The notes under the pieces: generated by a model | What the model was told of the DNA's origin: nothing | Databases searched by the model: none | Seen by the model: the letters and a program-made list of their open reading frames with translations, nothing else | NCBI GenBank assembly: GCA_024695445.1 | Contig: JAILIG010000133.1 | Coordinates: 1 to 64,000, forward strand | Length of the DNA stretch: 64,000 bases | From: Oscillospiraceae bacterium | Lineage (GTDB): Bacteria; Bacillota; Clostridia; Oscillospirales; Ruminococcaceae | Reading direction: 5' to 3' | Made by a program: the position numbers and the translations under genes | Shown: positions 1 to 64,000 of the stretch, piece after piece | How positions within the stretch are numbered: position 1 is the first letter of the stretch | Layout: each line of letters starts with the position of its first letter

Positions 1-1
1 G

Positions 2-1030
2 AACATCCTGCTTGTTGCGGAAGTCCGCGAGCTGAAGGCAAATCCGCACAGACTTGCAAAGGGTACTGTCATCGAAGCGCGTCTTGATAAGGGCAGAGGC
101 CCGATCGCGACGATCCTCGTTCAGAACGGTACGCTGCACACGGGCGATGTCATCATCGCGGGTACGGCAGTCGGCAAGGTGCGTGTCATGACGAATTACA
201 AGGGCAAGGTCGTCAAGGAGGCAGGCCCGTCCGTGCCGGTCGAGATTACCGGTCTGGCGGAGGTTCCGAGCGCCGGCGATGTCTTCAACGCGGTTGAGGA
301 CGAGCGTCTGGCGAAGGAGCTGGTCGAGCAGAGAAAGCACGAGGCGAAGGAGGAGCAGTTCCGCGCCTACCGCAAGGTCACGCTCGACAACCTGTTCTCG
401 CAGATCGCCGAGGGCGAGATGAAGGAACTGGCGATCATCGTCAAGGCGGATGTGCAGGGCTCGGTCGAGGCTGTCACGCAGTCGCTCGAAAAGCTCTCGA
501 ACGAGGAGGTCCGCGTCAAGGTCATTCACGGGGCCGTCGGTGCGGTCTCCGAGAGCGATGTCATGCTCGCAAATGCGTCCAATGCCATCATCGTCGGATT
601 CAATGTCCGTCCGATGCCGGTCGCAAGCGAGACCGCGGCCAGAGACGGCGTGGATATCCGCCTGTACCGCATCATCTACGATGCGATCGAGGAGATTTCC
701 ACCGCTATGAAGGGAATGCTGGCGCCGAAGTTCCGCGAGGTGCAGATGGCACGCATCGAGGTGCGTCAGGTCTATCACATTTCCAGTGTCGGCGCGGTGG
801 CAGGCTGCTATGTGCTGGACGGCAAGGTCACGAGACAGTGCAAGATCCGTGTTGTGCGTGACGGCATCGTGGTCGCAGAGGATCAGATTGATTCGCTGCG
901 CCGCTTCAAGGACGATGTCAAGGAAGTCGCAACCGGTTATGAGTGCGGCATTTCGCTGGAGCGGTTTGCCGATATCAAGGAAGGCGATATCCTCGAAGCC
1001 TACATCATCGAGGAGTACCGCGAGGACTGA
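2..1030 (+). CDS. infB: Translation initiation factor IF-2, C-terminal part (5' end outside window)
   Basis: Frame open from base 2; [33 protein letters not shown] and [19 protein letters not shown] are IF-2 signatures. Confidence 0.97.
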
Positions 1031-1089
1031 TTTGGAAGGAAAATAATCGGCGGCAGCCTGTGTTTCTGCCGCCCTGAACGGAGGGTATC

Positions 1090-1338
1090 ATGGAAATTCA
1101 GAGAATGAGCAATGCAGACATGATTCAGTATTGCGACGAGGCGCTCGCATGGGAAGATTTCGGACCGATCGACATTCTGTTTTTTGATACCGTAAAGCGG
1201 ATTCTGCTCGGTGAACTGAGCGTTTCCGACGAGGTCGCCGATCCGGAGACGATTTTCGATGAAGAGGGCTTCTTCAACGAGACGGAAACCACGGGCGACT
1301 ACTACAATCCCGAACCGGACGGCTCGATCAGGATCTGA
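1090..1338 (+). CDS. Small acidic hypothetical protein (82 aa) between infB and rbfA
   Basis: ORF preceded by cggagg; co-directional, tight spacing. Confidence 0.75.
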   Translation: MEIQRMSNADMIQYCDEALAWEDFGPIDILFFDTVKRILLGELSVSDEVADPETIFDEEGFFNETETTGDYYNPEPDGSIRI

Positions 1339-1371
1339 TGCGGAGTCTCCGGCGGAAAGGAGTGACCAGAA

Positions 1372-1755
1372 ATGGCAAGCTTCAAAATCGGACGGGTGCA
1401 GGAGGACATCCTGCGGGAGCTGAGCGCGATCATGCGCGAGGAACTGAAGGATCCGCGCCTGACGCCTGCGCTGACGATCGTGCGGGCGGAGCTGTCCGGC
1501 GATATGGGGCACTGCAAGGTCTATGTTTCCAGCCTCAAGGGGGCGGAGGACGCAAAGACGGCGTGCAGCGTGCTGGCATCTGCGGGCGGATTCATCCGTT
1601 CGGAGCTGTTCAGCCGCCTGAAGCTGCGCAAATCCCCGCAGCTCCATTTCATCGCGGATGATTCGATCGCCTATGCGGCGGACATCAGCGAGAAGCTCAA
1701 CAGCCTCGGCCTGACCGGCGGCAATGATGCAGATTCAGCGGTTCCGCTGGAATAA
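1372..1755 (+). CDS. rbfA: Ribosome-binding factor A
   Basis: RVQEDILRELSAIMREELKDPRLTPALTIVRAELSGDMGHCKVYVS typical of RbfA; position after infB. Confidence 0.95.
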   Translation: MASFKIGRVQEDILRELSAIMREELKDPRLTPALTIVRAELSGDMGHCKVYVSSLKGAEDAKTACSVLASAGGFIRSELFSRLKLRKSPQLHFIADDSIAYAADISEKLNSLGLTGGNDADSAVPLE

Positions 1756-1775
1756 ACCGGAAAGGGGGCGGTCTG

Positions 1776-2771
1776 ATGATACAGACGGAGCAGGGCGGCT
1801 GCCGGGAGATCGGCAGTGCAGAGGCGCTGCAGATTCTGCGGAGCCTCAGAGATGTGTATATTCTGATTCACCGCTCGCCGGACGGCGACTGCATCGGCAG
1901 CGGCTATGCGCTGTATCACATTCTGCGGGAAATGGGCATCCGCTCGCGTGTCTGCTGTGCGGATCCGATTCCGGCGATGTTCCGCGACATTACAGAGGGC
2001 ATCACCTTTGCGGAGTTTGAACCGCAGGCCTTTGTCTCGGTGGATGTCGCAGACAGAAACCTCTTCGGCGATCTGCCGGAGCGGGAGCGAAATGCAGAGA
2101 TTGCGCTCTGCATTGACCACCATATTTCCAATACGCACTATGCAAAATGCCTGCACTGGAATCCGGACTCCGCAGCAGCCTGCGAGATTCTATTCCGGCT
2201 GATGCAGGATAACGGCATTCCGCTGACCGAGCAGACGGCGCTCTGCCTTTACACGGGCATTGCGACAGATACCGGCTGCTTCCAGTTCAGCAATGCGGAC
2301 GCGGCGGCGTTCCGTGCGGTCGCGCAGATCAAGGCGCAGTTTCCGCATCTGCCGTATGCGCGGCTGAACCGCGAGCTGTTCGTGCTGAAATCGGAAGGCC
2401 GGCTCCGGCTGGATGCAAGGCTCATGGAGCACGCCCGGCTTTCCGCGGACGGGCGCGTGGCACTGGTCTATCTGCCCTATGCGTGGATGGAGGAGCTGCA
2501 TCTCTCCGCGGAGGAGATCGAGGGAACGGCCAATCTGCCGATGCAGATCATCGGCGTGGAGGTCGGCATCATCTGTAAGCAGCAGCCGGACGGCAGCTAC
2601 CGCATTTCCATGCGCGGCGGCGAGCACGCCGATGTCTCCGTGATTGCGCAGCATTTCGGCGGCGGCGGCCACATCAAGGCGAGCGGCTGTTCGCTGCGGG
2701 AGGGCGAACCGGAAGCGGTCTGCACGATGCTGATGGAAGCGGCCTCCGGCTTTCTGCGGGAGCAGCTATGA
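1776..2771 (+). CDS. nrnA: DHH/DHHA1 phosphoesterase (NrnA-type oligoribonuclease/pAp phosphatase)
   Basis: HRSPDGDCIGSGYAL, SVDVADRNLFGDL, CIDHHISN and C-terminal GGGGHIKASGC motifs. Confidence 0.92.
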   Translation: MIQTEQGGCREIGSAEALQILRSLRDVYILIHRSPDGDCIGSGYALYHILREMGIRSRVCCADPIPAMFRDITEGITFAEFEPQAFVSVDVADRNLFGDLPERERNAEIALCIDHHISNTHYAKCLHWNPDSAAACEILFRLMQDNGIPLTEQTALCLYTGIATDTGCFQFSNADAAAFRAVAQIKAQFPHLPYARLNRELFVLKSEGRLRLDARLMEHARLSADGRVALVYLPYAWMEELHLSAEEIEGTANLPMQIIGVEVGIICKQQPDGSYRISMRGGEHADVSVIAQHFGGGGHIKASGCSLREGEPEAVCTMLMEAASGFLREQL

Positions 2772-3661
2772 TGGAAAGCGGCATTCTCATCATGGACAAG
2801 CCGCAGGGCTTCACCTCCTTTGATGTGATCGGGAAGCTGCGCGGCATTCTGAAAATGAAAAAGCTCGGTCACACCGGTACGCTCGATCCGATGGCGACCG
2901 GCGTGCTGCCCGTTCTGGTCGGGACGGCGGCAAGAGCCTGCGACATTCTGCCGGACGAGGGCAAGGCCTACCGTGCAGGGTTCCGGCTCGGCACCGTGAC
3001 CGACACACAGGACAGCACCGGAACGGTCCTTCAGGTGCATCCGGTGACGGCCGGCAGCGCGGAGATTCTGCGTGTCCTGCCGGAATTCACCGGCTGGATC
3101 GACCAGATTCCGCCGATGTATTCGGCGGTGCAGATCAACGGAAAACGCCTTTACGAGCTGGCAAGAGCTGGAAAGGAAATCGAGCGCCCCGCAAGGCGTG
3201 TCCTTGTGGAGCAGATTACGCTGGAGGAGTTCGACGGAGCAGCCGGCAGCGGCGTGCTTTCGGTTCGCTGCGGCAAGGGCACATATGTACGCACGCTGAT
3301 TCACGACATCGGACAGCGGCTCTCCTGCGGCGCTCACATGACGGCGCTGACGCGGACGGAAGCCTGCGGGTTTTCTCTCTCCGAGGCGCACAGCTTCGAC
3401 GAGGTGCAGCAGGCCGCGGACAGCGGATGCCTTTCCGGGCTCATTCTCCCGACGGACCGCCTGTTTGCCGATCTGCCGGCACTCCGGCTCAATGCGGCAC
3501 AGTCGCGGATGTATGCAAACGGCGTCAAGCTGACGCTCTCGCGCCTGCATCTGCCCGAAGGGGCGGCGCGCCTGCGTGTCTACGCCGACAGCGGACGCTT
3601 TTTCGGCCTGGCGGAGCCCGACCGCGAAAACGGCGTGCTGCGGATCTATAAAAATCTTTGA
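2768..3661 (+). CDS. truB: tRNA pseudouridine(55) synthase
   Basis: GILIMDKPQGFTSFDVIGKLRG and KLGHTGTLDPMATGVLPV motifs; overlaps nrnA by ATGA. Confidence 0.97.
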   Translation: MMESGILIMDKPQGFTSFDVIGKLRGILKMKKLGHTGTLDPMATGVLPVLVGTAARACDILPDEGKAYRAGFRLGTVTDTQDSTGTVLQVHPVTAGSAEILRVLPEFTGWIDQIPPMYSAVQINGKRLYELARAGKEIERPARRVLVEQITLEEFDGAAGSGVLSVRCGKGTYVRTLIHDIGQRLSCGAHMTALTRTEACGFSLSEAHSFDEVQQAADSGCLSGLILPTDRLFADLPALRLNAAQSRMYANGVKLTLSRLHLPEGAARLRVYADSGRFFGLAEPDRENGVLRIYKNL

Positions 3662-3669
3662 GGTACTGC

Positions 3670-4560
3670 ATGAAAACCAGTGAAAAACGCCCGGTTGCCG
3701 CGGCACTCGGCGTGTTTGACGGGGTGCATCTCGGTCACCGCGCCGTCATCGCGCAGGCCGCAGCGTCCGGCGTCTGTCATGCCGTCACATTTCAGGCGGC
3801 GACCATGCCCGAAAAGCAGGGGCATCCGCTCCGGTATATCTACCGCGACGGGCAGCGGGACCGTCTGCTGAAGGACTGCGGCGCAGCGGCCGTGACGGCG
3901 CTTCCGTTCGGACAGGTTCGCGGGCTGGACGGCGAACGCTTCTGCCGCGAGATCCTGCTGGAGCGCATCGGCGCGGAGCGGGTGGTCTGCGGCGCGGATT
4001 TCCGCTTCGGCAGCGGCGCGTCCTGCGGCACAGAGCAGCTCATCGCCTACGGGCAGCAGCTCGGCTTTGCCGTGGAGCTGGTTCCGCAGGTGCAGGACAG
4101 CGACGGTCTGCCGGTTTCCTCCGGACGCATCCGTGCGCTGCTGCAGGAGGGCGCCGTGTCGGACGCCAACCGGCTGCTCGGCGCGGATTATCAGATTCTG
4201 ACACCGGTTGTCACCGGACGGCAGCAGGGCAGACTGCTCGGCGCGCCGACCGCCAACCAGCTTTTTGAGCCGTGGCAGTGTGTGCCGATGTACGGCGTCT
4301 ATGCTTCGTTCGCCGAGGTGGAGGGCGTGCGCATTCCGTCCGTGACCAGCATCGGTGTGCAGCCGACGCTGACCGACGGCACCGGCAGACCGGTTGCGGA
4401 AACGCACCTGATCGGCTGGCAGGGGACACTGAACGGTGTGCTGCTGCCTGTCACGCTGACCGCCTTCCTGCGCGGAGAGCAGCGGTTTGCTTCGCGGGAG
4501 GCGCTGATTTCGCAGATTCAGTGCGACATCAGAACCCGGATGGCGATGCTTCCGGCATAA
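3670..4560 (+). CDS. ribF: Bifunctional riboflavin kinase/FAD synthetase
   Basis: ALGVFDGVHLGHRAVI; VSSGRIRALLQEGAVSDANRLLG; C-terminal riboflavin kinase region. Start codon choice uncertain. Confidence 0.93.
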   Translation: MKTSEKRPVAAALGVFDGVHLGHRAVIAQAAASGVCHAVTFQAATMPEKQGHPLRYIYRDGQRDRLLKDCGAAAVTALPFGQVRGLDGERFCREILLERIGAERVVCGADFRFGSGASCGTEQLIAYGQQLGFAVELVPQVQDSDGLPVSSGRIRALLQEGAVSDANRLLGADYQILTPVVTGRQQGRLLGAPTANQLFEPWQCVPMYGVYASFAEVEGVRIPSVTSIGVQPTLTDGTGRPVAETHLIGWQGTLNGVLLPVTLTAFLRGEQRFASREALISQIQCDIRTRMAMLPA

Positions 4561-4702
4561 GCTGCAATTTTCGTGTGGCTGACACGGGATTGTCACATTC
4601 GGCAGATACAATAGTCAAGGACTGTGCCGGTTCTGACCGGCAATTTACCTTATATTTCACGGAAGCGGCGCGGAGCGCTGCGGAAAGGGATGAACGAATA
4701 CA

Positions 4703-5689
4703 ATGATTGAAGTACGGCATCTGACCAAGCATTACGGCGATAAGCACGCGGTCAACGACATCAGCTTCACCGTTGAGGACGGCGAAATCCTCGGATTCCT
4801 CGGCCCGAACGGCGCGGGAAAATCCACTACGATGAATATGCTGACCGGCTATATCTCCTCGACCTCCGGCACCGCACTCATCAACGGCGTGGACATTCTG
4901 GAGGATCCGATCAAGGCAAAATCCTACATCGGATATCTGCCGGAGCTGCCGCCGCTCTATCTGGATATGACGGTCAAGGGCTACCTGCATTACATCTACG
5001 ACCTGAAAAAGTGCAAACTGCCGCGCCGGGCACACTTAAACGAGGTCATGACGCTGACGCAGATCAGCGATGTGCAGGACCGTCTGATCAAGAACCTGTC
5101 AAAAGGTTACCGGCAGCGTGTCGGTCTGGCGCAGGCTCTGATCGGCAATCCGCCGGTTCTGATTCTCGACGAGCCGACGGTCGGCATGGATCCCCGCCAG
5201 ATTCAGGAGATTCTCTCGCTGATCAAAAAGCTCGGCAGAAATCACTCCGTCATTCTGTCGTCCCACATCCTGAGCGAAATCCAGGCGACCTGTGACCGCA
5301 TCATCATCATCAATCACGGTGTGGTCGCGGCGCATGACACCGCCGACAACCTCTCGAAGAATGTCTCGGCCGATCACCGTGTGCTCGCCCGCATCGAGGG
5401 CCCGCGTGAGGAGATCGTCAAGGCACTCCGCAACATCGACGGCATCCGCTACTGCCGCGCCGACATGGAGCGTGAGCCGGGCGTCTTTGAGTACGAGCTC
5501 GAAGCGGCGCCGGGCTATGACATCCGCCGGCAGCTGTTTGATATTGTCTGCGAGCATCACTGGTATCTGCTGTCGCTGCGCTCTGCGGAGCTGACACTGG
5601 AGGATGTGTTCCTCAAGATTACCATGGGCGAGGGCATTGTGCTGCCCGATGCCGACAAACAAGCCGCAGCGCAGACAGAGGAGGGTTAA
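4703..5689 (+). CDS. ABC transporter ATP-binding protein (GldA-like)
   Basis: Walker A GPNGAGKST, signature LSKGYRQRVGLAQ, Walker B VLILDEPTVGMDP. Confidence 0.93.
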   Translation: MIEVRHLTKHYGDKHAVNDISFTVEDGEILGFLGPNGAGKSTTMNMLTGYISSTSGTALINGVDILEDPIKAKSYIGYLPELPPLYLDMTVKGYLHYIYDLKKCKLPRRAHLNEVMTLTQISDVQDRLIKNLSKGYRQRVGLAQALIGNPPVLILDEPTVGMDPRQIQEILSLIKKLGRNHSVILSSHILSEIQATCDRIIIINHGVVAAHDTADNLSKNVSADHRVLARIEGPREEIVKALRNIDGIRYCRADMEREPGVFEYELEAAPGYDIRRQLFDIVCEHHWYLLSLRSAELTLEDVFLKITMGEGIVLPDADKQAAAQTEEG

Positions 5690-5692
5690 CTG

Positions 5693-6397
5693 ATGGGCGC
5701 TATTTACAGACGCGAGATCGGTGCCTATTTCACATCGAGCATCGCATATATTTTCCTTGCCGTGTTCTGGACTTTCTCCGGATGGTTTTTCTATGCAGCC
5801 AGTCTGACCGCGGGAACGACGGATATGTCCGGTATGTTCCAGAGCCTGTTTCTGGTCATCATCTTCCTGATTCCGATTCTGACGATGCGCCTCTTTTCCG
5901 AGGAGAAGAAGCAGAAGACCGAGCAGGGCCTTCTGACGGCGCCGGTCAGCCTCGGCGAGATCGTTTTCGGCAAGTATTTTGCCGCACTGACGCTTTACAC
6001 CATCGCCATTCTGATGCCGTTTGTCTATGCGATGATTATGAGCAGCTTCGGCCATGTGGAATGGGGCATCGTCTTTGCGAATTTCCTCGCACTGTTTCTG
6101 CTGGGCGCTGCGTTTATCGCGGTCGGTACGCTGATTTCCGCACTGACGGAGAATCAGATCGCCGCAGCGGTCATGAGCTTTGTCGCTCTGATGGCGCTGT
6201 ATATGCTCGACCTGGTGGGCGGCCTCATCAATATCGTGTGGGTTCAGAATCTGCTGAAGAGCCTGTCGTTCTACACGAAGTATTATTCCGTAACCGTCGG
6301 CCTGTTCAATGTCTCGACCGTCGTGTTCTATCTGAGTGTTGCATTTATCTTTAATTATCTGACGATCCGCGTGTTTGAGCGCAGACGCTGGAGCTGA
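5693..6397 (+). CDS. ABC transporter permease (GldF-like)
   Basis: RREIGAYFTSSIAYIFLAVF and PILTMRLFSEEKKQKTEQGLLTAPVS typical of the family; multi-TM. Confidence 0.9.
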   Translation: MGAIYRREIGAYFTSSIAYIFLAVFWTFSGWFFYAASLTAGTTDMSGMFQSLFLVIIFLIPILTMRLFSEEKKQKTEQGLLTAPVSLGEIVFGKYFAALTLYTIAILMPFVYAMIMSSFGHVEWGIVFANFLALFLLGAAFIAVGTLISALTENQIAAAVMSFVALMALYMLDLVGGLINIVWVQNLLKSLSFYTKYYSVTVGLFNVSTVVFYLSVAFIFNYLTIRVFERRRWS

Positions 6398-6414
6398 AGG
6401 AGGAGGGATTCGCC

Positions 6415-8316
6415 ATGGGCAAGAAAAACAAGAAGCAGAATCCGGTTGAATCCGCCGGCGCTGCCAGACAGAATGCGCTGAACGCCGCAAAGGAAGCCGA
6501 AGCAAAGGCAAACGCGGCGGCGGAAGCTGCGGAGGAGGCAGCAGATGAGCTGACCGAAGACATCGGAGCGGCTGCCGCAGAGGCGGAGGAGCTGCTCGAA
6601 GAAACCGCAGAGGCGCTTTCCGAGCAGGCGGAGGAATCCGCAGCCGAGGCCGCCGACGAGATCCGTGCGGCGGAGCAGGCACTGGAGGACGGCGCAGAGC
6701 TTCCGTCTGAGCCGGAGAAGAAGGCTCCGGAGAAAAAGGAAAAGAAAAAGCGCGAGCTGACCGCCGAGGAAGAAGCGGCGCGCGAGCTCAATAAGACCAA
6801 GCGCCGCAAGAAGTTCAAGTACGGGACGCTGGCAGCCGTCGTGACGGCAATCGTGCTGGCCTGTGTCGTCGTGGTCAATGTCATCTGCCATGTGCTGGAT
6901 GAACGCTATCACTGGAACATCGACCTGACCTCGTCCGGCAAGTATGAGCTGGATCCGCAGACGATCGACTATCTGCACCAGGTCAGCAAGGACATCCAGA
7001 TCGGCGTCATGGTCGATGAGGATACGCTGGAAAAGGACGCCCGCGGCTTCAACATCATCGTGGAGACGCTGGATCGCTTTGAGAAGGAATCAAACGGCCA
7101 TATTAATGTCGAGTACATCAACATGACCAAGCGCCCCGAAGCCGTCAAGCAGTATTCCAAGGACTATGACGGCGACTTTTCCGAGGGCGATACCGTCTTA
7201 AAGTGCGGCGATCTGACGCGTGTGGTCATGTTCACGGATATGATCAAAACCGAGCAGACGCCGAACTACGAGACGATGACCTATGATTACAGCTATACCT
7301 TCATCGGCGAGCAGTCCCTGATCTCGGCGATTGCCGGTGTCACCGACCTGAATCAGGTCAAGGTCGCGTTCATCAGCAAGACCGGCGGCCGCCCGATTTA
7401 CTACGACTACGATTCGCCGTCCTTCAGCACGATGAAGGAGCTGATGGAAAAGAACAACTACAGCCTGACCGAGGTGGATATCGCAAATGATGCGCTTTCC
7501 CCTGCGGACTATGACTTTGCAGTGCTCTGTGCGCCGTTCAACGATCTGACCGAGGCACAGGTTGATAAGCTGGAGGAATTCCTCAAGAACGGCGGCCAGT
7601 ATGACAAGTCGCTCGTGTACTTCGCCAGCTTCTATCAGCAGGATACGGAAAAGCTCGACGCCTTCCTCGATCTGTGGGGACTGAAGGCGGAGTCCGCCGT
7701 GCTGATGGAGGGCAACGAAAAGACGGCACAGGTTGCACCGACGGTGCTCGGAAACCTGCGCGGCACCCCGGTTGCCTCGCTGACCGATCAGGAACTGAAC
7801 AAGGGTGTGACGGAGTCCAAGCTGCCGGTCATCACGCCGTATGCGCGTCCGCTGACGCTCGCCTTTACGACGGCCAACAACGGCAGAGAGACGCACGCCC
7901 TGCTGGAAACCGCAAAGACGGCCTTTGTCCGTCCGCTGGATGTCAAGACCGAGGAATTCAATGAGGACACCGCTGAGAAGGGCTCCTTTGCCGTTGCCGC
8001 GGTAGCGACCAATTCGGTCATCGTGGACAATGCCTCGCATACCAGCCGCATTCTCGCCTTCAGCAGCCCGATGATGCTCGATCCAAACATCACGGCGTCG
8101 AAGTCCTATCTGAACGCCGGCTATTTCATCTCCGTGCTGAATACGATGAGCGGCAAGGAATCGCTGATTACCGTCAGCGAGAAGGCACTGTCCTCGTCCA
8201 AGATCACGGTGACGAATAGTCATGTGAAGTGGATCTTCAATATCATTGTGCTCTTCATTCCGCTGCTGGTTGCAGCCATCGGCGTTGTTGTCTATATAAG
8301 GAGAAGAAACCGATGA
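6415..8316 (+). CDS. GldG-like ABC-associated protein with an Ala/Glu-rich N-terminal extension
   Basis: One N-terminal and one C-terminal TM, GldG-like extracytoplasmic region; adjacent to GldA/F-like genes. Confidence 0.85.
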   Translation: MGKKNKKQNPVESAGAARQNALNAAKEAEAKANAAAEAAEEAADELTEDIGAAAAEAEELLEETAEALSEQAEESAAEAADEIRAAEQALEDGAELPSEPEKKAPEKKEKKKRELTAEEEAARELNKTKRRKKFKYGTLAAVVTAIVLACVVVVNVICHVLDERYHWNIDLTSSGKYELDPQTIDYLHQVSKDIQIGVMVDEDTLEKDARGFNIIVETLDRFEKESNGHINVEYINMTKRPEAVKQYSKDYDGDFSEGDTVLKCGDLTRVVMFTDMIKTEQTPNYETMTYDYSYTFIGEQSLISAIAGVTDLNQVKVAFISKTGGRPIYYDYDSPSFSTMKELMEKNNYSLTEVDIANDALSPADYDFAVLCAPFNDLTEAQVDKLEEFLKNGGQYDKSLVYFASFYQQDTEKLDAFLDLWGLKAESAVLMEGNEKTAQVAPTVLGNLRGTPVASLTDQELNKGVTESKLPVITPYARPLTLAFTTANNGRETHALLETAKTAFVRPLDVKTEEFNEDTAEKGSFAVAAVATNSVIVDNASHTSRILAFSSPMMLDPNITASKSYLNAGYFISVLNTMSGKESLITVSEKALSSSKITVTNSHVKWIFNIIVLFIPLLVAAIGVVVYIRRRNR

Positions 8317-9827
8317 ACAAACAGGTGAAGGGACTTCTTGCGGCCTGCGGTGCGCTGGCCGTTCTCGGCGGCGGTCTGGCAGCGCTGAAGCTGACGGAGA
8401 AGCCGGCCGAGGAAAGCAGCGTCGATGACCATATGGATCCGCACGCAGGAATCCTCTGGGAGCTGGATTCGAGCGATGTCATTTCCCGCGTGGACATCAC
8501 CATGCCGGACGGCAGATCGTATGCAGTCAACCGCAAGATCGAGAAGGAAGAGCAGAACAACAACGGCTCCGACGAGACCACGCAGACCGAAATCACCAAC
8601 TACTATCTCGAAGGTCTTGAGGATCTGCCGATGGACACCGTCAGCATCCGCACGCTGGCCACGCGCAGCTATTCGGCCTCTGCAAATTCCGTCGTGGAGG
8701 AGCATCCGACCGCGGAGGACCTGAAAAAATTCGGCCTCGACAAGGCGACGGTCGTGAAATTCACCGCGGACAATGCCGATCCGGTGGAATTCTATATCGG
8801 CGCACGCACGCCGAAGGGCGAGTATTATCTCCGCTGCAAGGACAACGAGACCGTCTATGCCGTCAGCGGCCCCACGGTTGAGCCGTTCCTGCGCGATGCA
8901 AACTATTACCTCGGCAAGACGGTGACGAAGGAGCAGGACAGCGAGGATACGGTCAAGGTCAAGTCTGTCCGTGTGGATCGGAAGGACCTCGAATACAGCA
9001 TTTACCTGACCTATGACAGCTACTATGCGGAGAACGACAAAAACGGCGTCGCATCGCTGTATGTGATGCAGGAGCCGATTCCCTGCCTGCTCAATGTGGA
9101 CCGTTCGTCCGGCATCACGCACGGCTTTTACGGTCTGAATGCCGCAGAGGTCATCTGCCCGCACCCGACGGAGGCACAGCTTTCGGAGTACGGCTTTGAC
9201 GATCCGTTTATGACCGCGACGATGGAGACAGACAACGGCAAGACATCGGTGTTCCGTCTCGGCAAGACCTACGAGCCGGCGGACAGCACGGAGGAAACCC
9301 CCAAGACCTATTATTACGGCTGGCTCGACTCTGTCAACTGCGTTTACGGCTTTGCGCCCGATGATATCAGCTTTGACAATGTCACGGCAGAGGACATTAC
9401 CGCAAAGACGGTCGTGGACAATTATGTCTGGGACATCGGCTCGCTGGTCTATACGGCAGGCGATTTGAAGCTCGATTTCAAGGGTATGGGCGAGAGCAAG
9501 GACGATTATGTGCTGAAGCTGAACGGGCAGGAAGCGGATCCGGAGCGGTTCCGTCTGCTTTACACTTATCTGCTGAACACTGCCGCGGAGGAACTGGTGC
9601 TCGAAGAGGTGACGCCGGAGGGCGAGCCGCTGGTGACCGTGGATCTGGAGCAGCAGGACGGCAAGCACAACGCCAGGATTGCGTTCTACGATGCCGGCAG
9701 CAGAAAGGCCTACATCTCCGTGAACGGCAGAGTGCTGTACCGGTGCAGAATGTCGTATGTGACGACACTGATTGAGAACCTGAAAATTTACGAGGACACC
9801 AGCAAGAACTTTACGATGACATGGTGA
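8313..9827 (+). CDS. DUF4340-type protein of Gld-like ABC cluster
   Basis: Start ATG overlaps preceding stop (ATGA); signal-anchor MNKQVKGLLAACGALAVLGGGLAAL; position after gldG-like gene. Confidence 0.85.
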   Translation: MNKQVKGLLAACGALAVLGGGLAALKLTEKPAEESSVDDHMDPHAGILWELDSSDVISRVDITMPDGRSYAVNRKIEKEEQNNNGSDETTQTEITNYYLEGLEDLPMDTVSIRTLATRSYSASANSVVEEHPTAEDLKKFGLDKATVVKFTADNADPVEFYIGARTPKGEYYLRCKDNETVYAVSGPTVEPFLRDANYYLGKTVTKEQDSEDTVKVKSVRVDRKDLEYSIYLTYDSYYAENDKNGVASLYVMQEPIPCLLNVDRSSGITHGFYGLNAAEVICPHPTEAQLSEYGFDDPFMTATMETDNGKTSVFRLGKTYEPADSTEETPKTYYYGWLDSVNCVYGFAPDDISFDNVTAEDITAKTVVDNYVWDIGSLVYTAGDLKLDFKGMGESKDDYVLKLNGQEADPERFRLLYTYLLNTAAEELVLEEVTPEGEPLVTVDLEQQDGKHNARIAFYDAGSRKAYISVNGRVLYRCRMSYVTTLIENLKIYEDTSKNFTMTW

Positions 9828-9861
9828 GCTGCGGTTCACCGCGAGAAACGGAGGCGCTTTC

Positions 9862-10140
9862 ATGAGTGAGACCTATATGACCTACAAAAACCGGCCCGTT
9901 GTCCGGAGCGGCAAAACGATCTATTACGGCAGCATGGCAGAGCCGTATGTGGTCATGATGAATGTGAACGGCGGAGAACAGCAGGGCGATGTGAATGTCG
10001 CAACCGCAATCAAGTGCTATCTGATGAAGACGGACAAGAGCCTGAATCCGATGGAGGCGATCATCAAGACGGCCGAGCGCGCGACGCTGCTCGACGCACT
10101 GGAGCTTGCATCTGTCTGGCTGAAGGCCGCCCGCGCCTGA
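9862..10140 (+). CDS. Conserved-looking hypothetical protein (92 aa)
   Basis: RBS gaaacggagg; followed by strong terminator. Confidence 0.75.
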   Translation: MSETYMTYKNRPVVRSGKTIYYGSMAEPYVVMMNVNGGEQQGDVNVATAIKCYLMKTDKSLNPMEAIIKTAERATLLDALELASVWLKAARA

Positions 10141-10155
10141 AGAACAAAAGAGAAA

Positions 10156-10193
10156 CGGCACCCCTGATTATTATTGCAGGGGTGCCGTTTTTT
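10156..10193 (+). terminator. Intrinsic terminator
   Basis: cggcacccctg attattattg caggggtgccg tttttt. Confidence 0.9.
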
Positions 10194-10246
10194 CAGCAGT
10201 CAATCACGAAGCAGATGCCGCCGCCTTTGCAAGAATGTTTTTTCAT
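10193..10246 (-). CDS. Putative 17-aa Cys-rich micro-ORF: MKKHSCKGGGICFVIDC
   Basis: ATG AAA AAA CAT TCT TGC AAA GGC GGC GGC ATC TGC TTC GTG ATT GAC TGC TGA on minus strand, preceded by aaaggaggaatcatcc; not in ORF track (too short). Confidence 0.5.
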   Translation of the reverse strand: MKKHSCKGGGICFVIDC

Positions 10247-10398
10247 GGATGATTCCTCCTTTGAAATACGGTATGGCCGGACGGTCTGTCATCATCATAC
10301 CATATCTGCCGGCGGAAATCCCGTGATTCTGTCAGGAAAATATCACAAAACTGTCAGGGCTGCGGCCCTCCGTTTATTATAGCAGAATCGGAAAAAAG

Positions 10399-10431
10399 CA
10401 AATCCCGAACGCGGTTGACGCCTTCGGGATG
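10399..10431 (-). terminator. Intrinsic terminator (minus strand) for 10441-10809
   Basis: minus strand atcccgaa..ttcgggat followed by ttgctttttt. Confidence 0.75.
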
Positions 10432-10440
10432 TCTGCGGTT

Positions 10441-10809
10441 TCAGTTTTTTGTCTGATCGGGATACTCCCAGAAGCCGCCCTTGTGGAAATTTTCATTGCC
10501 GAGCGGCTTTGCGGTCAGCCGGAAGATGACGCAGCCGTCGGGGCAGACGACCGTTTTGCTGTATGTTCCGTCGCCGCCGAGATTTTCGAGATCGCCGCCG
10601 CTCCGGACCGCCTCCATCAGCGGATACAGAATCATCATTGTTTTCGAGCAGATGCCGCATCCGTCCTGATTGACCGGACAGCCGTAGGTGCAGGTGTAGC
10701 GGTCCCCGATCTCCTCGCCGTTGCGGCAGTAGTGCTCCGTGCGGCTGCCGTGCAGAAAGCCGGTCACCTCCACGGTGAATTCATATTCCTCGTCGTACCA
10801 TTTTTTCAT
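10441..10809 (-). CDS. Cys-rich hypothetical protein, possibly TIGR04076-like
   Basis: 122 aa, many Cys; GDRYTCTYGCPVNQDGCGICSKTMMILYPLMEAVRSGGDL...CPDGCVIFRLTA; overlaps upstream MFS gene. Confidence 0.6.
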   Translation of the reverse strand: MKKWYDEEYEFTVEVTGFLHGSRTEHYCRNGEEIGDRYTCTYGCPVNQDGCGICSKTMMILYPLMEAVRSGGDLENLGGDGTYSKTVVCPDGCVIFRLTAKPLGNENFHKGGFWEYPDQTKN

Positions 10810-11996
10810 GTATGTGCCTCCGTTTTTTTACAGTCCGTTTGCGGCTTCCCGTGAACCTGTTCGGTCAGCATGGCCATCAGCACGAGAAACATCATTAGAA
10901 ACAGCGGGAACATCTGTAGTCCCGCACGGTCGGCGATGACACCGAAGAGCGGCGGCATCAGCGTCGTGCCGATGTACGCGCTCGCCATCTGCATTCCGAT
11001 CAGCGCCTGCGCGTGCGCCCTTCCGAAGACCGCCGGTGTCGCATGAATCTGGCTCGGATAGATCGGCGCACAGCCGAGGCCGACGGTGACCAGTCCGGCG
11101 AGGGCAAAGCCGCACGGCAGCGGCAGCAGAAGCAGCGTCACGCCTGCCGCGATGCCCAGCAGTCCGAGCCGGATCATGCCGCGGTCGCCGAGGCGTTCGC
11201 TGACAAAGCCGCAGATGAACCGCCCCGCCGTAATGCCGATATAAAACAGCGACGCAAACCGTGCCGCCGTCTGGATCCCGACGCCGCGTTCATATACCAG
11301 AAAGCTGCTCGCCCAGAGCCCCGCCGTGCTTTCGAGCGCGCAGTAGCAGAAAAACGCCGTCAGCACCTGTCTGACGCCCCGCTGCCGGAGCAGTGCACAC
11401 ATCGGGAGGGGCGCAGCGGCCTGCTCTGTGTCCTGTGTCTCTGTTCCGTCGCTGCGCTTCCAGAGCGGCAGGGAGGCAAAGAGCACCAGCGTCAGGCAGA
11501 TCTGAATGACGGAAACGGCGCGGTAGCCGCCCTGCCAGTTGCCGTCCTGCCGCAGGAAAAAGCTCATGATATACGGGCTCATCGCGGCACCGACACCCCA
11601 GAAGCAGTGCAGCCAGCTCATATGTCTTGCGGCGTAATGAACTGCGACATGGTGATTCAGTGCGGCATCGACCGCACCGGCACCGAGGCCGTAAGGCACC
11701 GCCGCGAGGCAGAGCATGGGAAAGCCCGAAGATACCGAAAAGCCGAACAGCGCCGCCGCTGTCAGCAGCACGCTGCACGAGACGACCGGCCCCGTTCCGA
11801 AGCGGCGCAGCAGTTTTGCGGAGAACAGGCTGGAAATCACCGTTCCCGCAGAAATAATCATCGAGAGCCAGCCCGCCCGCGAGATCGGGACGGAGAGTGA
11901 CTGCTGCATCGTCGGCCACGCGGCGCCGAGCAGGGAATCCGGCAGTCCGAGACTGATAAACGACAGATAAATGACAACCAAAAGCAGGACAGTCAA
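10806..11996 (-). CDS. Major facilitator superfamily transporter
   Basis: 12-TM-like hydrophobic protein; FISLGLPDSLLGAAWPTMQQSL start typical of FucP/YjjL-like MFS. Confidence 0.9.
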   Translation of the reverse strand: MTVLLLVVIYLSFISLGLPDSLLGAAWPTMQQSLSVPISRAGWLSMIISAGTVISSLFSAKLLRRFGTGPVVSCSVLLTAAALFGFSVSSGFPMLCLAAVPYGLGAGAVDAALNHHVAVHYAARHMSWLHCFWGVGAAMSPYIMSFFLRQDGNWQGGYRAVSVIQICLTLVLFASLPLWKRSDGTETQDTEQAAAPLPMCALLRQRGVRQVLTAFFCYCALESTAGLWASSFLVYERGVGIQTAARFASLFYIGITAGRFICGFVSERLGDRGMIRLGLLGIAAGVTLLLLPLPCGFALAGLVTVGLGCAPIYPSQIHATPAVFGRAHAQALIGMQMASAYIGTTLMPPLFGVIADRAGLQMFPLFLMMFLVLMAMLTEQVHGKPQTDCKKTEAHT

Positions 11997-12023
11997 GGAG
12001 GGGCCCCTTTCGTCAGAAAAGCA

Positions 12024-12893
12024 TTATGCGCGTTCCGTGCCGGGGTAAAAGAGGGCAATGGTGCCGGGGCCGGAATGCGCGCCGATGACCGGTCCGATTT
12101 CACCGATGACCAGCCGTTCCGCGCCGTACTGATTCCGGAGCGTATCGCGGAGAAATTCCGCATCCCGCAGCGAATCGGCGTGCGCGATGAACACAGTAGC
12201 CGATTTGTCCGTACATTCCTCGCCGTAATGTGCGGCGAGCGCCAGCAGCGCACTGCGCCGGCCGCGGACCTTGGTCTTCGGAATCAGCTTGCCCTCGTCG
12301 CTGACATTCATGACCGGCTTGATGCCGAGCAGCGAGCCCGCAAAGGCGGAAACGGCACCGACTCTGCCGCCGCGCTTTAAGAACATCAGGTCATCGACGG
12401 TGAACCAGTGAATCGTCTTCAGGCGGTTCTCCATAGCATATGCGGCAGTCTCGTCCAGTGACAGTCCGGTCTGCATCTGCTCCGCCGTCCGGCAGACGAG
12501 CAGGCCCTCTCCCATGCTGGCGCAGAGTGTGTCGATGACAATGATGCGGCGATCCGGATATTCCGCCTGCATCTCCTCCGCCGCAATGATGCCGGTCTGG
12601 TACATACAGCTCAGTGCAGAGGAAAAGGCGAGGTATAAAATATCCTTTCCGGCTGCGAGCACCTCGCCGAACGCCGCACGGAACGATGACAGATTCGCCG
12701 CCGAGGTACAGGCGACCTTTCCGGACTGCAGTGCCCGGTAAAAATCTGCGCCGCGCAGGGTGCAGTTCTGTGCAGGGGTGTCCTTCATGAAAACATTGAG
12801 CTCCACGATGTGCAGACCGTAATGTGCGATCATCTCCGGAGTGAGATCCGCTGCGGTGTCTGTGAAGAGTACGAAATCCTGATTAGCATTCAT
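12024..12893 (-). CDS. DegV family fatty-acid-binding protein
   Basis: FVLFTDTAADLTPEM, VACTSAANLSSFRAAF, DTLCASMGEGLLV, KPVMNVSDEGKLIP. Confidence 0.93.
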   Translation of the reverse strand: MNANQDFVLFTDTAADLTPEMIAHYGLHIVELNVFMKDTPAQNCTLRGADFYRALQSGKVACTSAANLSSFRAAFGEVLAAGKDILYLAFSSALSCMYQTGIIAAEEMQAEYPDRRIIVIDTLCASMGEGLLVCRTAEQMQTGLSLDETAAYAMENRLKTIHWFTVDDLMFLKRGGRVGAVSAFAGSLLGIKPVMNVSDEGKLIPKTKVRGRRSALLALAAHYGEECTDKSATVFIAHADSLRDAEFLRDTLRNQYGAERLVIGEIGPVIGAHSGPGTIALFYPGTERA

Positions 12894-13241
12894 TGCTGCC
12901 AACACCTTTCTTATGTTCTGATTGTGCAGAATCACTGTTCCGCATACGCCATATATATTATACCGCTTTTTTTCTTTTCTGTCACGATACTCTTGCGGAA
13001 TCGCAAGAAACGAACCGGAGAACAGCCGGTAGAGGCGCTTTTGCCGGACTCTACTTTTCGGAGAGTTATTTTTTGCCCGCTATTGCATTCTTTTTCAATT
13101 TATGGTATAATGGATGAAAAGCATTCATGATACATTACGGAAGGCCCTTGCAGATGCACAGATCAAAGCTCTGCTCCCTGCAATCGGGCAATGATGCCGC
13201 AGGGTATCACAGACGGGAGATCAAAGGAAGGGAGTGCCGTC

Positions 13242-13892
13242 ATGGACGAATGGAAGCAGACAGTCGCCGCGAATCTGTCCGCGCTGCGCAAGTCGCATCA
13301 TCTGACGCAGCTTCAGCTTGCGGACATTCTGCATTATTCCGACAAGGCTGTCTCCAAATGGGAACGCGGGGAATCACTGCCCGATCTGGCAGTGATGAAG
13401 CAGCTTGCCGACCTTTACGGGGTTTCGCTCGATGACTTTCTGATGACAGAGGAAGCACGCGCAGCGCGTGCCGAGCAGCAGGAAGCGCTGCCGGCACCGG
13501 TGCCGGAGACTGCGGAGCCGATGCACCGCATCCGGACGCAGAACCGTCTGATTATCGCCGGCATGGCCGCACTGCTTGTCTGGCTGATCGCCACGCTGAT
13601 CTTTGTCATTCTCGACACCGTGGTGCCGGAGCTGCGGTACGGGCCGTTTCTGTTCCTGTATGCCGCACCGATCACGGCGGTGGTCTGTCTGGTGTTTAAT
13701 TCGATCTGGTTCAACCGCCGCTGGAATTATGTCATCATTTCGCTGCTGGTCTGGACGATTCTCGGCTCGGTATTCCTGACCTTTATTCACCGGCATATCT
13801 GGAAGCTGTTCCTGATCGGCATTCCGGCACAGCTGATTATCATTCTGTGGTCGCGCCTGCGCCCGACGGGGCAGGGGCCGGCTGCCAAATAA
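13242..13892 (+). CDS. XRE-family helix-turn-helix regulator with membrane domain
   Basis: ANLSALRKSHHLTQLQLADILHYSDKAVSKWERGESLPDLAVMKQLADLYGVSLDD followed by four hydrophobic segments. Confidence 0.92.
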   Translation: MDEWKQTVAANLSALRKSHHLTQLQLADILHYSDKAVSKWERGESLPDLAVMKQLADLYGVSLDDFLMTEEARAARAEQQEALPAPVPETAEPMHRIRTQNRLIIAGMAALLVWLIATLIFVILDTVVPELRYGPFLFLYAAPITAVVCLVFNSIWFNRRWNYVIISLLVWTILGSVFLTFIHRHIWKLFLIGIPAQLIIILWSRLRPTGQGPAAK

Positions 13893-13958
13893 CCGGATGT
13901 CTGTCAGGCTGCTTTGCCGGCACATCCCGTTACCGTATGAGGAAAGGAGGCGGATACA

Positions 13959-14258
13959 ATGAGCGATGCAGAAAAGCTCCCGCAGGAGGCGGAGGACGAT
14001 CTGGTCATTCTGGAGGACGAGGACGGCAATCTGATGCGGTTTCAGTTTCTGGAGCTGGTCACGGTCGATGTCACGCCCTATGCCGTGCTGATGCCGCTGG
14101 ACGAATCCGATGAGGACGCCGGCGTGGTCATCGTCGAGGTCGTCGATCTCGGTCTGGAGTCGGAGCGTTACGACGCCGTCACGGATGAGGCGCTGAACGA
14201 GCGCATTTTCGACCAGTTCCGCAAGGAATTCGGCGACAAGTATGAATTTGCGGACTGA
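13959..14258 (+). CDS. DUF1292 family protein
   Basis: VILEDEDGNLMRFQFLELVTVDVTPYAVLMPL pattern; aggaaaggagg RBS. Confidence 0.85.
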   Translation: MSDAEKLPQEAEDDLVILEDEDGNLMRFQFLELVTVDVTPYAVLMPLDESDEDAGVVIVEVVDLGLESERYDAVTDEALNERIFDQFRKEFGDKYEFAD

Positions 14259-14295
14259 ATGACAGTCCGCCGCGGCATGAGAGAGGAGACTGCCT

Positions 14296-15216
14296 ATGAT
14301 GCAAGTGCTGCGCCGCATCCTGCGGATGCTGAAAACCGCGTCCGGGAAAACGGCACAGGATCATCTCTCCGCCTATGCTGCGCAGGCAACCTTTTATCTG
14401 ATGCTTGCGGCATTCCCGTTCACGATGCTGGTCTGTCTGGCAACGCGCCTGCTCCCGGTCCGGGAGGAGACGCTGCTGCGGGCCGTGCGGCTGCTGCTGC
14501 CGGAGAACTACCGCAGCATCGGAGAGGGCTTCATCGACAGCTATTTCAATAAGAACATCGGCTCGGCCAAGCTCGTGCTGATTCTGTTTCTCATCTGGAC
14601 GGCCTCCCGCCTGATTCAGGCGCTGATGAACGGCTTCAACACCGTTTACGGCATCAAGGAGACGCGCAGTCAGGCGACGCTGCGGCTGATCGGCTGTCTT
14701 TACACCGTGGCCACCTGCATCATTCTGGTCACGCTGATCGTCATGTATGCGCTGGGCAGCCGTCTGGTCGAGCTGATGCTGATGCGCTTTCCGGAGTTTC
14801 CGCTGCTCGACCTGATTCTGAATATCACGCGGAATCTGGCGAGTCCGGTGCTGCTGTTTCTCGTGTTCTGGCTGTCATATGCGCTGCTTCCGAGCCGCAG
14901 GGCACGCTTTCGGGAGGAACTGCCGGGCGCGCTGCTTTCCGCGGTATTCTGGCGCGGTGCGGCGGCGCTGTATACGGTGTTTCTGGAGCGTTCACTCTCC
15001 CGCTATGCGTATGTATACGGCAGCCTGACGGGCGTCGTGATGATTCTGGTCTGGCTGTATGTGTGTATGTACTTCTGGTTTTTAGGCGCCGAGCTGAACT
15101 GGTATCTGAAGCAGCGCCGTGAAAAGGGCACGCTGCCCGCGCCGCTGGAGAAGTACCTGTATCAGCCGAACCGCTATGAAAAAGCAGCGGGAGACGACAC
15201 GGTGCGGAAGGACTAG
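14296..15216 (+). CDS. YihY/BrkB family membrane protein
   Basis: AYAAQATFYLMLAAFPFTML; YGSLTGVVMILVWLYVCMYFWFLGAELN. Confidence 0.92.
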   Translation: MMQVLRRILRMLKTASGKTAQDHLSAYAAQATFYLMLAAFPFTMLVCLATRLLPVREETLLRAVRLLLPENYRSIGEGFIDSYFNKNIGSAKLVLILFLIWTASRLIQALMNGFNTVYGIKETRSQATLRLIGCLYTVATCIILVTLIVMYALGSRLVELMLMRFPEFPLLDLILNITRNLASPVLLFLVFWLSYALLPSRRARFREELPGALLSAVFWRGAAALYTVFLERSLSRYAYVYGSLTGVVMILVWLYVCMYFWFLGAELNWYLKQRREKGTLPAPLEKYLYQPNRYEKAAGDDTVRKD

Positions 15217-15251
15217 CGCAGTCTCCGCCCGCATTCCGAATACAAAAAAAC

Positions 15252-15282
15252 GCCGGGCACCTGCTTCATACAGGTGCCCGGC
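15252..15282 (-). terminator. Terminator hairpin between convergent genes; U-tract on the minus strand
   Basis: gccgggcacctg cttcata caggtgcccggc; tttttttg on minus side. Confidence 0.85.
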
Positions 15283-15302
15283 TGCTTTATATGATCTGTT
15301 GT

Positions 15303-16607
15303 TCAGGCTGCTGCCTTCTCCGCACCGGAGACATCATCGACATAGAAGTCTGTCAGGCTGTCCGTGATCTCCACATACAGCTGCAGATTTTCCGCGCCGT
15401 CCGGAATCTTGTAGGCGAGGTTTTCGAGCGTGATCCACTCGCCGCTCTTGGCCGGTGCCAGTGCGATTTCATCGTACTTTTCGCCGCCCTGATTATACTG
15501 CAGCGTCATTTTCATCGTGGCGTCCTTGCCGCTTTCCTGCATGACCTTAGCCTTGAAGTGATAGGCCTCGCCGGGCTTGTAGGTATCGCTGCTGAGCAGG
15601 ATGGTCGCGCCGTTCCAGTAGTCGGTTCTGCCGCTGACAAACAGAGACTGCGAACCGCCGGCAGCGTGCTCCTTGTCGATCGTGAGCAACGGGCCGCCGC
15701 GTGTCACCCAGCCCTCCTTGCCGGTTTCAAAGCCGGTCTCGAAGAAGCCGACCGGATCCTTTGAGCCGGAGTCGTCCGCGTTTGCATCGTTGAGCTTCTT
15801 GATGGCGTCCTCGTCCACGGTGACCTGGATGTCCGTCGCCTCCTCATAGGTGTCGGAAATCTTCAGCTCGTTCTTGTAAACGGTTGCCTTGCCCTGCGAC
15901 TGATAGCCTTCGATGGTCAGCGCGACTTCATACATCTTGCCGAGCTCCAGGCCGCATTTCTTCCACGCGTCAAAGTGCTTGGAAACGGAGATTGTGCCTT
16001 CGAGCTTGGTGCCGTCGCCGGCGGGCTTTTCCTGCCGGACGCTCCAGTACTGGTCGAAGGTCTGGGTGCCGTCGATCGAGGGCTGCTCGACGCGGGTGGT
16101 CTTGTAGATGTCATAGGTTGCGCCGTCCACGGTGACGGTGCCGATCGCAAAGGGCGCCCCGGGCGGTCTCCAGGAGCCCCAGGATTCGACGATGTAGAAT
16201 TCGATCAGCGGCTCTCTGGTCCAGCCGTAAACGCACATATAGGAGTTGCCGTCCGGCTGGTAGTCCACACCGAAGTCCACAGAGAGCGTGCCGAGCTCCT
16301 GATAGGTCTTGGTGCAGTCAAATTTCTGTCCGCGGCGGAACAGGGCATTGTTGATGTTTGTCCATTCGCAGGAGAAAGTGCCGCCGCCCGGCTCAACGGT
16401 GAAGGTGGTGTCGCCCTCGTCCTTCCAGAGCTCGTAGTCATAGCCGTCAGCGGAGCCGGTAATATTCTCGGTGAAGACCTGCGGCTCGGCAGGCTCAGTG
16501 GATGCCGGAACGGCGGAGCTGCCCGCGGTGCCGCATCCGGCTGCCATGCCGGATACAAGGATTGCTGCGGTAAACAGTGTCAGTTTTCTGAGGATTCCGT
16601 TTCTCAT
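15303..16607 (-). CDS. GH11 endo-1,4-beta-xylanase with C-terminal carbohydrate-binding module (CBM22/CBM4_9-like), probable lipoprotein
   Basis: [19 protein letters not shown] (nucleophile Glu region) and [13 protein letters not shown] (acid/base Glu region) of GH11; CBM-like C-terminus; Cys after signal peptide (GMAAGC). Confidence 0.88.
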
Positions 16608-16739
16608 TCAGTAGATTGCCTCGCTTTCGTGATGGATTCCCCCTGCGGCGCGCAGCCGCGGGTGCAATTTGATTGTACCATATATGCAGAAATATACAAG
16701 TTTTTTCTTGCGGTTGAATTCCCGAAAATTGCTTTAGGG

Positions 16740-16955
16740 TGCAGAAGCTGGTGCCTGAATCCGGAATGCGGGACGCGGAATTGCGGTGCCTCCGGCGGAT
16801 CCCGGACGGAGCTTCGCACAAAGCGCCGCACATTCGTCTGTGATTCCGCTTTCTGTATGGTTTTGCCGCAGAGAAACAGACATACGGTTTCTCCCTCCGC
16901 TGCCGGAGCGCTTTCGATCAACGCCGGTGCGGGCTCCGCGCCGTAAAATTTCAAA
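16740..16955 (-). repeat. Dispersed intergenic repeat family A, copy 1
   Basis: Minus strand gttgatcgaaagcgctccggcagcggag...aaaccgtatgtctgtttctctgcggca.. aligns with 43740-43900 (+). Confidence 0.7.
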
Positions 16956-17047
16956 TACTACTTGCAATTTTCAACCGATTCTGGTATAATAAAAAGTGAT
17001 ATGCGGAAGCTATCCGCGGAATCTGTAAAGTGAAGGAGATCACTGCG

Positions 17048-18082
17048 ATGGATGAGCAAAACACACTGGCCAATCAGCTGCTCGGCGACATGACCTATGA
17101 TGACCCCAGGAAAAACCGTCCCGCTGCCGAAGGTCCGGATCCGGGCCTTGCCGGCGCTCTGCTGGACGATATGGGTACAGGCACCGCGCCGAAGCCCGTG
17201 CAGTCGAAATTCCAGTCGCTTTCGGCGGAGCAGATTGCGACGCTTCAGCAGCAGCGTGCCGAAAAGGGCCTCCCTGCGTATACGGCGGAGGAAATCGCGG
17301 AGCTGAACGCCGATTTCATCGAGCGCCAGAGAATGCAGATGCAGCAGGCAGCCATGCAGCAGCAGGCCGAGGCACAGGCAGCCGCAGACGCGCTGCTCGG
17401 TGCGGAGGAGGTCTACACTGTGCCGCAGAAAACGCCGCAGAAGGAAGCACTTCCGGAGGTTGATGCGAGCGCCCTGCTGGAGGAGCCGGCACCGGAGCCG
17501 GAGAAAAAGGTCGTTTTCAATCAGGAGGATCTGGAAGCGGCAAAGCGCAAGGCGGTCAAAACGGCCAATGCGACGCTGACCTCTGCCCCCAAGACCGAAG
17601 AGGATCAGAAGCGCGCCAGACAGGAACTTCAGGCGCTCCGTCAGCAGCAGCAGGCGGATCTTGCACAGGCCGGCTTCAAGACCTCGGTAATCCTGACCGT
17701 CGTCGGACTGATCGCCGCGTTATGCATGATCTGGTTCTCGACCAGACCTTACGGTGACGACTTTGAGCCGAACGGCTTTTTCAATCTCGCCGGCTCGTTC
17801 TATAAGGGCGGCGGCGTGCTGCTCGTTCTGCTCTCCGTGACGATTGTCACGCGTGTCAAGCAGCTGAAGGGACTGACCTCGTTCCTGTTCGGCCTTTCCT
17901 CGGTGCTGCTTCTGATTCCGGGCGTCGTCCTGCTCTTCCAGAAGAAGTCGGCAGGCGGCTTTGCACTGACGGCGATTCTGTATCTCCTTGCGATCATCGG
18001 CTGCTTCGCCGTGACCTTTGTCATCTCGACGAGCGACAAGCTGAATGCCTATTATCAGCGCAGGGAAATTATCTACGACTGA
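17048..18082 (+). CDS. Membrane protein with long Gln/Ala-rich cytoplasmic N-terminus
   Basis: Strong -10 tataat at ~16985, RBS aaggagat; four C-terminal TM segments. Confidence 0.8.
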   Translation: MDEQNTLANQLLGDMTYDDPRKNRPAAEGPDPGLAGALLDDMGTGTAPKPVQSKFQSLSAEQIATLQQQRAEKGLPAYTAEEIAELNADFIERQRMQMQQAAMQQQAEAQAAADALLGAEEVYTVPQKTPQKEALPEVDASALLEEPAPEPEKKVVFNQEDLEAAKRKAVKTANATLTSAPKTEEDQKRARQELQALRQQQQADLAQAGFKTSVILTVVGLIAALCMIWFSTRPYGDDFEPNGFFNLAGSFYKGGGVLLVLLSVTIVTRVKQLKGLTSFLFGLSSVLLLIPGVVLLFQKKSAGGFALTAILYLLAIIGCFAVTFVISTSDKLNAYYQRREIIYD

Positions 18083-18145
18083 GAGACACGGCGCCGGTTC
18101 TCGCGCAGAGGATCGGCGCTGTCCGCCGGATACGGGGAGGTATCC

Positions 18146-18829
18146 ATGGAGCTGACACCGATCGCTTATATCCGTACCGATTTTGACGGAAAATTCGGCC
18201 TGCCGCGGCAGAGCGGCCTCGTGCCGGAGCTGACCGGAGAAGTGGTCTTTACGCGGGAATTCAGCCGTGCCGAAGCGGTGCGCGGGCTGGAGCAGTTCTC
18301 GCATATCTGGCTGCTCTGGGGCTTTTCGGAGGCCAGACGCCCCGAAGGCGGCTGGTCGGCGACGGTCCGGCCGCCGCGTCTCGGAGGGAATACGCGTCTC
18401 GGCGTCTTTGCGACGCGCTCGCCTTTCCGCCCGAATCCGATCGGGCTCTCCTGCGTCCGGCTGGAGGCGGTGCATACCGTGCCGCAGCCCGTGACGCTGA
18501 CGGTCTCCGGCATAGACCTGCTGAACGGTACCCCGATCTACGATATCAAGCCCTATCTGCCCTATGCGGACGCGCATCCGGAGGCGGCGGAGGGCTACAC
18601 CGCGCAGACCAGACAGCACCGTCTGTCCGTCTGCTTCCCGCCGGGGCTGCTGGCGGCCCTGCCCGAACATCACAGAGATGCCGCTGCCGCGCTGCTCGCT
18701 GAGGATCCGCGTCCCGGCTATCTCGACGATCCCGAACGGGTTTACGGCGTGCTGTATGCCGGATTTGACATCCGGTTCCGCGTCTGCGGCGATGTGCTGA
18801 CCGTGACTGCGGTTGAGAAAGCAAAATGA
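18146..18829 (+). CDS. trmO: tRNA (N6-threonylcarbamoyladenosine(37)-N6)-methyltransferase TrmO/TsaA-like
   Basis: PIAYIRTDFDGKFGLPRQSGLVPE; LGVFATRSPFRPNPIGLSCVRL. Confidence 0.93.
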   Translation: MELTPIAYIRTDFDGKFGLPRQSGLVPELTGEVVFTREFSRAEAVRGLEQFSHIWLLWGFSEARRPEGGWSATVRPPRLGGNTRLGVFATRSPFRPNPIGLSCVRLEAVHTVPQPVTLTVSGIDLLNGTPIYDIKPYLPYADAHPEAAEGYTAQTRQHRLSVCFPPGLLAALPEHHRDAAAALLAEDPRPGYLDDPERVYGVLYAGFDIRFRVCGDVLTVTAVEKAK

Positions 18830-19239
18830 GAAAGGAGCCCATGTTCATGGCAAAAAAGCTGTATAAGTCCGGAGAGGACTACCTTGAAACAATCCTGATG
18901 CTGCATCTGAAGCAGAATTATGTCCGCGCAGTCGATGTGGCGCATGAACTGGGGGTTTCCAAGCCGAGTGTCAGCCGCGCAATGGGCATTCTGCGGGACG
19001 GCGGCTTTATCCGCATCGCAGAGGACGGAAACATTCTGCTGACAGATGCCGGCAGCGCGGTCGCGGAGCGGATTTACGAGCGGCACCGCGTTCTGACGCA
19101 GTGGCTGACGGATATCGGCGTGCCGGAGGATGTGGCAGCCGCCGATGCCTGCAAGCTGGAGCACGACATCAGCGCGGAATCCTTTGAGTGCCTCAAATCG
19201 CATCTGCGGAAAGCGCATCCGAATGTGCAGACAGACTGA
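18826..19239 (+). CDS. DtxR/MntR-family metal-dependent regulator
   Basis: KSGEDYLETILMLHLKQNYVRAVDVAHELGVSKPSVSRAMGIL. Confidence 0.93.
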   Translation: MRKEPMFMAKKLYKSGEDYLETILMLHLKQNYVRAVDVAHELGVSKPSVSRAMGILRDGGFIRIAEDGNILLTDAGSAVAERIYERHRVLTQWLTDIGVPEDVAAADACKLEHDISAESFECLKSHLRKAHPNVQTD

Positions 19240-19284
19240 GTCCGGCGAAATGCCGGTGCTACTTCAACGAAAGGGGCAGCGCAG

Positions 19285-20145
19285 ATGAATCTTCGCGCTT
19301 TTTTCCGCAGCACGAAATTCCGCGTGCTGCTCTGTGTGCTGGCGCTCCTGACCGGCGTGATGCTGTATTCGGTCAGACAGGGCGGTCAGACGGATGTGTT
19401 TTCGAGAGCGCTTCAGACCGCGACACAGCCTGTGCGGCGGTTCTCGTCGGCGATTTCGGGCAGTGTGAACCGGACGCTCGACACCTATTTCAAATCGAAG
19501 GCCTACCGCGACGAAAATGCGCGTCTGCGCGACCGCGTCGCGGAGCTGAACGGCCAGCTCATCGGCTATGACGATGCCGTGCAGGAGCGTGACGCCCTGC
19601 GCGATCAGCTGAAAATCAAGGAGCATTCGGCGGATTTCGTGCTGAGCGAGCCCTGCCGCGTGCTGATGCCCGTCACGAACGACATGACCGGCAGCTTCCG
19701 GATCGACCGGGGCGAGGCGGACGGCATTCTGCTGAACGCGCCCGTGATGGATTCGCACGGACTGGTCGGCGTGGTGACGGAGCTGGCAGCAGACAGCGCG
19801 ACCGTGACGACGATTCTGTCGCCGGAGCTCTCCGTCGGCGTGACGGTGCTGGAGACCGGCGAGGACGGCATCGTCGAGGGCAATCTGAAATATGCCGCCG
19901 ACGGTCAGACCAAGCTGATTTATCTCGACAAGAACAGCAAGGTGCGCGAGGGGAATCTCGTCATCACGGCGGGTACGACCGGCCTGTTTCCATACGGTCT
20001 GCCGGTCGGCAACATCACGGAAACCGGCATCGAGGAGAGCGGCCTGACCGCGTATGCGGCCGTGACGCCGTCCGTTGATCTGTCGTCGCTGTCGTCCGTC
20101 AGCGTCCTGCTGGACTTCAACGGAAGGGGCGTGGCCCGTCCGTGA
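19285..20145 (+). CDS. mreC: Rod shape-determining protein MreC
   Basis: Coiled coil plus beta-rich domain, GLVGVVTELAADSATVTTILSPELSVGV; precedes mreD. Confidence 0.93.
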   Translation: MNLRAFFRSTKFRVLLCVLALLTGVMLYSVRQGGQTDVFSRALQTATQPVRRFSSAISGSVNRTLDTYFKSKAYRDENARLRDRVAELNGQLIGYDDAVQERDALRDQLKIKEHSADFVLSEPCRVLMPVTNDMTGSFRIDRGEADGILLNAPVMDSHGLVGVVTELAADSATVTTILSPELSVGVTVLETGEDGIVEGNLKYAADGQTKLIYLDKNSKVREGNLVITAGTTGLFPYGLPVGNITETGIEESGLTAYAAVTPSVDLSSLSSVSVLLDFNGRGVARP

Positions 20146-20711
20146 AGATGAAGCGCAAAAGCCGCACAACCTCTGAAAAGCGCACGCGGCGGCGCAATCT
20201 GCTGAGAACCTGCATCAGCGTGCTGATTCTGCTGCTCTTTGCCGTGCCGATGTTCGGCGGCGGGGTGCAGCCGCTGCCGGTGATTCCGGCGGTCATCTGC
20301 ATCGCAATGTATGAGGAGTTCTATTTTTCCGTATTCTGCGGGGTACTGGGCGGTCTGCTGATTGACACGGCCTGTTTCAGCCCGCTCGGCTCCAATGCGA
20401 TCTATCTGGTCTGCGTGGCGGCGGCGGTCTGGCTGCTGTTCAAGGGGCTGCTGCGGCGGAGCTTTCTGCACTATATCTGCGTGACGGCTGCGGCGGTATT
20501 TCTCCGCTGCGGGCTGCTGTACTTCTTCACGCAGGTGCTGATGCAGAATGAAGGTCGTGCGGTACTGTGGACGAATGTGCTGCTGCCCTCGTCGCTGTGG
20601 ACGCTGGTCACCGCACTGCCGGTTTACTGGCTGTTTCTGCCGTGTGAACGGTTTTTGCGGGGCATTCCCGCGGGCAATGACTTCAGGCTCACCGGAAGGA
20701 CCGCGGAGTGA
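20142..20711 (+). CDS. mreD: Rod shape-determining protein MreD
   Basis: Small multi-TM protein overlapping mreC; FCGVLGGLLIDTACFSPLGSNAIYLV. Confidence 0.88.
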   Translation: MKMKRKSRTTSEKRTRRRNLLRTCISVLILLLFAVPMFGGGVQPLPVIPAVICIAMYEEFYFSVFCGVLGGLLIDTACFSPLGSNAIYLVCVAAAVWLLFKGLLRRSFLHYICVTAAAVFLRCGLLYFFTQVLMQNEGRAVLWTNVLLPSSLWTLVTALPVYWLFLPCERFLRGIPAGNDFRLTGRTAE

Positions 20712-20798
20712 GTGCGGAATCCCCGGAGGAGAACGGGACTTTACTTTTTTTGAAATCTGTGCTATACTGAAAAGAAAGTGTCCGGGAGGCATGAAACA

Positions 20799-21830
20799 AT
20801 GGAAATCTATCTGAATACCGGACATTTCTTCGCGGTGCCGTCTGCGGTGGCAGAGCATTTTCTGAAGCTGGCGAGCGGCGATCAGCTGAAGGTCCTGCTG
20901 TATGTGCTCTGTCACGCCGATGCAGTGCTGACGGCGGAGCAGATCGCCGCGCAGTGCGGCGTGCAGCCGTCCGCGGTGGAGGAGGCGCTGGCCTTCTGGC
21001 AGAGCGTCAACATCATCAGAGGCAGCGCGGAAGCAGCGCCCGCCGAGGTGCGGACTGCGGCGCCGTCTCAGGCAGCGGAACCGGTCCGCGTACCGGAGAC
21101 GGCGGCGGGGAATGAAGTATCTGTCCGGGCTGCCGTGCAGGCGACCAGTGCGTCGTGGGCACTGCGCCCCTCGGAGATTGCCGCGCGCAAGGAGCAGAAT
21201 AAGGCCGTCGCGGAGATGTTTGCAGCCGCGGAACAGCTGGCCGGCCGGCCGCTCAACCACACCGAGCTGCAAAGTCTGCTCTGGATGCACGAGTATCTCG
21301 GTCTGCAGCCCGACCTTGTGATGATGCTCGCGGCATACTGCATCGAAATCGGCTGCTTCCAGGTGCGGTACATGGAAAAAATTGCGCTGGAATGGCAGGA
21401 GCGCGGCATCCTGACGCATGAGGCGGCGCAGCAGGATATTCAGCGCATGGAAACGGCGCGGAGCTTTACCGGCCGTGTCATGCGGATCTTTGAAATGTCC
21501 AGACGCCCGACGCCGAAGCAGCAGGCGTATATCGACGGCTGGCTGCAGAAGAATTTTTCGCCGGAGATGATTCGGCTGGCATACGAAAAGACCAGAGATG
21601 CGGCGGATGACAAGCTTTCCTTCCCGTATCTCGATTCGATTTTGCAGCGCTGGGCTGCGGCGGGCATTCAGACCGTTGAGGCCGCAGAACAGGACGAGGC
21701 TGCATTTCAGGCGGCAAAGCAGAAGCGCAGGCCCGCCGCCGGTCAGGGCGGAAAGGGAAAGACCTCACGCAGAACCCAGATTTCGTCGATTGATCCGGAC
21801 GAGATCGAGAAACTGATCGGCGCATACTGA
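20799..21830 (+). CDS. DnaD-domain primosomal protein
   Basis: LNHTELQSLLWMHEYLGLQPDLVMMLAAYCIEIG; followed by DnaC-like gene. Confidence 0.85.
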   Translation: MEIYLNTGHFFAVPSAVAEHFLKLASGDQLKVLLYVLCHADAVLTAEQIAAQCGVQPSAVEEALAFWQSVNIIRGSAEAAPAEVRTAAPSQAAEPVRVPETAAGNEVSVRAAVQATSASWALRPSEIAARKEQNKAVAEMFAAAEQLAGRPLNHTELQSLLWMHEYLGLQPDLVMMLAAYCIEIGCFQVRYMEKIALEWQERGILTHEAAQQDIQRMETARSFTGRVMRIFEMSRRPTPKQQAYIDGWLQKNFSPEMIRLAYEKTRDAADDKLSFPYLDSILQRWAAAGIQTVEAAEQDEAAFQAAKQKRRPAAGQGGKGKTSRRTQISSIDPDEIEKLIGAY

Positions 21831-21857
21831 TTTCCCGAAGAAGGAGGCGGTTCGGAG

Positions 21858-22853
21858 ATGCTCAGAGAACAGATTTTTGCAGCGGCGATGAACCGCATAG
21901 AGGATCGGCGTCTGCGCGCCCAGCATGAGCAGGAGCGCCGCACGGACGAGATCATGCAGAAAATCCCGGAGGCTGTCACACTGGAGCGGCAGCTCCGCTC
22001 GGTCTGTCTGTCCGTCATGCAGATCGCGGACGGCGAAAAACGCGCCGAACGCCTCAGACAGATTCAGAAGCAGTCCGAGGACGCGAACGGCATGATGCGG
22101 AAGCTCCTTCTGGCAAACGGTTTTCCGGAGGACTATCTCGACACGCATTATTCCTGCGAAAATTGCAGCGACAGCGGCTTTGTGAACGGGGAACGCTGCG
22201 CCTGCTTGCAGCATGAGATCGCCGTGATTTCCGCCGAGCAGATGAACGCCCGTTCGCGGCTTTCGCTTTGCAGCTTTGAGAGCTTTTCCCTGCGGTATTA
22301 CGACGATCTGCCCAAAGAGGAACGCAGCGCGATGCAGCGGGTTTTCGGACGCTGCCGGCAGTATGCCGAAGAATTTGATCCCGCCGGCTCAGGCAATCTG
22401 CTGATGATCGGCGGTACCGGGCTCGGCAAGACGCATCTGTCGCTTTCGATTGCAAGCGTACTGCTGGAAAAAGGTTTTTCCGTCATTTATGATTCGGTCG
22501 GCAGCCTGCTGCATACACTGGAGCAGGAGCATTTTCATCACAGCGAAGCGTCCGGCGACACACTGGAAACACTGCTGGACTGCGATCTGCTCATTCTGGA
22601 CGACTTCGGAACGGAGTTCGATACGAGCTTTTCCCGTTCCGCGCTGTATACCGTTCTGAACAGCCGCATCAATGCCGGAAAGGCAATGATTGTCAATACG
22701 AATCTGTCGAGCAGCGAGATACAGGAAAGCTACGGCGACCGGATTCTGTCACGGCTGCTCTCATCCGAGATTCTGCTTTTTTACGGAAAGGACATCCGTC
22801 TGAAAAAGCGGCATTCCCGCGCCCACACCGGTTCCACAGGAGGTGCCACATGA
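21858..22853 (+). CDS. DnaC/IstB-like ATP-binding replication protein
   Basis: NLLMIGGTGLGKTHLSLSIA Walker A; LLILDDFGTE Walker B; zinc-ribbon-like CENCSDSGFVNGERCACL. Confidence 0.9.
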   Translation: MLREQIFAAAMNRIEDRRLRAQHEQERRTDEIMQKIPEAVTLERQLRSVCLSVMQIADGEKRAERLRQIQKQSEDANGMMRKLLLANGFPEDYLDTHYSCENCSDSGFVNGERCACLQHEIAVISAEQMNARSRLSLCSFESFSLRYYDDLPKEERSAMQRVFGRCRQYAEEFDPAGSGNLLMIGGTGLGKTHLSLSIASVLLEKGFSVIYDSVGSLLHTLEQEHFHHSEASGDTLETLLDCDLLILDDFGTEFDTSFSRSALYTVLNSRINAGKAMIVNTNLSSSEIQESYGDRILSRLLSSEILLFYGKDIRLKKRHSRAHTGSTGGAT

Positions 22854-23785
22854 ACGAAATCAACCTGTACGAGATCAATGAACACATCGAAAGCAGCCCG
22901 GAGCTGTTTGTGATCGACGCGGAGGCTGCGTATGACAAGGCACTCCGCACGCTGGCGGACGACATCTGCCGGCACGCATCCGAGAAGCCGATTACGCTGA
23001 TTTCCGGACCGTCCGGCTCCGGAAAGACGACAACGGCCTGCCGTCTGGAGCAGATTCTCGATGCAGCGGGCTTTTCGTCGCACACGCTCTCGATGGACAA
23101 TTATTACGCGGACGGTACGCGCAACAAGGACATTGTCGATCAGTTCGGCGAGCCCGATTACGAGTCGCCGCTGCGTCTGGACACAGACCTGCTGAATACG
23201 CAGCTTGCACAGCTTGCGCGCGGCGAGGAGGTCGAGCTGCCGGTCTTTGATTTCGCGGCACAAAAGCAGCTGAAATCCGGCAAAAAGCTCCGCCGCAAGC
23301 CGCACGAGCTGATTATCATGGAGGGCATTCACGCGCTGAATCCGGATGTCACCGGCTCCGCGCACGACACGACCAACCGCATTTACCTGAGTGTGCGCAC
23401 GCGCATTCTGGACAACGGCGTGCGGCTGCATCCCTCTCTGATCCGCTTTGCGAGAAGACTGCTGCGCGACAGCCGCACCCGCGGCCGGACGGCAGAGGAA
23501 TCCTGCCGGATGCTCAGCAGCATTTCGAGGGGCGAAAATCTCTACATCATGCCGTATAAGCATCTGGCGGACTATGAGCTTGACACCTTCATGAGCTACG
23601 AGCTTTCGGTCTACCGCACGCAGCTGCTTGAGACCGTGCGTGTGCTGGCTGCGGATGCACCGGCTGAAACGGGCATTCCGATTCTGGCGCAGGTGCTCGA
23701 AAATCTGGAGCCTGTGAGTGAGGAGTGGATTCCGGAGCAGTCTCTTGTGCGCGAATTCATCGGCGGCTCGCTCTTCTGCGGGTAA
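22850..23785 (+). CDS. Nucleoside (uridine) kinase-like protein
   Basis: TLISGPSGSGKTTTACRLEQIL; SMDNYYAD; IMEGIHALNP. Confidence 0.88.
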   Translation: MNEINLYEINEHIESSPELFVIDAEAAYDKALRTLADDICRHASEKPITLISGPSGSGKTTTACRLEQILDAAGFSSHTLSMDNYYADGTRNKDIVDQFGEPDYESPLRLDTDLLNTQLAQLARGEEVELPVFDFAAQKQLKSGKKLRRKPHELIIMEGIHALNPDVTGSAHDTTNRIYLSVRTRILDNGVRLHPSLIRFARRLLRDSRTRGRTAEESCRMLSSISRGENLYIMPYKHLADYELDTFMSYELSVYRTQLLETVRVLAADAPAETGIPILAQVLENLEPVSEEWIPEQSLVREFIGGSLFCG

Positions 23786-23791
23786 AGCGGC

Positions 23792-24325
23792 GTGGACGGG
23801 CAGACACCGTTTGCGGTCTGCTTTTCCGGGCACCGTCCCGAAAAGCTCCCGACGGGCAATTATCTGCACATGATGCAGAGTCTGCTGTACGCGGAAATCG
23901 AACAGGCGGTTTCTGCGGGCGCCCGGACCTTTTACACCGGTGCGGCACGCGGAGTGGACCTCTGGGCGGCGGATATCGTGCTGTATTTCCGGCGGAGCTG
24001 TCCGGACATCCGTCTGGTCTGCGCGCTTCCGTATCCGGAGCACGGCGCGGGACTCCGCGGAGAGGATCGGTATCATCTGCAGACGGTTCTGCACGCGGCA
24101 GACAGCAGAGTGACGGTTTCTCCGTCCTTTGCACGGGACTGCTACCGCCGGCGCAATGCCTGGCTTGTGGCGCACAGTCAGCGGCTGATCGCCATGGTGT
24201 CGGACATGAATTCCGGAACCGGTCAGACCATCCGGATGGCAGAGAAACGCGGACTGGATATCCGGCTGATTACCGTCGGACGCGCAGTGAACCAGCGTTC
24301 TGTGCAGAAGTATTATCAGGGTTGA
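23792..24325 (+). CDS. SLOG-superfamily DUF1273-like protein
   Basis: CFSGHRPEKLP; FYTGAARGVDLWAADIVL. Confidence 0.88.
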   Translation: MDGQTPFAVCFSGHRPEKLPTGNYLHMMQSLLYAEIEQAVSAGARTFYTGAARGVDLWAADIVLYFRRSCPDIRLVCALPYPEHGAGLRGEDRYHLQTVLHAADSRVTVSPSFARDCYRRRNAWLVAHSQRLIAMVSDMNSGTGQTIRMAEKRGLDIRLITVGRAVNQRSVQKYYQG

Positions 24326-24392
24326 AACCGTGCGGAACGGCACGGAGTTTTTGGAAAGGAGCGGCAGTTCGGAACAGAACTGCGGGAAGGGC

Positions 24393-25289
24393 ATGGCAAC
24401 TACCAGAAAACGAAAAAGCACGGGCAGCATCGCAATCCCGTTCATGGTGACATTTCTGATTGCTCTGATTGCACTCGGAGGAACCGGGTATTATTTCTAT
24501 CAGAAGCTCTCGACGAAACAGCGGGAACTGCAGCCGATCGTCGGCGCAACGGCAAGCATCTCGGATGAAGACATCAATGAGATTCTCTTTGTGCTGGATC
24601 CGGCTGACAAGGAGGCACAGCAGCCGGCTGTGATGCTGCTGCGGTTTGATCCGGTGCGAAAGCAGGAATTCTGCATCGGCATCCCGCTGACACTCAAGCT
24701 GAAAGCGGACGGCGGCGGAGAAAGTGTCGGGGAGTGCCTGGAAAAGCACGGCGTCAGCACGCTGAAGAACGACCTCTCGAAGCTGCTCGATCAGAAAATC
24801 GACCGGTATCTCCAGATGGATTCGAACGGCTTCCAGCTGATGATGTCGCTGCTGAACAATGTTTCCTACATTGTCACGATCAAGGACAAGGGCCTGCGTC
24901 CGTCCGATGTTTCCGTTGAACTGGAGGGCTCGCAGTTTGAGACACTGCTGACGAGCCGGAAGTACAGCACGGAGCGCGAGCGGAATACGGTCATCGGCTT
25001 CTCGGTCTCGGCGCTGATCAATCAGCTGGAGGGCAAGCGCATTGCGGCAAATCTGGAATCCTATTTCAGCGAGCTCATCAACGAGCCGGAGGTCAAGACG
25101 GACATCACGGGCATGGATTTCTCGAAGCACCGCCACGCGATCACCTATGTGCTGGAGCACGGAAACGGCGCACCGCGCGGGATATCGCTCGAATACGCGA
25201 ATCAGGACGACAGCAAGCTGATTCTGTCGCCGGATTTCGTCGAGACACTGAAGATCACCTTCTCGCAGAAGAGCGAGGCAGAAAGCTGA
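24393..25289 (+). CDS. Divergent LytR-CpsA-Psr (LCP)-like membrane protein
   Basis: N-terminal TM; LLRFDPVRKQEFCIGIPLTLKL...LSKLLDQKIDRYLQMDSNGFQLMMSLLNNV resembles the LCP core. Confidence 0.6.
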   Translation: MATTRKRKSTGSIAIPFMVTFLIALIALGGTGYYFYQKLSTKQRELQPIVGATASISDEDINEILFVLDPADKEAQQPAVMLLRFDPVRKQEFCIGIPLTLKLKADGGGESVGECLEKHGVSTLKNDLSKLLDQKIDRYLQMDSNGFQLMMSLLNNVSYIVTIKDKGLRPSDVSVELEGSQFETLLTSRKYSTERERNTVIGFSVSALINQLEGKRIAANLESYFSELINEPEVKTDITGMDFSKHRHAITYVLEHGNGAPRGISLEYANQDDSKLILSPDFVETLKITFSQKSEAES

Positions 25290-25296
25290 AAAAAGG

Positions 25297-25331
25297 ACGC
25301 TGTTCCCTTGAAAAGAGGGGACAGCGTTTTT
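25297..25331 (+). terminator. Intrinsic terminator
   Basis: acgctgttccc ttgaaaaga ggggacagcgt ttttg. Confidence 0.85.
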
Positions 25332-25337
25332 GCACCG

Positions 25338-25420
25338 CCGCACAGAACAAGACAAACGGGTTTCACTTTGCCGGCGGAGCGCTTTCGGTCAATGGGGGGC
25401 GGGCACAGCCCGCTCAATCA
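25338..25420 (-). repeat. Dispersed repeat family A, partial copy (head only)
   Basis: Minus strand cattgaccgaaagcgctccgccggcaaagtgaaacccgtttgtcttgttctgtgcggcgg resembles the head of copies at 16.8 and 43.7 kb. Confidence 0.5.
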
Positions 25421-25508
25421 TATAAAAATCAGCGTTTATCGGTCAGAATACCGACATCTTGTGCGGAATGTCTTGCACGGCATCCGCCTGAGATGCTATA
25501 ATAAACGC

Positions 25509-25598
25509 GATGCAGAGTTCTCCATAACTTCTGCCATCATCCTTACAAAGCAATGACGCGCGGTATGCTGTTCCAGATGCCGCGCATCATTGTTTTTT
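25509..25598 (+). ncRNA. Candidate small RNA (promoter plus terminator, no ORF)
   Basis: -35 ttgcac 25473-25478, -10 tataat 25497-25502, hairpin aatgacgcgcgg..ccgcgcatcatt then gtttttt at 25592-25598. Confidence 0.5.
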
Positions 25599-25652
25599 AT
25601 TGCAAAAACACGACATATCCCGTAAAAAAACAGACAACTATCCGAAGAAAGA

Positions 25653-25681
25653 TTGACATTAAATACCGTTTGTGCTAGAAT
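25653..25681 (+). promoter_or_regulatory. Sigma-A-type promoter
   Basis: ttgaca-17 nt-tagaat. Confidence 0.75.
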
Positions 25682-25689
25682 GGGGACAA

Positions 25690-25738
25690 GGAAAGCAATG
25701 GGGCTGTTCCGCTGAAAAAGGCGGAGCAGCCCTTTTTT
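25690..25738 (+). promoter_or_regulatory. ANTAR-type antitermination leader: hexaloop hairpin overlapping terminator
   Basis: GGAAAGC[AATGGG]GCT(G)TTCC competing with terminator GGGCTGTTCCGC..GCGGAGCAGCCC-TTTTTT. Confidence 0.7.
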
Positions 25739-25761
25739 CCGGATGTGAAAGGAGGGTTCAG

Positions 25762-26523
25762 ATGAAACTGCATATTCTGGCAGCAGATTCCGGCGAAGGC
25801 AGCGCGAGAAATCTGAAAAACCTCCTCTCTGTTCTGGAGGACACCGATTTTGCGGTCAGCAGATACACGACAAACCTCAATGAAGCGGTGAGTCTGGTGC
25901 TGAGCCGTCAGTTTGATATTCTCCTGTGCATCAACCGTGCGCCGGAATACATCGCTGCAAAGCTGCTGCGGCTGACCGGCGGCACCGAGCGCCGGATTCC
26001 CGCCATCATTCTCAGTGAGCAGGACGATTCCCAGCGGATGCGCGAATGCTTTCTGCTCGGCGCGATCGACTTCCTTTCCGAGCCGATTCCGCCGGAGGAT
26101 CTGATTTCTGCACTTTCCAGAGCCGCCTCCGTGATCCATGAGCAGCTCATTGACTCGGAATATCATGCGGCAGCGGAGGAGGCACTTTCCGTTCTGCCGC
26201 AGTCGGAGGAGCTCCGGCCGATTCTCGAAAAGCTGAGTGCCTTCCTGCAAAAAATGGAGCACCAGACCGCGACGGTCGAGCTGGCAGCGGATTATTTCAG
26301 CTTCAACCGCGACTATTTCGGGCGGTATTTCAAGAGTAAATTCGGTATGACCTTCGGCGATTTCTACAAGAGCTTTCAGATTAGCTACGCCAAGCGGCTG
26401 CTCGAAACCGGGCAGTTCAAGGTTCTGGAGGTCAGCCGGCTGCTCGGCTTTTCCACGCCCGATTATTTCACGCGGGTATTCAAAAAGCACACGGGCTCCG
26501 TGCCGTCTGCCGTCAGGAAATGA
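25762..26523 (+). CDS. Response regulator with AraC-type DNA-binding domain (receiver lacks canonical Asp)
   Basis: Receiver-like N-terminus FDILLCINRAP; C-terminal FNRDYFGRYFKSKFGMTFGDFYKSFQISYAKRLLETGQFKVLEVSRLLGFSTPDYFTRVFKKHTGSVPSAVRK. Confidence 0.88.
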   Translation: MKLHILAADSGEGSARNLKNLLSVLEDTDFAVSRYTTNLNEAVSLVLSRQFDILLCINRAPEYIAAKLLRLTGGTERRIPAIILSEQDDSQRMRECFLLGAIDFLSEPIPPEDLISALSRAASVIHEQLIDSEYHAAAEEALSVLPQSEELRPILEKLSAFLQKMEHQTATVELAADYFSFNRDYFGRYFKSKFGMTFGDFYKSFQISYAKRLLETGQFKVLEVSRLLGFSTPDYFTRVFKKHTGSVPSAVRK

Positions 26524-26857
26524 CCTGCCGGACGGCATTCTGTACGGCGTCCAGCAGCATATAGGGCACGACCGGCATCAGCAGGAGCGTGATCCCGAAA
26601 TGCCGTGCGCGGTCCAGATACCGTGCGTAGCAGTCCGGATTCAGCAGGAGAATCACCGGACATCCGCAGTTCGCGCTGCTCTGCATCAGATCGGAAATGC
26701 GCGATTTTGCGTAGATAATCAGAATCCCGTCCTGCCGTTCCGCCGCGATGCGGGACACATCGGAAACAGCGATATCTGCAAATCCGTCTTGATACAGAAT
26801 ATCGCGCAGCCGTGTTCCGACCGCTGCGGATTCCGATAAAATATGGATTGTATTCAT
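26513..26857 (-). CDS. Stand-alone receiver-like protein
   Basis: MNTIHILSESAAVGTRLRDILYQDGFADI..VSD..DGILIIYAK..VILLLN..; no output domain; promoter ttgtga-17-tataat upstream. Confidence 0.65.
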   Translation of the reverse strand: MNTIHILSESAAVGTRLRDILYQDGFADIAVSDVSRIAAERQDGILIIYAKSRISDLMQSSANCGCPVILLLNPDCYARYLDRARHFGITLLLMPVVPYMLLDAVQNAVRQVIS

Positions 26858-27019
26858 GTAAAAGCCCTCTTGTCTCATGCGTTTTCGTATCTCAATTATA
26901 CGGGAATTACAGCCGCATCACAAGGGCAAAGCAGGCAGTCCGCGGATTATTGCAGGCGGATGTCGGATATTTGCAGGGGATTGTTCGTTGACTTTCCCGC
27001 AGAAAATACGATATGATGA

Positions 27020-28420
<1,401 letters not shown>

Positions 28421-28477
28421 CAGGCTGTGTGCGGCGGAAGCGCTTCGGAACGCATGGATACATGGAGGAGAATGCAA

Positions 28478-28624
28478 ATGGATCACACGGATCTGACCGG
28501 AATTCCGTTCACCGGGTTTCCGATGAAACAGCCGGAGATGCAGATAGAAGCGCCGCCGGCAAACCCGTTCAGCGCAGCCGCGGAGGAAACGGATTTCTCC
28601 CGCGACACGCAGACATGGGACTGA
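28478..28624 (+). CDS. Small hypothetical protein (48 aa) downstream of gdhA
   Basis: RBS ggaggagaatgcaa; MDHTDLTGIPFTGFPMKQPEMQIEAPPANPFSAAAEETDFSRDTQTWD; ahead of terminator. Confidence 0.5.
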   Translation: MDHTDLTGIPFTGFPMKQPEMQIEAPPANPFSAAAEETDFSRDTQTWD

Positions 28625-28637
28625 CTGAATACAATAA

Positions 28638-28673
28638 AGATACGCCCCTTTCAAGGATGCAGGGGGCGTATCT
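28638..28673 (+). terminator. Hairpin terminator/attenuator ahead of pnt operon
   Basis: agatacgcccc..ggggcgtatct then gttgctgttt. Confidence 0.65.
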
Positions 28674-28699
28674 GTTGCTGTTTAAGAGAGGAGACTGAG

Positions 28700-29824
28700 A
28701 TGAAATCAGTTTTAGTCTGTCGGGAGACGGACCCGCGCGAAACGCGAGTCGCGCTGATTCCCGACGATATCAAAAAGCTCATCGGAATGGGCTTTTCATT
28801 CAAGGTTGTGCGCGGAGCCGGCGTGAAAAGCGGCTTTTCCGATGCCGCCTACGAAAAAGCAGGTGCTGTCCTGATTGACAGCGAATCGCAGGGCTATGAC
28901 AGCGAAATTGTCCTGCGCATTCTGAAGCCGGAGAGCGCAGCCGGTCTGCGGCCGGATACGCTGCATCTGAGCTATCTGGATCCGTTCAACGAAAAGGCAC
29001 TGCTGAAGGAATTTGCCGAAAAAGGCATCATGGCGGTCTCGCTGGAGATGATCCCGCGCACGACGCTCGCGCAGAAAATGGATGTGCAGTCCTCGCAGAC
29101 CTCGCTGGCCGGTTATGTCGCCGTGGTCAATGCGGCGGCGCGTCTGCCGAAGATTCTGCCGATGATGGTGACGCCGTCCGGCACGATCAATCCGGCGCGT
29201 GTGTTTATCATCGGTGTCGGCGTTGCGGGCTTGCAGGCGATTGCGACGGCCAAGCGTCTCGGTGCCAGAGTGGATGCGTTTGATACGCGCCCCGTGGTGG
29301 AGGAGCAGGTCAAATCGCTCGGTGCAAGCTTTGTGAAGATCGACCTCGGCGAAATGGGGCAGACCGATCAGGGCTACGCGAAGGAGCTGACGCCGGAGCA
29401 GATCAAAAAGCAGCAGGAGGCGCAGGCAAAGGTCTGCGAGCGCTCGAATATCGTCATCACGACGGCAAAGGTGTTCGGCAGAAAAGCACCGCGTCTGATC
29501 GGAAAGGATGTCATTGACCGGATGCAGCCCGGCTCGGTGATTGTCGATATGGCGGTCTCGACGGGCGGCAATGTCGAGGGCTCGAAGCTCTTTGAGGAGG
29601 TCGTGACGGAAAACGGCGTCGTGATCCTGTCCGGCGATTATCTGGAGCGTCAGGTGCCGTTTGATGCGTCGAAGATGCTTTCGGGCAACTTCACGGCATT
29701 CCTCACGCATTTTTATCACAAGGAACAGGGCGAGCTGGTTGTCAGTCTTGAGGATGAGATCATGCGCGGCTGTCTGCTGACACAGGGCGGAAAGATCATC
29801 CACGAACGGTTCCGGGAGGTTTAA
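28700..29824 (+). CDS. pntAA: NAD(P) transhydrogenase subunit alpha part 1
   Basis: LVCRETDPRETRVALIPDDIKKL; RVFIIGVGVAGLQAIATAKRLGARV. Confidence 0.96.
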   Translation: MKSVLVCRETDPRETRVALIPDDIKKLIGMGFSFKVVRGAGVKSGFSDAAYEKAGAVLIDSESQGYDSEIVLRILKPESAAGLRPDTLHLSYLDPFNEKALLKEFAEKGIMAVSLEMIPRTTLAQKMDVQSSQTSLAGYVAVVNAAARLPKILPMMVTPSGTINPARVFIIGVGVAGLQAIATAKRLGARVDAFDTRPVVEEQVKSLGASFVKIDLGEMGQTDQGYAKELTPEQIKKQQEAQAKVCERSNIVITTAKVFGRKAPRLIGKDVIDRMQPGSVIVDMAVSTGGNVEGSKLFEEVVTENGVVILSGDYLERQVPFDASKMLSGNFTAFLTHFYHKEQGELVVSLEDEIMRGCLLTQGGKIIHERFREV

Positions 29825-29825
29825 C

Positions 29826-30131
29826 ATGGGCGAGATTATGTTACTGATTTTTGTATTTGTGATTTCGGGATTCCTCGGCGTCGAGCTGATCTCGAAGGTT
29901 CCCTCGCAGCTTCATACGCCGCTGATGTCCGGCACAAACGCGATTTCCGGCATCACGGTTGTCGGCGCGATGTCCGCGACGGCAGTTGCGGTGCTGTCTC
30001 CGAGCAGCATCATCGGTACGGTGTTCGGCGTGGCAGCCATCGTGCTGGCGACAATCAATGTGGTCGGCGGCTATCTGGTCACGGACAGAATGCTCGGAAT
30101 GTTCAAGAAAAAGGGGGATCATAACAAGTGA
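29826..30131 (+). CDS. pntAB: NAD(P) transhydrogenase subunit alpha part 2
   Basis: PSQLHTPLMSGTNAISGITVVGAM. Confidence 0.96.
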   Translation: MGEIMLLIFVFVISGFLGVELISKVPSQLHTPLMSGTNAISGITVVGAMSATAVAVLSPSSIIGTVFGVAAIVLATINVVGGYLVTDRMLGMFKKKGDHNK

Positions 30132-31537
30132 GAGATGTCATTGTTACCGTCCTCTATATGGTGTCCGCGGTTCTGTTCATCCGCGGCATCAAGCTGCTTG
30201 GCAAGGCGGATACCGCACGGAAGGGCAACGGGCTTTCCGCGGTCGGTATGCTGATTGCCGTCATCACGGTTTTGTTTGAAAAGCAGGTTGTGGCAGCCGG
30301 TCTGAACAGCTATCTGCTGATTGCGGCTGCGGCTGCGGCCGGCGGCATCATCGGTGCGGTCTGGGCGAAAAAAGTCGAGATGACCGGAATGCCGCAGCTT
30401 GTGGCACTGTTTAACGGCTTCGGCGGCCTGTCCTCGCTGCTGGTCGCGCTCGCACAGTATGCAAATGCCCGTACCGTCGGCGCGGATGCCGTGCCGTTTG
30501 AGGGAATCACGCTGGGGCTTACCGTCGCAATCGGTGCGATTGCGTTCACGGGCTCGGTGGTCGCATGGGGCAAGCTCTCCGGCAGGCTGTTCAAGAAATC
30601 GGTCACGATTCCGGCGAAGAACGCGCTCAATGCGGTGCTGGCGACTGCCGGTCTTGCCGGTATCTGCCTGTATGCGTTCAGCGGCAGCAATGAAACACTC
30701 GGTCTGATCGGTATTCTCGCCGTCACGGCTGCCTATCTGATTCTCGGCTTTACGATGGTCGTCACGATCGGCGGCGGCGATATGCCGGTCATCATCTCGC
30801 TGCTCAATGCGTTTTCCGGTCTGGCGGCGGCATTTGCCGGCCTTGCGATCAGCAACTCCGTGCTGGTGGTGTCGGGATGTCTGGTCGGCACCTCCGGTCT
30901 GATTCTGACGCTCATCATGTGCAAGGCGATGAACCGCACGCTCTATTCGCTGCTGTTCGGCAGCTTCGGCGCATCGAAATCCAAGGGCGCAGCCGGCAGC
31001 GGCAAGGAGCCGAAGTCGATGTCCGTCGAGGACGCATATCTGATTCTCGAAGCGGCCTCCTCGGTCGTGTTCATCCCCGGCTATGGCATGGCAGTCGCGC
31101 AGGCGCAGCACGCCGTCAAGGAGCTTGCGGACAAGCTCGAAGCAAACGGCGCAGAGGTCAGCTTTGCGATTCACCCGGTCGCCGGCCGTATGCCCGGTCA
31201 TATGAATGTGCTGCTGGCGGAGGCAAATGTGCCGTATGAGCAGCTGAAAACCGCGGACGAAATGAATCCGCAGATGCCGAATACCGATGTCGCCATCGTC
31301 ATCGGCGCGAACGATGTGGTCAATCCGGCGGCGCAGAACGACGAATCTTCGCCGCTGTACGGAATGCCGATCATCAATGCCTATGAGGCACGGACGGTCT
31401 TTGTGCTGAAGCGCGGAAAGGGCGCGGGCTTCTCCGGCGTGGAAAACCCACTGTTTACGAACGATAACACGGTCATGATCTACGGCGACGCGAAGCAGAC
31501 CGTATCGGCGCTGGTCGGAGAATTTGAGGATTCGTAA
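30128..31537 (+). CDS. pntB: NAD(P) transhydrogenase subunit beta
   Basis: GGGDMPVIISLLNAFSGLAAAFAGLAISN; FIPGYGMAVAQAQHAVKELADKLEANGAEVSFAIHPVAGRMPGHMNVLLAEANVPY. Confidence 0.97.
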   Translation: MRDVIVTVLYMVSAVLFIRGIKLLGKADTARKGNGLSAVGMLIAVITVLFEKQVVAAGLNSYLLIAAAAAAGGIIGAVWAKKVEMTGMPQLVALFNGFGGLSSLLVALAQYANARTVGADAVPFEGITLGLTVAIGAIAFTGSVVAWGKLSGRLFKKSVTIPAKNALNAVLATAGLAGICLYAFSGSNETLGLIGILAVTAAYLILGFTMVVTIGGGDMPVIISLLNAFSGLAAAFAGLAISNSVLVVSGCLVGTSGLILTLIMCKAMNRTLYSLLFGSFGASKSKGAAGSGKEPKSMSVEDAYLILEAASSVVFIPGYGMAVAQAQHAVKELADKLEANGAEVSFAIHPVAGRMPGHMNVLLAEANVPYEQLKTADEMNPQMPNTDVAIVIGANDVVNPAAQNDESSPLYGMPIINAYEARTVFVLKRGKGAGFSGVENPLFTNDNTVMIYGDAKQTVSALVGEFEDS

Positions 31538-31606
31538 TCCGGCTGACGAAAATTATCTGATATCCGGGCAGAAATTTATACCGGATTCCGAAAAATCCAA
31601 AAGCAC

Positions 31607-31635
31607 TTGACAAATCTTTCACAATATGCTATACT
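31607..31635 (+). promoter_or_regulatory. Promoter of amt-PII; core nearly identical to the glutamate synthase promoter
   Basis: TTGACAAATCTTTCACAATATGCTATACT. Confidence 0.8.
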
Positions 31636-31645
31636 GTAATCAGAA

Positions 31646-31696
31646 CAGCAAAGGGGCTGCGGAGAGATTGAACATCCGCAGCCCGTTCTGTTTGTT
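31646..31696 (+). promoter_or_regulatory. Leader attenuator 1: hexaloop hairpin overlapping terminator-like hairpin
   Basis: CAGC[AAAGGG]GCTG; terminator GGGCTGCGGA..TCCGCAGCCC-gttctgtttgtt. Confidence 0.65.
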
Positions 31697-31774
31697 GCAA
31701 AGCGCATTGCAGAAAAAAAGCGAAACGCACAATGGGGTGCATGATGCTGAAAGCTCAGCTCATGCCCCCTTTTT
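31696..31774 (+). promoter_or_regulatory. Leader attenuator 2: two-hairpin ANTAR-type motif plus terminator
   Basis: TGCAA[AGCGCA]TTGCA then GCAC[AATGGG]GTGC, the latter overlapping terminator GGGGtgCATGA..TCATGCCCC-ctttttc. Confidence 0.75.
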
Positions 31775-31800
31775 CGTTTCAAAAGCGAGGAGAGATTATC

Positions 31801-33540
31801 ATGCAGGAAATGTTGCAGACTGTGGACAGCGAGATCTTTGCGGTCTGGTTTTTGATCGGCGCAGCGCTCGTGTTCTTCATGCAGGCGGGCTTTGCGATGG
31901 TCGAGACGGGCTTTACCCGTGCGAAAAACGCTGCCAACATCATTATGAAAAACCTGATGGACTTCTGTATCGGAACCCCGATGTTTGTCCTGATCGGCTT
32001 CGGGCTGTTTCTGGGAGAAGACCTCTGCGGACTGATCGGCAAGCCCGGCTTCGATGTGTTTACCGCTTACGAAAGTTTTGACTGGTCGAATTTCGTGTTC
32101 AATCTGGTGTTCTGCGCGACCGCCGCAACGATTGTTTCGGGCGCGATGGCAGAGCGCACCAAGTTCCTTTCCTATTGTGTGTATTCCGGCATCATCAGCG
32201 CGCTGGTCTATCCGATTGAAGCGCACTGGATCTGGGGCGGCGGCTGGCTCAGTCAGCTCGGCTTCCACGATTTTGCAGGCTCTTGCGCGATTCACATGGT
32301 CGGCGGTATCTCCGCACTGATCGGCGCAAAGATTCTGGGACCGCGTATCGGCAAGTTCAGCAAGAAGTCTGACGGCAGTGTGCAGCCGAATGCAATTCCC
32401 GGCCACAACCTGACGCTCGGCGCACTGGGATGTTTCATCCTCTGGTTCGGCTGGTACGGCTTCAACGGTGCGGCATGTACGAGCACCGGCCAGCTGGCAT
32501 CCGTCTTTGTCACGACGACGATCGCGCCGGCGGTTGCAACCGTCACCTGTATGATCTTCACATGGGTGAAGTACGGCAAGCCTGATGTTTCGATGTGCCT
32601 GAACGCATCGCTGGCCGGTCTGGTCGGCATTACGGCGGGCTGCGATGTCATGGATGTTGCCGGTGCCGGCATCGTCGGCATCGTCTCCGGCTTGCTGGTC
32701 TGCTTCGGTGTGTGGCTGCTCGACTATGTGCTGCATATTGACGATCCGGTCGGTGCAGTCGCCGTCCACATGATGAACGGCATCTGGGGCACGCTTGCGG
32801 TCGGCCTGTTTGCGACGACATCTGCGCCTGCAAACGAAACCATGACCGGTCTGTTCTACGGCGGCGGCTTTGCGCTGCTGGGCAAGCAGCTGCTCGGCTT
32901 TGTGTCGGTTGCCGGCTGGACGGCCGTCACGATGACCGTTGTGTTCCTGGCCATCAAGCATACCATTGGCCTGCGTGCAACGGAGCAGGAGGAAATCCTC
33001 GGCATGGACGCGACGGAGCACGGTCTGGTCAGCTCCTATGCAGACTTTATGCCGGCGATGAACGAGGCCGCGATTGCGGGCTATGTCAAGGGCGATGCCA
33101 AGCGTGTTGAGCAGGTCCCGGCAGCAGAGGCGGTCCCGGTCGAGAACAACATCCCGAACGATGTCAAGGCACCGAAGATGACCAAGATTGCGGTGGTGTT
33201 CAATCAGGAGAAGCTGCATCACTTCATTCACGCGATGGAGCGCATCGGCATCACGGGCGTGACGGTCACAAATGTCATGGGCTGCGGCATCCAGAAGTCG
33301 AACAGCTATTACCGCGGCGCGAAAATGAGCGCGACGCTGCATCCGAAGATCAAGGCAGAAATCGTTGTCTGCAAGGTGCCGGTCGATACCGTTGTGAAGA
33401 CGGCGCGTGAGGTGCTGTATACCGGTCAGGTCGGCGACGGCAAGATCTTCATTTATCCGGTGGAAAAGGTCATCAAGGTGCGGACGGGTTCCGTGAACTA
33501 TGATGCACTCCAGAGTGAGGAGCTGCCGGAAGCAAATTAA
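31801..33540 (+). CDS. amt: Ammonium transporter with C-terminal fused P-II (GlnB/GlnK) domain
   Basis: Amt motifs (FFMQAGFAMVETGFTRAKNAANIIMKNLMDF; FAGSCAIHMVGGISALIGAKILGPR) then KMTKIAVVFNQEKLHHFIHAMERIGITGVTVTNVMGCGIQKSNSYYRGAKM..VGDGKIFIYPVEKVIKVRTG. Confidence 0.95.
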   Translation: MQEMLQTVDSEIFAVWFLIGAALVFFMQAGFAMVETGFTRAKNAANIIMKNLMDFCIGTPMFVLIGFGLFLGEDLCGLIGKPGFDVFTAYESFDWSNFVFNLVFCATAATIVSGAMAERTKFLSYCVYSGIISALVYPIEAHWIWGGGWLSQLGFHDFAGSCAIHMVGGISALIGAKILGPRIGKFSKKSDGSVQPNAIPGHNLTLGALGCFILWFGWYGFNGAACTSTGQLASVFVTTTIAPAVATVTCMIFTWVKYGKPDVSMCLNASLAGLVGITAGCDVMDVAGAGIVGIVSGLLVCFGVWLLDYVLHIDDPVGAVAVHMMNGIWGTLAVGLFATTSAPANETMTGLFYGGGFALLGKQLLGFVSVAGWTAVTMTVVFLAIKHTIGLRATEQEEILGMDATEHGLVSSYADFMPAMNEAAIAGYVKGDAKRVEQVPAAEAVPVENNIPNDVKAPKMTKIAVVFNQEKLHHFIHAMERIGITGVTVTNVMGCGIQKSNSYYRGAKMSATLHPKIKAEIVVCKVPVDTVVKTAREVLYTGQVGDGKIFIYPVEKVIKVRTGSVNYDALQSEELPEAN

Positions 33541-33680
33541 GACATCATCTTAACATCTCATTTCCTTACAAAGCGGCGGGGGCACAGTTTTCGGACTGTG
33601 CCCTTGCCGTAAGCCGGGGCGGGGTACGGCTGCCCGCAAAAAAAACGCCGTCTCCCGGACCAGGAAACAGCGTTTCAAGC

Positions 33681-34349
33681 TTATGCAAGAGCCGCGTCCG
33701 TGACAGAAAGCACTTCCGCGTGAATGTCATCAATGCTCCGCATGGCGCCGTCCGCGATGCACTCCACCGCGCGCCAGTGCAGGTAATCCGTGCAGTAGTC
33801 CGCCGCAAGACGGCACTGCTTCAGGTAGGGCAGATTGCACTCGTGAATGTCCTTTTTGCCCTCGTCGCCCTCATATCGGCCGGTCATCAGCTTCTGGCTG
33901 ACCTCCGGATCCACCCGCAGATAGATCACGGCATCCGGCACCGGCAGACCGAGCTGCTCGTATTCATATTTGAACAGCCAGTCCAGAAAGCCGTTCCACT
34001 GTGCTTTTTCGAGCTTTGCACACTGGTGAATGGCGTTTGATGTGGTGTAGCGGTCGGCGATGATGATGCCGCCCTCGCTGTAAAACTGCTTCCAGTTGAG
34101 GTGGAAGCTCGCATAGCGGTCGATCGCAAAAAAGGTGGATGCCGCATAGGGGTTGACATCGGCCGGATCATTTCCGAACGCGCCGTGCAGATAATCGTCC
34201 AGCAGCTTGGCAGCGTCGCTGCCGTAGTTCGGGAACGACACGCGCATGACACGCGCACCGCGTGCCTTCAGCGTCTCATAGAGCGCTTTGGTTTGCGTTC
34301 CCTTGCCGCTGCCGTCCAGTCCTTCCAGGACAATCAGTTTACCAGTCAT
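33681..34349 (-). CDS. tmk: Thymidylate kinase-like protein
   Basis: LIVLEGLDGSGKGTQTKALYETLKARG; IIIADRYTTSNAIHQ. Confidence 0.92.
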   Translation of the reverse strand: MTGKLIVLEGLDGSGKGTQTKALYETLKARGARVMRVSFPNYGSDAAKLLDDYLHGAFGNDPADVNPYAASTFFAIDRYASFHLNWKQFYSEGGIIIADRYTTSNAIHQCAKLEKAQWNGFLDWLFKYEYEQLGLPVPDAVIYLRVDPEVSQKLMTGRYEGDEGKKDIHECNLPYLKQCRLAADYCTDYLHWRAVECIADGAMRSIDDIHAEVLSVTDAALA

Positions 34350-34420
34350 ATCAAATTCCGGGAGCAGCTCCCGTCTCCATTTTCATTGAATAGCCGGATT
34401 CCCCGGAGAAAAGCTCCCGC

Positions 34421-35293
34421 TCAGTCTTCCAGCAGCGAGAGGATATATTTGCCGTAATCGGTCTGCTGGAGCTTCTCGCCGAGCTGCTTGAGCTGCTGGT
34501 CGCTGATGAAGCCCTTGCGCCATGCGATTTCCTCGATGCAGGAGATATAAAAACCCTGCAGCTCCTGAACGGTCTTGACAAAGCCGCTGGCCTTGTGCAT
34601 TCCCTTCGGGGTGCCGGTGTCAAACCAGGTCATGCCGCGGCGCATTGTGGTCACATGGAGCTTGCCGGCATCGAGGTAGACCTGATTGACGGCGGTGATT
34701 TCGAGCTCTCCGCGGGCAGAGGGCTGAATGCTCTTTGCAATTTCGATGACATTGTTGTCGTAGAAATACAGGCCGGGGATTGCGAAATTGGATTTCGGCT
34801 TTTCGGGCTTCTCCTCGATGGAGAGCACCTTGCCGTTCTCGTCAAATTCGACGACGCCGAACTCACGCGGGTTCTTGACGGGATAGCCGAAGACGGTCGC
34901 GCTGCCCTTTTCGACGCGGCGCTTTGCGCGTCCGAGGGTTTCGGAGAAGGTGTTGCCGTAGAAGACATTGTCGCCGAGTGCAAGACAAACGCTGTCCTCG
35001 CCGATGAACTGCTCGCCGACCAAAAAGGCGTCTGCCAGGCCGCGCGGATGCTCCTGCACGGCGTACTGGATATTGAGGCCGAGCTGGGAGCCGTCGCCGA
35101 ACAGCTGCTGATAGCCGGCAATGTCACGGGGCGTGGAGATAATCAGAATGTCGCGGATCTCTGCCAGCAGCAGCGTGGAGAGCGGGTAGTAGACCAGCGG
35201 CTTGTCATAAATCGGCAGCAGCTGCTTGCTGACTGCGATGGTATTCGGATACAGTCTGGTTCCGGCGCCGCCGGCCAGAATAATGCCCTTCAT
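34421..35293 (-). CDS. rfbA: Glucose-1-phosphate thymidylyltransferase
   Basis: MKGIILAGGAGTRLYPNTIAVSKQLLPIYDKPLVYYPLSTLLLAEIRDILIISTP. Confidence 0.97.
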   Translation of the reverse strand: MKGIILAGGAGTRLYPNTIAVSKQLLPIYDKPLVYYPLSTLLLAEIRDILIISTPRDIAGYQQLFGDGSQLGLNIQYAVQEHPRGLADAFLVGEQFIGEDSVCLALGDNVFYGNTFSETLGRAKRRVEKGSATVFGYPVKNPREFGVVEFDENGKVLSIEEKPEKPKSNFAIPGLYFYDNNVIEIAKSIQPSARGELEITAVNQVYLDAGKLHVTTMRRGMTWFDTGTPKGMHKASGFVKTVQELQGFYISCIEEIAWRKGFISDQQLKQLGEKLQQTDYGKYILSLLED

Positions 35294-35586
35294 TGAGATC
35301 ATGCACCTCTTTCCTGTTCTTCCGGCTGTAAAGCTTGCAGTGCGTCACAATAATTGACTGACCGGAATCCGGTTCCGGCGAGTGCGCAGCACGCATACAA
35401 TACATTTGTATTATATCACATCTATGGGAAAAAATCAAGCATCAAACGGGAGAGAAGCCGAAATTGTGACAAATTTGTGAATAGTGCTGATATTTCATAC
35501 AACTCCTTTGTGAAGAATGGTGAAGCGGGGCGCAGAAAAGGCAGACGGTTTTCCTATTTTTTGCGGCCGGCCGCAGCATGAAAAAA

Positions 35587-35611
35587 CGGGCACAGCGCAG
35601 TGCTGTGCCCG
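35587..35611 (-). terminator. Intrinsic terminator for mscL
   Basis: cgggcacagc gcagt gctgtgcccg; tttttt on minus strand. Confidence 0.85.
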
Positions 35612-35624
35612 TTCCGGAACCGGT

Positions 35625-36047
35625 TTATTTCTGATCCTTGAGCAAATCGCGGATCTCGGAGAGAAGAACCTCTTCGTTGGAGGGCTTCGGCGGCTCTGCC
35701 GGTGCCTCGTCCTTCTTGCGCTTCAGCTTGTTCACGGCCTTGATGATCATGAACAGAGCGAATGCGGTCAGCAGGAAGGTGATGATAGCGGTGATGAATG
35801 AACCGAAACGGATCACCGGATGATTGCCCCACGGCACAACCCAGTTGAGCGAATTGAAGTTCAGTCCGACGAGGATAGTGCCGATGAGCGGCATCAGGAT
35901 ATCGTCAACGAGCGAGCTCACGATCGCGGTGAACGCGCCGCCGATGATGATACCGACTGCCATGTCCATTACATTGCCCTTGGAGATGAACTCCTTGAAC
36001 TCGGTAATGAAGCCCTTGCTCTTCTGTGTGAGATTATTGTCTGCCAT
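35625..36047 (-). CDS. mscL: Large-conductance mechanosensitive channel
   Basis: FKEFISKGNVMDMAVGIIIGGAFTAIVSSLVDDILMPLIG. Confidence 0.97.
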   Translation of the reverse strand: MADNNLTQKSKGFITEFKEFISKGNVMDMAVGIIIGGAFTAIVSSLVDDILMPLIGTILVGLNFNSLNWVVPWGNHPVIRFGSFITAIITFLLTAFALFMIIKAVNKLKRKKDEAPAEPPKPSNEEVLLSEIRDLLKDQK

Positions 36048-36221
36048 TTTCATACATCCTTTCCTTTTTGCAGCAAAGCTGCTTGATTATCTATATTATA
36101 CCATAACTGCTAAAAAAATGCACTTGTGAATAGTCACGAATCTGCACTGCGTTTCATCGGGACGATTCGGAAAAATGCACAAAAACGGAACGGAATCCCC
36201 GTGCAGAACCGTTCTGTTTAT

Positions 36222-36482
36222 TCAGACGGGATGTTCTGCCGCACCGCCGAAAAGCTCCGTGTCGGCCGGTGGCCCGGACTTTTGTTCGGGCGTGTCGGAC
36301 TTTGTCTCAGGGCGCCGCAGCCGGACAGGCTGATTGAGGACGGTGCGCAGCTTTTGTCCGGCATCGGCCGCACGCTGCTTCACCGACTGACTTTTGAGCG
36401 GCTCTAAATCGGCTCCGCAGACCACACAGAAGCTGTGTCTGGTCTCGACCGGTTCGCCGCAGTTCGGACACCGCATCGGCAC
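36222..36482 (-). CDS. Zinc-ribbon domain small protein
   Basis: MRCPNCGEPVETRHSFCVVCGADLEPL. Confidence 0.7.
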   Translation of the reverse strand: MPMRCPNCGEPVETRHSFCVVCGADLEPLKSQSVKQRAADAGQKLRTVLNQPVRLRRPETKSDTPEQKSGPPADTELFGGAAEHPV

Positions 36483-36775
36483 ACCCCGCTTTCCATCAAT
36501 TTATCACATCCGTATCACCGGAACGACACTATCAGCATAGCACAATCGTCCGGAAAAGTCAATCGGAGCGGTCGAACTTCGTAAAAGATGTCAATGTTTC
36601 TTATAGAATTCTGTGCATAATAAACGAAGTGTGCGGAAAGCACTTCAAAAAGGGAAAAAGACTGTGTTATAATGGAAACACTGGATACAGCCACTCTGCG
36701 CGGCGTACCCCCGTTTTGCCGTGCAAACACTGCGGAAAGGAGTTTGCAGACAGAACCGTCTGCATCAATCAGATT

Positions 36776-37813
36776 ATGGCAGATTACCGTTCGACCGGAA
36801 AGGAGCTTCGGAAGTCCCCCAAGGGACTGATCGCCGGACTGATCGCGCTGACGCTTTTAGGGCTCTGCGGATACGGCGTCTACCGGGTTGCCGACGGAAT
36901 GAGAAAACTGGATTCGCTGACGGTTTCCGGCAGCGGAACAGAGATCTCCGTGCCGGAGTTCAGCGAGATTGCCGGCACAGAACCGGAAAGCAAAATCATC
37001 TATGCCTACGAATCGGCATTCAGCTCCGAGGTACACAGCGGCCCGCTGATGCTTGTCAACCGGGACTTTGCGACCGAGGATCTTGAGAGCGGGCTGATTT
37101 CGATGTTCTCGAAGAAAACGGACAGCTACGGGCTGAAGGACACGAGCCTGCAGCTTCTGGAGGAACCGCTCAACGCTTTCAACGCAATGGCGGATGCCTT
37201 CCACAAGGAGCTGAACGGCGAAAAGCTGCTGGTCACGGGCGCATACCGCTCGAAGGCGGACCAGCGGAAGATTTATACCGCATCGCTGTCGAACAAGGCG
37301 TCCGGCGCTGCAGTGGCAGCAATGGCAGGCTTCAGCGATTACGAGACCGGCTGCTCCGTCAGCCTGACCGTCATGCGCGACGGGCAGTATCTCGATCTGG
37401 GCGGCGCAGACTGTGAGCAGGAGCGTGCATGGTTTGCCGCAAACGCCGCAAAATACGGGTTTATCCTGCGGTATCCGGAGGACAAGACCGAGCGGACGGG
37501 CTTCCCGTATGAAGCGGGACATTACCGCTATGTGGGACCGGTTCACGCGCTGTATATGTACGGGACGGGGCTTTGTCTGGAGGAATATCTGACGAAGCTG
37601 CGGGAATACACTTATGCGGCGCAGCATCTGACCGTGCCGGACGCGCACGGCAAGGCATTTGAGATTTTCTTCGTGCCGCTGGAGCAGGCGGATACCGGAA
37701 CGGTGGATGTGCCGGTGCCGACGGATGTGCCGTATCAGCGCTCCGGAAACAATGTAGACGGCTTTGTCATCACGGTGGAGACCGGAGAGGACTATCAGCC
37801 GCAGACGGAATAA
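36776..37813 (+). CDS. VanY/M15B-like D-Ala-D-Ala carboxypeptidase fold protein (degenerate active site)
   Basis: TGAYRSKADQRKIY; GFSDYETGCSVSL (canonical SEHQTGLAVDI); EAGHYRYVGP. Start uncertain. Confidence 0.75.
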   Translation: MADYRSTGKELRKSPKGLIAGLIALTLLGLCGYGVYRVADGMRKLDSLTVSGSGTEISVPEFSEIAGTEPESKIIYAYESAFSSEVHSGPLMLVNRDFATEDLESGLISMFSKKTDSYGLKDTSLQLLEEPLNAFNAMADAFHKELNGEKLLVTGAYRSKADQRKIYTASLSNKASGAAVAAMAGFSDYETGCSVSLTVMRDGQYLDLGGADCEQERAWFAANAAKYGFILRYPEDKTERTGFPYEAGHYRYVGPVHALYMYGTGLCLEEYLTKLREYTYAAQHLTVPDAHGKAFEIFFVPLEQADTGTVDVPVPTDVPYQRSGNNVDGFVITVETGEDYQPQTE

Positions 37814-37825
37814 GCGACAAACAGA

Positions 37826-37858
37826 GCCCCTGCCGGTGTGAACGGCGGGGGCCTTTTT
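37826..37858 (+). terminator. Intrinsic terminator
   Basis: gcccctgccg gtgtgaa cggcgggggc ctttttg. Confidence 0.85.
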
Positions 37859-37945
37859 GTCGGGGGGATTTTATGAATGCGGAATGTGGAATGCGGAATG
37901 AGGAGTTGCGCGGAGCCCGCGCCGGCATTGATCTAAAGCTCTCCG

Positions 37946-38029
37946 CCCGGCATCAAAGATGCAATCTTTGATGCGTGAATCACGCAAGCCTTTGAAAAAG
38001 CTTGACCGAAGCTTTAATTTGGGCTGCCG
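37946..38029 (+). repeat. Structured multi-hairpin intergenic repeat family B, copy 1
   Basis: GCATCAAAGAtgcaaTCTTTGATGC, GCGTGAatCACGC and AAGCTTgacCGAAGCTT; matches 56825-56906 in reverse orientation. Confidence 0.65.
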
Positions 38030-38037
38030 CAAAGCTT

Positions 38038-38601
38038 TTAAGAAAACAGCTTCGTAATCAGCTTTGCAATCGCCGAAAGCCCGCCGTAGGAGATGAGGCT
38101 CATAATTACCGTCGCCATAATCAGGCCGAGGAAAATCGCCGGCACGGACTTCTTGCGGCTGACATGAAGCAGCGCCGCAATCATGCTGCCCGTCCAGGCA
38201 CCCGTTCCCGGCAGCGGAATGCCCACAAACAGCAGCAGCCCGATGAACTCATACTGCCGGATCGTCTGGGCCTTCTTGCCCGTCGCCCGCGCCTTGAGCC
38301 AGAGCGCAAACTTCCGCAGAAACCCGATTTTGCACTGCTCCGCCCACGAGAGCAGCTTCTCGATGAACAGCAGGATAAACGGAATCGGCAGGATGTTTCC
38401 CAGAATGCAGAACCCGATCGCCGTCCACATCGGAATGTCGAGCAGAGCCGCGGCGAGCAGGCCGCCGCGCAGCTCCAGCACGGGAATCATGGAAATAATG
38501 AAAATGACCGCGAGGGGCGGCAGCCCGCCGAGCATGGAAGTCAGCTTTCTGGCAAGCTCCTCCGTGCCGCCGGCGGCAAAAAGCAGTGGAAACAGTGTCA
38601 T
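38038..38601 (-). CDS. COG2426-type small multidrug export/DedA-like membrane protein
   Basis: IPVLELRGGLLAAALLDIPMWTAIGFCILGNILPIPFILLF; PLPGTGAWTGSMIAALL. Confidence 0.85.
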   Translation of the reverse strand: MTLFPLLFAAGGTEELARKLTSMLGGLPPLAVIFIISMIPVLELRGGLLAAALLDIPMWTAIGFCILGNILPIPFILLFIEKLLSWAEQCKIGFLRKFALWLKARATGKKAQTIRQYEFIGLLLFVGIPLPGTGAWTGSMIAALLHVSRKKSVPAIFLGLIMATVIMSLISYGGLSAIAKLITKLFS

Positions 38602-38967
38602 ATACGGATACCTCTTGCATCGTGCGCCGCAGCGGAACCGCGGCGGGATTATCGGAAATCAGTCCGCCGTGCAGAATCCGGCACGGCAGTATGGTCTATT
38701 ATCCCATAAAAGTGCGCCCCCGTCAAGCACTTCGGGGAAAAATACAGTTTTTGCACAAATTTTAGCGCAATTTTCACCGGAATCGTGGCTTTTTTACAAA
38801 AACGACCGGTGCGGAACGGCGTTCCTTGCTAAACTGCATAAATCGGAAATGACGGACTTCCTTTTTATGCGGAATTATGATAAAATGATAGGTAATATGT
38901 GTGCGATTGTGCCTTCCGGCTGTCGGAAAGTACGCCCGCACCCTGAGAGGAAAGGAATGGAAAGTAT

Positions 38968-39906
38968 ATGGGTTTTTCGGTCAGAGAGCTGTATAAGAAA
39001 TACGGCGAAAAAGTCGTTGTCGATCATCTGAGCTTTCAGATGGACGGCCCCGGCGTATATGCGCTGCTCGGCACGAACGGTGCGGGCAAAACCACCTCGA
39101 TCCGCATGATTCTGAATATGCTCGTCAAGGACGGCGGCACGGTCGAATGGAACGGCGGTCCCCTGACGCTGCAAACCTGCAATGTCGGCTATCTGCCGGA
39201 GGAGCGCGGCCTGTATCCGAAGAATACGCTGATGGATCAGCTGCTGTACTTCGCATCGCTGCGCGGCGTACCGCGTGCGGAGGCGAAAAAGCGCATCGCC
39301 TACTGGGGCGAGCGGCTGGAGGCGACGGAGTATCTCTTCCCGCCGGCAGAGCGCGGCAGAGCCGCAAAGCCGAAGAAGGCCGACCAGCTCTCCAAGGGCA
39401 ATCAGCAGAAGATTCAGCTGCTGCTCTCTCTGATTTCCGATCCGGAGCTGCTGATTCTCGATGAGCCGCTCTCCGGCCTCGATCCGGTCAACAGCGATAT
39501 TTTCAAGAGCGTCATTCACGAGGAGATCAGCAAGGGCAAATACCTCATCATGTCGAGCCACCAGATGGCGACGATCGAGGAATTCTGCACCGACCTGACC
39601 ATCATGAACCGCAGCAAGACTGTTTTGCAGGGCAATCTGGCCGAGATCAAGAAGAGCTACGGCCGGATCAACCTGTTTGTCAAGGCGGAGCAGGACATCC
39701 GTGCGGAGATCGAGGCGGCAGGCGTCACGATCCTCTCGGATGTGGGCTTCTCGTATCAGTGCCGCGTCACCGGCGAGGCGCAGGCGAACGGCCTGCTGAA
39801 AACGCTGGTCGAAAAGGGCGTGACGCTGATTGCCTTTGAGCTGCGCGAGCCGAGTCTGCATGAAATTTTCGTGGAAAAGGTGGGCGATGCACATGAAGAA
39901 CAGTAA
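38968..39906 (+). CDS. ABC transporter ATP-binding protein (NatA-like)
   Basis: LLGTNGAGKTTSIRMI; LSKGNQQKIQLLLSLISDPELLILDEPLSGLDP. Confidence 0.93.
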   Translation: MGFSVRELYKKYGEKVVVDHLSFQMDGPGVYALLGTNGAGKTTSIRMILNMLVKDGGTVEWNGGPLTLQTCNVGYLPEERGLYPKNTLMDQLLYFASLRGVPRAEAKKRIAYWGERLEATEYLFPPAERGRAAKPKKADQLSKGNQQKIQLLLSLISDPELLILDEPLSGLDPVNSDIFKSVIHEEISKGKYLIMSSHQMATIEEFCTDLTIMNRSKTVLQGNLAEIKKSYGRINLFVKAEQDIRAEIEAAGVTILSDVGFSYQCRVTGEAQANGLLKTLVEKGVTLIAFELREPSLHEIFVEKVGDAHEEQ

Positions 39907-41263
39907 GCTGCACGGCGCCGGAGCAGTGTTCCGCTACTCCATGCAGCAGCATTACAAGACGACCTCCATCCGCATTTTCCTGCTGGTGCTGTTCGTGCTT
40001 GCCGTTGCATCGTTCCCGCTGCTCAGCCTGACACGCGGCGGCGAGCGCGAGGTGGAGACCACTGCGATCACCAAAATTTATATCCGGGATGAGCTGGGTG
40101 CATTTCCGCTGGAGGACGCGGACATCCACGCGGATGCCCGGTTTGCGAATGCGGTCATCGTCCGGACCGGCATGGATGACAAGACCCTCGCCGAGACGCT
40201 CTCCAAGGAGCCGACCTCTGCGGCGGCGGTCATCGGCGTCGATCAGAAGCTGACGGGCAGCTTCATCATCCGCGGGCTCTACGGCGAAAAGGGCTCCGTC
40301 GGTTCCGCCGACCTGCACACGCTGAACAATGTGCTCGAGGAGGCGCTGAACAAGGCCCGGATGCGCACGCTGAATGTGGATCCCGCGAGCGCCGAGATGC
40401 TCGGAAAGCGGGCGGTCACCCGCGTCCAGACGGTGAAGGACTACACCGAGGGCAGCGGACAGTTTGACACCGGCGCCCACATGATCGTCAACCTGTTCTA
40501 TTCGTATTTTGTCCTGATTCTCGCCATGCTGTCGATGAGCTACATCTTCCAGCTCTGCATGGAGGAGAAGGTTTCCAAGCTCGTCGAGTCGCTGATGGTC
40601 AGCGTGTCCCCGACGGCGCTGCTGGTCGGCAAGGTGCTGGCCGTGACCTGCTTCATCTTCATCGGCCTCGGCATTGTGGCGGGCGGTCTGGTGATTTCGT
40701 ATTTCATTGCGCGGCAGATGGGCGATGTGAGCTTCATCCGCGAGGGCTTTATAAAGACATTTGAATTTGATCCGACCGCACTGCATCTGCACCTGGGCTC
40801 GGTGCTGCTGATCGTCGTCTGCGTGCTGACGGCCTATCTGATCTGTGCCGCATACAGCGCGATCGTCGGCTCCTGCTGCTCGAAGTCCGAGGACACGCAG
40901 CACGCAAGCCTTGCCGTGGTGCTGCTCGTGCTGACCGGCTACATGGTCACGACCTTCGTCCCGCTCATGGAGAGCGATGCGGCAACGGTCTTTATCTCGC
41001 TGTTCCCGTTCACAGGTCTGTTTGCGGCGCTGCCGAACTATATCAGCGGTGCGATTACGCTGCCGGTTCTGATCGCCTCGCTGGTGATCCAGCTGATTAC
41101 GGCCTATCTGCTGGCGCGGCTGGCGGGTACTGTTTACCGCATGATGCTGCTGTACCGCGGCGGCGTGCCGAAGCCGAAGCAGCTCGTGAAGATGCTGCGG
41201 GAGCACCGTGCTGCCGAGAAGGCGGCTGCCGGAAAGGAGGCCAATCATGGAAATGAAGCGTAA
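39893..41263 (+). CDS. ABC transporter permease (NatB-like)
   Basis: MSYIFQLCMEEKVSKLVESLMVSVSPTALLVGKVLAVT. Confidence 0.88.
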   Translation: MKNSKLHGAGAVFRYSMQQHYKTTSIRIFLLVLFVLAVASFPLLSLTRGGEREVETTAITKIYIRDELGAFPLEDADIHADARFANAVIVRTGMDDKTLAETLSKEPTSAAAVIGVDQKLTGSFIIRGLYGEKGSVGSADLHTLNNVLEEALNKARMRTLNVDPASAEMLGKRAVTRVQTVKDYTEGSGQFDTGAHMIVNLFYSYFVLILAMLSMSYIFQLCMEEKVSKLVESLMVSVSPTALLVGKVLAVTCFIFIGLGIVAGGLVISYFIARQMGDVSFIREGFIKTFEFDPTALHLHLGSVLLIVVCVLTAYLICAAYSAIVGSCCSKSEDTQHASLAVVLLVLTGYMVTTFVPLMESDAATVFISLFPFTGLFAALPNYISGAITLPVLIASLVIQLITAYLLARLAGTVYRMMLLYRGGVPKPKQLVKMLREHRAAEKAAAGKEANHGNEA

Positions 41264-42629
41264 TCCGCTTTCCGGTACCGGAAAGGTCTTTGCCTTTACG
41301 CTGAAGCAGATGTGCGCGGCAAAGAGCTGGATCATTACGACGGTTATTCTGGCGCTGCTGCTGCTCTGCGGCATTCCGCTGCTGCTCTGGGCGACGACAT
41401 CCTCCGCCGACAAGAAGCCGGAGGAGAAGGACGGCAAGGCGCAGATCAAGACGGTTCTGGTCTGTGACGAGACCGAGGGCACCGCAGATTACAGTCTGCT
41501 GAAGGACCTCGGCTACGAGAAGCTCGACTATCAGACGGCTGACACGATGGACGCGGCAGTCAGTGGCATCAAGGATGCGGACAGCACGGTCATCCTGCGC
41601 GTGACCAAGCCCGACGACAGCTTCCTGCTGACGGTATACCTGCCGGACAAAACGGAGCTTTCGCGCAGCACGGCGCGCAGCTTTGTCTCCTTTGTCGAGA
41701 GCAATTTCAAGTCCCTGCTGATGCAGAAGGCGAACCTTGAGGAGACGCAGATCGCGGCGCTTTCCGTTCCGGTTTCCACCGAGACCGAGGCACTCTCCGG
41801 GGAGAATGACGCGGACGACGGCGGCAAGGACGACAGCGGCATCCTGGAGATGCTGGTCGATTTCGCCGTGCCGTTCATGACGCTGATGCTGCTGTATATG
41901 ATGGTCATGCTCTACGGACAGGCGATGTCCAATACCGTCATGGCCGAGAAGAACTCCAAGCTGATCGAGACGATCCTGACAGCCGTGCATCCGTTTGCAC
42001 TGATGTTCGGCAAGCTGCTCGCAACGGCGACGGCGGCGGTCATCCAGCTGCTGATCTGGCTCGGCTGCCTGCTGGGCGGCGCCTTCGGCGGCGCGTTCCT
42101 CGTCAAGCAGTCGGTTTCCAATCCGGACAGCCAGACCGTGCAGATGCTGGATGCGGTCATGGAGAACAGATCGCTGTTCTCGGTTTCCGGCATTATCCTA
42201 GCCGTCCTGCTGATCGCACTGGGCTTTTTGCTGTATCTCTCGCTCGGCGCGATTTCCGGCGCACTGGCCTCCAAGACCGAGGATCTCAGCAAGACGCAGA
42301 TCGTCTTTGCGCTGGTGCTGGTCGTCAGCTTCTTCCTCTGCCTCGGGAACACATCGGATGCCGCGTCCGAGACGCAGGGAATGTTCTCGCAGGCGGCGTG
42401 GCTCCGGTACTGCCCGTTTACGGCGGTGCTGATCGTGCCGAGCAAGCTGCTTGTCGGCAAGCTGGGCGCGGCGGAGATCGCCGGTTCGTTCTTCTGCATG
42501 ATCGCGGGTGTCGTGATCCTGATTGCGGTGGCAGCGGCAATCTACAAGCTGCTCGTGCTCTACCGCGGTACGCCCCCGACGCCGAAGAAGCTGCTCGAAA
42601 TGGCAAAGCAGAACCGTCCTGCAAAATAA
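41247..42629 (+). CDS. ABC transporter permease (NatB-like), second subunit
   Basis: YGQAMSNTVMAEKNSKLIETILTAVHPFALMFGKLLATA. Confidence 0.88.
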   Translation: MEMKRNPLSGTGKVFAFTLKQMCAAKSWIITTVILALLLLCGIPLLLWATTSSADKKPEEKDGKAQIKTVLVCDETEGTADYSLLKDLGYEKLDYQTADTMDAAVSGIKDADSTVILRVTKPDDSFLLTVYLPDKTELSRSTARSFVSFVESNFKSLLMQKANLEETQIAALSVPVSTETEALSGENDADDGGKDDSGILEMLVDFAVPFMTLMLLYMMVMLYGQAMSNTVMAEKNSKLIETILTAVHPFALMFGKLLATATAAVIQLLIWLGCLLGGAFGGAFLVKQSVSNPDSQTVQMLDAVMENRSLFSVSGIILAVLLIALGFLLYLSLGAISGALASKTEDLSKTQIVFALVLVVSFFLCLGNTSDAASETQGMFSQAAWLRYCPFTAVLIVPSKLLVGKLGAAEIAGSFFCMIAGVVILIAVAAAIYKLLVLYRGTPPTPKKLLEMAKQNRPAK

Positions 42630-42816
42630 CAGACGGGAAGGGCGCTGCCGCGGAAACCTGCGGCGGCGTCCGCTGTCATGATTCTGCAATCAGACTGTCA
42701 CAAACATTTCACTTGACATTTTCCGCGTGAGTGTGTATAATGAGGGCAGGGTATACGAGAGTGTCCGGCTCTGAACCGGACGGATATGCGCGGAAGATAC
42801 GACCTGAAAGGAGCCT

Positions 42817-43644
42817 ATGGCGATGAAACATGAAAAGAAAATCCTTGCGCTGCTGCTGGCGGCGGTACTGACGGTGCCGGCCTTCTCCTGCAGCAAGAAC
42901 GGAAGCTCCCAGACCGCGGAGCCGAAGAATAGCGAGACCATCCCGCTCAACACCGATAACGACAAGAACATCAAGATGGACTTTGTCTTTAAAGAGGTGG
43001 AGGCGCAGGCCGCCAATGACGAGACCGAGCCGGTGCAGTCGATCGTGACCGGCGAGAACGGCTCGCTCTATGTGCAGAAGACGGACATCAACCACAAGCC
43101 CGTCACGCAGGAAAACGGCGATCCCGCAACCGAGATCTACACCGGCACGACGCTGGCGACCAAGGTGCCGGGCCCGGAGTATACGCCGAGCTACAAGACC
43201 TATTTCTCCATGTGGATCGACATGACGCAGAAGGCGGACTTCATCTTTGACGGCGAGTTCCTGACCTTCGATGTGAAGATCAGCGAGGACGCAAAGGACG
43301 GCGTGTATCCGATCCAGATTTACAGAGACGACATCTCGAACTACGAAGGCGAGACGCTGAAGGTCACGAAGAATCCGGGCTATATCTGCGTCAACACCGA
43401 GGCACCGAACCCGGAGAACCAGGTCGGCGCCGGACTGACTCTGAACGGCGATGTGGTCAGCGGAAAGCCGGGCGAGACGGTCAAATTCACGATCAAGGCG
43501 CAGAACAATCCGGGCTTTGTCGGATTCCGCCTGTGGATGAGCTATGACGCGAACATCTTTAAGATCACGCGTGCAAACGCCGGCAAGGACTTCCCGACCA
43601 CGGCAAGCCTCGACGGCAGAACGGTTTCCGGCACGAACAGCTGA
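42817..43644 (+). CDS. Putative lipoprotein with cohesin-like segments
   Basis: Signal LALLLAAVLTVPAFSC; FLTFDVKISEDAKDGVYPIQI (cohesin C-half-like) then GKPGETVKFTIKAQNNPGFVGFRLWMSYDANIFKITRANAG (cohesin N-half-like). Confidence 0.65.
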   Translation: MAMKHEKKILALLLAAVLTVPAFSCSKNGSSQTAEPKNSETIPLNTDNDKNIKMDFVFKEVEAQAANDETEPVQSIVTGENGSLYVQKTDINHKPVTQENGDPATEIYTGTTLATKVPGPEYTPSYKTYFSMWIDMTQKADFIFDGEFLTFDVKISEDAKDGVYPIQIYRDDISNYEGETLKVTKNPGYICVNTEAPNPENQVGAGLTLNGDVVSGKPGETVKFTIKAQNNPGFVGFRLWMSYDANIFKITRANAGKDFPTTASLDGRTVSGTNS

Positions 43645-43665
43645 GAGCCGCATCATAAGACTGAG

Positions 43666-43710
43666 ACAGAACCGGTGCTGCATTTTTTGCGGCGCCGGCT
43701 CTGTTTTTAT
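43666..43710 (+). terminator. Intrinsic terminator
   Basis: cagaaccggtgctgc attttttg cggcgccggctctg ttttta. Confidence 0.75.
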
Positions 43711-43731
43711 TGCAGACTGCGCCCGGCAGAG

Positions 43732-43925
43732 CCGGGTTCCATTGATCTAAAGCGCTCCGGCAGCGAAGCGGGAAACTGTATGTCTGCTTCTCTGCGGCAG
43801 AACCTTGCAGAAAGCGAAATCAAAAGCGAATGCGCGGGGCTTGGGGCGAAGCCCCATTCAGAATCATCCGCGCAGCGGATACCACAATTCCGCATTCCGA
43901 ATTTCGCATTCAAAAAACTACTCAC
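43732..43925 (+). repeat. Dispersed intergenic repeat family A, copy 2
   Basis: cattgatctaaagcgctccggcagcgaag...aaactgtatgtctgcttctctgcggcagaacc; aligns with minus strand 16740-16955. Confidence 0.7.
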
Positions 43926-44239
43926 TCCTAACTGCTCGCTCCTCACTTTCCAGCCACACCGCCACTTCGCCACTGTATAATAAGCGGCGGCCTGACAGGA
44001 TACGGGGATTTGGAATGGCGTTCTGCACAGTTTCTGATGAAAAAACGGGCGGAATTTCTGCACCGGCTCTGCGCGGCGGACTTGAAAAATCGGCGAAAAT
44101 GTGATATAATAGATAGGCACTTCGCACGGAACGGCATCGCCGCCCGGCTCTGTACGCGGAAAACGCGGCAGTTGCGGCTGATCCTGATGCCCTCCGGAGG
44201 TCAAAACCAAATTTATTTTTTTCAAGGAGGATCTACCCC

Positions 44240-44989
44240 ATGAGCGTTGTATCCATGAAACAGCTTCTCGAAGCGGGCGTCCACTTCGGTCATCAGACCC
44301 GTCGCTGGAACCCCAAAATGGCTCCGTATATCTTTACGGAGCGCAACGGCATCTACATTATCGACCTGCAGAAGACGGTCCGCAAGCTGGAGGAGGCCTA
44401 TGCCTTCATCCGTGAGCTGTCCGCTTCCGGCAAGTCCGTTCTCTTCGTCGGTACGAAGAAGCAGGCTGCGGATTCCATCCGCGAGGAGGCACTCCGCTCC
44501 GGCTCTTACTTCGTCAATGCCCGCTGGCTCGGCGGTATGATGACGAACTACAAGACCATCCAGCAGCGCATCAAGCGTCTGGAGCAGCTCCACGCGATGG
44601 AAGCGGACGGCACCTTCAATCTGCTCCCGAAGAAGGAAGTCGCAAAGCTGTCCCTCGAAATCGAAAAGCTCGAAAAGTTCCTCGGCGGCATCAAGGGTAT
44701 GAAGAGCCTGCCGGGCGCACTCTTCATCGTCGATCCGCGCAAGGAGAAGATCGCAGTCGCAGAGGCAAAGCGTCTTTGCATCCCGATCGTCGCAATCGTG
44801 GACACCAACTGCGATCCGGATGATGTGGACTATGTCATCCCCGGCAACGACGACGCAATCCGTGCGGTCAAGCTGATTGCCGGCACAATCGCAAATGCCG
44901 TCATCGAAGGCAGACAGGGCGCAGACGCACAGGCTCAGGAGGAGACCGCTGCTGCTGAGGAAGCCGCTGCCGAGACTGCCGCTGAATAA
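44240..44989 (+). CDS. rpsB: 30S ribosomal protein S2
   Basis: [41 protein letters not shown]. Confidence 0.98.
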
Positions 44990-45007
44990 GAAAGAGAGGA
45001 ACGGAAT

Positions 45008-45931
45008 ATGGCAAACTTTACTGCAAAAGATGTCAATGATCTGCGCAAGTCCACCGGCGTCGGCCTGATGGACTGCAAGAAGGCGCTGACCGAGGCGGAC
45101 GGCGATGTCGAGAAGGCAATCGTCATCCTGCGTGAAAAGGGCCTTGCCAACCAGGCAAAGAAGGCAGACCGCATCGCGGCCGAGGGCGCTGTCATCGCCG
45201 TGACCAACGCGGACCACACCGCCGGCGCAATCGTCGAGGTCAACTCCGAGACCGACTTCGTCGCACAGAACGAGGAGTTCGTCGGCTTCTGCGAAGGCCT
45301 CGCACAGACCGTTCTGACCGAGAACCCCGCCGATCTCGATGCGCTGAAGGCTGCCAAGTTCAACGGCACCGCAGCAACCGTCGAGGAGGCACTGCAGGAG
45401 ATCTTCCTGAAGTTCCGCGAGAACCTCCAGATCCGCCGCTTTGCCCGCGTCGAGGGCATCGTCAAGGAGTATGTCCACTTCAATAAGAAGGAAGGCGTGC
45501 TCGTCGCCGCTGCCTGCGAGGCAGGCGCAACCGACGCCGTTCTGGAGTGCCTGAACGATGTCGCGCTGCAGGCGGACGCCATGAAGGCCACCTACCTGAC
45601 AAAGGACGAGGTTCCGGCCGCAACGATCGAGCAGGAGAAGCAGATCGTCATGGCACAGATGGCAGACGACCCGAAGATGGCTTCCAAGCCTGAGCAGGTT
45701 CGCGCCAAGATCGCAGAGGGCAAGCTCGGCGTGTACTACAAGGACAACTGCCTGCTCTGCCAGGAGTTCGTCAGAGGCGAGGGCGAGTCGGTTGAGCAGT
45801 ATGTCAACGCCTGTGCCAAGAAGGTCGGCAGCCCGATCACGGTCAAGAGCTTCGTCCGCTTCATCTGCGGCGAGGGCATCGAGAAGCGTGTGGACGATTT
45901 CGCAGGTGAAATCGCAAGTATGCTGAAATAA
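45008..45931 (+). CDS. tsf: Elongation factor Ts
   Basis: KDVNDLRKSTGVGLMDCKKALTEADGDVEKAIVILREKG. Confidence 0.98.
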   Translation: MANFTAKDVNDLRKSTGVGLMDCKKALTEADGDVEKAIVILREKGLANQAKKADRIAAEGAVIAVTNADHTAGAIVEVNSETDFVAQNEEFVGFCEGLAQTVLTENPADLDALKAAKFNGTAATVEEALQEIFLKFRENLQIRRFARVEGIVKEYVHFNKKEGVLVAAACEAGATDAVLECLNDVALQADAMKATYLTKDEVPAATIEQEKQIVMAQMADDPKMASKPEQVRAKIAEGKLGVYYKDNCLLCQEFVRGEGESVEQYVNACAKKVGSPITVKSFVRFICGEGIEKRVDDFAGEIASMLK

Positions 45932-45943
45932 GGTATCATCTCA

Positions 45944-45973
45944 CCTGTCGCGGGGCTTCCTGCGGCAGGTGAA
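45944..45973 (+). terminator. Probable terminator hairpin after tsf
   Basis: cacctgtcgc ggggcttcct gcggcaggtg. Confidence 0.6.
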
Positions 45974-46277
45974 CTTGTATCAATCTTTTCTTCTGTGCCG
46001 GCGGATTTTCGGGTAAACCGTCTCACATTTGGTTTTATATTGCCTACTTTTTGCAAGATAATCCAAAACTGTCGGATTGTCAGTTGGAAAATGCGCGATT
46101 GGTCATAAAGATGATACAAAAAGTCATTGCTTTTTCTGCTCAATTCAGTTAAGATATAAGTGGCATAATGTGATGATGAAGGGTGAAGGGGACATTCTGC
46201 ATCACAGACGCGGAGCTTCGGAGTTTCGGTTCCGGAATCCGCAATGCACACCAAAACAAGATTTTTGGAGGAGTATG

Positions 46278-47096
46278 AACATGAAAAAATCAAAACTGAT
46301 TTCCGGCATCATGGCTCTGACCATGGCGGTTTCCGGCATGAGCTTCAGTGCCAGCGCAGCCGATGTTGGAGTCAAGGTTGGCTCCGCAACGAAGGATCCG
46401 GGCGAGACCTTCCGCATTGATGTTGATCTGTCCGGTGTGCCGTCCAGCGGCCTGAATGCGGTTGACTTCGCAATCAGCTACGATTCTTCGCTCATCGACA
46501 TCACCGATGTCAGCGCAGGCAGCATTATCGGCACCAGCGCTGCTTCGGCAGAGGGCTCTGACCTCGGCAAGACCGTGTTCAACTGGAACAAGGTGAACGG
46601 CCAGGTCGTCATTGTCTACGCAACGGGCGCAGACACCTCGAGCTGGATCAAGTCCAGCGGCACTTTTGCGACGATCAGCGGCACGGTTGCTTCCACCGCT
46701 GCGAAGGGTTCCGTTGCGGACCTGAAGGTCGTTGCTGTCAAGCGCCCGGACTATCCGGACGGCGCAGACAACACCTCGATTATTTTCTCTGCTGCGGCAG
46801 ATTCCGTCACCGATTACACGGCTGCACCGACCAACGGCGCAATTCAGATCGGCGAGGAGGAGACTGATCCGCCCGCAAAGAAGATGATCGGCGATGTGGA
46901 CTGCAGCGGCGATGTCAAGATCGCTGACGCGGTTCTGCTGGCCCGTTATGTTGCTGAAGACAATGTCAATGTCACGGCACAGGGCAAGATCAACGCTGAC
47001 TGCTTCGATGCAGGCGACGGCAAGCTGACCTCTGACGATATCGCATCCCTGCTGAAGTATCTGGCAGGTGCAGTCAGAGAACTTCCGGAGACCTGA
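46278..47096 (+). CDS. Cellulosomal adaptor scaffoldin-like protein: signal peptide, one cohesin, C-terminal dockerin
   Basis: Cohesin: VKVGSATKDPGETFRIDVDLSGVPSSGLNAVDFAISYDSSLIDITDVSAG; dockerin: GDVDCSGDVKIADAVLLARYVAED...INADCFDAGDGKLTSDDIASLLKYLAG. Confidence 0.9.
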   Translation, partial: NMKKSKLISGIMALTMAVSGMSFSASAADVGVKVGSATKDPGETFRIDVDLSGVPSSGLNAVDFAISYDSSLIDITDVSAGSIIGTSAASAEGSDLGKTVFNWNKVNGQVVIVYATGADTSSWIKSSGTFATISGTVASTAAKGSVADLKVVAVKRPDYPDGADNTSIIFSAAADSVTDYTAAPTNGAIQIGEEETDPPAKKMIGDVDCSGDVKIADAVLLARYVAEDNVNVTAQGKINADCFDAGDGKLTSDDIASLLKYLAGAVRELPET

Positions 47097-47119
47097 TTTC
47101 CGAACTCCATAGTATGACG

Positions 47120-47190
47120 CAGAGGGCGTGTCCGTTTGGATGCGCCCTCTCTCTGCTTGGCGGGCAGTGCCCGCTGCCCGCCTTTTTTCA
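47120..47190 (+). terminator. Tandem terminator-like hairpins
   Basis: agagggcg..cgccctct and ggcgggca gtgcccgc tgcccgcc tttttt. Confidence 0.75.
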
Positions 47191-47285
47191 AAAAAAGGGC
47201 TTGCATCCTGGCACGATATATGGTATAATATAATGTAAGCGCCCAACAGAGACTTGTGGGCAGAATACCGAAAGGATGAAGAAAA

Positions 47286-48539
47286 ATGTTTAGTGATTTG
47301 ATGGACACCATTGGGTTTGTCTCACAGTATGATGCTGAAGTCGCTGCGGCAATGCAGTCTGAGCTGGCGCGTCAGAGACGGAATCTGGAGCTGATTGCAA
47401 GCGAAAATATCGTTTCGCCGGCTGTCATGGCCGCTATGGGCTCCGTGCTGACCAATAAGTATGCTGAGGGTTACAGCGGCAAGCGTTACTACGGCGGCTG
47501 TGAATGCGTCGATATCGTCGAGGACATCGCAGTGGAGCGCGCAAAGCAGCTCTTCGGCGCAAAGTTTGCCAATGTGCAGGCGCACTCCGGTTCGCAGGCA
47601 AATACTGCTGTGTATTTTGCGCTGCTCCAGCCGGGCGACACCGTGCTCGGCATGAGCCTGGCACACGGCGGCCACCTGACGCATGGTTCTCCCGTCAACC
47701 TCTCCGGCAAATATTTCAACTTCATCTCCTACGGTCTGGGCGATGATGAATATATCGACTACGACAAGGTTGAGGCGCTCGCAAAGGAGCATCAGCCGAA
47801 GCTGATCGTGGCCGGCGCTTCCGCGTATCCGAGAGCCATCGACTTCACCCGCCTCGCGGAAATCGCACATTCCGTCGGCGCAATGCTCATGGTCGATATG
47901 GCACATATTGCCGGTCTGGTTGCAGCCGGTCTGCACCAGTCTCCGGTCGGCGTGGCCGATGTCGTCACCACCACCACCCACAAGACGCTCCGCGGTCCGC
48001 GCGGCGGCCTGATTCTCACGAATGACGAGGAAATTGCCAAGAAGATCAACAAGGCGATCTTCCCCGGCATCCAGGGCGGCCCGCTGATGCATGTCATCGC
48101 GGCAAAGGCTGTCTGCTTCGGCGAGGCATTGAAGCCGGAGTTCAAGGCATATCAGAAACAGGTCACGGACAATGCACAGGCGCTCGCAAAGGGCCTGCTC
48201 AGCAGAGGCTTCGACCTCGTTTCCGGCGGCACGGACAATCACCTGATGCTCGTCGATCTCCGCCCGGTTCACATCACCGGCAAGGAGCTGGAGCACAGAC
48301 TCGATGAGGTCTATATCACGGTCAACAAGAACGCAATCCCGAACGATCCGGAGAAGCCGTCCGTTACGAGCGGCATCCGCGTCGGTACGCCGGCCGTCAC
48401 GAGCCGCGGTCTGGTCACCGAGGATATGGAGAAAATTGCGGAGTTTATGTTCCTCGCTGCAACGCAGTTCGAGACCAAGGCGGACGAGATCCGCGAGGGC
48501 GTCAACGCACTGTGCGCGAAGTACCCGCTTTACGAGTGA
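47286..48539 (+). CDS. glyA: Serine hydroxymethyltransferase
   Basis: [66 protein letters not shown]. Confidence 0.98.
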
Positions 48540-48615
48540 TTGATTGTAGGATAATAATGCCGAAGCAGGACAGTCGATGTCCTGCTTTTGGCGTGTTTGG
48601 AGGCTTTCTGAGATC

Positions 48616-49917
48616 ATGGACTTTGATGTGATGCGGATTTTGCTGGACTGCGGACTGATTCTTTTTGCGACCAAGGCACTCGGCATGGTGACGCGCAAGC
48701 TCGGTCTGCCGCAGGTGGTCGGAATGATTCTGGCGGGACTGCTGATCGGGCCTGCGCTGTTCTTCCGCGCTTCCTTCCCCGGTCTGATTCACCCGACGCC
48801 GGAGGAGATGAATGTTTTAAAGAGCTTCTCGCAGATCGGCGTGGTGTTCATTCTGTTTTCGAGCGGACTGGAGACGGATTTCCGCGAGATGAAACGCTGC
48901 GGCCTCGCCGCAACGATGATTGCGGTGGCGGGCGTCGCGGTCCCAATGCTGTTCGGAACGGTCGTCGCGCTGCTGTTCATGGGCGGACTGGACCGCATTC
49001 ATGATTCCGCACTGCTGATGAATGCGCTGTTTGTCGGCTGCATTCTGTCCGCAACGAGCGTCGGCATTACGGTTGAGACGCTGCGTGAGCTCGGCAAGCT
49101 CAAAACCAAGGTCGGAACCGCGATTCTCAGTGCCGCGATCATTGACGATGTCATCGGCATCGTGGTGCTGAGCGTCATCACGGGACTTGGCGGCGAGGGC
49201 AGCGTTCTGATGACGCTGCTGCGCGTTGCGGGATTCTTCTTCTTCACGGCAGTCGCCGGCTGGCTGCTGCGGCAGGCCTTCCGCAAACTGGTCAAGGTGT
49301 ATCCGCACCGGCGCCGCACGAGCATTTTCGCCTTCTCGGCCTGCTTCTTCTTCGCCTATGCGGCGGAAAAGTATTTCGGCATCGCCGCGATTACCGGCGC
49401 GTATATGGCCGGTCTGGTGCTGAGCGGCCTCGGCGACACCAAGTTTGTGGACCGCAAGGTCATCGTCAGCGGCTATATGTTCTTCACGCCGATGTTCTTC
49501 GCGTATATCGGCATCAGCGCGGATTTCAGCCATTTCCGGTTGACTGAGCTCTGGTTTGTGCTGGGATTCCTGCTGGCGGGCATCCTCGGAAAGATCATGG
49601 GCTGTGCCGCGACGGCGCGGGGCTTCGGTTTCCGCGGGCGGGAATCTATGGCAGTGGGCTTCGGCATGATCGCGCGCGGTGAGGTCGCGCTGGCCGTCTA
49701 CGCGACGGGGCAGGGGATGATCGTTCCCGGCAGCGGCATTGATCCGCTGGTCGCCACGATTTTCCTGATTATCACAAGCTCGATTCTGTGTCCCGTGCTG
49801 CTCAAGCTGGCGTTCCGCAACCAGCAGACCGAGGTCATCGGCGCAGCGGAGCACTCGGTCAGGATTTCGTCGGAGGCACTGGAAAATGTGCATCACGACA
49901 TAGACGGGGAAGCGTAA
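48616..49917 (+). CDS. CPA2-type cation/proton antiporter
   Basis: LPQVVGMILAGLLIGPALF; 12-TM-like; AITGAYMAGLVLSG. Confidence 0.9.
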   Translation: MDFDVMRILLDCGLILFATKALGMVTRKLGLPQVVGMILAGLLIGPALFFRASFPGLIHPTPEEMNVLKSFSQIGVVFILFSSGLETDFREMKRCGLAATMIAVAGVAVPMLFGTVVALLFMGGLDRIHDSALLMNALFVGCILSATSVGITVETLRELGKLKTKVGTAILSAAIIDDVIGIVVLSVITGLGGEGSVLMTLLRVAGFFFFTAVAGWLLRQAFRKLVKVYPHRRRTSIFAFSACFFFAYAAEKYFGIAAITGAYMAGLVLSGLGDTKFVDRKVIVSGYMFFTPMFFAYIGISADFSHFRLTELWFVLGFLLAGILGKIMGCAATARGFGFRGRESMAVGFGMIARGEVALAVYATGQGMIVPGSGIDPLVATIFLIITSSILCPVLLKLAFRNQQTEVIGAAEHSVRISSEALENVHHDIDGEA

Positions 49918-49941
49918 TATCTCGGAAAGGGGCGGTGTACC

Positions 49942-50676
49942 GTGCCGGAGCAGGCTCCTGCGCTGTTTCTGCGGGAAATCTCAGTCGATTGGGACGGGAT
50001 TCCGGCAGACAGCTATCTGCGGAAAATTCCCGCACTGGTGTCTCTGCGTCAGCTCTGCTTTCACAGACCGGTGACCTTTTTCACCGGAGAGAACGGCAGC
50101 GGAAAATCCACGCTGCTGGAAGCGATTGCGGTTGCCTGCGGATTCAATCCGGAGGGCGGTTCCCGCAATTACTGCTTTTCCACTTATGATACGCACTCGG
50201 AGCTCTGCCGGTCGCTGGGGCTGGTCAAAGGGAGCCGCGCTGCGAAGTGGGGATATTTCCTGCGCGCCGAGAGCTTTTACAATGTGGCGACGGCCGAGGA
50301 GGCGTACAGCAGATATGCGCGCCGCGGCTCGGAGGAATACCATAAGCGCTCACACGGCGAGAGCTTTCTGCATCTGGTGCAGCAGAATTTCACCGGAGAC
50401 AGCCTGTATCTGCTGGACGAGCCGGAGGCGGCGCTGTCCCCGCAGCGGCAGCTGACCTTGCTGCTGGAGCTCCGCCGGTGTGTCCGGGCGGGCGCACAGT
50501 TTCTCATCGCGTCGCATTCGCCGATCCTGCTGGGAATGCCCGATGCCGAGCTGCTCTGCTTTGACGGCGGCCGGATTCATCCCTGCACCTACGAGGAGAC
50601 CGGAAGCTACCGCGTGACGGAGATGTTTGTCCGCCGCCGGGAGCAGCTTCTGCGGCAGCTCTTTGCCGGGGAGTAA
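49942..50676 (+). CDS. AAA/ABC-type ATPase (RecF/SMC-like, stand-alone)
   Basis: FFTGENGSGKSTLLEAIAVACGFNPEGG; LYLLDEPEAALSPQRQL; IASHSPILLGMPDAELLCFD. Confidence 0.88.
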   Translation: MPEQAPALFLREISVDWDGIPADSYLRKIPALVSLRQLCFHRPVTFFTGENGSGKSTLLEAIAVACGFNPEGGSRNYCFSTYDTHSELCRSLGLVKGSRAAKWGYFLRAESFYNVATAEEAYSRYARRGSEEYHKRSHGESFLHLVQQNFTGDSLYLLDEPEAALSPQRQLTLLLELRRCVRAGAQFLIASHSPILLGMPDAELLCFDGGRIHPCTYEETGSYRVTEMFVRRREQLLRQLFAGE

Positions 50677-50831
50677 CACTGTATTGATACGCCGTACTGA
50701 ACAGTCAGTGCGGCGTATTTTGTGCCTGTTTGCCGCAAAAAAACAGTTGACACGGGCGTTCTGTTCGTGCTATAATTTCAGTAAAGAGACAGATTCTGAC
50801 AGCAGTATCATTCGTACAAAGGAGATTCGCT

Positions 50832-52862
50832 ATGAAGAAAGCAAGACTGTATGTTCTGGAAACCGTCGTGCTCATCCTGTGTGTGTTGTGTCTGTCCGGC
50901 CCGGCTGCCTCCGCGTCCGGAATGTTCCTGACGGTGTTTCCGCTTCCGGAGGCGGAAAACGGCATTCTGACCGTCGGCGGGCAGGCATGGTACCGCGTCA
51001 GGGGGCTTGAAAGCGGCGGCGAATACCTGATTGCGGTGCGGGATGCCTCCGGCGCGCAGCAGATGGTTGCCGTCTCAAACGGCGAGCGGAGCCGGTACGA
51101 CCGCTGGACCTATACCGATTACCGGATGACGCCGAGCACCGATCCGCGGATCTCCCAGCTGACCGCCGGCGGCTATCCGATCTCTTACCGGGACGGTGAG
51201 CTGTACATCGGATATTATTACAACGACGACGGCGATCAGACCTGGTCGCACGAGGACGGCCGGCTCTGTTACCGTGTCTGCGGCAGAGCGGTCTATCTGA
51301 AATACGATGCGGAATGCCCGGAGCCTTTTTCCTTTACGGATGACAGGTCTGCGGCCTCTGAGATCATCCTCTACGCCGCCGCACCGGTTCTGTCGCGCTG
51401 CATCACGGCGCAGCCTGCCGCGGAGTCGTATGTCATAGAGGACAGCGGCTATCCGGCACCGGTGTTTTCCGTCGGTCTGGCGGAGGGTGTCACCGCAGAC
51501 AGCGTCTGCTGGTTTGCGGACGGCGAACAGCAGCCCTGCACGGCGCTGCGCTTTCAGGCGGACTGCCTGACCGGTCAGAAGGCCGGCGTCCACCGCGTCA
51601 GCTGTCTGGTCGAAGCGCATGACAGCGAGGGAACCCATTACCGTGAAGCGTCCGCAGAGGCGGCCTTCGTCATTGCAAAGGGCGTGGTGCCGGATTCGGT
51701 CATGACCTTTTCCGACATTCACGAGGAGTATCACTTCATCGGCGATGCGATCGCGGCTGTGATGCAGGAAACAGGCGGGTATATCCCGTCGCTGGTCATT
51801 TGCAGCGGCGACTTCGTGAACGGCCCGACCGCGTACCGGGACACGGAGCTGAACCGGTATTTCCCGCAGATCGTGTCCGGTCTCGGCGGACTGGACGCCG
51901 TATTTGTCGCCGGCAATCACGATTCTGCGGAGGCTGCTGCTATGATGTCTGCGGCCGCGGGGCTCGGCGCATCGCCGGAGCTTTCCCCGGCCGGCGGTCT
52001 GATCTTTGACGGGGAGTCGGAGGCGGTCGCAGCAGGGGGCAGAAACAGCCGGTTTGCACAGGGCATTGTCACTTACGGAATAAATTTCGCTTCGGTTGTG
52101 AGGAATGAGGCTTCTGATCCGTATTATACTTATGAGAGCGTCATCGGTGATACGGAGCGCTTTCTGCAGGAGACGGCGGCGGACTATCACGGCGAGCTGG
52201 TCATCATCTCCGCGCATTCGGGGCTTCATGTCATCGGGATGCAGCCGGAATCCGAAACCGCCTACCAGTCGCAGCTCAGAGCATGGCTCGGCGACAATAT
52301 CTACAATGTGGATATGGCGTATGAGCTGGCCGAAACGATCAACCGCTATGCGGAGCAGTATGACATGGACATCATCTATCTGTTCGGCCACAATCATTCG
52401 AGAGGGGAAACAGAGCTGTTTCTGACGGACGGCGACCGGCTGATTTCCCCGCGGTGTTACAGCGACCGGAGCTTCGGCTCGATGACGCTGCACTTCACTT
52501 ATGCCAATGCCGGCTATCTTTCGTCTGTCATCGGCAGCGCCGCCGCACATTTCACCTTCCTGTACCGGGACGGCGGCTGCATCCGTGAGCTGATGCTCAG
52601 TGCGGAAGGCAGAATCCTCCGGCGCTCCGAGATCAGGGCAAAGCATCCGTATGAGGCGCCGTCCCCCGCCGAAACAACGGATCAGACCACTGACACGACG
52701 GCTGAAAAGACGCATCCGGAGACGGAAACGACTGCTGAGAAGACGGGCTCTGCGCAGCAGATTCCCGCTCCGGAAACCGGTGACGGACAGACTGCGGCTG
52801 CTGCATTGGCCGTTCCCGTACTTGCCGTTTTGCTGCTGAGCAGGAATCGGCAGAGGACCTGA
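50832..52862 (+). CDS. Secreted metallophosphoesterase with C-terminal sortase-type (PETGD) anchor
   Basis: Signal peptide; VMTFSDIHEEYHFI..VICSGDFVN..VAGNHDS..GHNHS calcineurin-like motifs; PAPETGDGQTAAAALAVPVLAVLLLSRNRQRT. Confidence 0.85.
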   Translation: MKKARLYVLETVVLILCVLCLSGPAASASGMFLTVFPLPEAENGILTVGGQAWYRVRGLESGGEYLIAVRDASGAQQMVAVSNGERSRYDRWTYTDYRMTPSTDPRISQLTAGGYPISYRDGELYIGYYYNDDGDQTWSHEDGRLCYRVCGRAVYLKYDAECPEPFSFTDDRSAASEIILYAAAPVLSRCITAQPAAESYVIEDSGYPAPVFSVGLAEGVTADSVCWFADGEQQPCTALRFQADCLTGQKAGVHRVSCLVEAHDSEGTHYREASAEAAFVIAKGVVPDSVMTFSDIHEEYHFIGDAIAAVMQETGGYIPSLVICSGDFVNGPTAYRDTELNRYFPQIVSGLGGLDAVFVAGNHDSAEAAAMMSAAAGLGASPELSPAGGLIFDGESEAVAAGGRNSRFAQGIVTYGINFASVVRNEASDPYYTYESVIGDTERFLQETAADYHGELVIISAHSGLHVIGMQPESETAYQSQLRAWLGDNIYNVDMAYELAETINRYAEQYDMDIIYLFGHNHSRGETELFLTDGDRLISPRCYSDRSFGSMTLHFTYANAGYLSSVIGSAAAHFTFLYRDGGCIRELMLSAEGRILRRSEIRAKHPYEAPSPAETTDQTTDTTAEKTHPETETTAEKTGSAQQIPAPETGDGQTAAAALAVPVLAVLLLSRNRQRT

Positions 52863-52899
52863 TACAGTGCAGACTGACAAACGGAAAAGAGGGAAGATT

Positions 52900-54606
52900 A
52901 TGAAACTGAAAAAACTGACAGCGGCTTTGCTTTCGGCGGCCGTGATGCTCGCCGGCACGGGACAGATTCCCGCTTCCGCGGCGGACACCGCGAAACAGAT
53001 TCCGAATGACTATGATTCCGCGCTGGAATTTCTGAACACCTACGGCGTGACGCGGATCAACCGGGACAATATCTGCTTTGTCTTTCCGGAGCCGGTGACA
53101 GAGGAGGGCGAGGAGCCGGTCTATGCAATCGCCGGGCTGGACGCGGGCGGTACCGTGACCTACCGTGAAGTGTTTACATCGCCGGACGGGCGTTCTCCGT
53201 TCCAACTTGAGGTCATCCGGGTTTTGACCAACCCCGGCTGCTACTTTTACTGTACCTATACTTCAGATGTCAGTGATCCGGACAGCGCCTACACCTACAT
53301 ATTTGAAACGGACAACCGCGGAGTCATCACCGAGACCGACCTTTACGGCTGGGTGCCGGACTGTCCTGCGGAGTACAGCCGGTTCACGGAGGAGAACGGC
53401 AAAATCGGGGTTCACGGAAGGTATCTCGCATACTGCATTGAGAACAACGCCGGGACAGCGTACAGCTGGAGCGAAACGGCTGTGGACAGTGCCGCACAGA
53501 AGGTGCTGGTCTCACAGTGCAGCGGCGCTGCGCAGGAAATGGTTCCGGGAGCGCGTACCTGTTCCGTCCATGTCTACAAGGTGCTGCAGGACGGACAGCT
53601 GACCGTTACATGGGATCTGTGCGAGCTCGCAGAGGGCGGAACGGGGCTGCCGGCTGAAACCCTGACCGAGACCTTCTGTGCGGTGGACAATGTATCAGCG
53701 GTGCTGCGGCCGGACGAAGTGTACTTCCGGATGCTGGATGCCGGAACGGGCAAGCTGCTGACGCTCGATCCGGACAATCTGCCGGTGCTGGATGTCCGGA
53801 CGGAATATCTCCTCGATCGCCCCGGCAAAGAGGATTTTGCCGTTCAGCTTGTAAACGGGGATGTTCCGGTGCGCGTGGACAGCTATACAATCACGGAAAA
53901 CCCGATTGTGCTGCCGATTGCGGAGGCCTTCCGGAATGCCGGCGACCGTGTGTCGGTCAGAGAAGGGACGGAGCCTGCCGGATACCGCATCGTTACGATG
54001 AACACCGCTGTGCAGAAGAACCGCTCCTGTATCGTGGACGCGAAATTCCGGTATGTCATCCGCGGCGATGTCAATTTCGACGGCGAATTCGGGATGTCCG
54101 ATCTCGTGCTGATGACGCGCTGGCTGCTCTGTGAAAATCAGGCGTGGCTGAGAAACTGGGCTGCGGGCGACATGAATGAGGACAACCGGCTGGATTCCCG
54201 CGATCTGGTGCTGATGAAGCGCCTGCTGATGACGCGGCCGGCTGCGGCGCACTGCACGCTGACCGTTGAGACCTCTTACAGCGGCTTCGGTGTTATGGGA
54301 CAGCCGCTCGGCAGCGGAGAATTCACGCAGACCTTTGATGTCACGGAGGGTGACCTGTTCTATGAATATATGGACGGTACCTGGCATCCGAACGACGGAG
54401 CCAGGACGCCGATTCTGCGTGTCGAACGGATTACGGAGGACGGCGTGCTGTTCACGGCGCATTACCGCGGAGAGGATCAGCAGTCGGAGCTCGCCTACGA
54501 TGCGGAGGAGCTCTATCCCGTCAGCTCGACCTTTGTGGTCTATGACGGCATCAATTACAGCCACGGCATCCGGTTCGGCGGCTATACGCCTGCCGGCTCC
54601 CAATGA
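52900..54606 (+). CDS. Secreted protein with internal dockerin module
   Basis: Signal peptide; VIRGDVNFDGEFGMSDLVLMTRWLL...AAGDMNEDNRLDSRDLVLMKRLLM duplicated EF-hand-like dockerin repeats. Confidence 0.88.
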   Translation: MKLKKLTAALLSAAVMLAGTGQIPASAADTAKQIPNDYDSALEFLNTYGVTRINRDNICFVFPEPVTEEGEEPVYAIAGLDAGGTVTYREVFTSPDGRSPFQLEVIRVLTNPGCYFYCTYTSDVSDPDSAYTYIFETDNRGVITETDLYGWVPDCPAEYSRFTEENGKIGVHGRYLAYCIENNAGTAYSWSETAVDSAAQKVLVSQCSGAAQEMVPGARTCSVHVYKVLQDGQLTVTWDLCELAEGGTGLPAETLTETFCAVDNVSAVLRPDEVYFRMLDAGTGKLLTLDPDNLPVLDVRTEYLLDRPGKEDFAVQLVNGDVPVRVDSYTITENPIVLPIAEAFRNAGDRVSVREGTEPAGYRIVTMNTAVQKNRSCIVDAKFRYVIRGDVNFDGEFGMSDLVLMTRWLLCENQAWLRNWAAGDMNEDNRLDSRDLVLMKRLLMTRPAAAHCTLTVETSYSGFGVMGQPLGSGEFTQTFDVTEGDLFYEYMDGTWHPNDGARTPILRVERITEDGVLFTAHYRGEDQQSELAYDAEELYPVSSTFVVYDGINYSHGIRFGGYTPAGSQ

Positions 54607-54865
54607 CCGAAAGCGCTCCGCCCGGCAGTGCCGTGCGCGTCCGCGCATCAAGTGAATGAAAGGCGAAGCAATCGCCCGCAGGGAGGATGTCCTTTGACAG
54701 AGGGCGTCCTCCCTTTTCTGTACGCATTTGCTGCGCAAAGACGGCGCGCATCCCGTTCCCGGTTGACAGACCGCCGAAAAAATGTTAGACTAAAGTGTAA
54801 CCCTTCCGATGTGAAACCGGTCTGGTGAAATAGAACAGGTACCGTTCCAATCAGGCAGAAAGGAA

Positions 54866-55432
54866 GTGAACACCGTGACCGATGAAGCGATCATCTCTTT
54901 GCTGGAGCACCGCGACGAGCGCGCACTGCGTGCCATTGAACGGCAGTACGGCGGCGCAGGACGCAATATCGCAGCGCAGATCCTCGGCAGCGAGGAGGAC
55001 GCGCAGGAGGCCTTTCAGGACACGCTCCTGCGGCTCTGGAATGCGATTCCGCCGGAGCGCCCGGAAAATCTGTTTTCGTATCTCTGCACCGTGCTGCGCC
55101 GCATCTCTTACAACAAGCGCGAAAAGCAGATTGCGGAGAAGCGCGGCGGCGGTCAGAGGGCGCTCGTGCTGGATGAGCTGGCGGAGGTCACGGCAGACAG
55201 CCGGAATGTGGAGGACATCCTCTCGGCGCGTCTGCTCGGCGAAGCGGTCAACGGGTTTCTTGCCGGATTAAAGCCCGATGCGCGCTCCGTGTTTATTCAG
55301 CGGTACGGCAATCAGCGGTCTGTCGCCCAGATTGCGGAGCTGTATGAAATGTCTGAGAGCAAGGTCAAGGTCACGCTGATGCGGACGCGCAAAAAGCTGC
55401 GCGCATACTTAAAAAAGGAGGGCTTGTTATGA
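54866..55432 (+). CDS. ECF-type RNA polymerase sigma factor
   Basis: EDAQEAFQDTLLRLWNAIPPERPENLFSYLCTVLRRI; QRSVAQIAELYEMSESKVKVTLMRTRKKLRAYL. Confidence 0.9.
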   Translation: MNTVTDEAIISLLEHRDERALRAIERQYGGAGRNIAAQILGSEEDAQEAFQDTLLRLWNAIPPERPENLFSYLCTVLRRISYNKREKQIAEKRGGGQRALVLDELAEVTADSRNVEDILSARLLGEAVNGFLAGLKPDARSVFIQRYGNQRSVAQIAELYEMSESKVKVTLMRTRKKLRAYLKKEGLL

Positions 55433-56802
55433 AGGAGCAGGAGCTTCTGCACGCAATTCAGAATGCAGACCGGAAGTATTATGAGGAAGCTCAGGCGCGG
55501 ATTCATCATCGGAAGGAGAACAACACTATGAGAACAACTGTCATTCGCCGGATCCTGTCCGGCACGGCCGTTGCAGCGATGCTGGCCGTGACCGCGATGT
55601 ACGGCGCGAAAATTTACCGTGCCGGTTCGGATAACCGGATCGTCAACACCGTACCGGGAAGCGCTGCAGGCGTGCAGACGACGGAGCCGGGAAGCGCACC
55701 CGATGTGCAGACCGAAGAATTCAGCGGGGAAAATTTCCTCGGCGGACAGGGCAGGCTGCACAGCTCCCGGATGGGAAAGATTATGTACGACAGCGACAAC
55801 TGGTATTTTTCGCCCGGCTATTCTGCAAAGATGACAGCGGATGCCGGAATCAGGCTGAACAAAACCAATCCGGCCGGCGGGGGCATTCTGGCGGAGCACG
55901 AGAGTTATCTGACGGACAGTGCCAACGGCGCGCTGTATGTCAATGATACCGATACCGGCGCGGTCTATGCGCTGGACGATGCTGGCAGCAGGACGCTGCT
56001 GAACGGTTCCGCACAGCAGGCCGTTCCCGGTCAGAGCATTCATATTCAGCGCATCCTGCGCCTGACCGATACCAAGTATTATGTGGACGGCTGGCTCTTC
56101 ACGGATGGCTGGGAGAATGCCTCTGAGTTCTGGCGGATCATCGACACCGCTTCCGGCACATCGGTCCGCGGCGATGCGGAGATGCTCTGCTTTGACCGGA
56201 TTTACTCCGACGGCGATGCGGGCGTATATACCGTGCTGTGGAACGGTGATGCGGAAACGGGAAATTTTGCACTCGGACATATTACCGAGGAAAAGACGGA
56301 GATCGTGATGAATGAGTGTCCGCGTGGCTACGGCTGGTATATCTATGACAACTGCGTGTATTACCGCGTGCCGGAGGGCTGCGAGGGGTACCGGGATTTC
56401 ATGAAGTACGACCTCGCAACCGGCGAAAGGACGGTTCTGGAGAAGGACTGCGGCTATGAGCAGATCGTGCTCTGCGGCGACACCGTCTATACGCAGATGA
56501 ATGCGGAGCAGAACCGGACAGAGGCACATATCGTTACCTTCAAGCCCGACCTGACCGACAAAAAGGAGATGACATTTGCCTATCCGGAGAAGATACAGAG
56601 CGCAAGCGCCGTATATCTCATTGATGTCTGCGGGGATACGCTGGTTTTCGATGTGTTAGGCGGAAAAAAAGATCAGGAGACGCTGCCGGATATCAGCAGC
56701 TCCGATACTGCAGTGTGGGATCCGTATTATTTGCTCTGCCGCATGGATACCGGAGCCATGCAGACATTCACCCTCGATCACGGACAGGATGCAGGGAAGT
56801 AA
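55429..56802 (+). CDS. Membrane-anchored protein co-transcribed with the sigma factor (candidate anti-sigma/sensor)
   Basis: Overlaps sigma gene; short cytoplasmic N-terminus, one TM (ILSGTAVAAMLAVTAMYGAKIY), large extracytoplasmic repeat domain. Confidence 0.7.
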   Translation: MKEQELLHAIQNADRKYYEEAQARIHHRKENNTMRTTVIRRILSGTAVAAMLAVTAMYGAKIYRAGSDNRIVNTVPGSAAGVQTTEPGSAPDVQTEEFSGENFLGGQGRLHSSRMGKIMYDSDNWYFSPGYSAKMTADAGIRLNKTNPAGGGILAEHESYLTDSANGALYVNDTDTGAVYALDDAGSRTLLNGSAQQAVPGQSIHIQRILRLTDTKYYVDGWLFTDGWENASEFWRIIDTASGTSVRGDAEMLCFDRIYSDGDAGVYTVLWNGDAETGNFALGHITEEKTEIVMNECPRGYGWYIYDNCVYYRVPEGCEGYRDFMKYDLATGERTVLEKDCGYEQIVLCGDTVYTQMNAEQNRTEAHIVTFKPDLTDKKEMTFAYPEKIQSASAVYLIDVCGDTLVFDVLGGKKDQETLPDISSSDTAVWDPYYLLCRMDTGAMQTFTLDHGQDAGK

Positions 56803-56824
56803 GCCCCTGCACAAAAAAAGCGCC

Positions 56825-56906
56825 CGGCAGCCCGAATGAAAGCTTCGGTCCAGCCTTTTCAAAGGCCTGCGTGTGTCACGCATCAAACTATGTCTTTGAT
56901 GCCGGG
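56825..56906 (-). repeat. Structured multi-hairpin intergenic repeat family B, copy 2
   Basis: Minus strand GCATCAAAgacatagTTTGATGCGTGAcaCACGCAGGCCTTTGAAAAGGCTGGACCGAAGCTTTCATTCGGGCTGCCG. Confidence 0.65.
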
Positions 56907-57067
56907 CAGCGAAACGCTCCGGACTAAAAAAGAACTCCGCAAAGCGAAACCGGAATACAGGGCGGCCCGCACTGTAAAAAGCTACAGTTTTCCGATTGAC
57001 AAATCGGATACATTCTGGATGCTATTCCGAATTTGTGCGCGGGATACGGAAATCTGTCCGCCAAATA

Positions 57068-57096
57068 TTGACAAATCTTTCACAATGTGCTATAAT
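57068..57096 (+). promoter_or_regulatory. Promoter of glutamate synthase operon
   Basis: TTGACAAATCTTTCACAATGTGCTATAAT; 27/29 identical to amt promoter core. Confidence 0.85.
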
Positions 57097-57105
57097 AGCG
57101 ACAAT

Positions 57106-57167
57106 GGAATGAACAAAGGCGTTCATCCGGAACACGGACTCCGTGTCTCCGGGTGGACGCTTTTTTT
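57106..57167 (+). promoter_or_regulatory. ANTAR-type antitermination leader: hexaloop hairpin overlapping terminator
   Basis: ATGAAC[AAAGGC]GTTCAT versus terminator GCGTTCATCCGGA..CTCCGGGTGGACGC-TTTTTTT. Confidence 0.75.
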
Positions 57168-57188
57168 GTTGACAAGGAGGAGTATGAG

Positions 57189-58283
57189 ATGATCCCACTC
57201 GAAGGTCAGGTGCGCATTCCGTCCGGCTGCGCGGTATCTGCGATGATCTCCCGCGACGGCAGACGCATGAACGGCGAACGCATCATCGAGAGCATGGTGC
57301 CGATGCACGACCGCTCCAACGGTCTCGGCGGCGGCTTTGCCGCATACGGCATCTATCCGGAATACCGCGACTTTTACGCGCTGCATATTTTCTTCAGCAG
57401 CCGCAGCGCACAGAGCGCGTGCATGACGCTGCTGAAGGAGTATTTCGAGATCGTGCAGGACGAGCACATCAAGGTGCGCAAGATGCCGCAGATCACCGAT
57501 GAACCGATTATCCGGCGCGTGTTTGTCTCGCCGATGCAGTCGGTACTGCGGCATTTGCAGATCGACGAAAAGGAACTCGTCGTGCGTGTCGTCAACCGCA
57601 TCAACGCGCAGTCGGACGGCAGCTATGTCTTCTCCTGCGGCAAGAATATGGGCGCGTTCAAGGCAGTTGGCTTCCCGGAGGATGTCGGCAGATACTACCG
57701 CCTCGAAGAATACGATGCCTACTGCTGGACGGCGCACGGCCGGTACCCGACAAATACGCCCGGCTGGTGGGGCGGCGCGCATCCGTTCTGTATGCTCGAT
57801 TATTCGATCGTCCACAACGGCGAAATCTCCAGCTATGACGCCAACCGCCGCTTCATTGAGATGTACGGCTACAAATGTACCTTGCAGACCGACACCGAGG
57901 TCATCACCTATATCGCGGACTACCTGCTCAGACGGCAGGGACTGACGCTCGACGAAATGGCTGCGGTCATTGCGGCACCGTTCTGGTCCACGATCGAAGG
58001 AAAATCCGGTGCGGACCGCGAGAAGTACACCTATCTGCGCACGGTCTTTCCGAGCCTGCTGGTGACCGGTCCGTTCTCGATCATTCTCGGTTTTGACGGC
58101 GGCCTCATGGCGCTCAACGACCGCCTGAAGCTGCGTTCGATGGTGGTCGGCGAGCAGGACGACATGGTCTATATCGCAAGTGAGGAGGCCGCAATCCGCG
58201 TCATGGCGCCGGAGATCAAAAACATCTGGTCGCCCGCCGGCGGCGAGCCGGTCATCGTTCGGGTAAAGGAGGGAGCATTTTGA
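57189..58283 (+). CDS. Glutamate synthase, class II glutamine amidotransferase domain subunit
   Basis: YCWTAHGRYPTNTPGWWGGAHPFCMLDYSIVHNGEISSYDANRRFIE. Confidence 0.92.
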   Translation: MIPLEGQVRIPSGCAVSAMISRDGRRMNGERIIESMVPMHDRSNGLGGGFAAYGIYPEYRDFYALHIFFSSRSAQSACMTLLKEYFEIVQDEHIKVRKMPQITDEPIIRRVFVSPMQSVLRHLQIDEKELVVRVVNRINAQSDGSYVFSCGKNMGAFKAVGFPEDVGRYYRLEEYDAYCWTAHGRYPTNTPGWWGGAHPFCMLDYSIVHNGEISSYDANRRFIEMYGYKCTLQTDTEVITYIADYLLRRQGLTLDEMAAVIAAPFWSTIEGKSGADREKYTYLRTVFPSLLVTGPFSIILGFDGGLMALNDRLKLRSMVVGEQDDMVYIASEEAAIRVMAPEIKNIWSPAGGEPVIVRVKEGAF

Positions 58284-59776
58284 ATTTCTATCCGGAATTT
58301 GAGGTCGTGCGCAGTGACAGCCGGTGTATCCGCTGCCGCGTCTGCGAACGCCAGTGCGCCAATGAAGTACACTGGTACGATGCCGACGGCAAGGTCATGC
58401 TCTCCGACGAATCGAAATGCGTGAACTGTCAGCGGTGTGTGACGCTCTGTCCGACCAGAGCGCTGAAGATTGTCAAGAGCGACTGCCGCCTGCGCGAAAA
58501 CGCCAACTACTCCGATCAGACGATCAAGGAGATCTACCGGCAGGCGGAGACCGGCGGCGTGCTGCTGTCGTCTATGGGAAATCCGAATCCGCTGCCGGTC
58601 TACTGGGACCGGATCCTGATTAACGCTTCGCAGGTGACCAATCCGCCGATTGATCCGCTCAGAGAACCGATGGAAACCCGTGTGTCGCTCGGCAAAAAGC
58701 CCGATCACATCACGAGAAACCCGGACGGCTCGATCGACACGAAGCTGCCGCCGCAGCTGACGCTCAGTATGCCGGTGATGTTCTCGGCGATGAGCTACGG
58801 CTCGATCAGCTACAATGCACACGCTTCGCTTGCCAGAGCGGCATCCGCGCTCGGCATTTACTATAACACCGGCGAGGGCGGTCTGCACGAGGATTTCTAT
58901 CAGTACGGAAAGAACACGATCGTGCAGGTTGCGTCCGGACGCTTCGGTGTCCACAAGGACTATCTCGAAGCGGGCGCGGCCATCGAAATCAAGATGGGAC
59001 AGGGCGCAAAGCCCGGCATCGGCGGACATCTGCCCGGCACGAAGGCGGTCGGGGATGTCTCCAAGACACGCATGATTCCGGAGGGCAGCGATGCGATTTC
59101 GCCGGCACCGCATCACGATATTTATTCGATCGAGGATCTGCGGCAGCTTGTGTATTCGCTCAAGGAGGCGACGGAATACCGTCTGCCGGTGATCGTCAAG
59201 GTCGCGGCGGTGCATAACATCGCGGCGATTGCAAGCGGCATTGCGCGCTCCGGTGCGGATATCATCGCAATCGACGGCTTCCGCGGCGGCACGGGTGCGG
59301 CTCCGACCAGGATCCGTGACAATGTCGGCATCCCGATTGAGCTGGCGCTTGCGGCGGTCGATAAGCGGCTCAGAGATGAGGGCATCCGCAACAATGTTTC
59401 GATCATCTGCGGCGGCTCGGTCCGCTCGGCGGCGGATGTGGTCAAGGCAATCGCACTCGGCGCGGATGCGTGCTACATCGCAACGGCAGCCTGTCTTGCC
59501 ATGGGATGTCATCTCTGCCGGAGCTGCCACACGGGCAAATGCAACTGGGGCATTGCAACGCAGCGTCCCGATCTGGTCAAGCGCCTGAATCCCGATATCG
59601 GCTCGCAGCGGCTCATCAATCTGATGGACGCATGGCGGCATGAAATCAAGGAGCTGATGGGCGGCATGGGCATCAACTCGATCGAAGCACTGCGCGGAAA
59701 CCGGCTGATGCTGCGCGGCGTCGGGCTGACCGAAAAGGAATTGCAGATACTTGGCATTTCTCATGCCGGCGAGTGA
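58280..59776 (+). CDS. Glutamate synthase FMN-binding domain subunit with N-terminal 4Fe-4S domain
   Basis: CIRCRVCERQCANEV, CVNCQRCVTLCPTRAL; MPVMFSAMSYGSISYNAHASLARAAS; GFRGGTGAAPTRIRDNVGIPIELAL. Confidence 0.95.
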   Translation: MNFYPEFEVVRSDSRCIRCRVCERQCANEVHWYDADGKVMLSDESKCVNCQRCVTLCPTRALKIVKSDCRLRENANYSDQTIKEIYRQAETGGVLLSSMGNPNPLPVYWDRILINASQVTNPPIDPLREPMETRVSLGKKPDHITRNPDGSIDTKLPPQLTLSMPVMFSAMSYGSISYNAHASLARAASALGIYYNTGEGGLHEDFYQYGKNTIVQVASGRFGVHKDYLEAGAAIEIKMGQGAKPGIGGHLPGTKAVGDVSKTRMIPEGSDAISPAPHHDIYSIEDLRQLVYSLKEATEYRLPVIVKVAAVHNIAAIASGIARSGADIIAIDGFRGGTGAAPTRIRDNVGIPIELALAAVDKRLRDEGIRNNVSIICGGSVRSAADVVKAIALGADACYIATAACLAMGCHLCRSCHTGKCNWGIATQRPDLVKRLNPDIGSQRLINLMDAWRHEIKELMGGMGINSIEALRGNRLMLRGVGLTEKELQILGISHAGE

Positions 59777-59791
59777 AGCGGGGGCGTACAT

Positions 59792-60235
59792 ATGAAACGA
59801 ATCTATGTCAGGGAAGAATGGTGCCTCGGGTGCCATCTGTGCGAATATAACTGCGCATTTGCCAATTCCGGTATGACGGATATGGTCAAGGCGCTGCGCG
59901 GGAAAACAATCTATCCGCGCATTCAGGTCGAGACGGACGAAAACGGCGTAACCTACGCGGTCTCCTGCCGGCACTGCAAGGATCCGGTCTGCGTGAAAAG
60001 CTGCATTGCCGGCGCGATCTCCCAAAAGGACGGCGTCATCGAAATCAATCATGACAAATGCGTCGGCTGCCTGACCTGCGTGCTGGTATGTCCCTACGGC
60101 GCGGTGGTCGAGGACGGCAGCGGCGTCGCGCAGAAATGTGAGCTGTGCATGAAAAATGCCTGCGGTGCGCCGGCCTGTGTCAAGGGCTGTCCGAACGGCG
60201 CGATTGTGTATGAGGAGCGGGGTGAACGGGAGTGA
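59792..60235 (+). CDS. 4Fe-4S ferredoxin subunit
   Basis: CLGCHLCEYNCAF; CRHCKDPVCVKSC; CVGCLTCVLVCPYGAV. Confidence 0.92.
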   Translation: MKRIYVREEWCLGCHLCEYNCAFANSGMTDMVKALRGKTIYPRIQVETDENGVTYAVSCRHCKDPVCVKSCIAGAISQKDGVIEINHDKCVGCLTCVLVCPYGAVVEDGSGVAQKCELCMKNACGAPACVKGCPNGAIVYEERGERE

Positions 60236-61470
60236 AAAGGTATATCATCATCGGAAACGGCGTTGCCGCGGCAGGCTGTATCGAGGGCATCCGCTCGGTC
60301 GATGCGGAGGGCAGCATCACGGTCATCTCCGCAGAGAATCATCCCGTATACTGCCGCCCGCTGATTTCGTATTATCTCGAACAGAAAACCGATCTGAAGC
60401 GGATGCAGTACCGCGCAGATTCCTTTTACGCGGATCATCATGTGAATCTGGTCTGCGGCAGATCGGCCGCGGAGATCCGCGCAGAGGAAAAGGAGATCGT
60501 TCTGGACAACGGCGACAGCTTCTCCTACGACGCCCTCTGCTGCTGCACGGGCTCTTCACCGTTCGTGCCGCCGATGACGGGGCTTGACACCGTGGAAAAC
60601 AAGTTCAGCTTCATGACGATCGACGACACGCTTGCACTCGAACAGGTGATTACGCCGGATTCCCGCGTGCTCATCATCGGCGCCGGACTGATCGGCCTGA
60701 AATGTGCGGAGGGACTGCACGGCCGCGTCAAGAGCATCACGGTCTGTGATCTGGCGCCGCGTGTCCTCTCGTCGATTCTCGATGACAAATGCGCCGCGAT
60801 GATGCAGAAGCATCTCGAAGCAAACGGCATTTCGTTCCTGCTCGGCACGAGCGCAAAGGAATTCAGCGGAAATCATGCCGTCATGCAGAACGGTGCAGAA
60901 GTTGATTTTGATGTGCTGGTGCTGGCCGTCGGTGTGCGCGCCAATACCGCACTGGTAAAGAATGCGGGCGGAGCTGGCGGCCGCGGCATCGCGGTCAGTG
61001 ATGCGTGTGAAACCTCTCTGCCGGATATTTACGCCGCAGGTGACTGTACCGAGTATCACGACATTTCGTCAGATACGGTCAAAGTCATGGCGCTGATGCC
61101 GAATGCGTATATGCAGGGGCATACGGCGGGCGTCAATATGGCAGGCGGCAGCGCCGTATTCGACAATGCGATCCCGATGAACTCCATCGGCTTTTTCGGG
61201 CTGCACTGTCACACTGCCGGCAGTCAGCCGGAGGGCTGTGAGATGTACGAGGAGGCGGATGAACAGCATATCAAGCGGCTGTTTATCAAGGACGACAGGC
61301 TGACCGGATTCATGCTGATCGGACAGATGCACCGGACGGGAATCTATACGGCGCTGATCCGCAGTCAGACGCCGCTGTCGTCGGTGGATTTCGCACGCCT
61401 GAAAATTGAGCCGCAGCTCGCGGCCATGGGCCGTGCGTACCGTGACAAAGTGCTGAAAGGAGCGGTCTGA
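60232..61470 (+). CDS. FAD-dependent NAD(P)H oxidoreductase subunit
   Basis: IIGNGVAAAGCIEGIRSVD; VLIIGAGLIGLKCAEGL; DIYAAGDCTE. Confidence 0.93.
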   Translation: MKRYIIIGNGVAAAGCIEGIRSVDAEGSITVISAENHPVYCRPLISYYLEQKTDLKRMQYRADSFYADHHVNLVCGRSAAEIRAEEKEIVLDNGDSFSYDALCCCTGSSPFVPPMTGLDTVENKFSFMTIDDTLALEQVITPDSRVLIIGAGLIGLKCAEGLHGRVKSITVCDLAPRVLSSILDDKCAAMMQKHLEANGISFLLGTSAKEFSGNHAVMQNGAEVDFDVLVLAVGVRANTALVKNAGGAGGRGIAVSDACETSLPDIYAAGDCTEYHDISSDTVKVMALMPNAYMQGHTAGVNMAGGSAVFDNAIPMNSIGFFGLHCHTAGSQPEGCEMYEEADEQHIKRLFIKDDRLTGFMLIGQMHRTGIYTALIRSQTPLSSVDFARLKIEPQLAAMGRAYRDKVLKGAV

Positions 61471-62193
61471 ATGGAACTGAATGTATCGGCAATGGGCTTT
61501 TCCGAGGTCAATGAGCAGATGCGGCAGACAGCGGACCGCGAAATCACGCTGACGGGCTGCATCGGGCAGCGCTTTCTTGCAGCCGGAACCGGCGGCAAAT
61601 ATGTGAAGATCTGCGGCATCGCCGGAAACGCCCTCGGCGCGTACCTCAACGGCACGGTCATCGAGACCTTCGGCAATGCACAGGACGCAGTCGGCGACAC
61701 GATGAATGCGGGCGAGATCATCGTTCACGGCAACATCGGCGATGCGGCAGGCTACGCGATGCGCGGCGGAAAAATCTTCGTGCAGGGGAATGCCGGATAC
61801 CGGGCGGGCATCCACATGAAGGCCTATCAGGAGAAGGTGCCGGTCATGGTCATCGGCGGCAGGACCGGCAGCTTCCTCGGAGAATATCAGGCGGGCGGCA
61901 TCATCATCGTGCTGGGACTTTCCGGCGGGGAAAAGCCGATCGTCAGCAATTTCCCCTGCACCGGAATGCACGGCGGAAAGCTGTTTCTGCGGTCGGACTG
62001 CGCAGGCATTCACTTCCCGCATCAGGTGCATCACCGCATCGCCTCTGCGGACGAGCTGGAGGAAATCCGCCCGCATATCGCGGAATACTGTGCGCATTTC
62101 GGCGGCGATCCCGATGAGATTCTGAATGCACCGTTCACGCTTGTGACGCCGGACAGCGGCAACCCCTATCAGCAGATGTATGTAGCGAACTAA
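61471..62193 (+). CDS. Glutamate synthase GXGXG domain subunit
   Basis: GNALGAYLNG, GNAQDAVGDTMNAGEIIVHGNIGDAAGYAMRGGKIFVQGNAGYRAGIHMKAY repeats. Confidence 0.93.
   Translation: MELNVSAMGFSEVNEQMRQTADREITLTGCIGQRFLAAGTGGKYVKICGIAGNALGAYLNGTVIETFGNAQDAVGDTMNAGEIIVHGNIGDAAGYAMRGGKIFVQGNAGYRAGIHMKAYQEKVPVMVIGGRTGSFLGEYQAGGIIIVLGLSGGEKPIVSNFPCTGMHGGKLFLRSDCAGIHFPHQVHHRIASADELEEIRPHIAEYCAHFGGDPDEILNAPFTLVTPDSGNPYQQMYVAN

Positions 62194-64000
<1,807 letters not shown>

Follow-up and report, generated by a model that had tools for sequence, protein, structure and literature searches.

What does a bacterium do with three small hexaloop hairpins packed into the leader of its ammonium transporter gene, and can an ANTAR protein act on a hexaloop that has no partner? 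Both questions are raised by the amt-PII leader in the 64,000-nucleotide stretch of Oscillospiraceae DNA analysed here (the window). An earlier note had read this leader as two termination decisions in succession, the first of a one-hairpin type and the second of the canonical two-hairpin type. Overall, we believe that the leader consists of two ANTAR-controlled transcription attenuators in series, with a unit 1 that is predicted to work through one hairpin and no upstream recruitment hairpin (P1), and we put the probability of this reading at about three in four. It draws on sequence, structure, conservation, covariation and the genomic association with ANTAR and nitrogen genes.

Table 1. Coordinates of the amt-PII leader and of two further single-hexaloop units in the window.
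Feature	Position	Strand	Basis
Promoter, sigma-70-type TTGACA-N17-TATACT	31607..31635	+	sequence, score 11/12
TTGACA box	31607-31612
TATACT box, after 17-nt spacer	31630-31635
Hexaloop hairpin A, CAGC[AAAGGG]GCTG, predicted antiterminator of unit 1	31646..31659	+	sequence
Terminator stem 1, 10 bp	31654..31684	+	fold -20.3 kcal/mol, -25.4 with outer stem
Hexaloop TTGCAA[AGCGCA]TTGCAG, putative P1 (recruitment hairpin) in unit 2	31695..31712	+	conserved core, both-sided changes
Hexaloop hairpin B, GCAC[AATGGG]GTGC, predicted antiterminator (P2) of unit 2	31727..31740	+	sequence
Terminator 2, long stem then T5	31733..31774	+	fold -24.9 kcal/mol
TTTTT tract of terminator 2	31770-31774
amt-PII fusion gene, one fused frame, ATG at 31801, presumed regulated gene	31801..33540	+	Pfam PF00909 (3e-120) and PF00543 (3e-20)
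Single-hexaloop unit AGC[AATGGG]GCT with terminator and T-run, right after promoter, before receiver-AraC regulator (25762-26523)	25694..25733	+
Single-hexaloop unit ATGAAC[AAAGGC]GTTCAT with terminator and T-run, right after promoter, before glutamate synthase operon (57189 onward)	57109..57164	+

The three hairpins lie where the earlier note had placed them, the middle one being a pair longer than it had been given there, and the two terminators that it had described, a 10-bp stem overlapped by hairpin A and a long T5 terminator overlapped by hairpin B, are both recovered by folding. Transcription is predicted from the sequence to start near 31642, which places the first base of hairpin A about 4 nt into the RNA and about 10 nt past the -10 box. 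The 5' arm of terminator 1 takes in the last two loop positions (5-6) of hairpin A together with that hairpin's 3' arm, and in this window the stem is lengthened by an outer stem, CAGAAC/GTTCTG. Its U-tract here is weak, with GTTCTGTTTGTT following the stem instead of a clean T-run, and given this tract unit 1 may be leaky in the window. Alternative folds make hairpin and terminator overlapping and mutually exclusive in both units, the weak U-tract of unit 1 being kept in mind. When the growing transcript is folded at equilibrium, as RNA alone, hairpin A dominates from 31659 to about 31680 and is displaced by terminator 1 at 31684, while hairpin B is seen from 31740 to 31760 and is lost by 31765-31770. 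The leader as a whole is more stable than its shuffles (z -6.1), and Rfam scans of it returned no family above the gathering cut-off. A fourth A1/G4 hexaloop, GCTG[AAAGCT]CAGC at 31746-31759, forms the apex of terminator 2 and is not conserved in the genus.

A search of the genus covered 30 genomes, 25 of them with amt, and gave 22 alignable leaders. The full tandem is kept in all 22, in the order promoter, hairpin A, terminator 1, AGCGC element, hairpin B, terminator 2 and ribosome site. The sigma-70-type promoter is present in every aligned leader, the stems of hairpins A and B are invariant in all 22, the hairpin A of the window recurs with one-base loop variants in two leaders, and hairpin B reads GCAC[AA(T/C)GGG]GTGC. 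Across the same leaders pairing is kept in 98% of cells for terminator 1, with compensatory changes, and in 92% for terminator 2, with both-sided changes at five pairs; taken jointly, the two terminators show seven pairs with both-sided changes and pairing retained. The candidate P1 has a conserved AGCGC core and forms at least three pairs in 18 of the 22 leaders, usually as a weak 3-bp stem. Its linker to hairpin B runs from 7 to 18 nt across the genus and is 14 nt in the window, a length that crippled induction of an eutP reporter in E. faecalis (PMC3369931). Two attenuators in series, the first with one hairpin, are supported as the earlier note had proposed, and a canonical two-hairpin design for the second is less certain, since P1 is usually so weak, its linker here is so long, and it is missing in most other genera.

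Genomes of the same family, together with named records for Ruminococcus, Lachnospiraceae, Butyrivibrio and related bacteria, supplied the 109 amt leaders of the wider survey. They contained 120 hexaloop hairpins that overlap a terminator's 5' arm; the A1/G4 class made up 93 of these and the next class 5, and five rounds of shuffling produced 40 such hairpins in total, with A1/G4 outside the commonest classes. Removal of near duplicates left 89 units, in which the loop follows AANGRN, with A2 in 89/89, R5 in 89/89 (G in 77, A in 12) and a C-G closing pair in 89/89, none of these three features being imposed by the scan. When no stem was required, at least four flanking pairs surrounded 62% of AANGRN hexamers in terminator arms and 1-2% of other hexamers. 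The hairpins had been called ANTAR-type in the earlier note, with conservation of A1 and G4 in homologous leaders as one of the points on which that assignment was to be judged, and both positions proved to be conserved. A strict scan finds two units in 19 of 70 unit-bearing leaders, one of which (L008) holds a nested pair rather than a series, and the hairpin B type also occurs in many other genera.

EutV antitermination requires both hexaloops, P1 and P2, joined by a short linker (PMC3369931, PMC8934654), and this requirement counts against a single-hexaloop unit 1. In the window no P1 was found upstream of unit 1, where the dual ANTAR motif would have its second hexaloop. Among the amt units an A1/G4 hexaloop lies 3-20 nt upstream in 7 of 89, no more commonly than other loop classes, and the hexaloop begins 5-16 nt past the -10 box in 45 of 61 units that have a recognisable promoter, so that there is no room for a P1 in the RNA. 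The eutA loci served as a positive control, in the same kind of scan applied to a small set with slightly different terminator thresholds, and there 4 of 8 units had a P1, its stem 4-9 bp long and its linker 8-13 nt; A1/G4 attenuators with loops of the A-N-N-G-R-N type were detected in eutA leaders by the same scanner. Structural work on EutV left open whether single-hexaloop ANTAR sites exist or work and why EutV needs two, its authors expecting single sites only where the transcribing polymerase sets no time limit (PMC8934654). A literature search to which subscription papers were closed brought up no publication that describes ANTAR attenuators with a single hexaloop in Ruminococcus or other Clostridia. 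The predicted 5'-terminal, P1-less single-hexaloop attenuator and its apparent spread over the nitrogen regulon are the new part. We cautiously favour the view that a lone hexaloop hairpin at the very start of the RNA suffices for antitermination by ANTAR, with no recruitment hairpin needed, and that this is the main design of the ammonium-assimilation regulon across Ruminococcaceae- and Lachnospiraceae-type bacteria.

The link to ANTAR comes from comparison of genomes. In 101 family genomes, one per genus, ANTAR was found in 42 of 43 amt-bearing and 28 of 58 amt-less genomes (p 1.5e-8, inflated by shared ancestry), and in the genus itself in 20 of 25 amt-bearing and 0 of 5 amt-less genomes. 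We defined a type-A unit as a match to CAGCAANGGNGCTG with promoter and terminator context; of 113 matches in all, 49 of the 88 in ANTAR genomes and none of the 25 in ANTAR-less genomes were such units (p 7e-8, likewise inflated), 47 with a scored terminator and two with a weaker T-run. Counts of CAGCAANGGNGCTG alone separated ANTAR-bearing from ANTAR-less genomes poorly, and the promoter and terminator context was needed; the pattern CAANGGNGN{0,1}C was dropped as too loose. The promoter-anchored pattern also matches Shine-Dalgarno sites (CAAAGGAG), and its use was confined to matches that recur next to known genes. In an ANTAR-less genome that is 83% complete, a hexaloop and terminator stand before gdhA with no recognised promoter (L191). 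The genes downstream of type-A units in the family are glnN, amt, glnA and gdhA.

In the present genome, units precede amt, glnN, the glutamate synthase operon and the receiver-AraC gene. The one detectable ANTAR protein is encoded at 66506-67096 of the same contig (PF03861 match at C131:66914-67075, E 1.1e-14), within a glnA-ANTAR-glnN gene order (65247-69468) that belongs to the same nitrogen island as amt-PII; glnN, which encodes a type III glutamine synthetase (GSIII), follows the ANTAR gene and has its own hexaloop unit. Relatives have an element matching the 25694 unit some 6 kb upstream of amt, and the 57109 element recurs in the genus. The receiver-AraC regulator has its own single-hexaloop unit (25694-26523), so that a second transcription regulator may come under the ANTAR switch. 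Glutamate synthase (57189-62193) is split into a glutaminase part, an FMN part with 4Fe-4S, a pyridine-nucleotide reductase-like gene and a GXGXG-like gene, with one attenuator ahead of them all. A small receiver-like protein without a Pfam match (26513-26878, minus strand) is divergent from gdhA.

The ANTAR domain was aligned with EutV (6wsh) and AmiR (1qo0), with a numbering offset derived by hand. Several EutV RNA-contact residues are kept, the equivalents of Lys149, Glu160 and Met172 being retained, and Arg occupies the positions of EutV Lys143 and Lys147. At the Tyr164 position there is a His, which counts against the ANTAR reading, though AmiR has His there as well. The receiver is a pseudo-receiver: in 20 aligned genus sequences Asn stands at the position of the phosphoacceptor Asp (LINIPL in this genome's protein), and control by phosphorylation is unlikely for that reason. 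What switches the protein, as with AmiR, is probably a partner protein or a ligand and not a kinase; that GlnA, the product of the neighbouring gene, is this partner is only a guess.

That ANTAR binds the hairpins and antiterminates, that it is active when ammonium is low, and what its input is are matters of inference, and the course of events can be pictured as follows. Consider a polymerase that has just cleared the promoter: in each unit the nascent RNA would fold the small AANGRN hexaloop hairpin first (about -3.6 kcal/mol). Were no protein bound, the terminator that overlaps this hairpin (roughly -20 to -25 kcal/mol) would supplant it and transcription would halt; were the sole receiver-ANTAR protein, encoded after glnA, to grip the hexaloop hairpin, RNA polymerase would pass. 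Unit 1 would run on a lone 5'-terminal hexaloop, with no upstream recruitment hairpin, and unit 2 would have gained a P1-like hexaloop in this genus. Two units in series would multiply their readthrough probabilities, and the response to ammonium might become sharper in this way, as the earlier note had suggested.

Other explanations have to be weighed against this arrangement. Unit 2 alone might be the regulated terminator. Stem 1 would then not terminate in this strain, and hairpin A would serve for docking, keeping ANTAR protein concentrated near P1 and hairpin B. The imperfect tract after terminator 1 in the window speaks for such docking, as do the 63-82 nt that separate hairpins A and B in the genus and its closer relatives, and the proposal that a recruitment hairpin hands protein on (PMC8934654). 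We nonetheless consider docking unlikely, because most genus members carry TTTT or more after stem 1, compensatory change preserves its pairing, and before glnN, glnA, gdhA and many amt genes a type-A unit is found with no unit 2 beside it. Unit 1 might instead pair hairpin A with a second hexaloop, nested in the terminator loop or supplied by the P1 downstream, in a reversed dual motif. Nested A1/G4 hexaloops do occur in 16 of 89 units, where they are the commonest nested class, and in nine units the nested hexaloop is AANGRN (e.g. L008, L012, L015, L134, L137, L157), so some lineages, accounting for roughly a tenth of the units, may carry a reversed motif of this kind. As an account of unit 1 it is quite improbable, because some 90% of units are without a nested AANGRN hexaloop, unit 1 of this window among them.

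A smaller chance still attaches to the idea that the central AAAGCGCTTT is a DNA operator, a palindrome of the CcpA/LacI type, which would leave unit 2 without a P1 as well. Its core is perfectly palindromic in most genus members, but the palindrome is broken in the window, in L034 and in L037, where the RNA stem grows to 6-7 pairs; both-sided changes occur at 4 of the 6 pairs of candidate P1 in the genus leaders; and the other matches in the genus (L248-L262), judged by eye, look mostly coding rather than like promoter sites. The operator reading is accordingly disfavoured. Could a factor other than ANTAR act on the hairpins? ANTAR was not detected in five amt-bearing genus genomes, among them G120 (97% complete); in G035 (98% complete, amt-bearing) it was not found even by a direct search for a hidden copy, and both hexaloops are present before amt (L010). 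Type-A units track ANTAR genes all the same, precede glnA in several genomes and resemble eut loops, and we hold another factor to be very unlikely. That the hairpins arose by chance beside ordinary terminators has next to no probability: any long sequence yields short hexaloop hairpins, and many weak ones are present here, but with four A1/G4 hexaloops on stems of at least 4 bp within 133 nt, only 4 of 20,000 dinucleotide shuffles gave three or more and none gave four, two C[AANGRN]G hairpins appeared in 0 of 20,000, and the motif is kept across many genera. Chance was rejected on the conservation of the hairpins in homologous leaders.

The two serial attenuators that we favour have relatives among described systems. 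As in EutV/EutW of the Enterococcus faecalis eut operon (PMC3369931, PMC8934654), A1/G4 hexaloops lie over the 5' arm of intrinsic terminators, a receiver-ANTAR protein is present, an operon can have several terminators, and the loops match the A-N-N-G-R-N type of the scanned eutA leaders. In contrast, EutV needs P1 and P2 with a 5-12 nt linker where unit 1 has a single 5'-end hexaloop, and the phosphoacceptor Asp is replaced by Asn here and the genes served are those of ammonium assimilation. A covariance search for ANTAR nitrogen regulons had already placed sites before ammonium transporter, PII, glutamine synthetase and glutamate synthase genes (Ramesh et al. 2012, PMC3369931), and Desulfotomaculum acetoxidans has 13 ANTAR attenuators in six transcription units (PMC3369931). 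ANTAR sites at amt and several attenuators per operon have thus been known since 2012; those predictions required two hairpins, and the type-A unit falls outside that model. AmiR of the Pseudomonas aeruginosa amidase operon shares the pseudo-receiver, the ANTAR domain and the His at the EutV Tyr164 position, but is held by AmiC, while the ANTAR protein here has glnA as its operon neighbour. Mycobacterial and actinobacterial ANTAR RNAs also have A1/G4 hexaloops (PMC8164766), and some mycobacterial ones depart from the dual motif (PMC8934654); unlike the units described here, few overlap intrinsic terminators, and a ribosome-binding site or start codon is close to many of them (PMC8164766).

These leaders look like natural single-hexaloop attenuators under the time limit of a transcribing polymerase, in dozens of genera and with a cognate ANTAR gene, and because they occur in that setting the single-hexaloop question becomes directly testable. 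The units also sketch the extent of a regulon for glutamine, glutamate and ammonium in bacteria of the gut and rumen.
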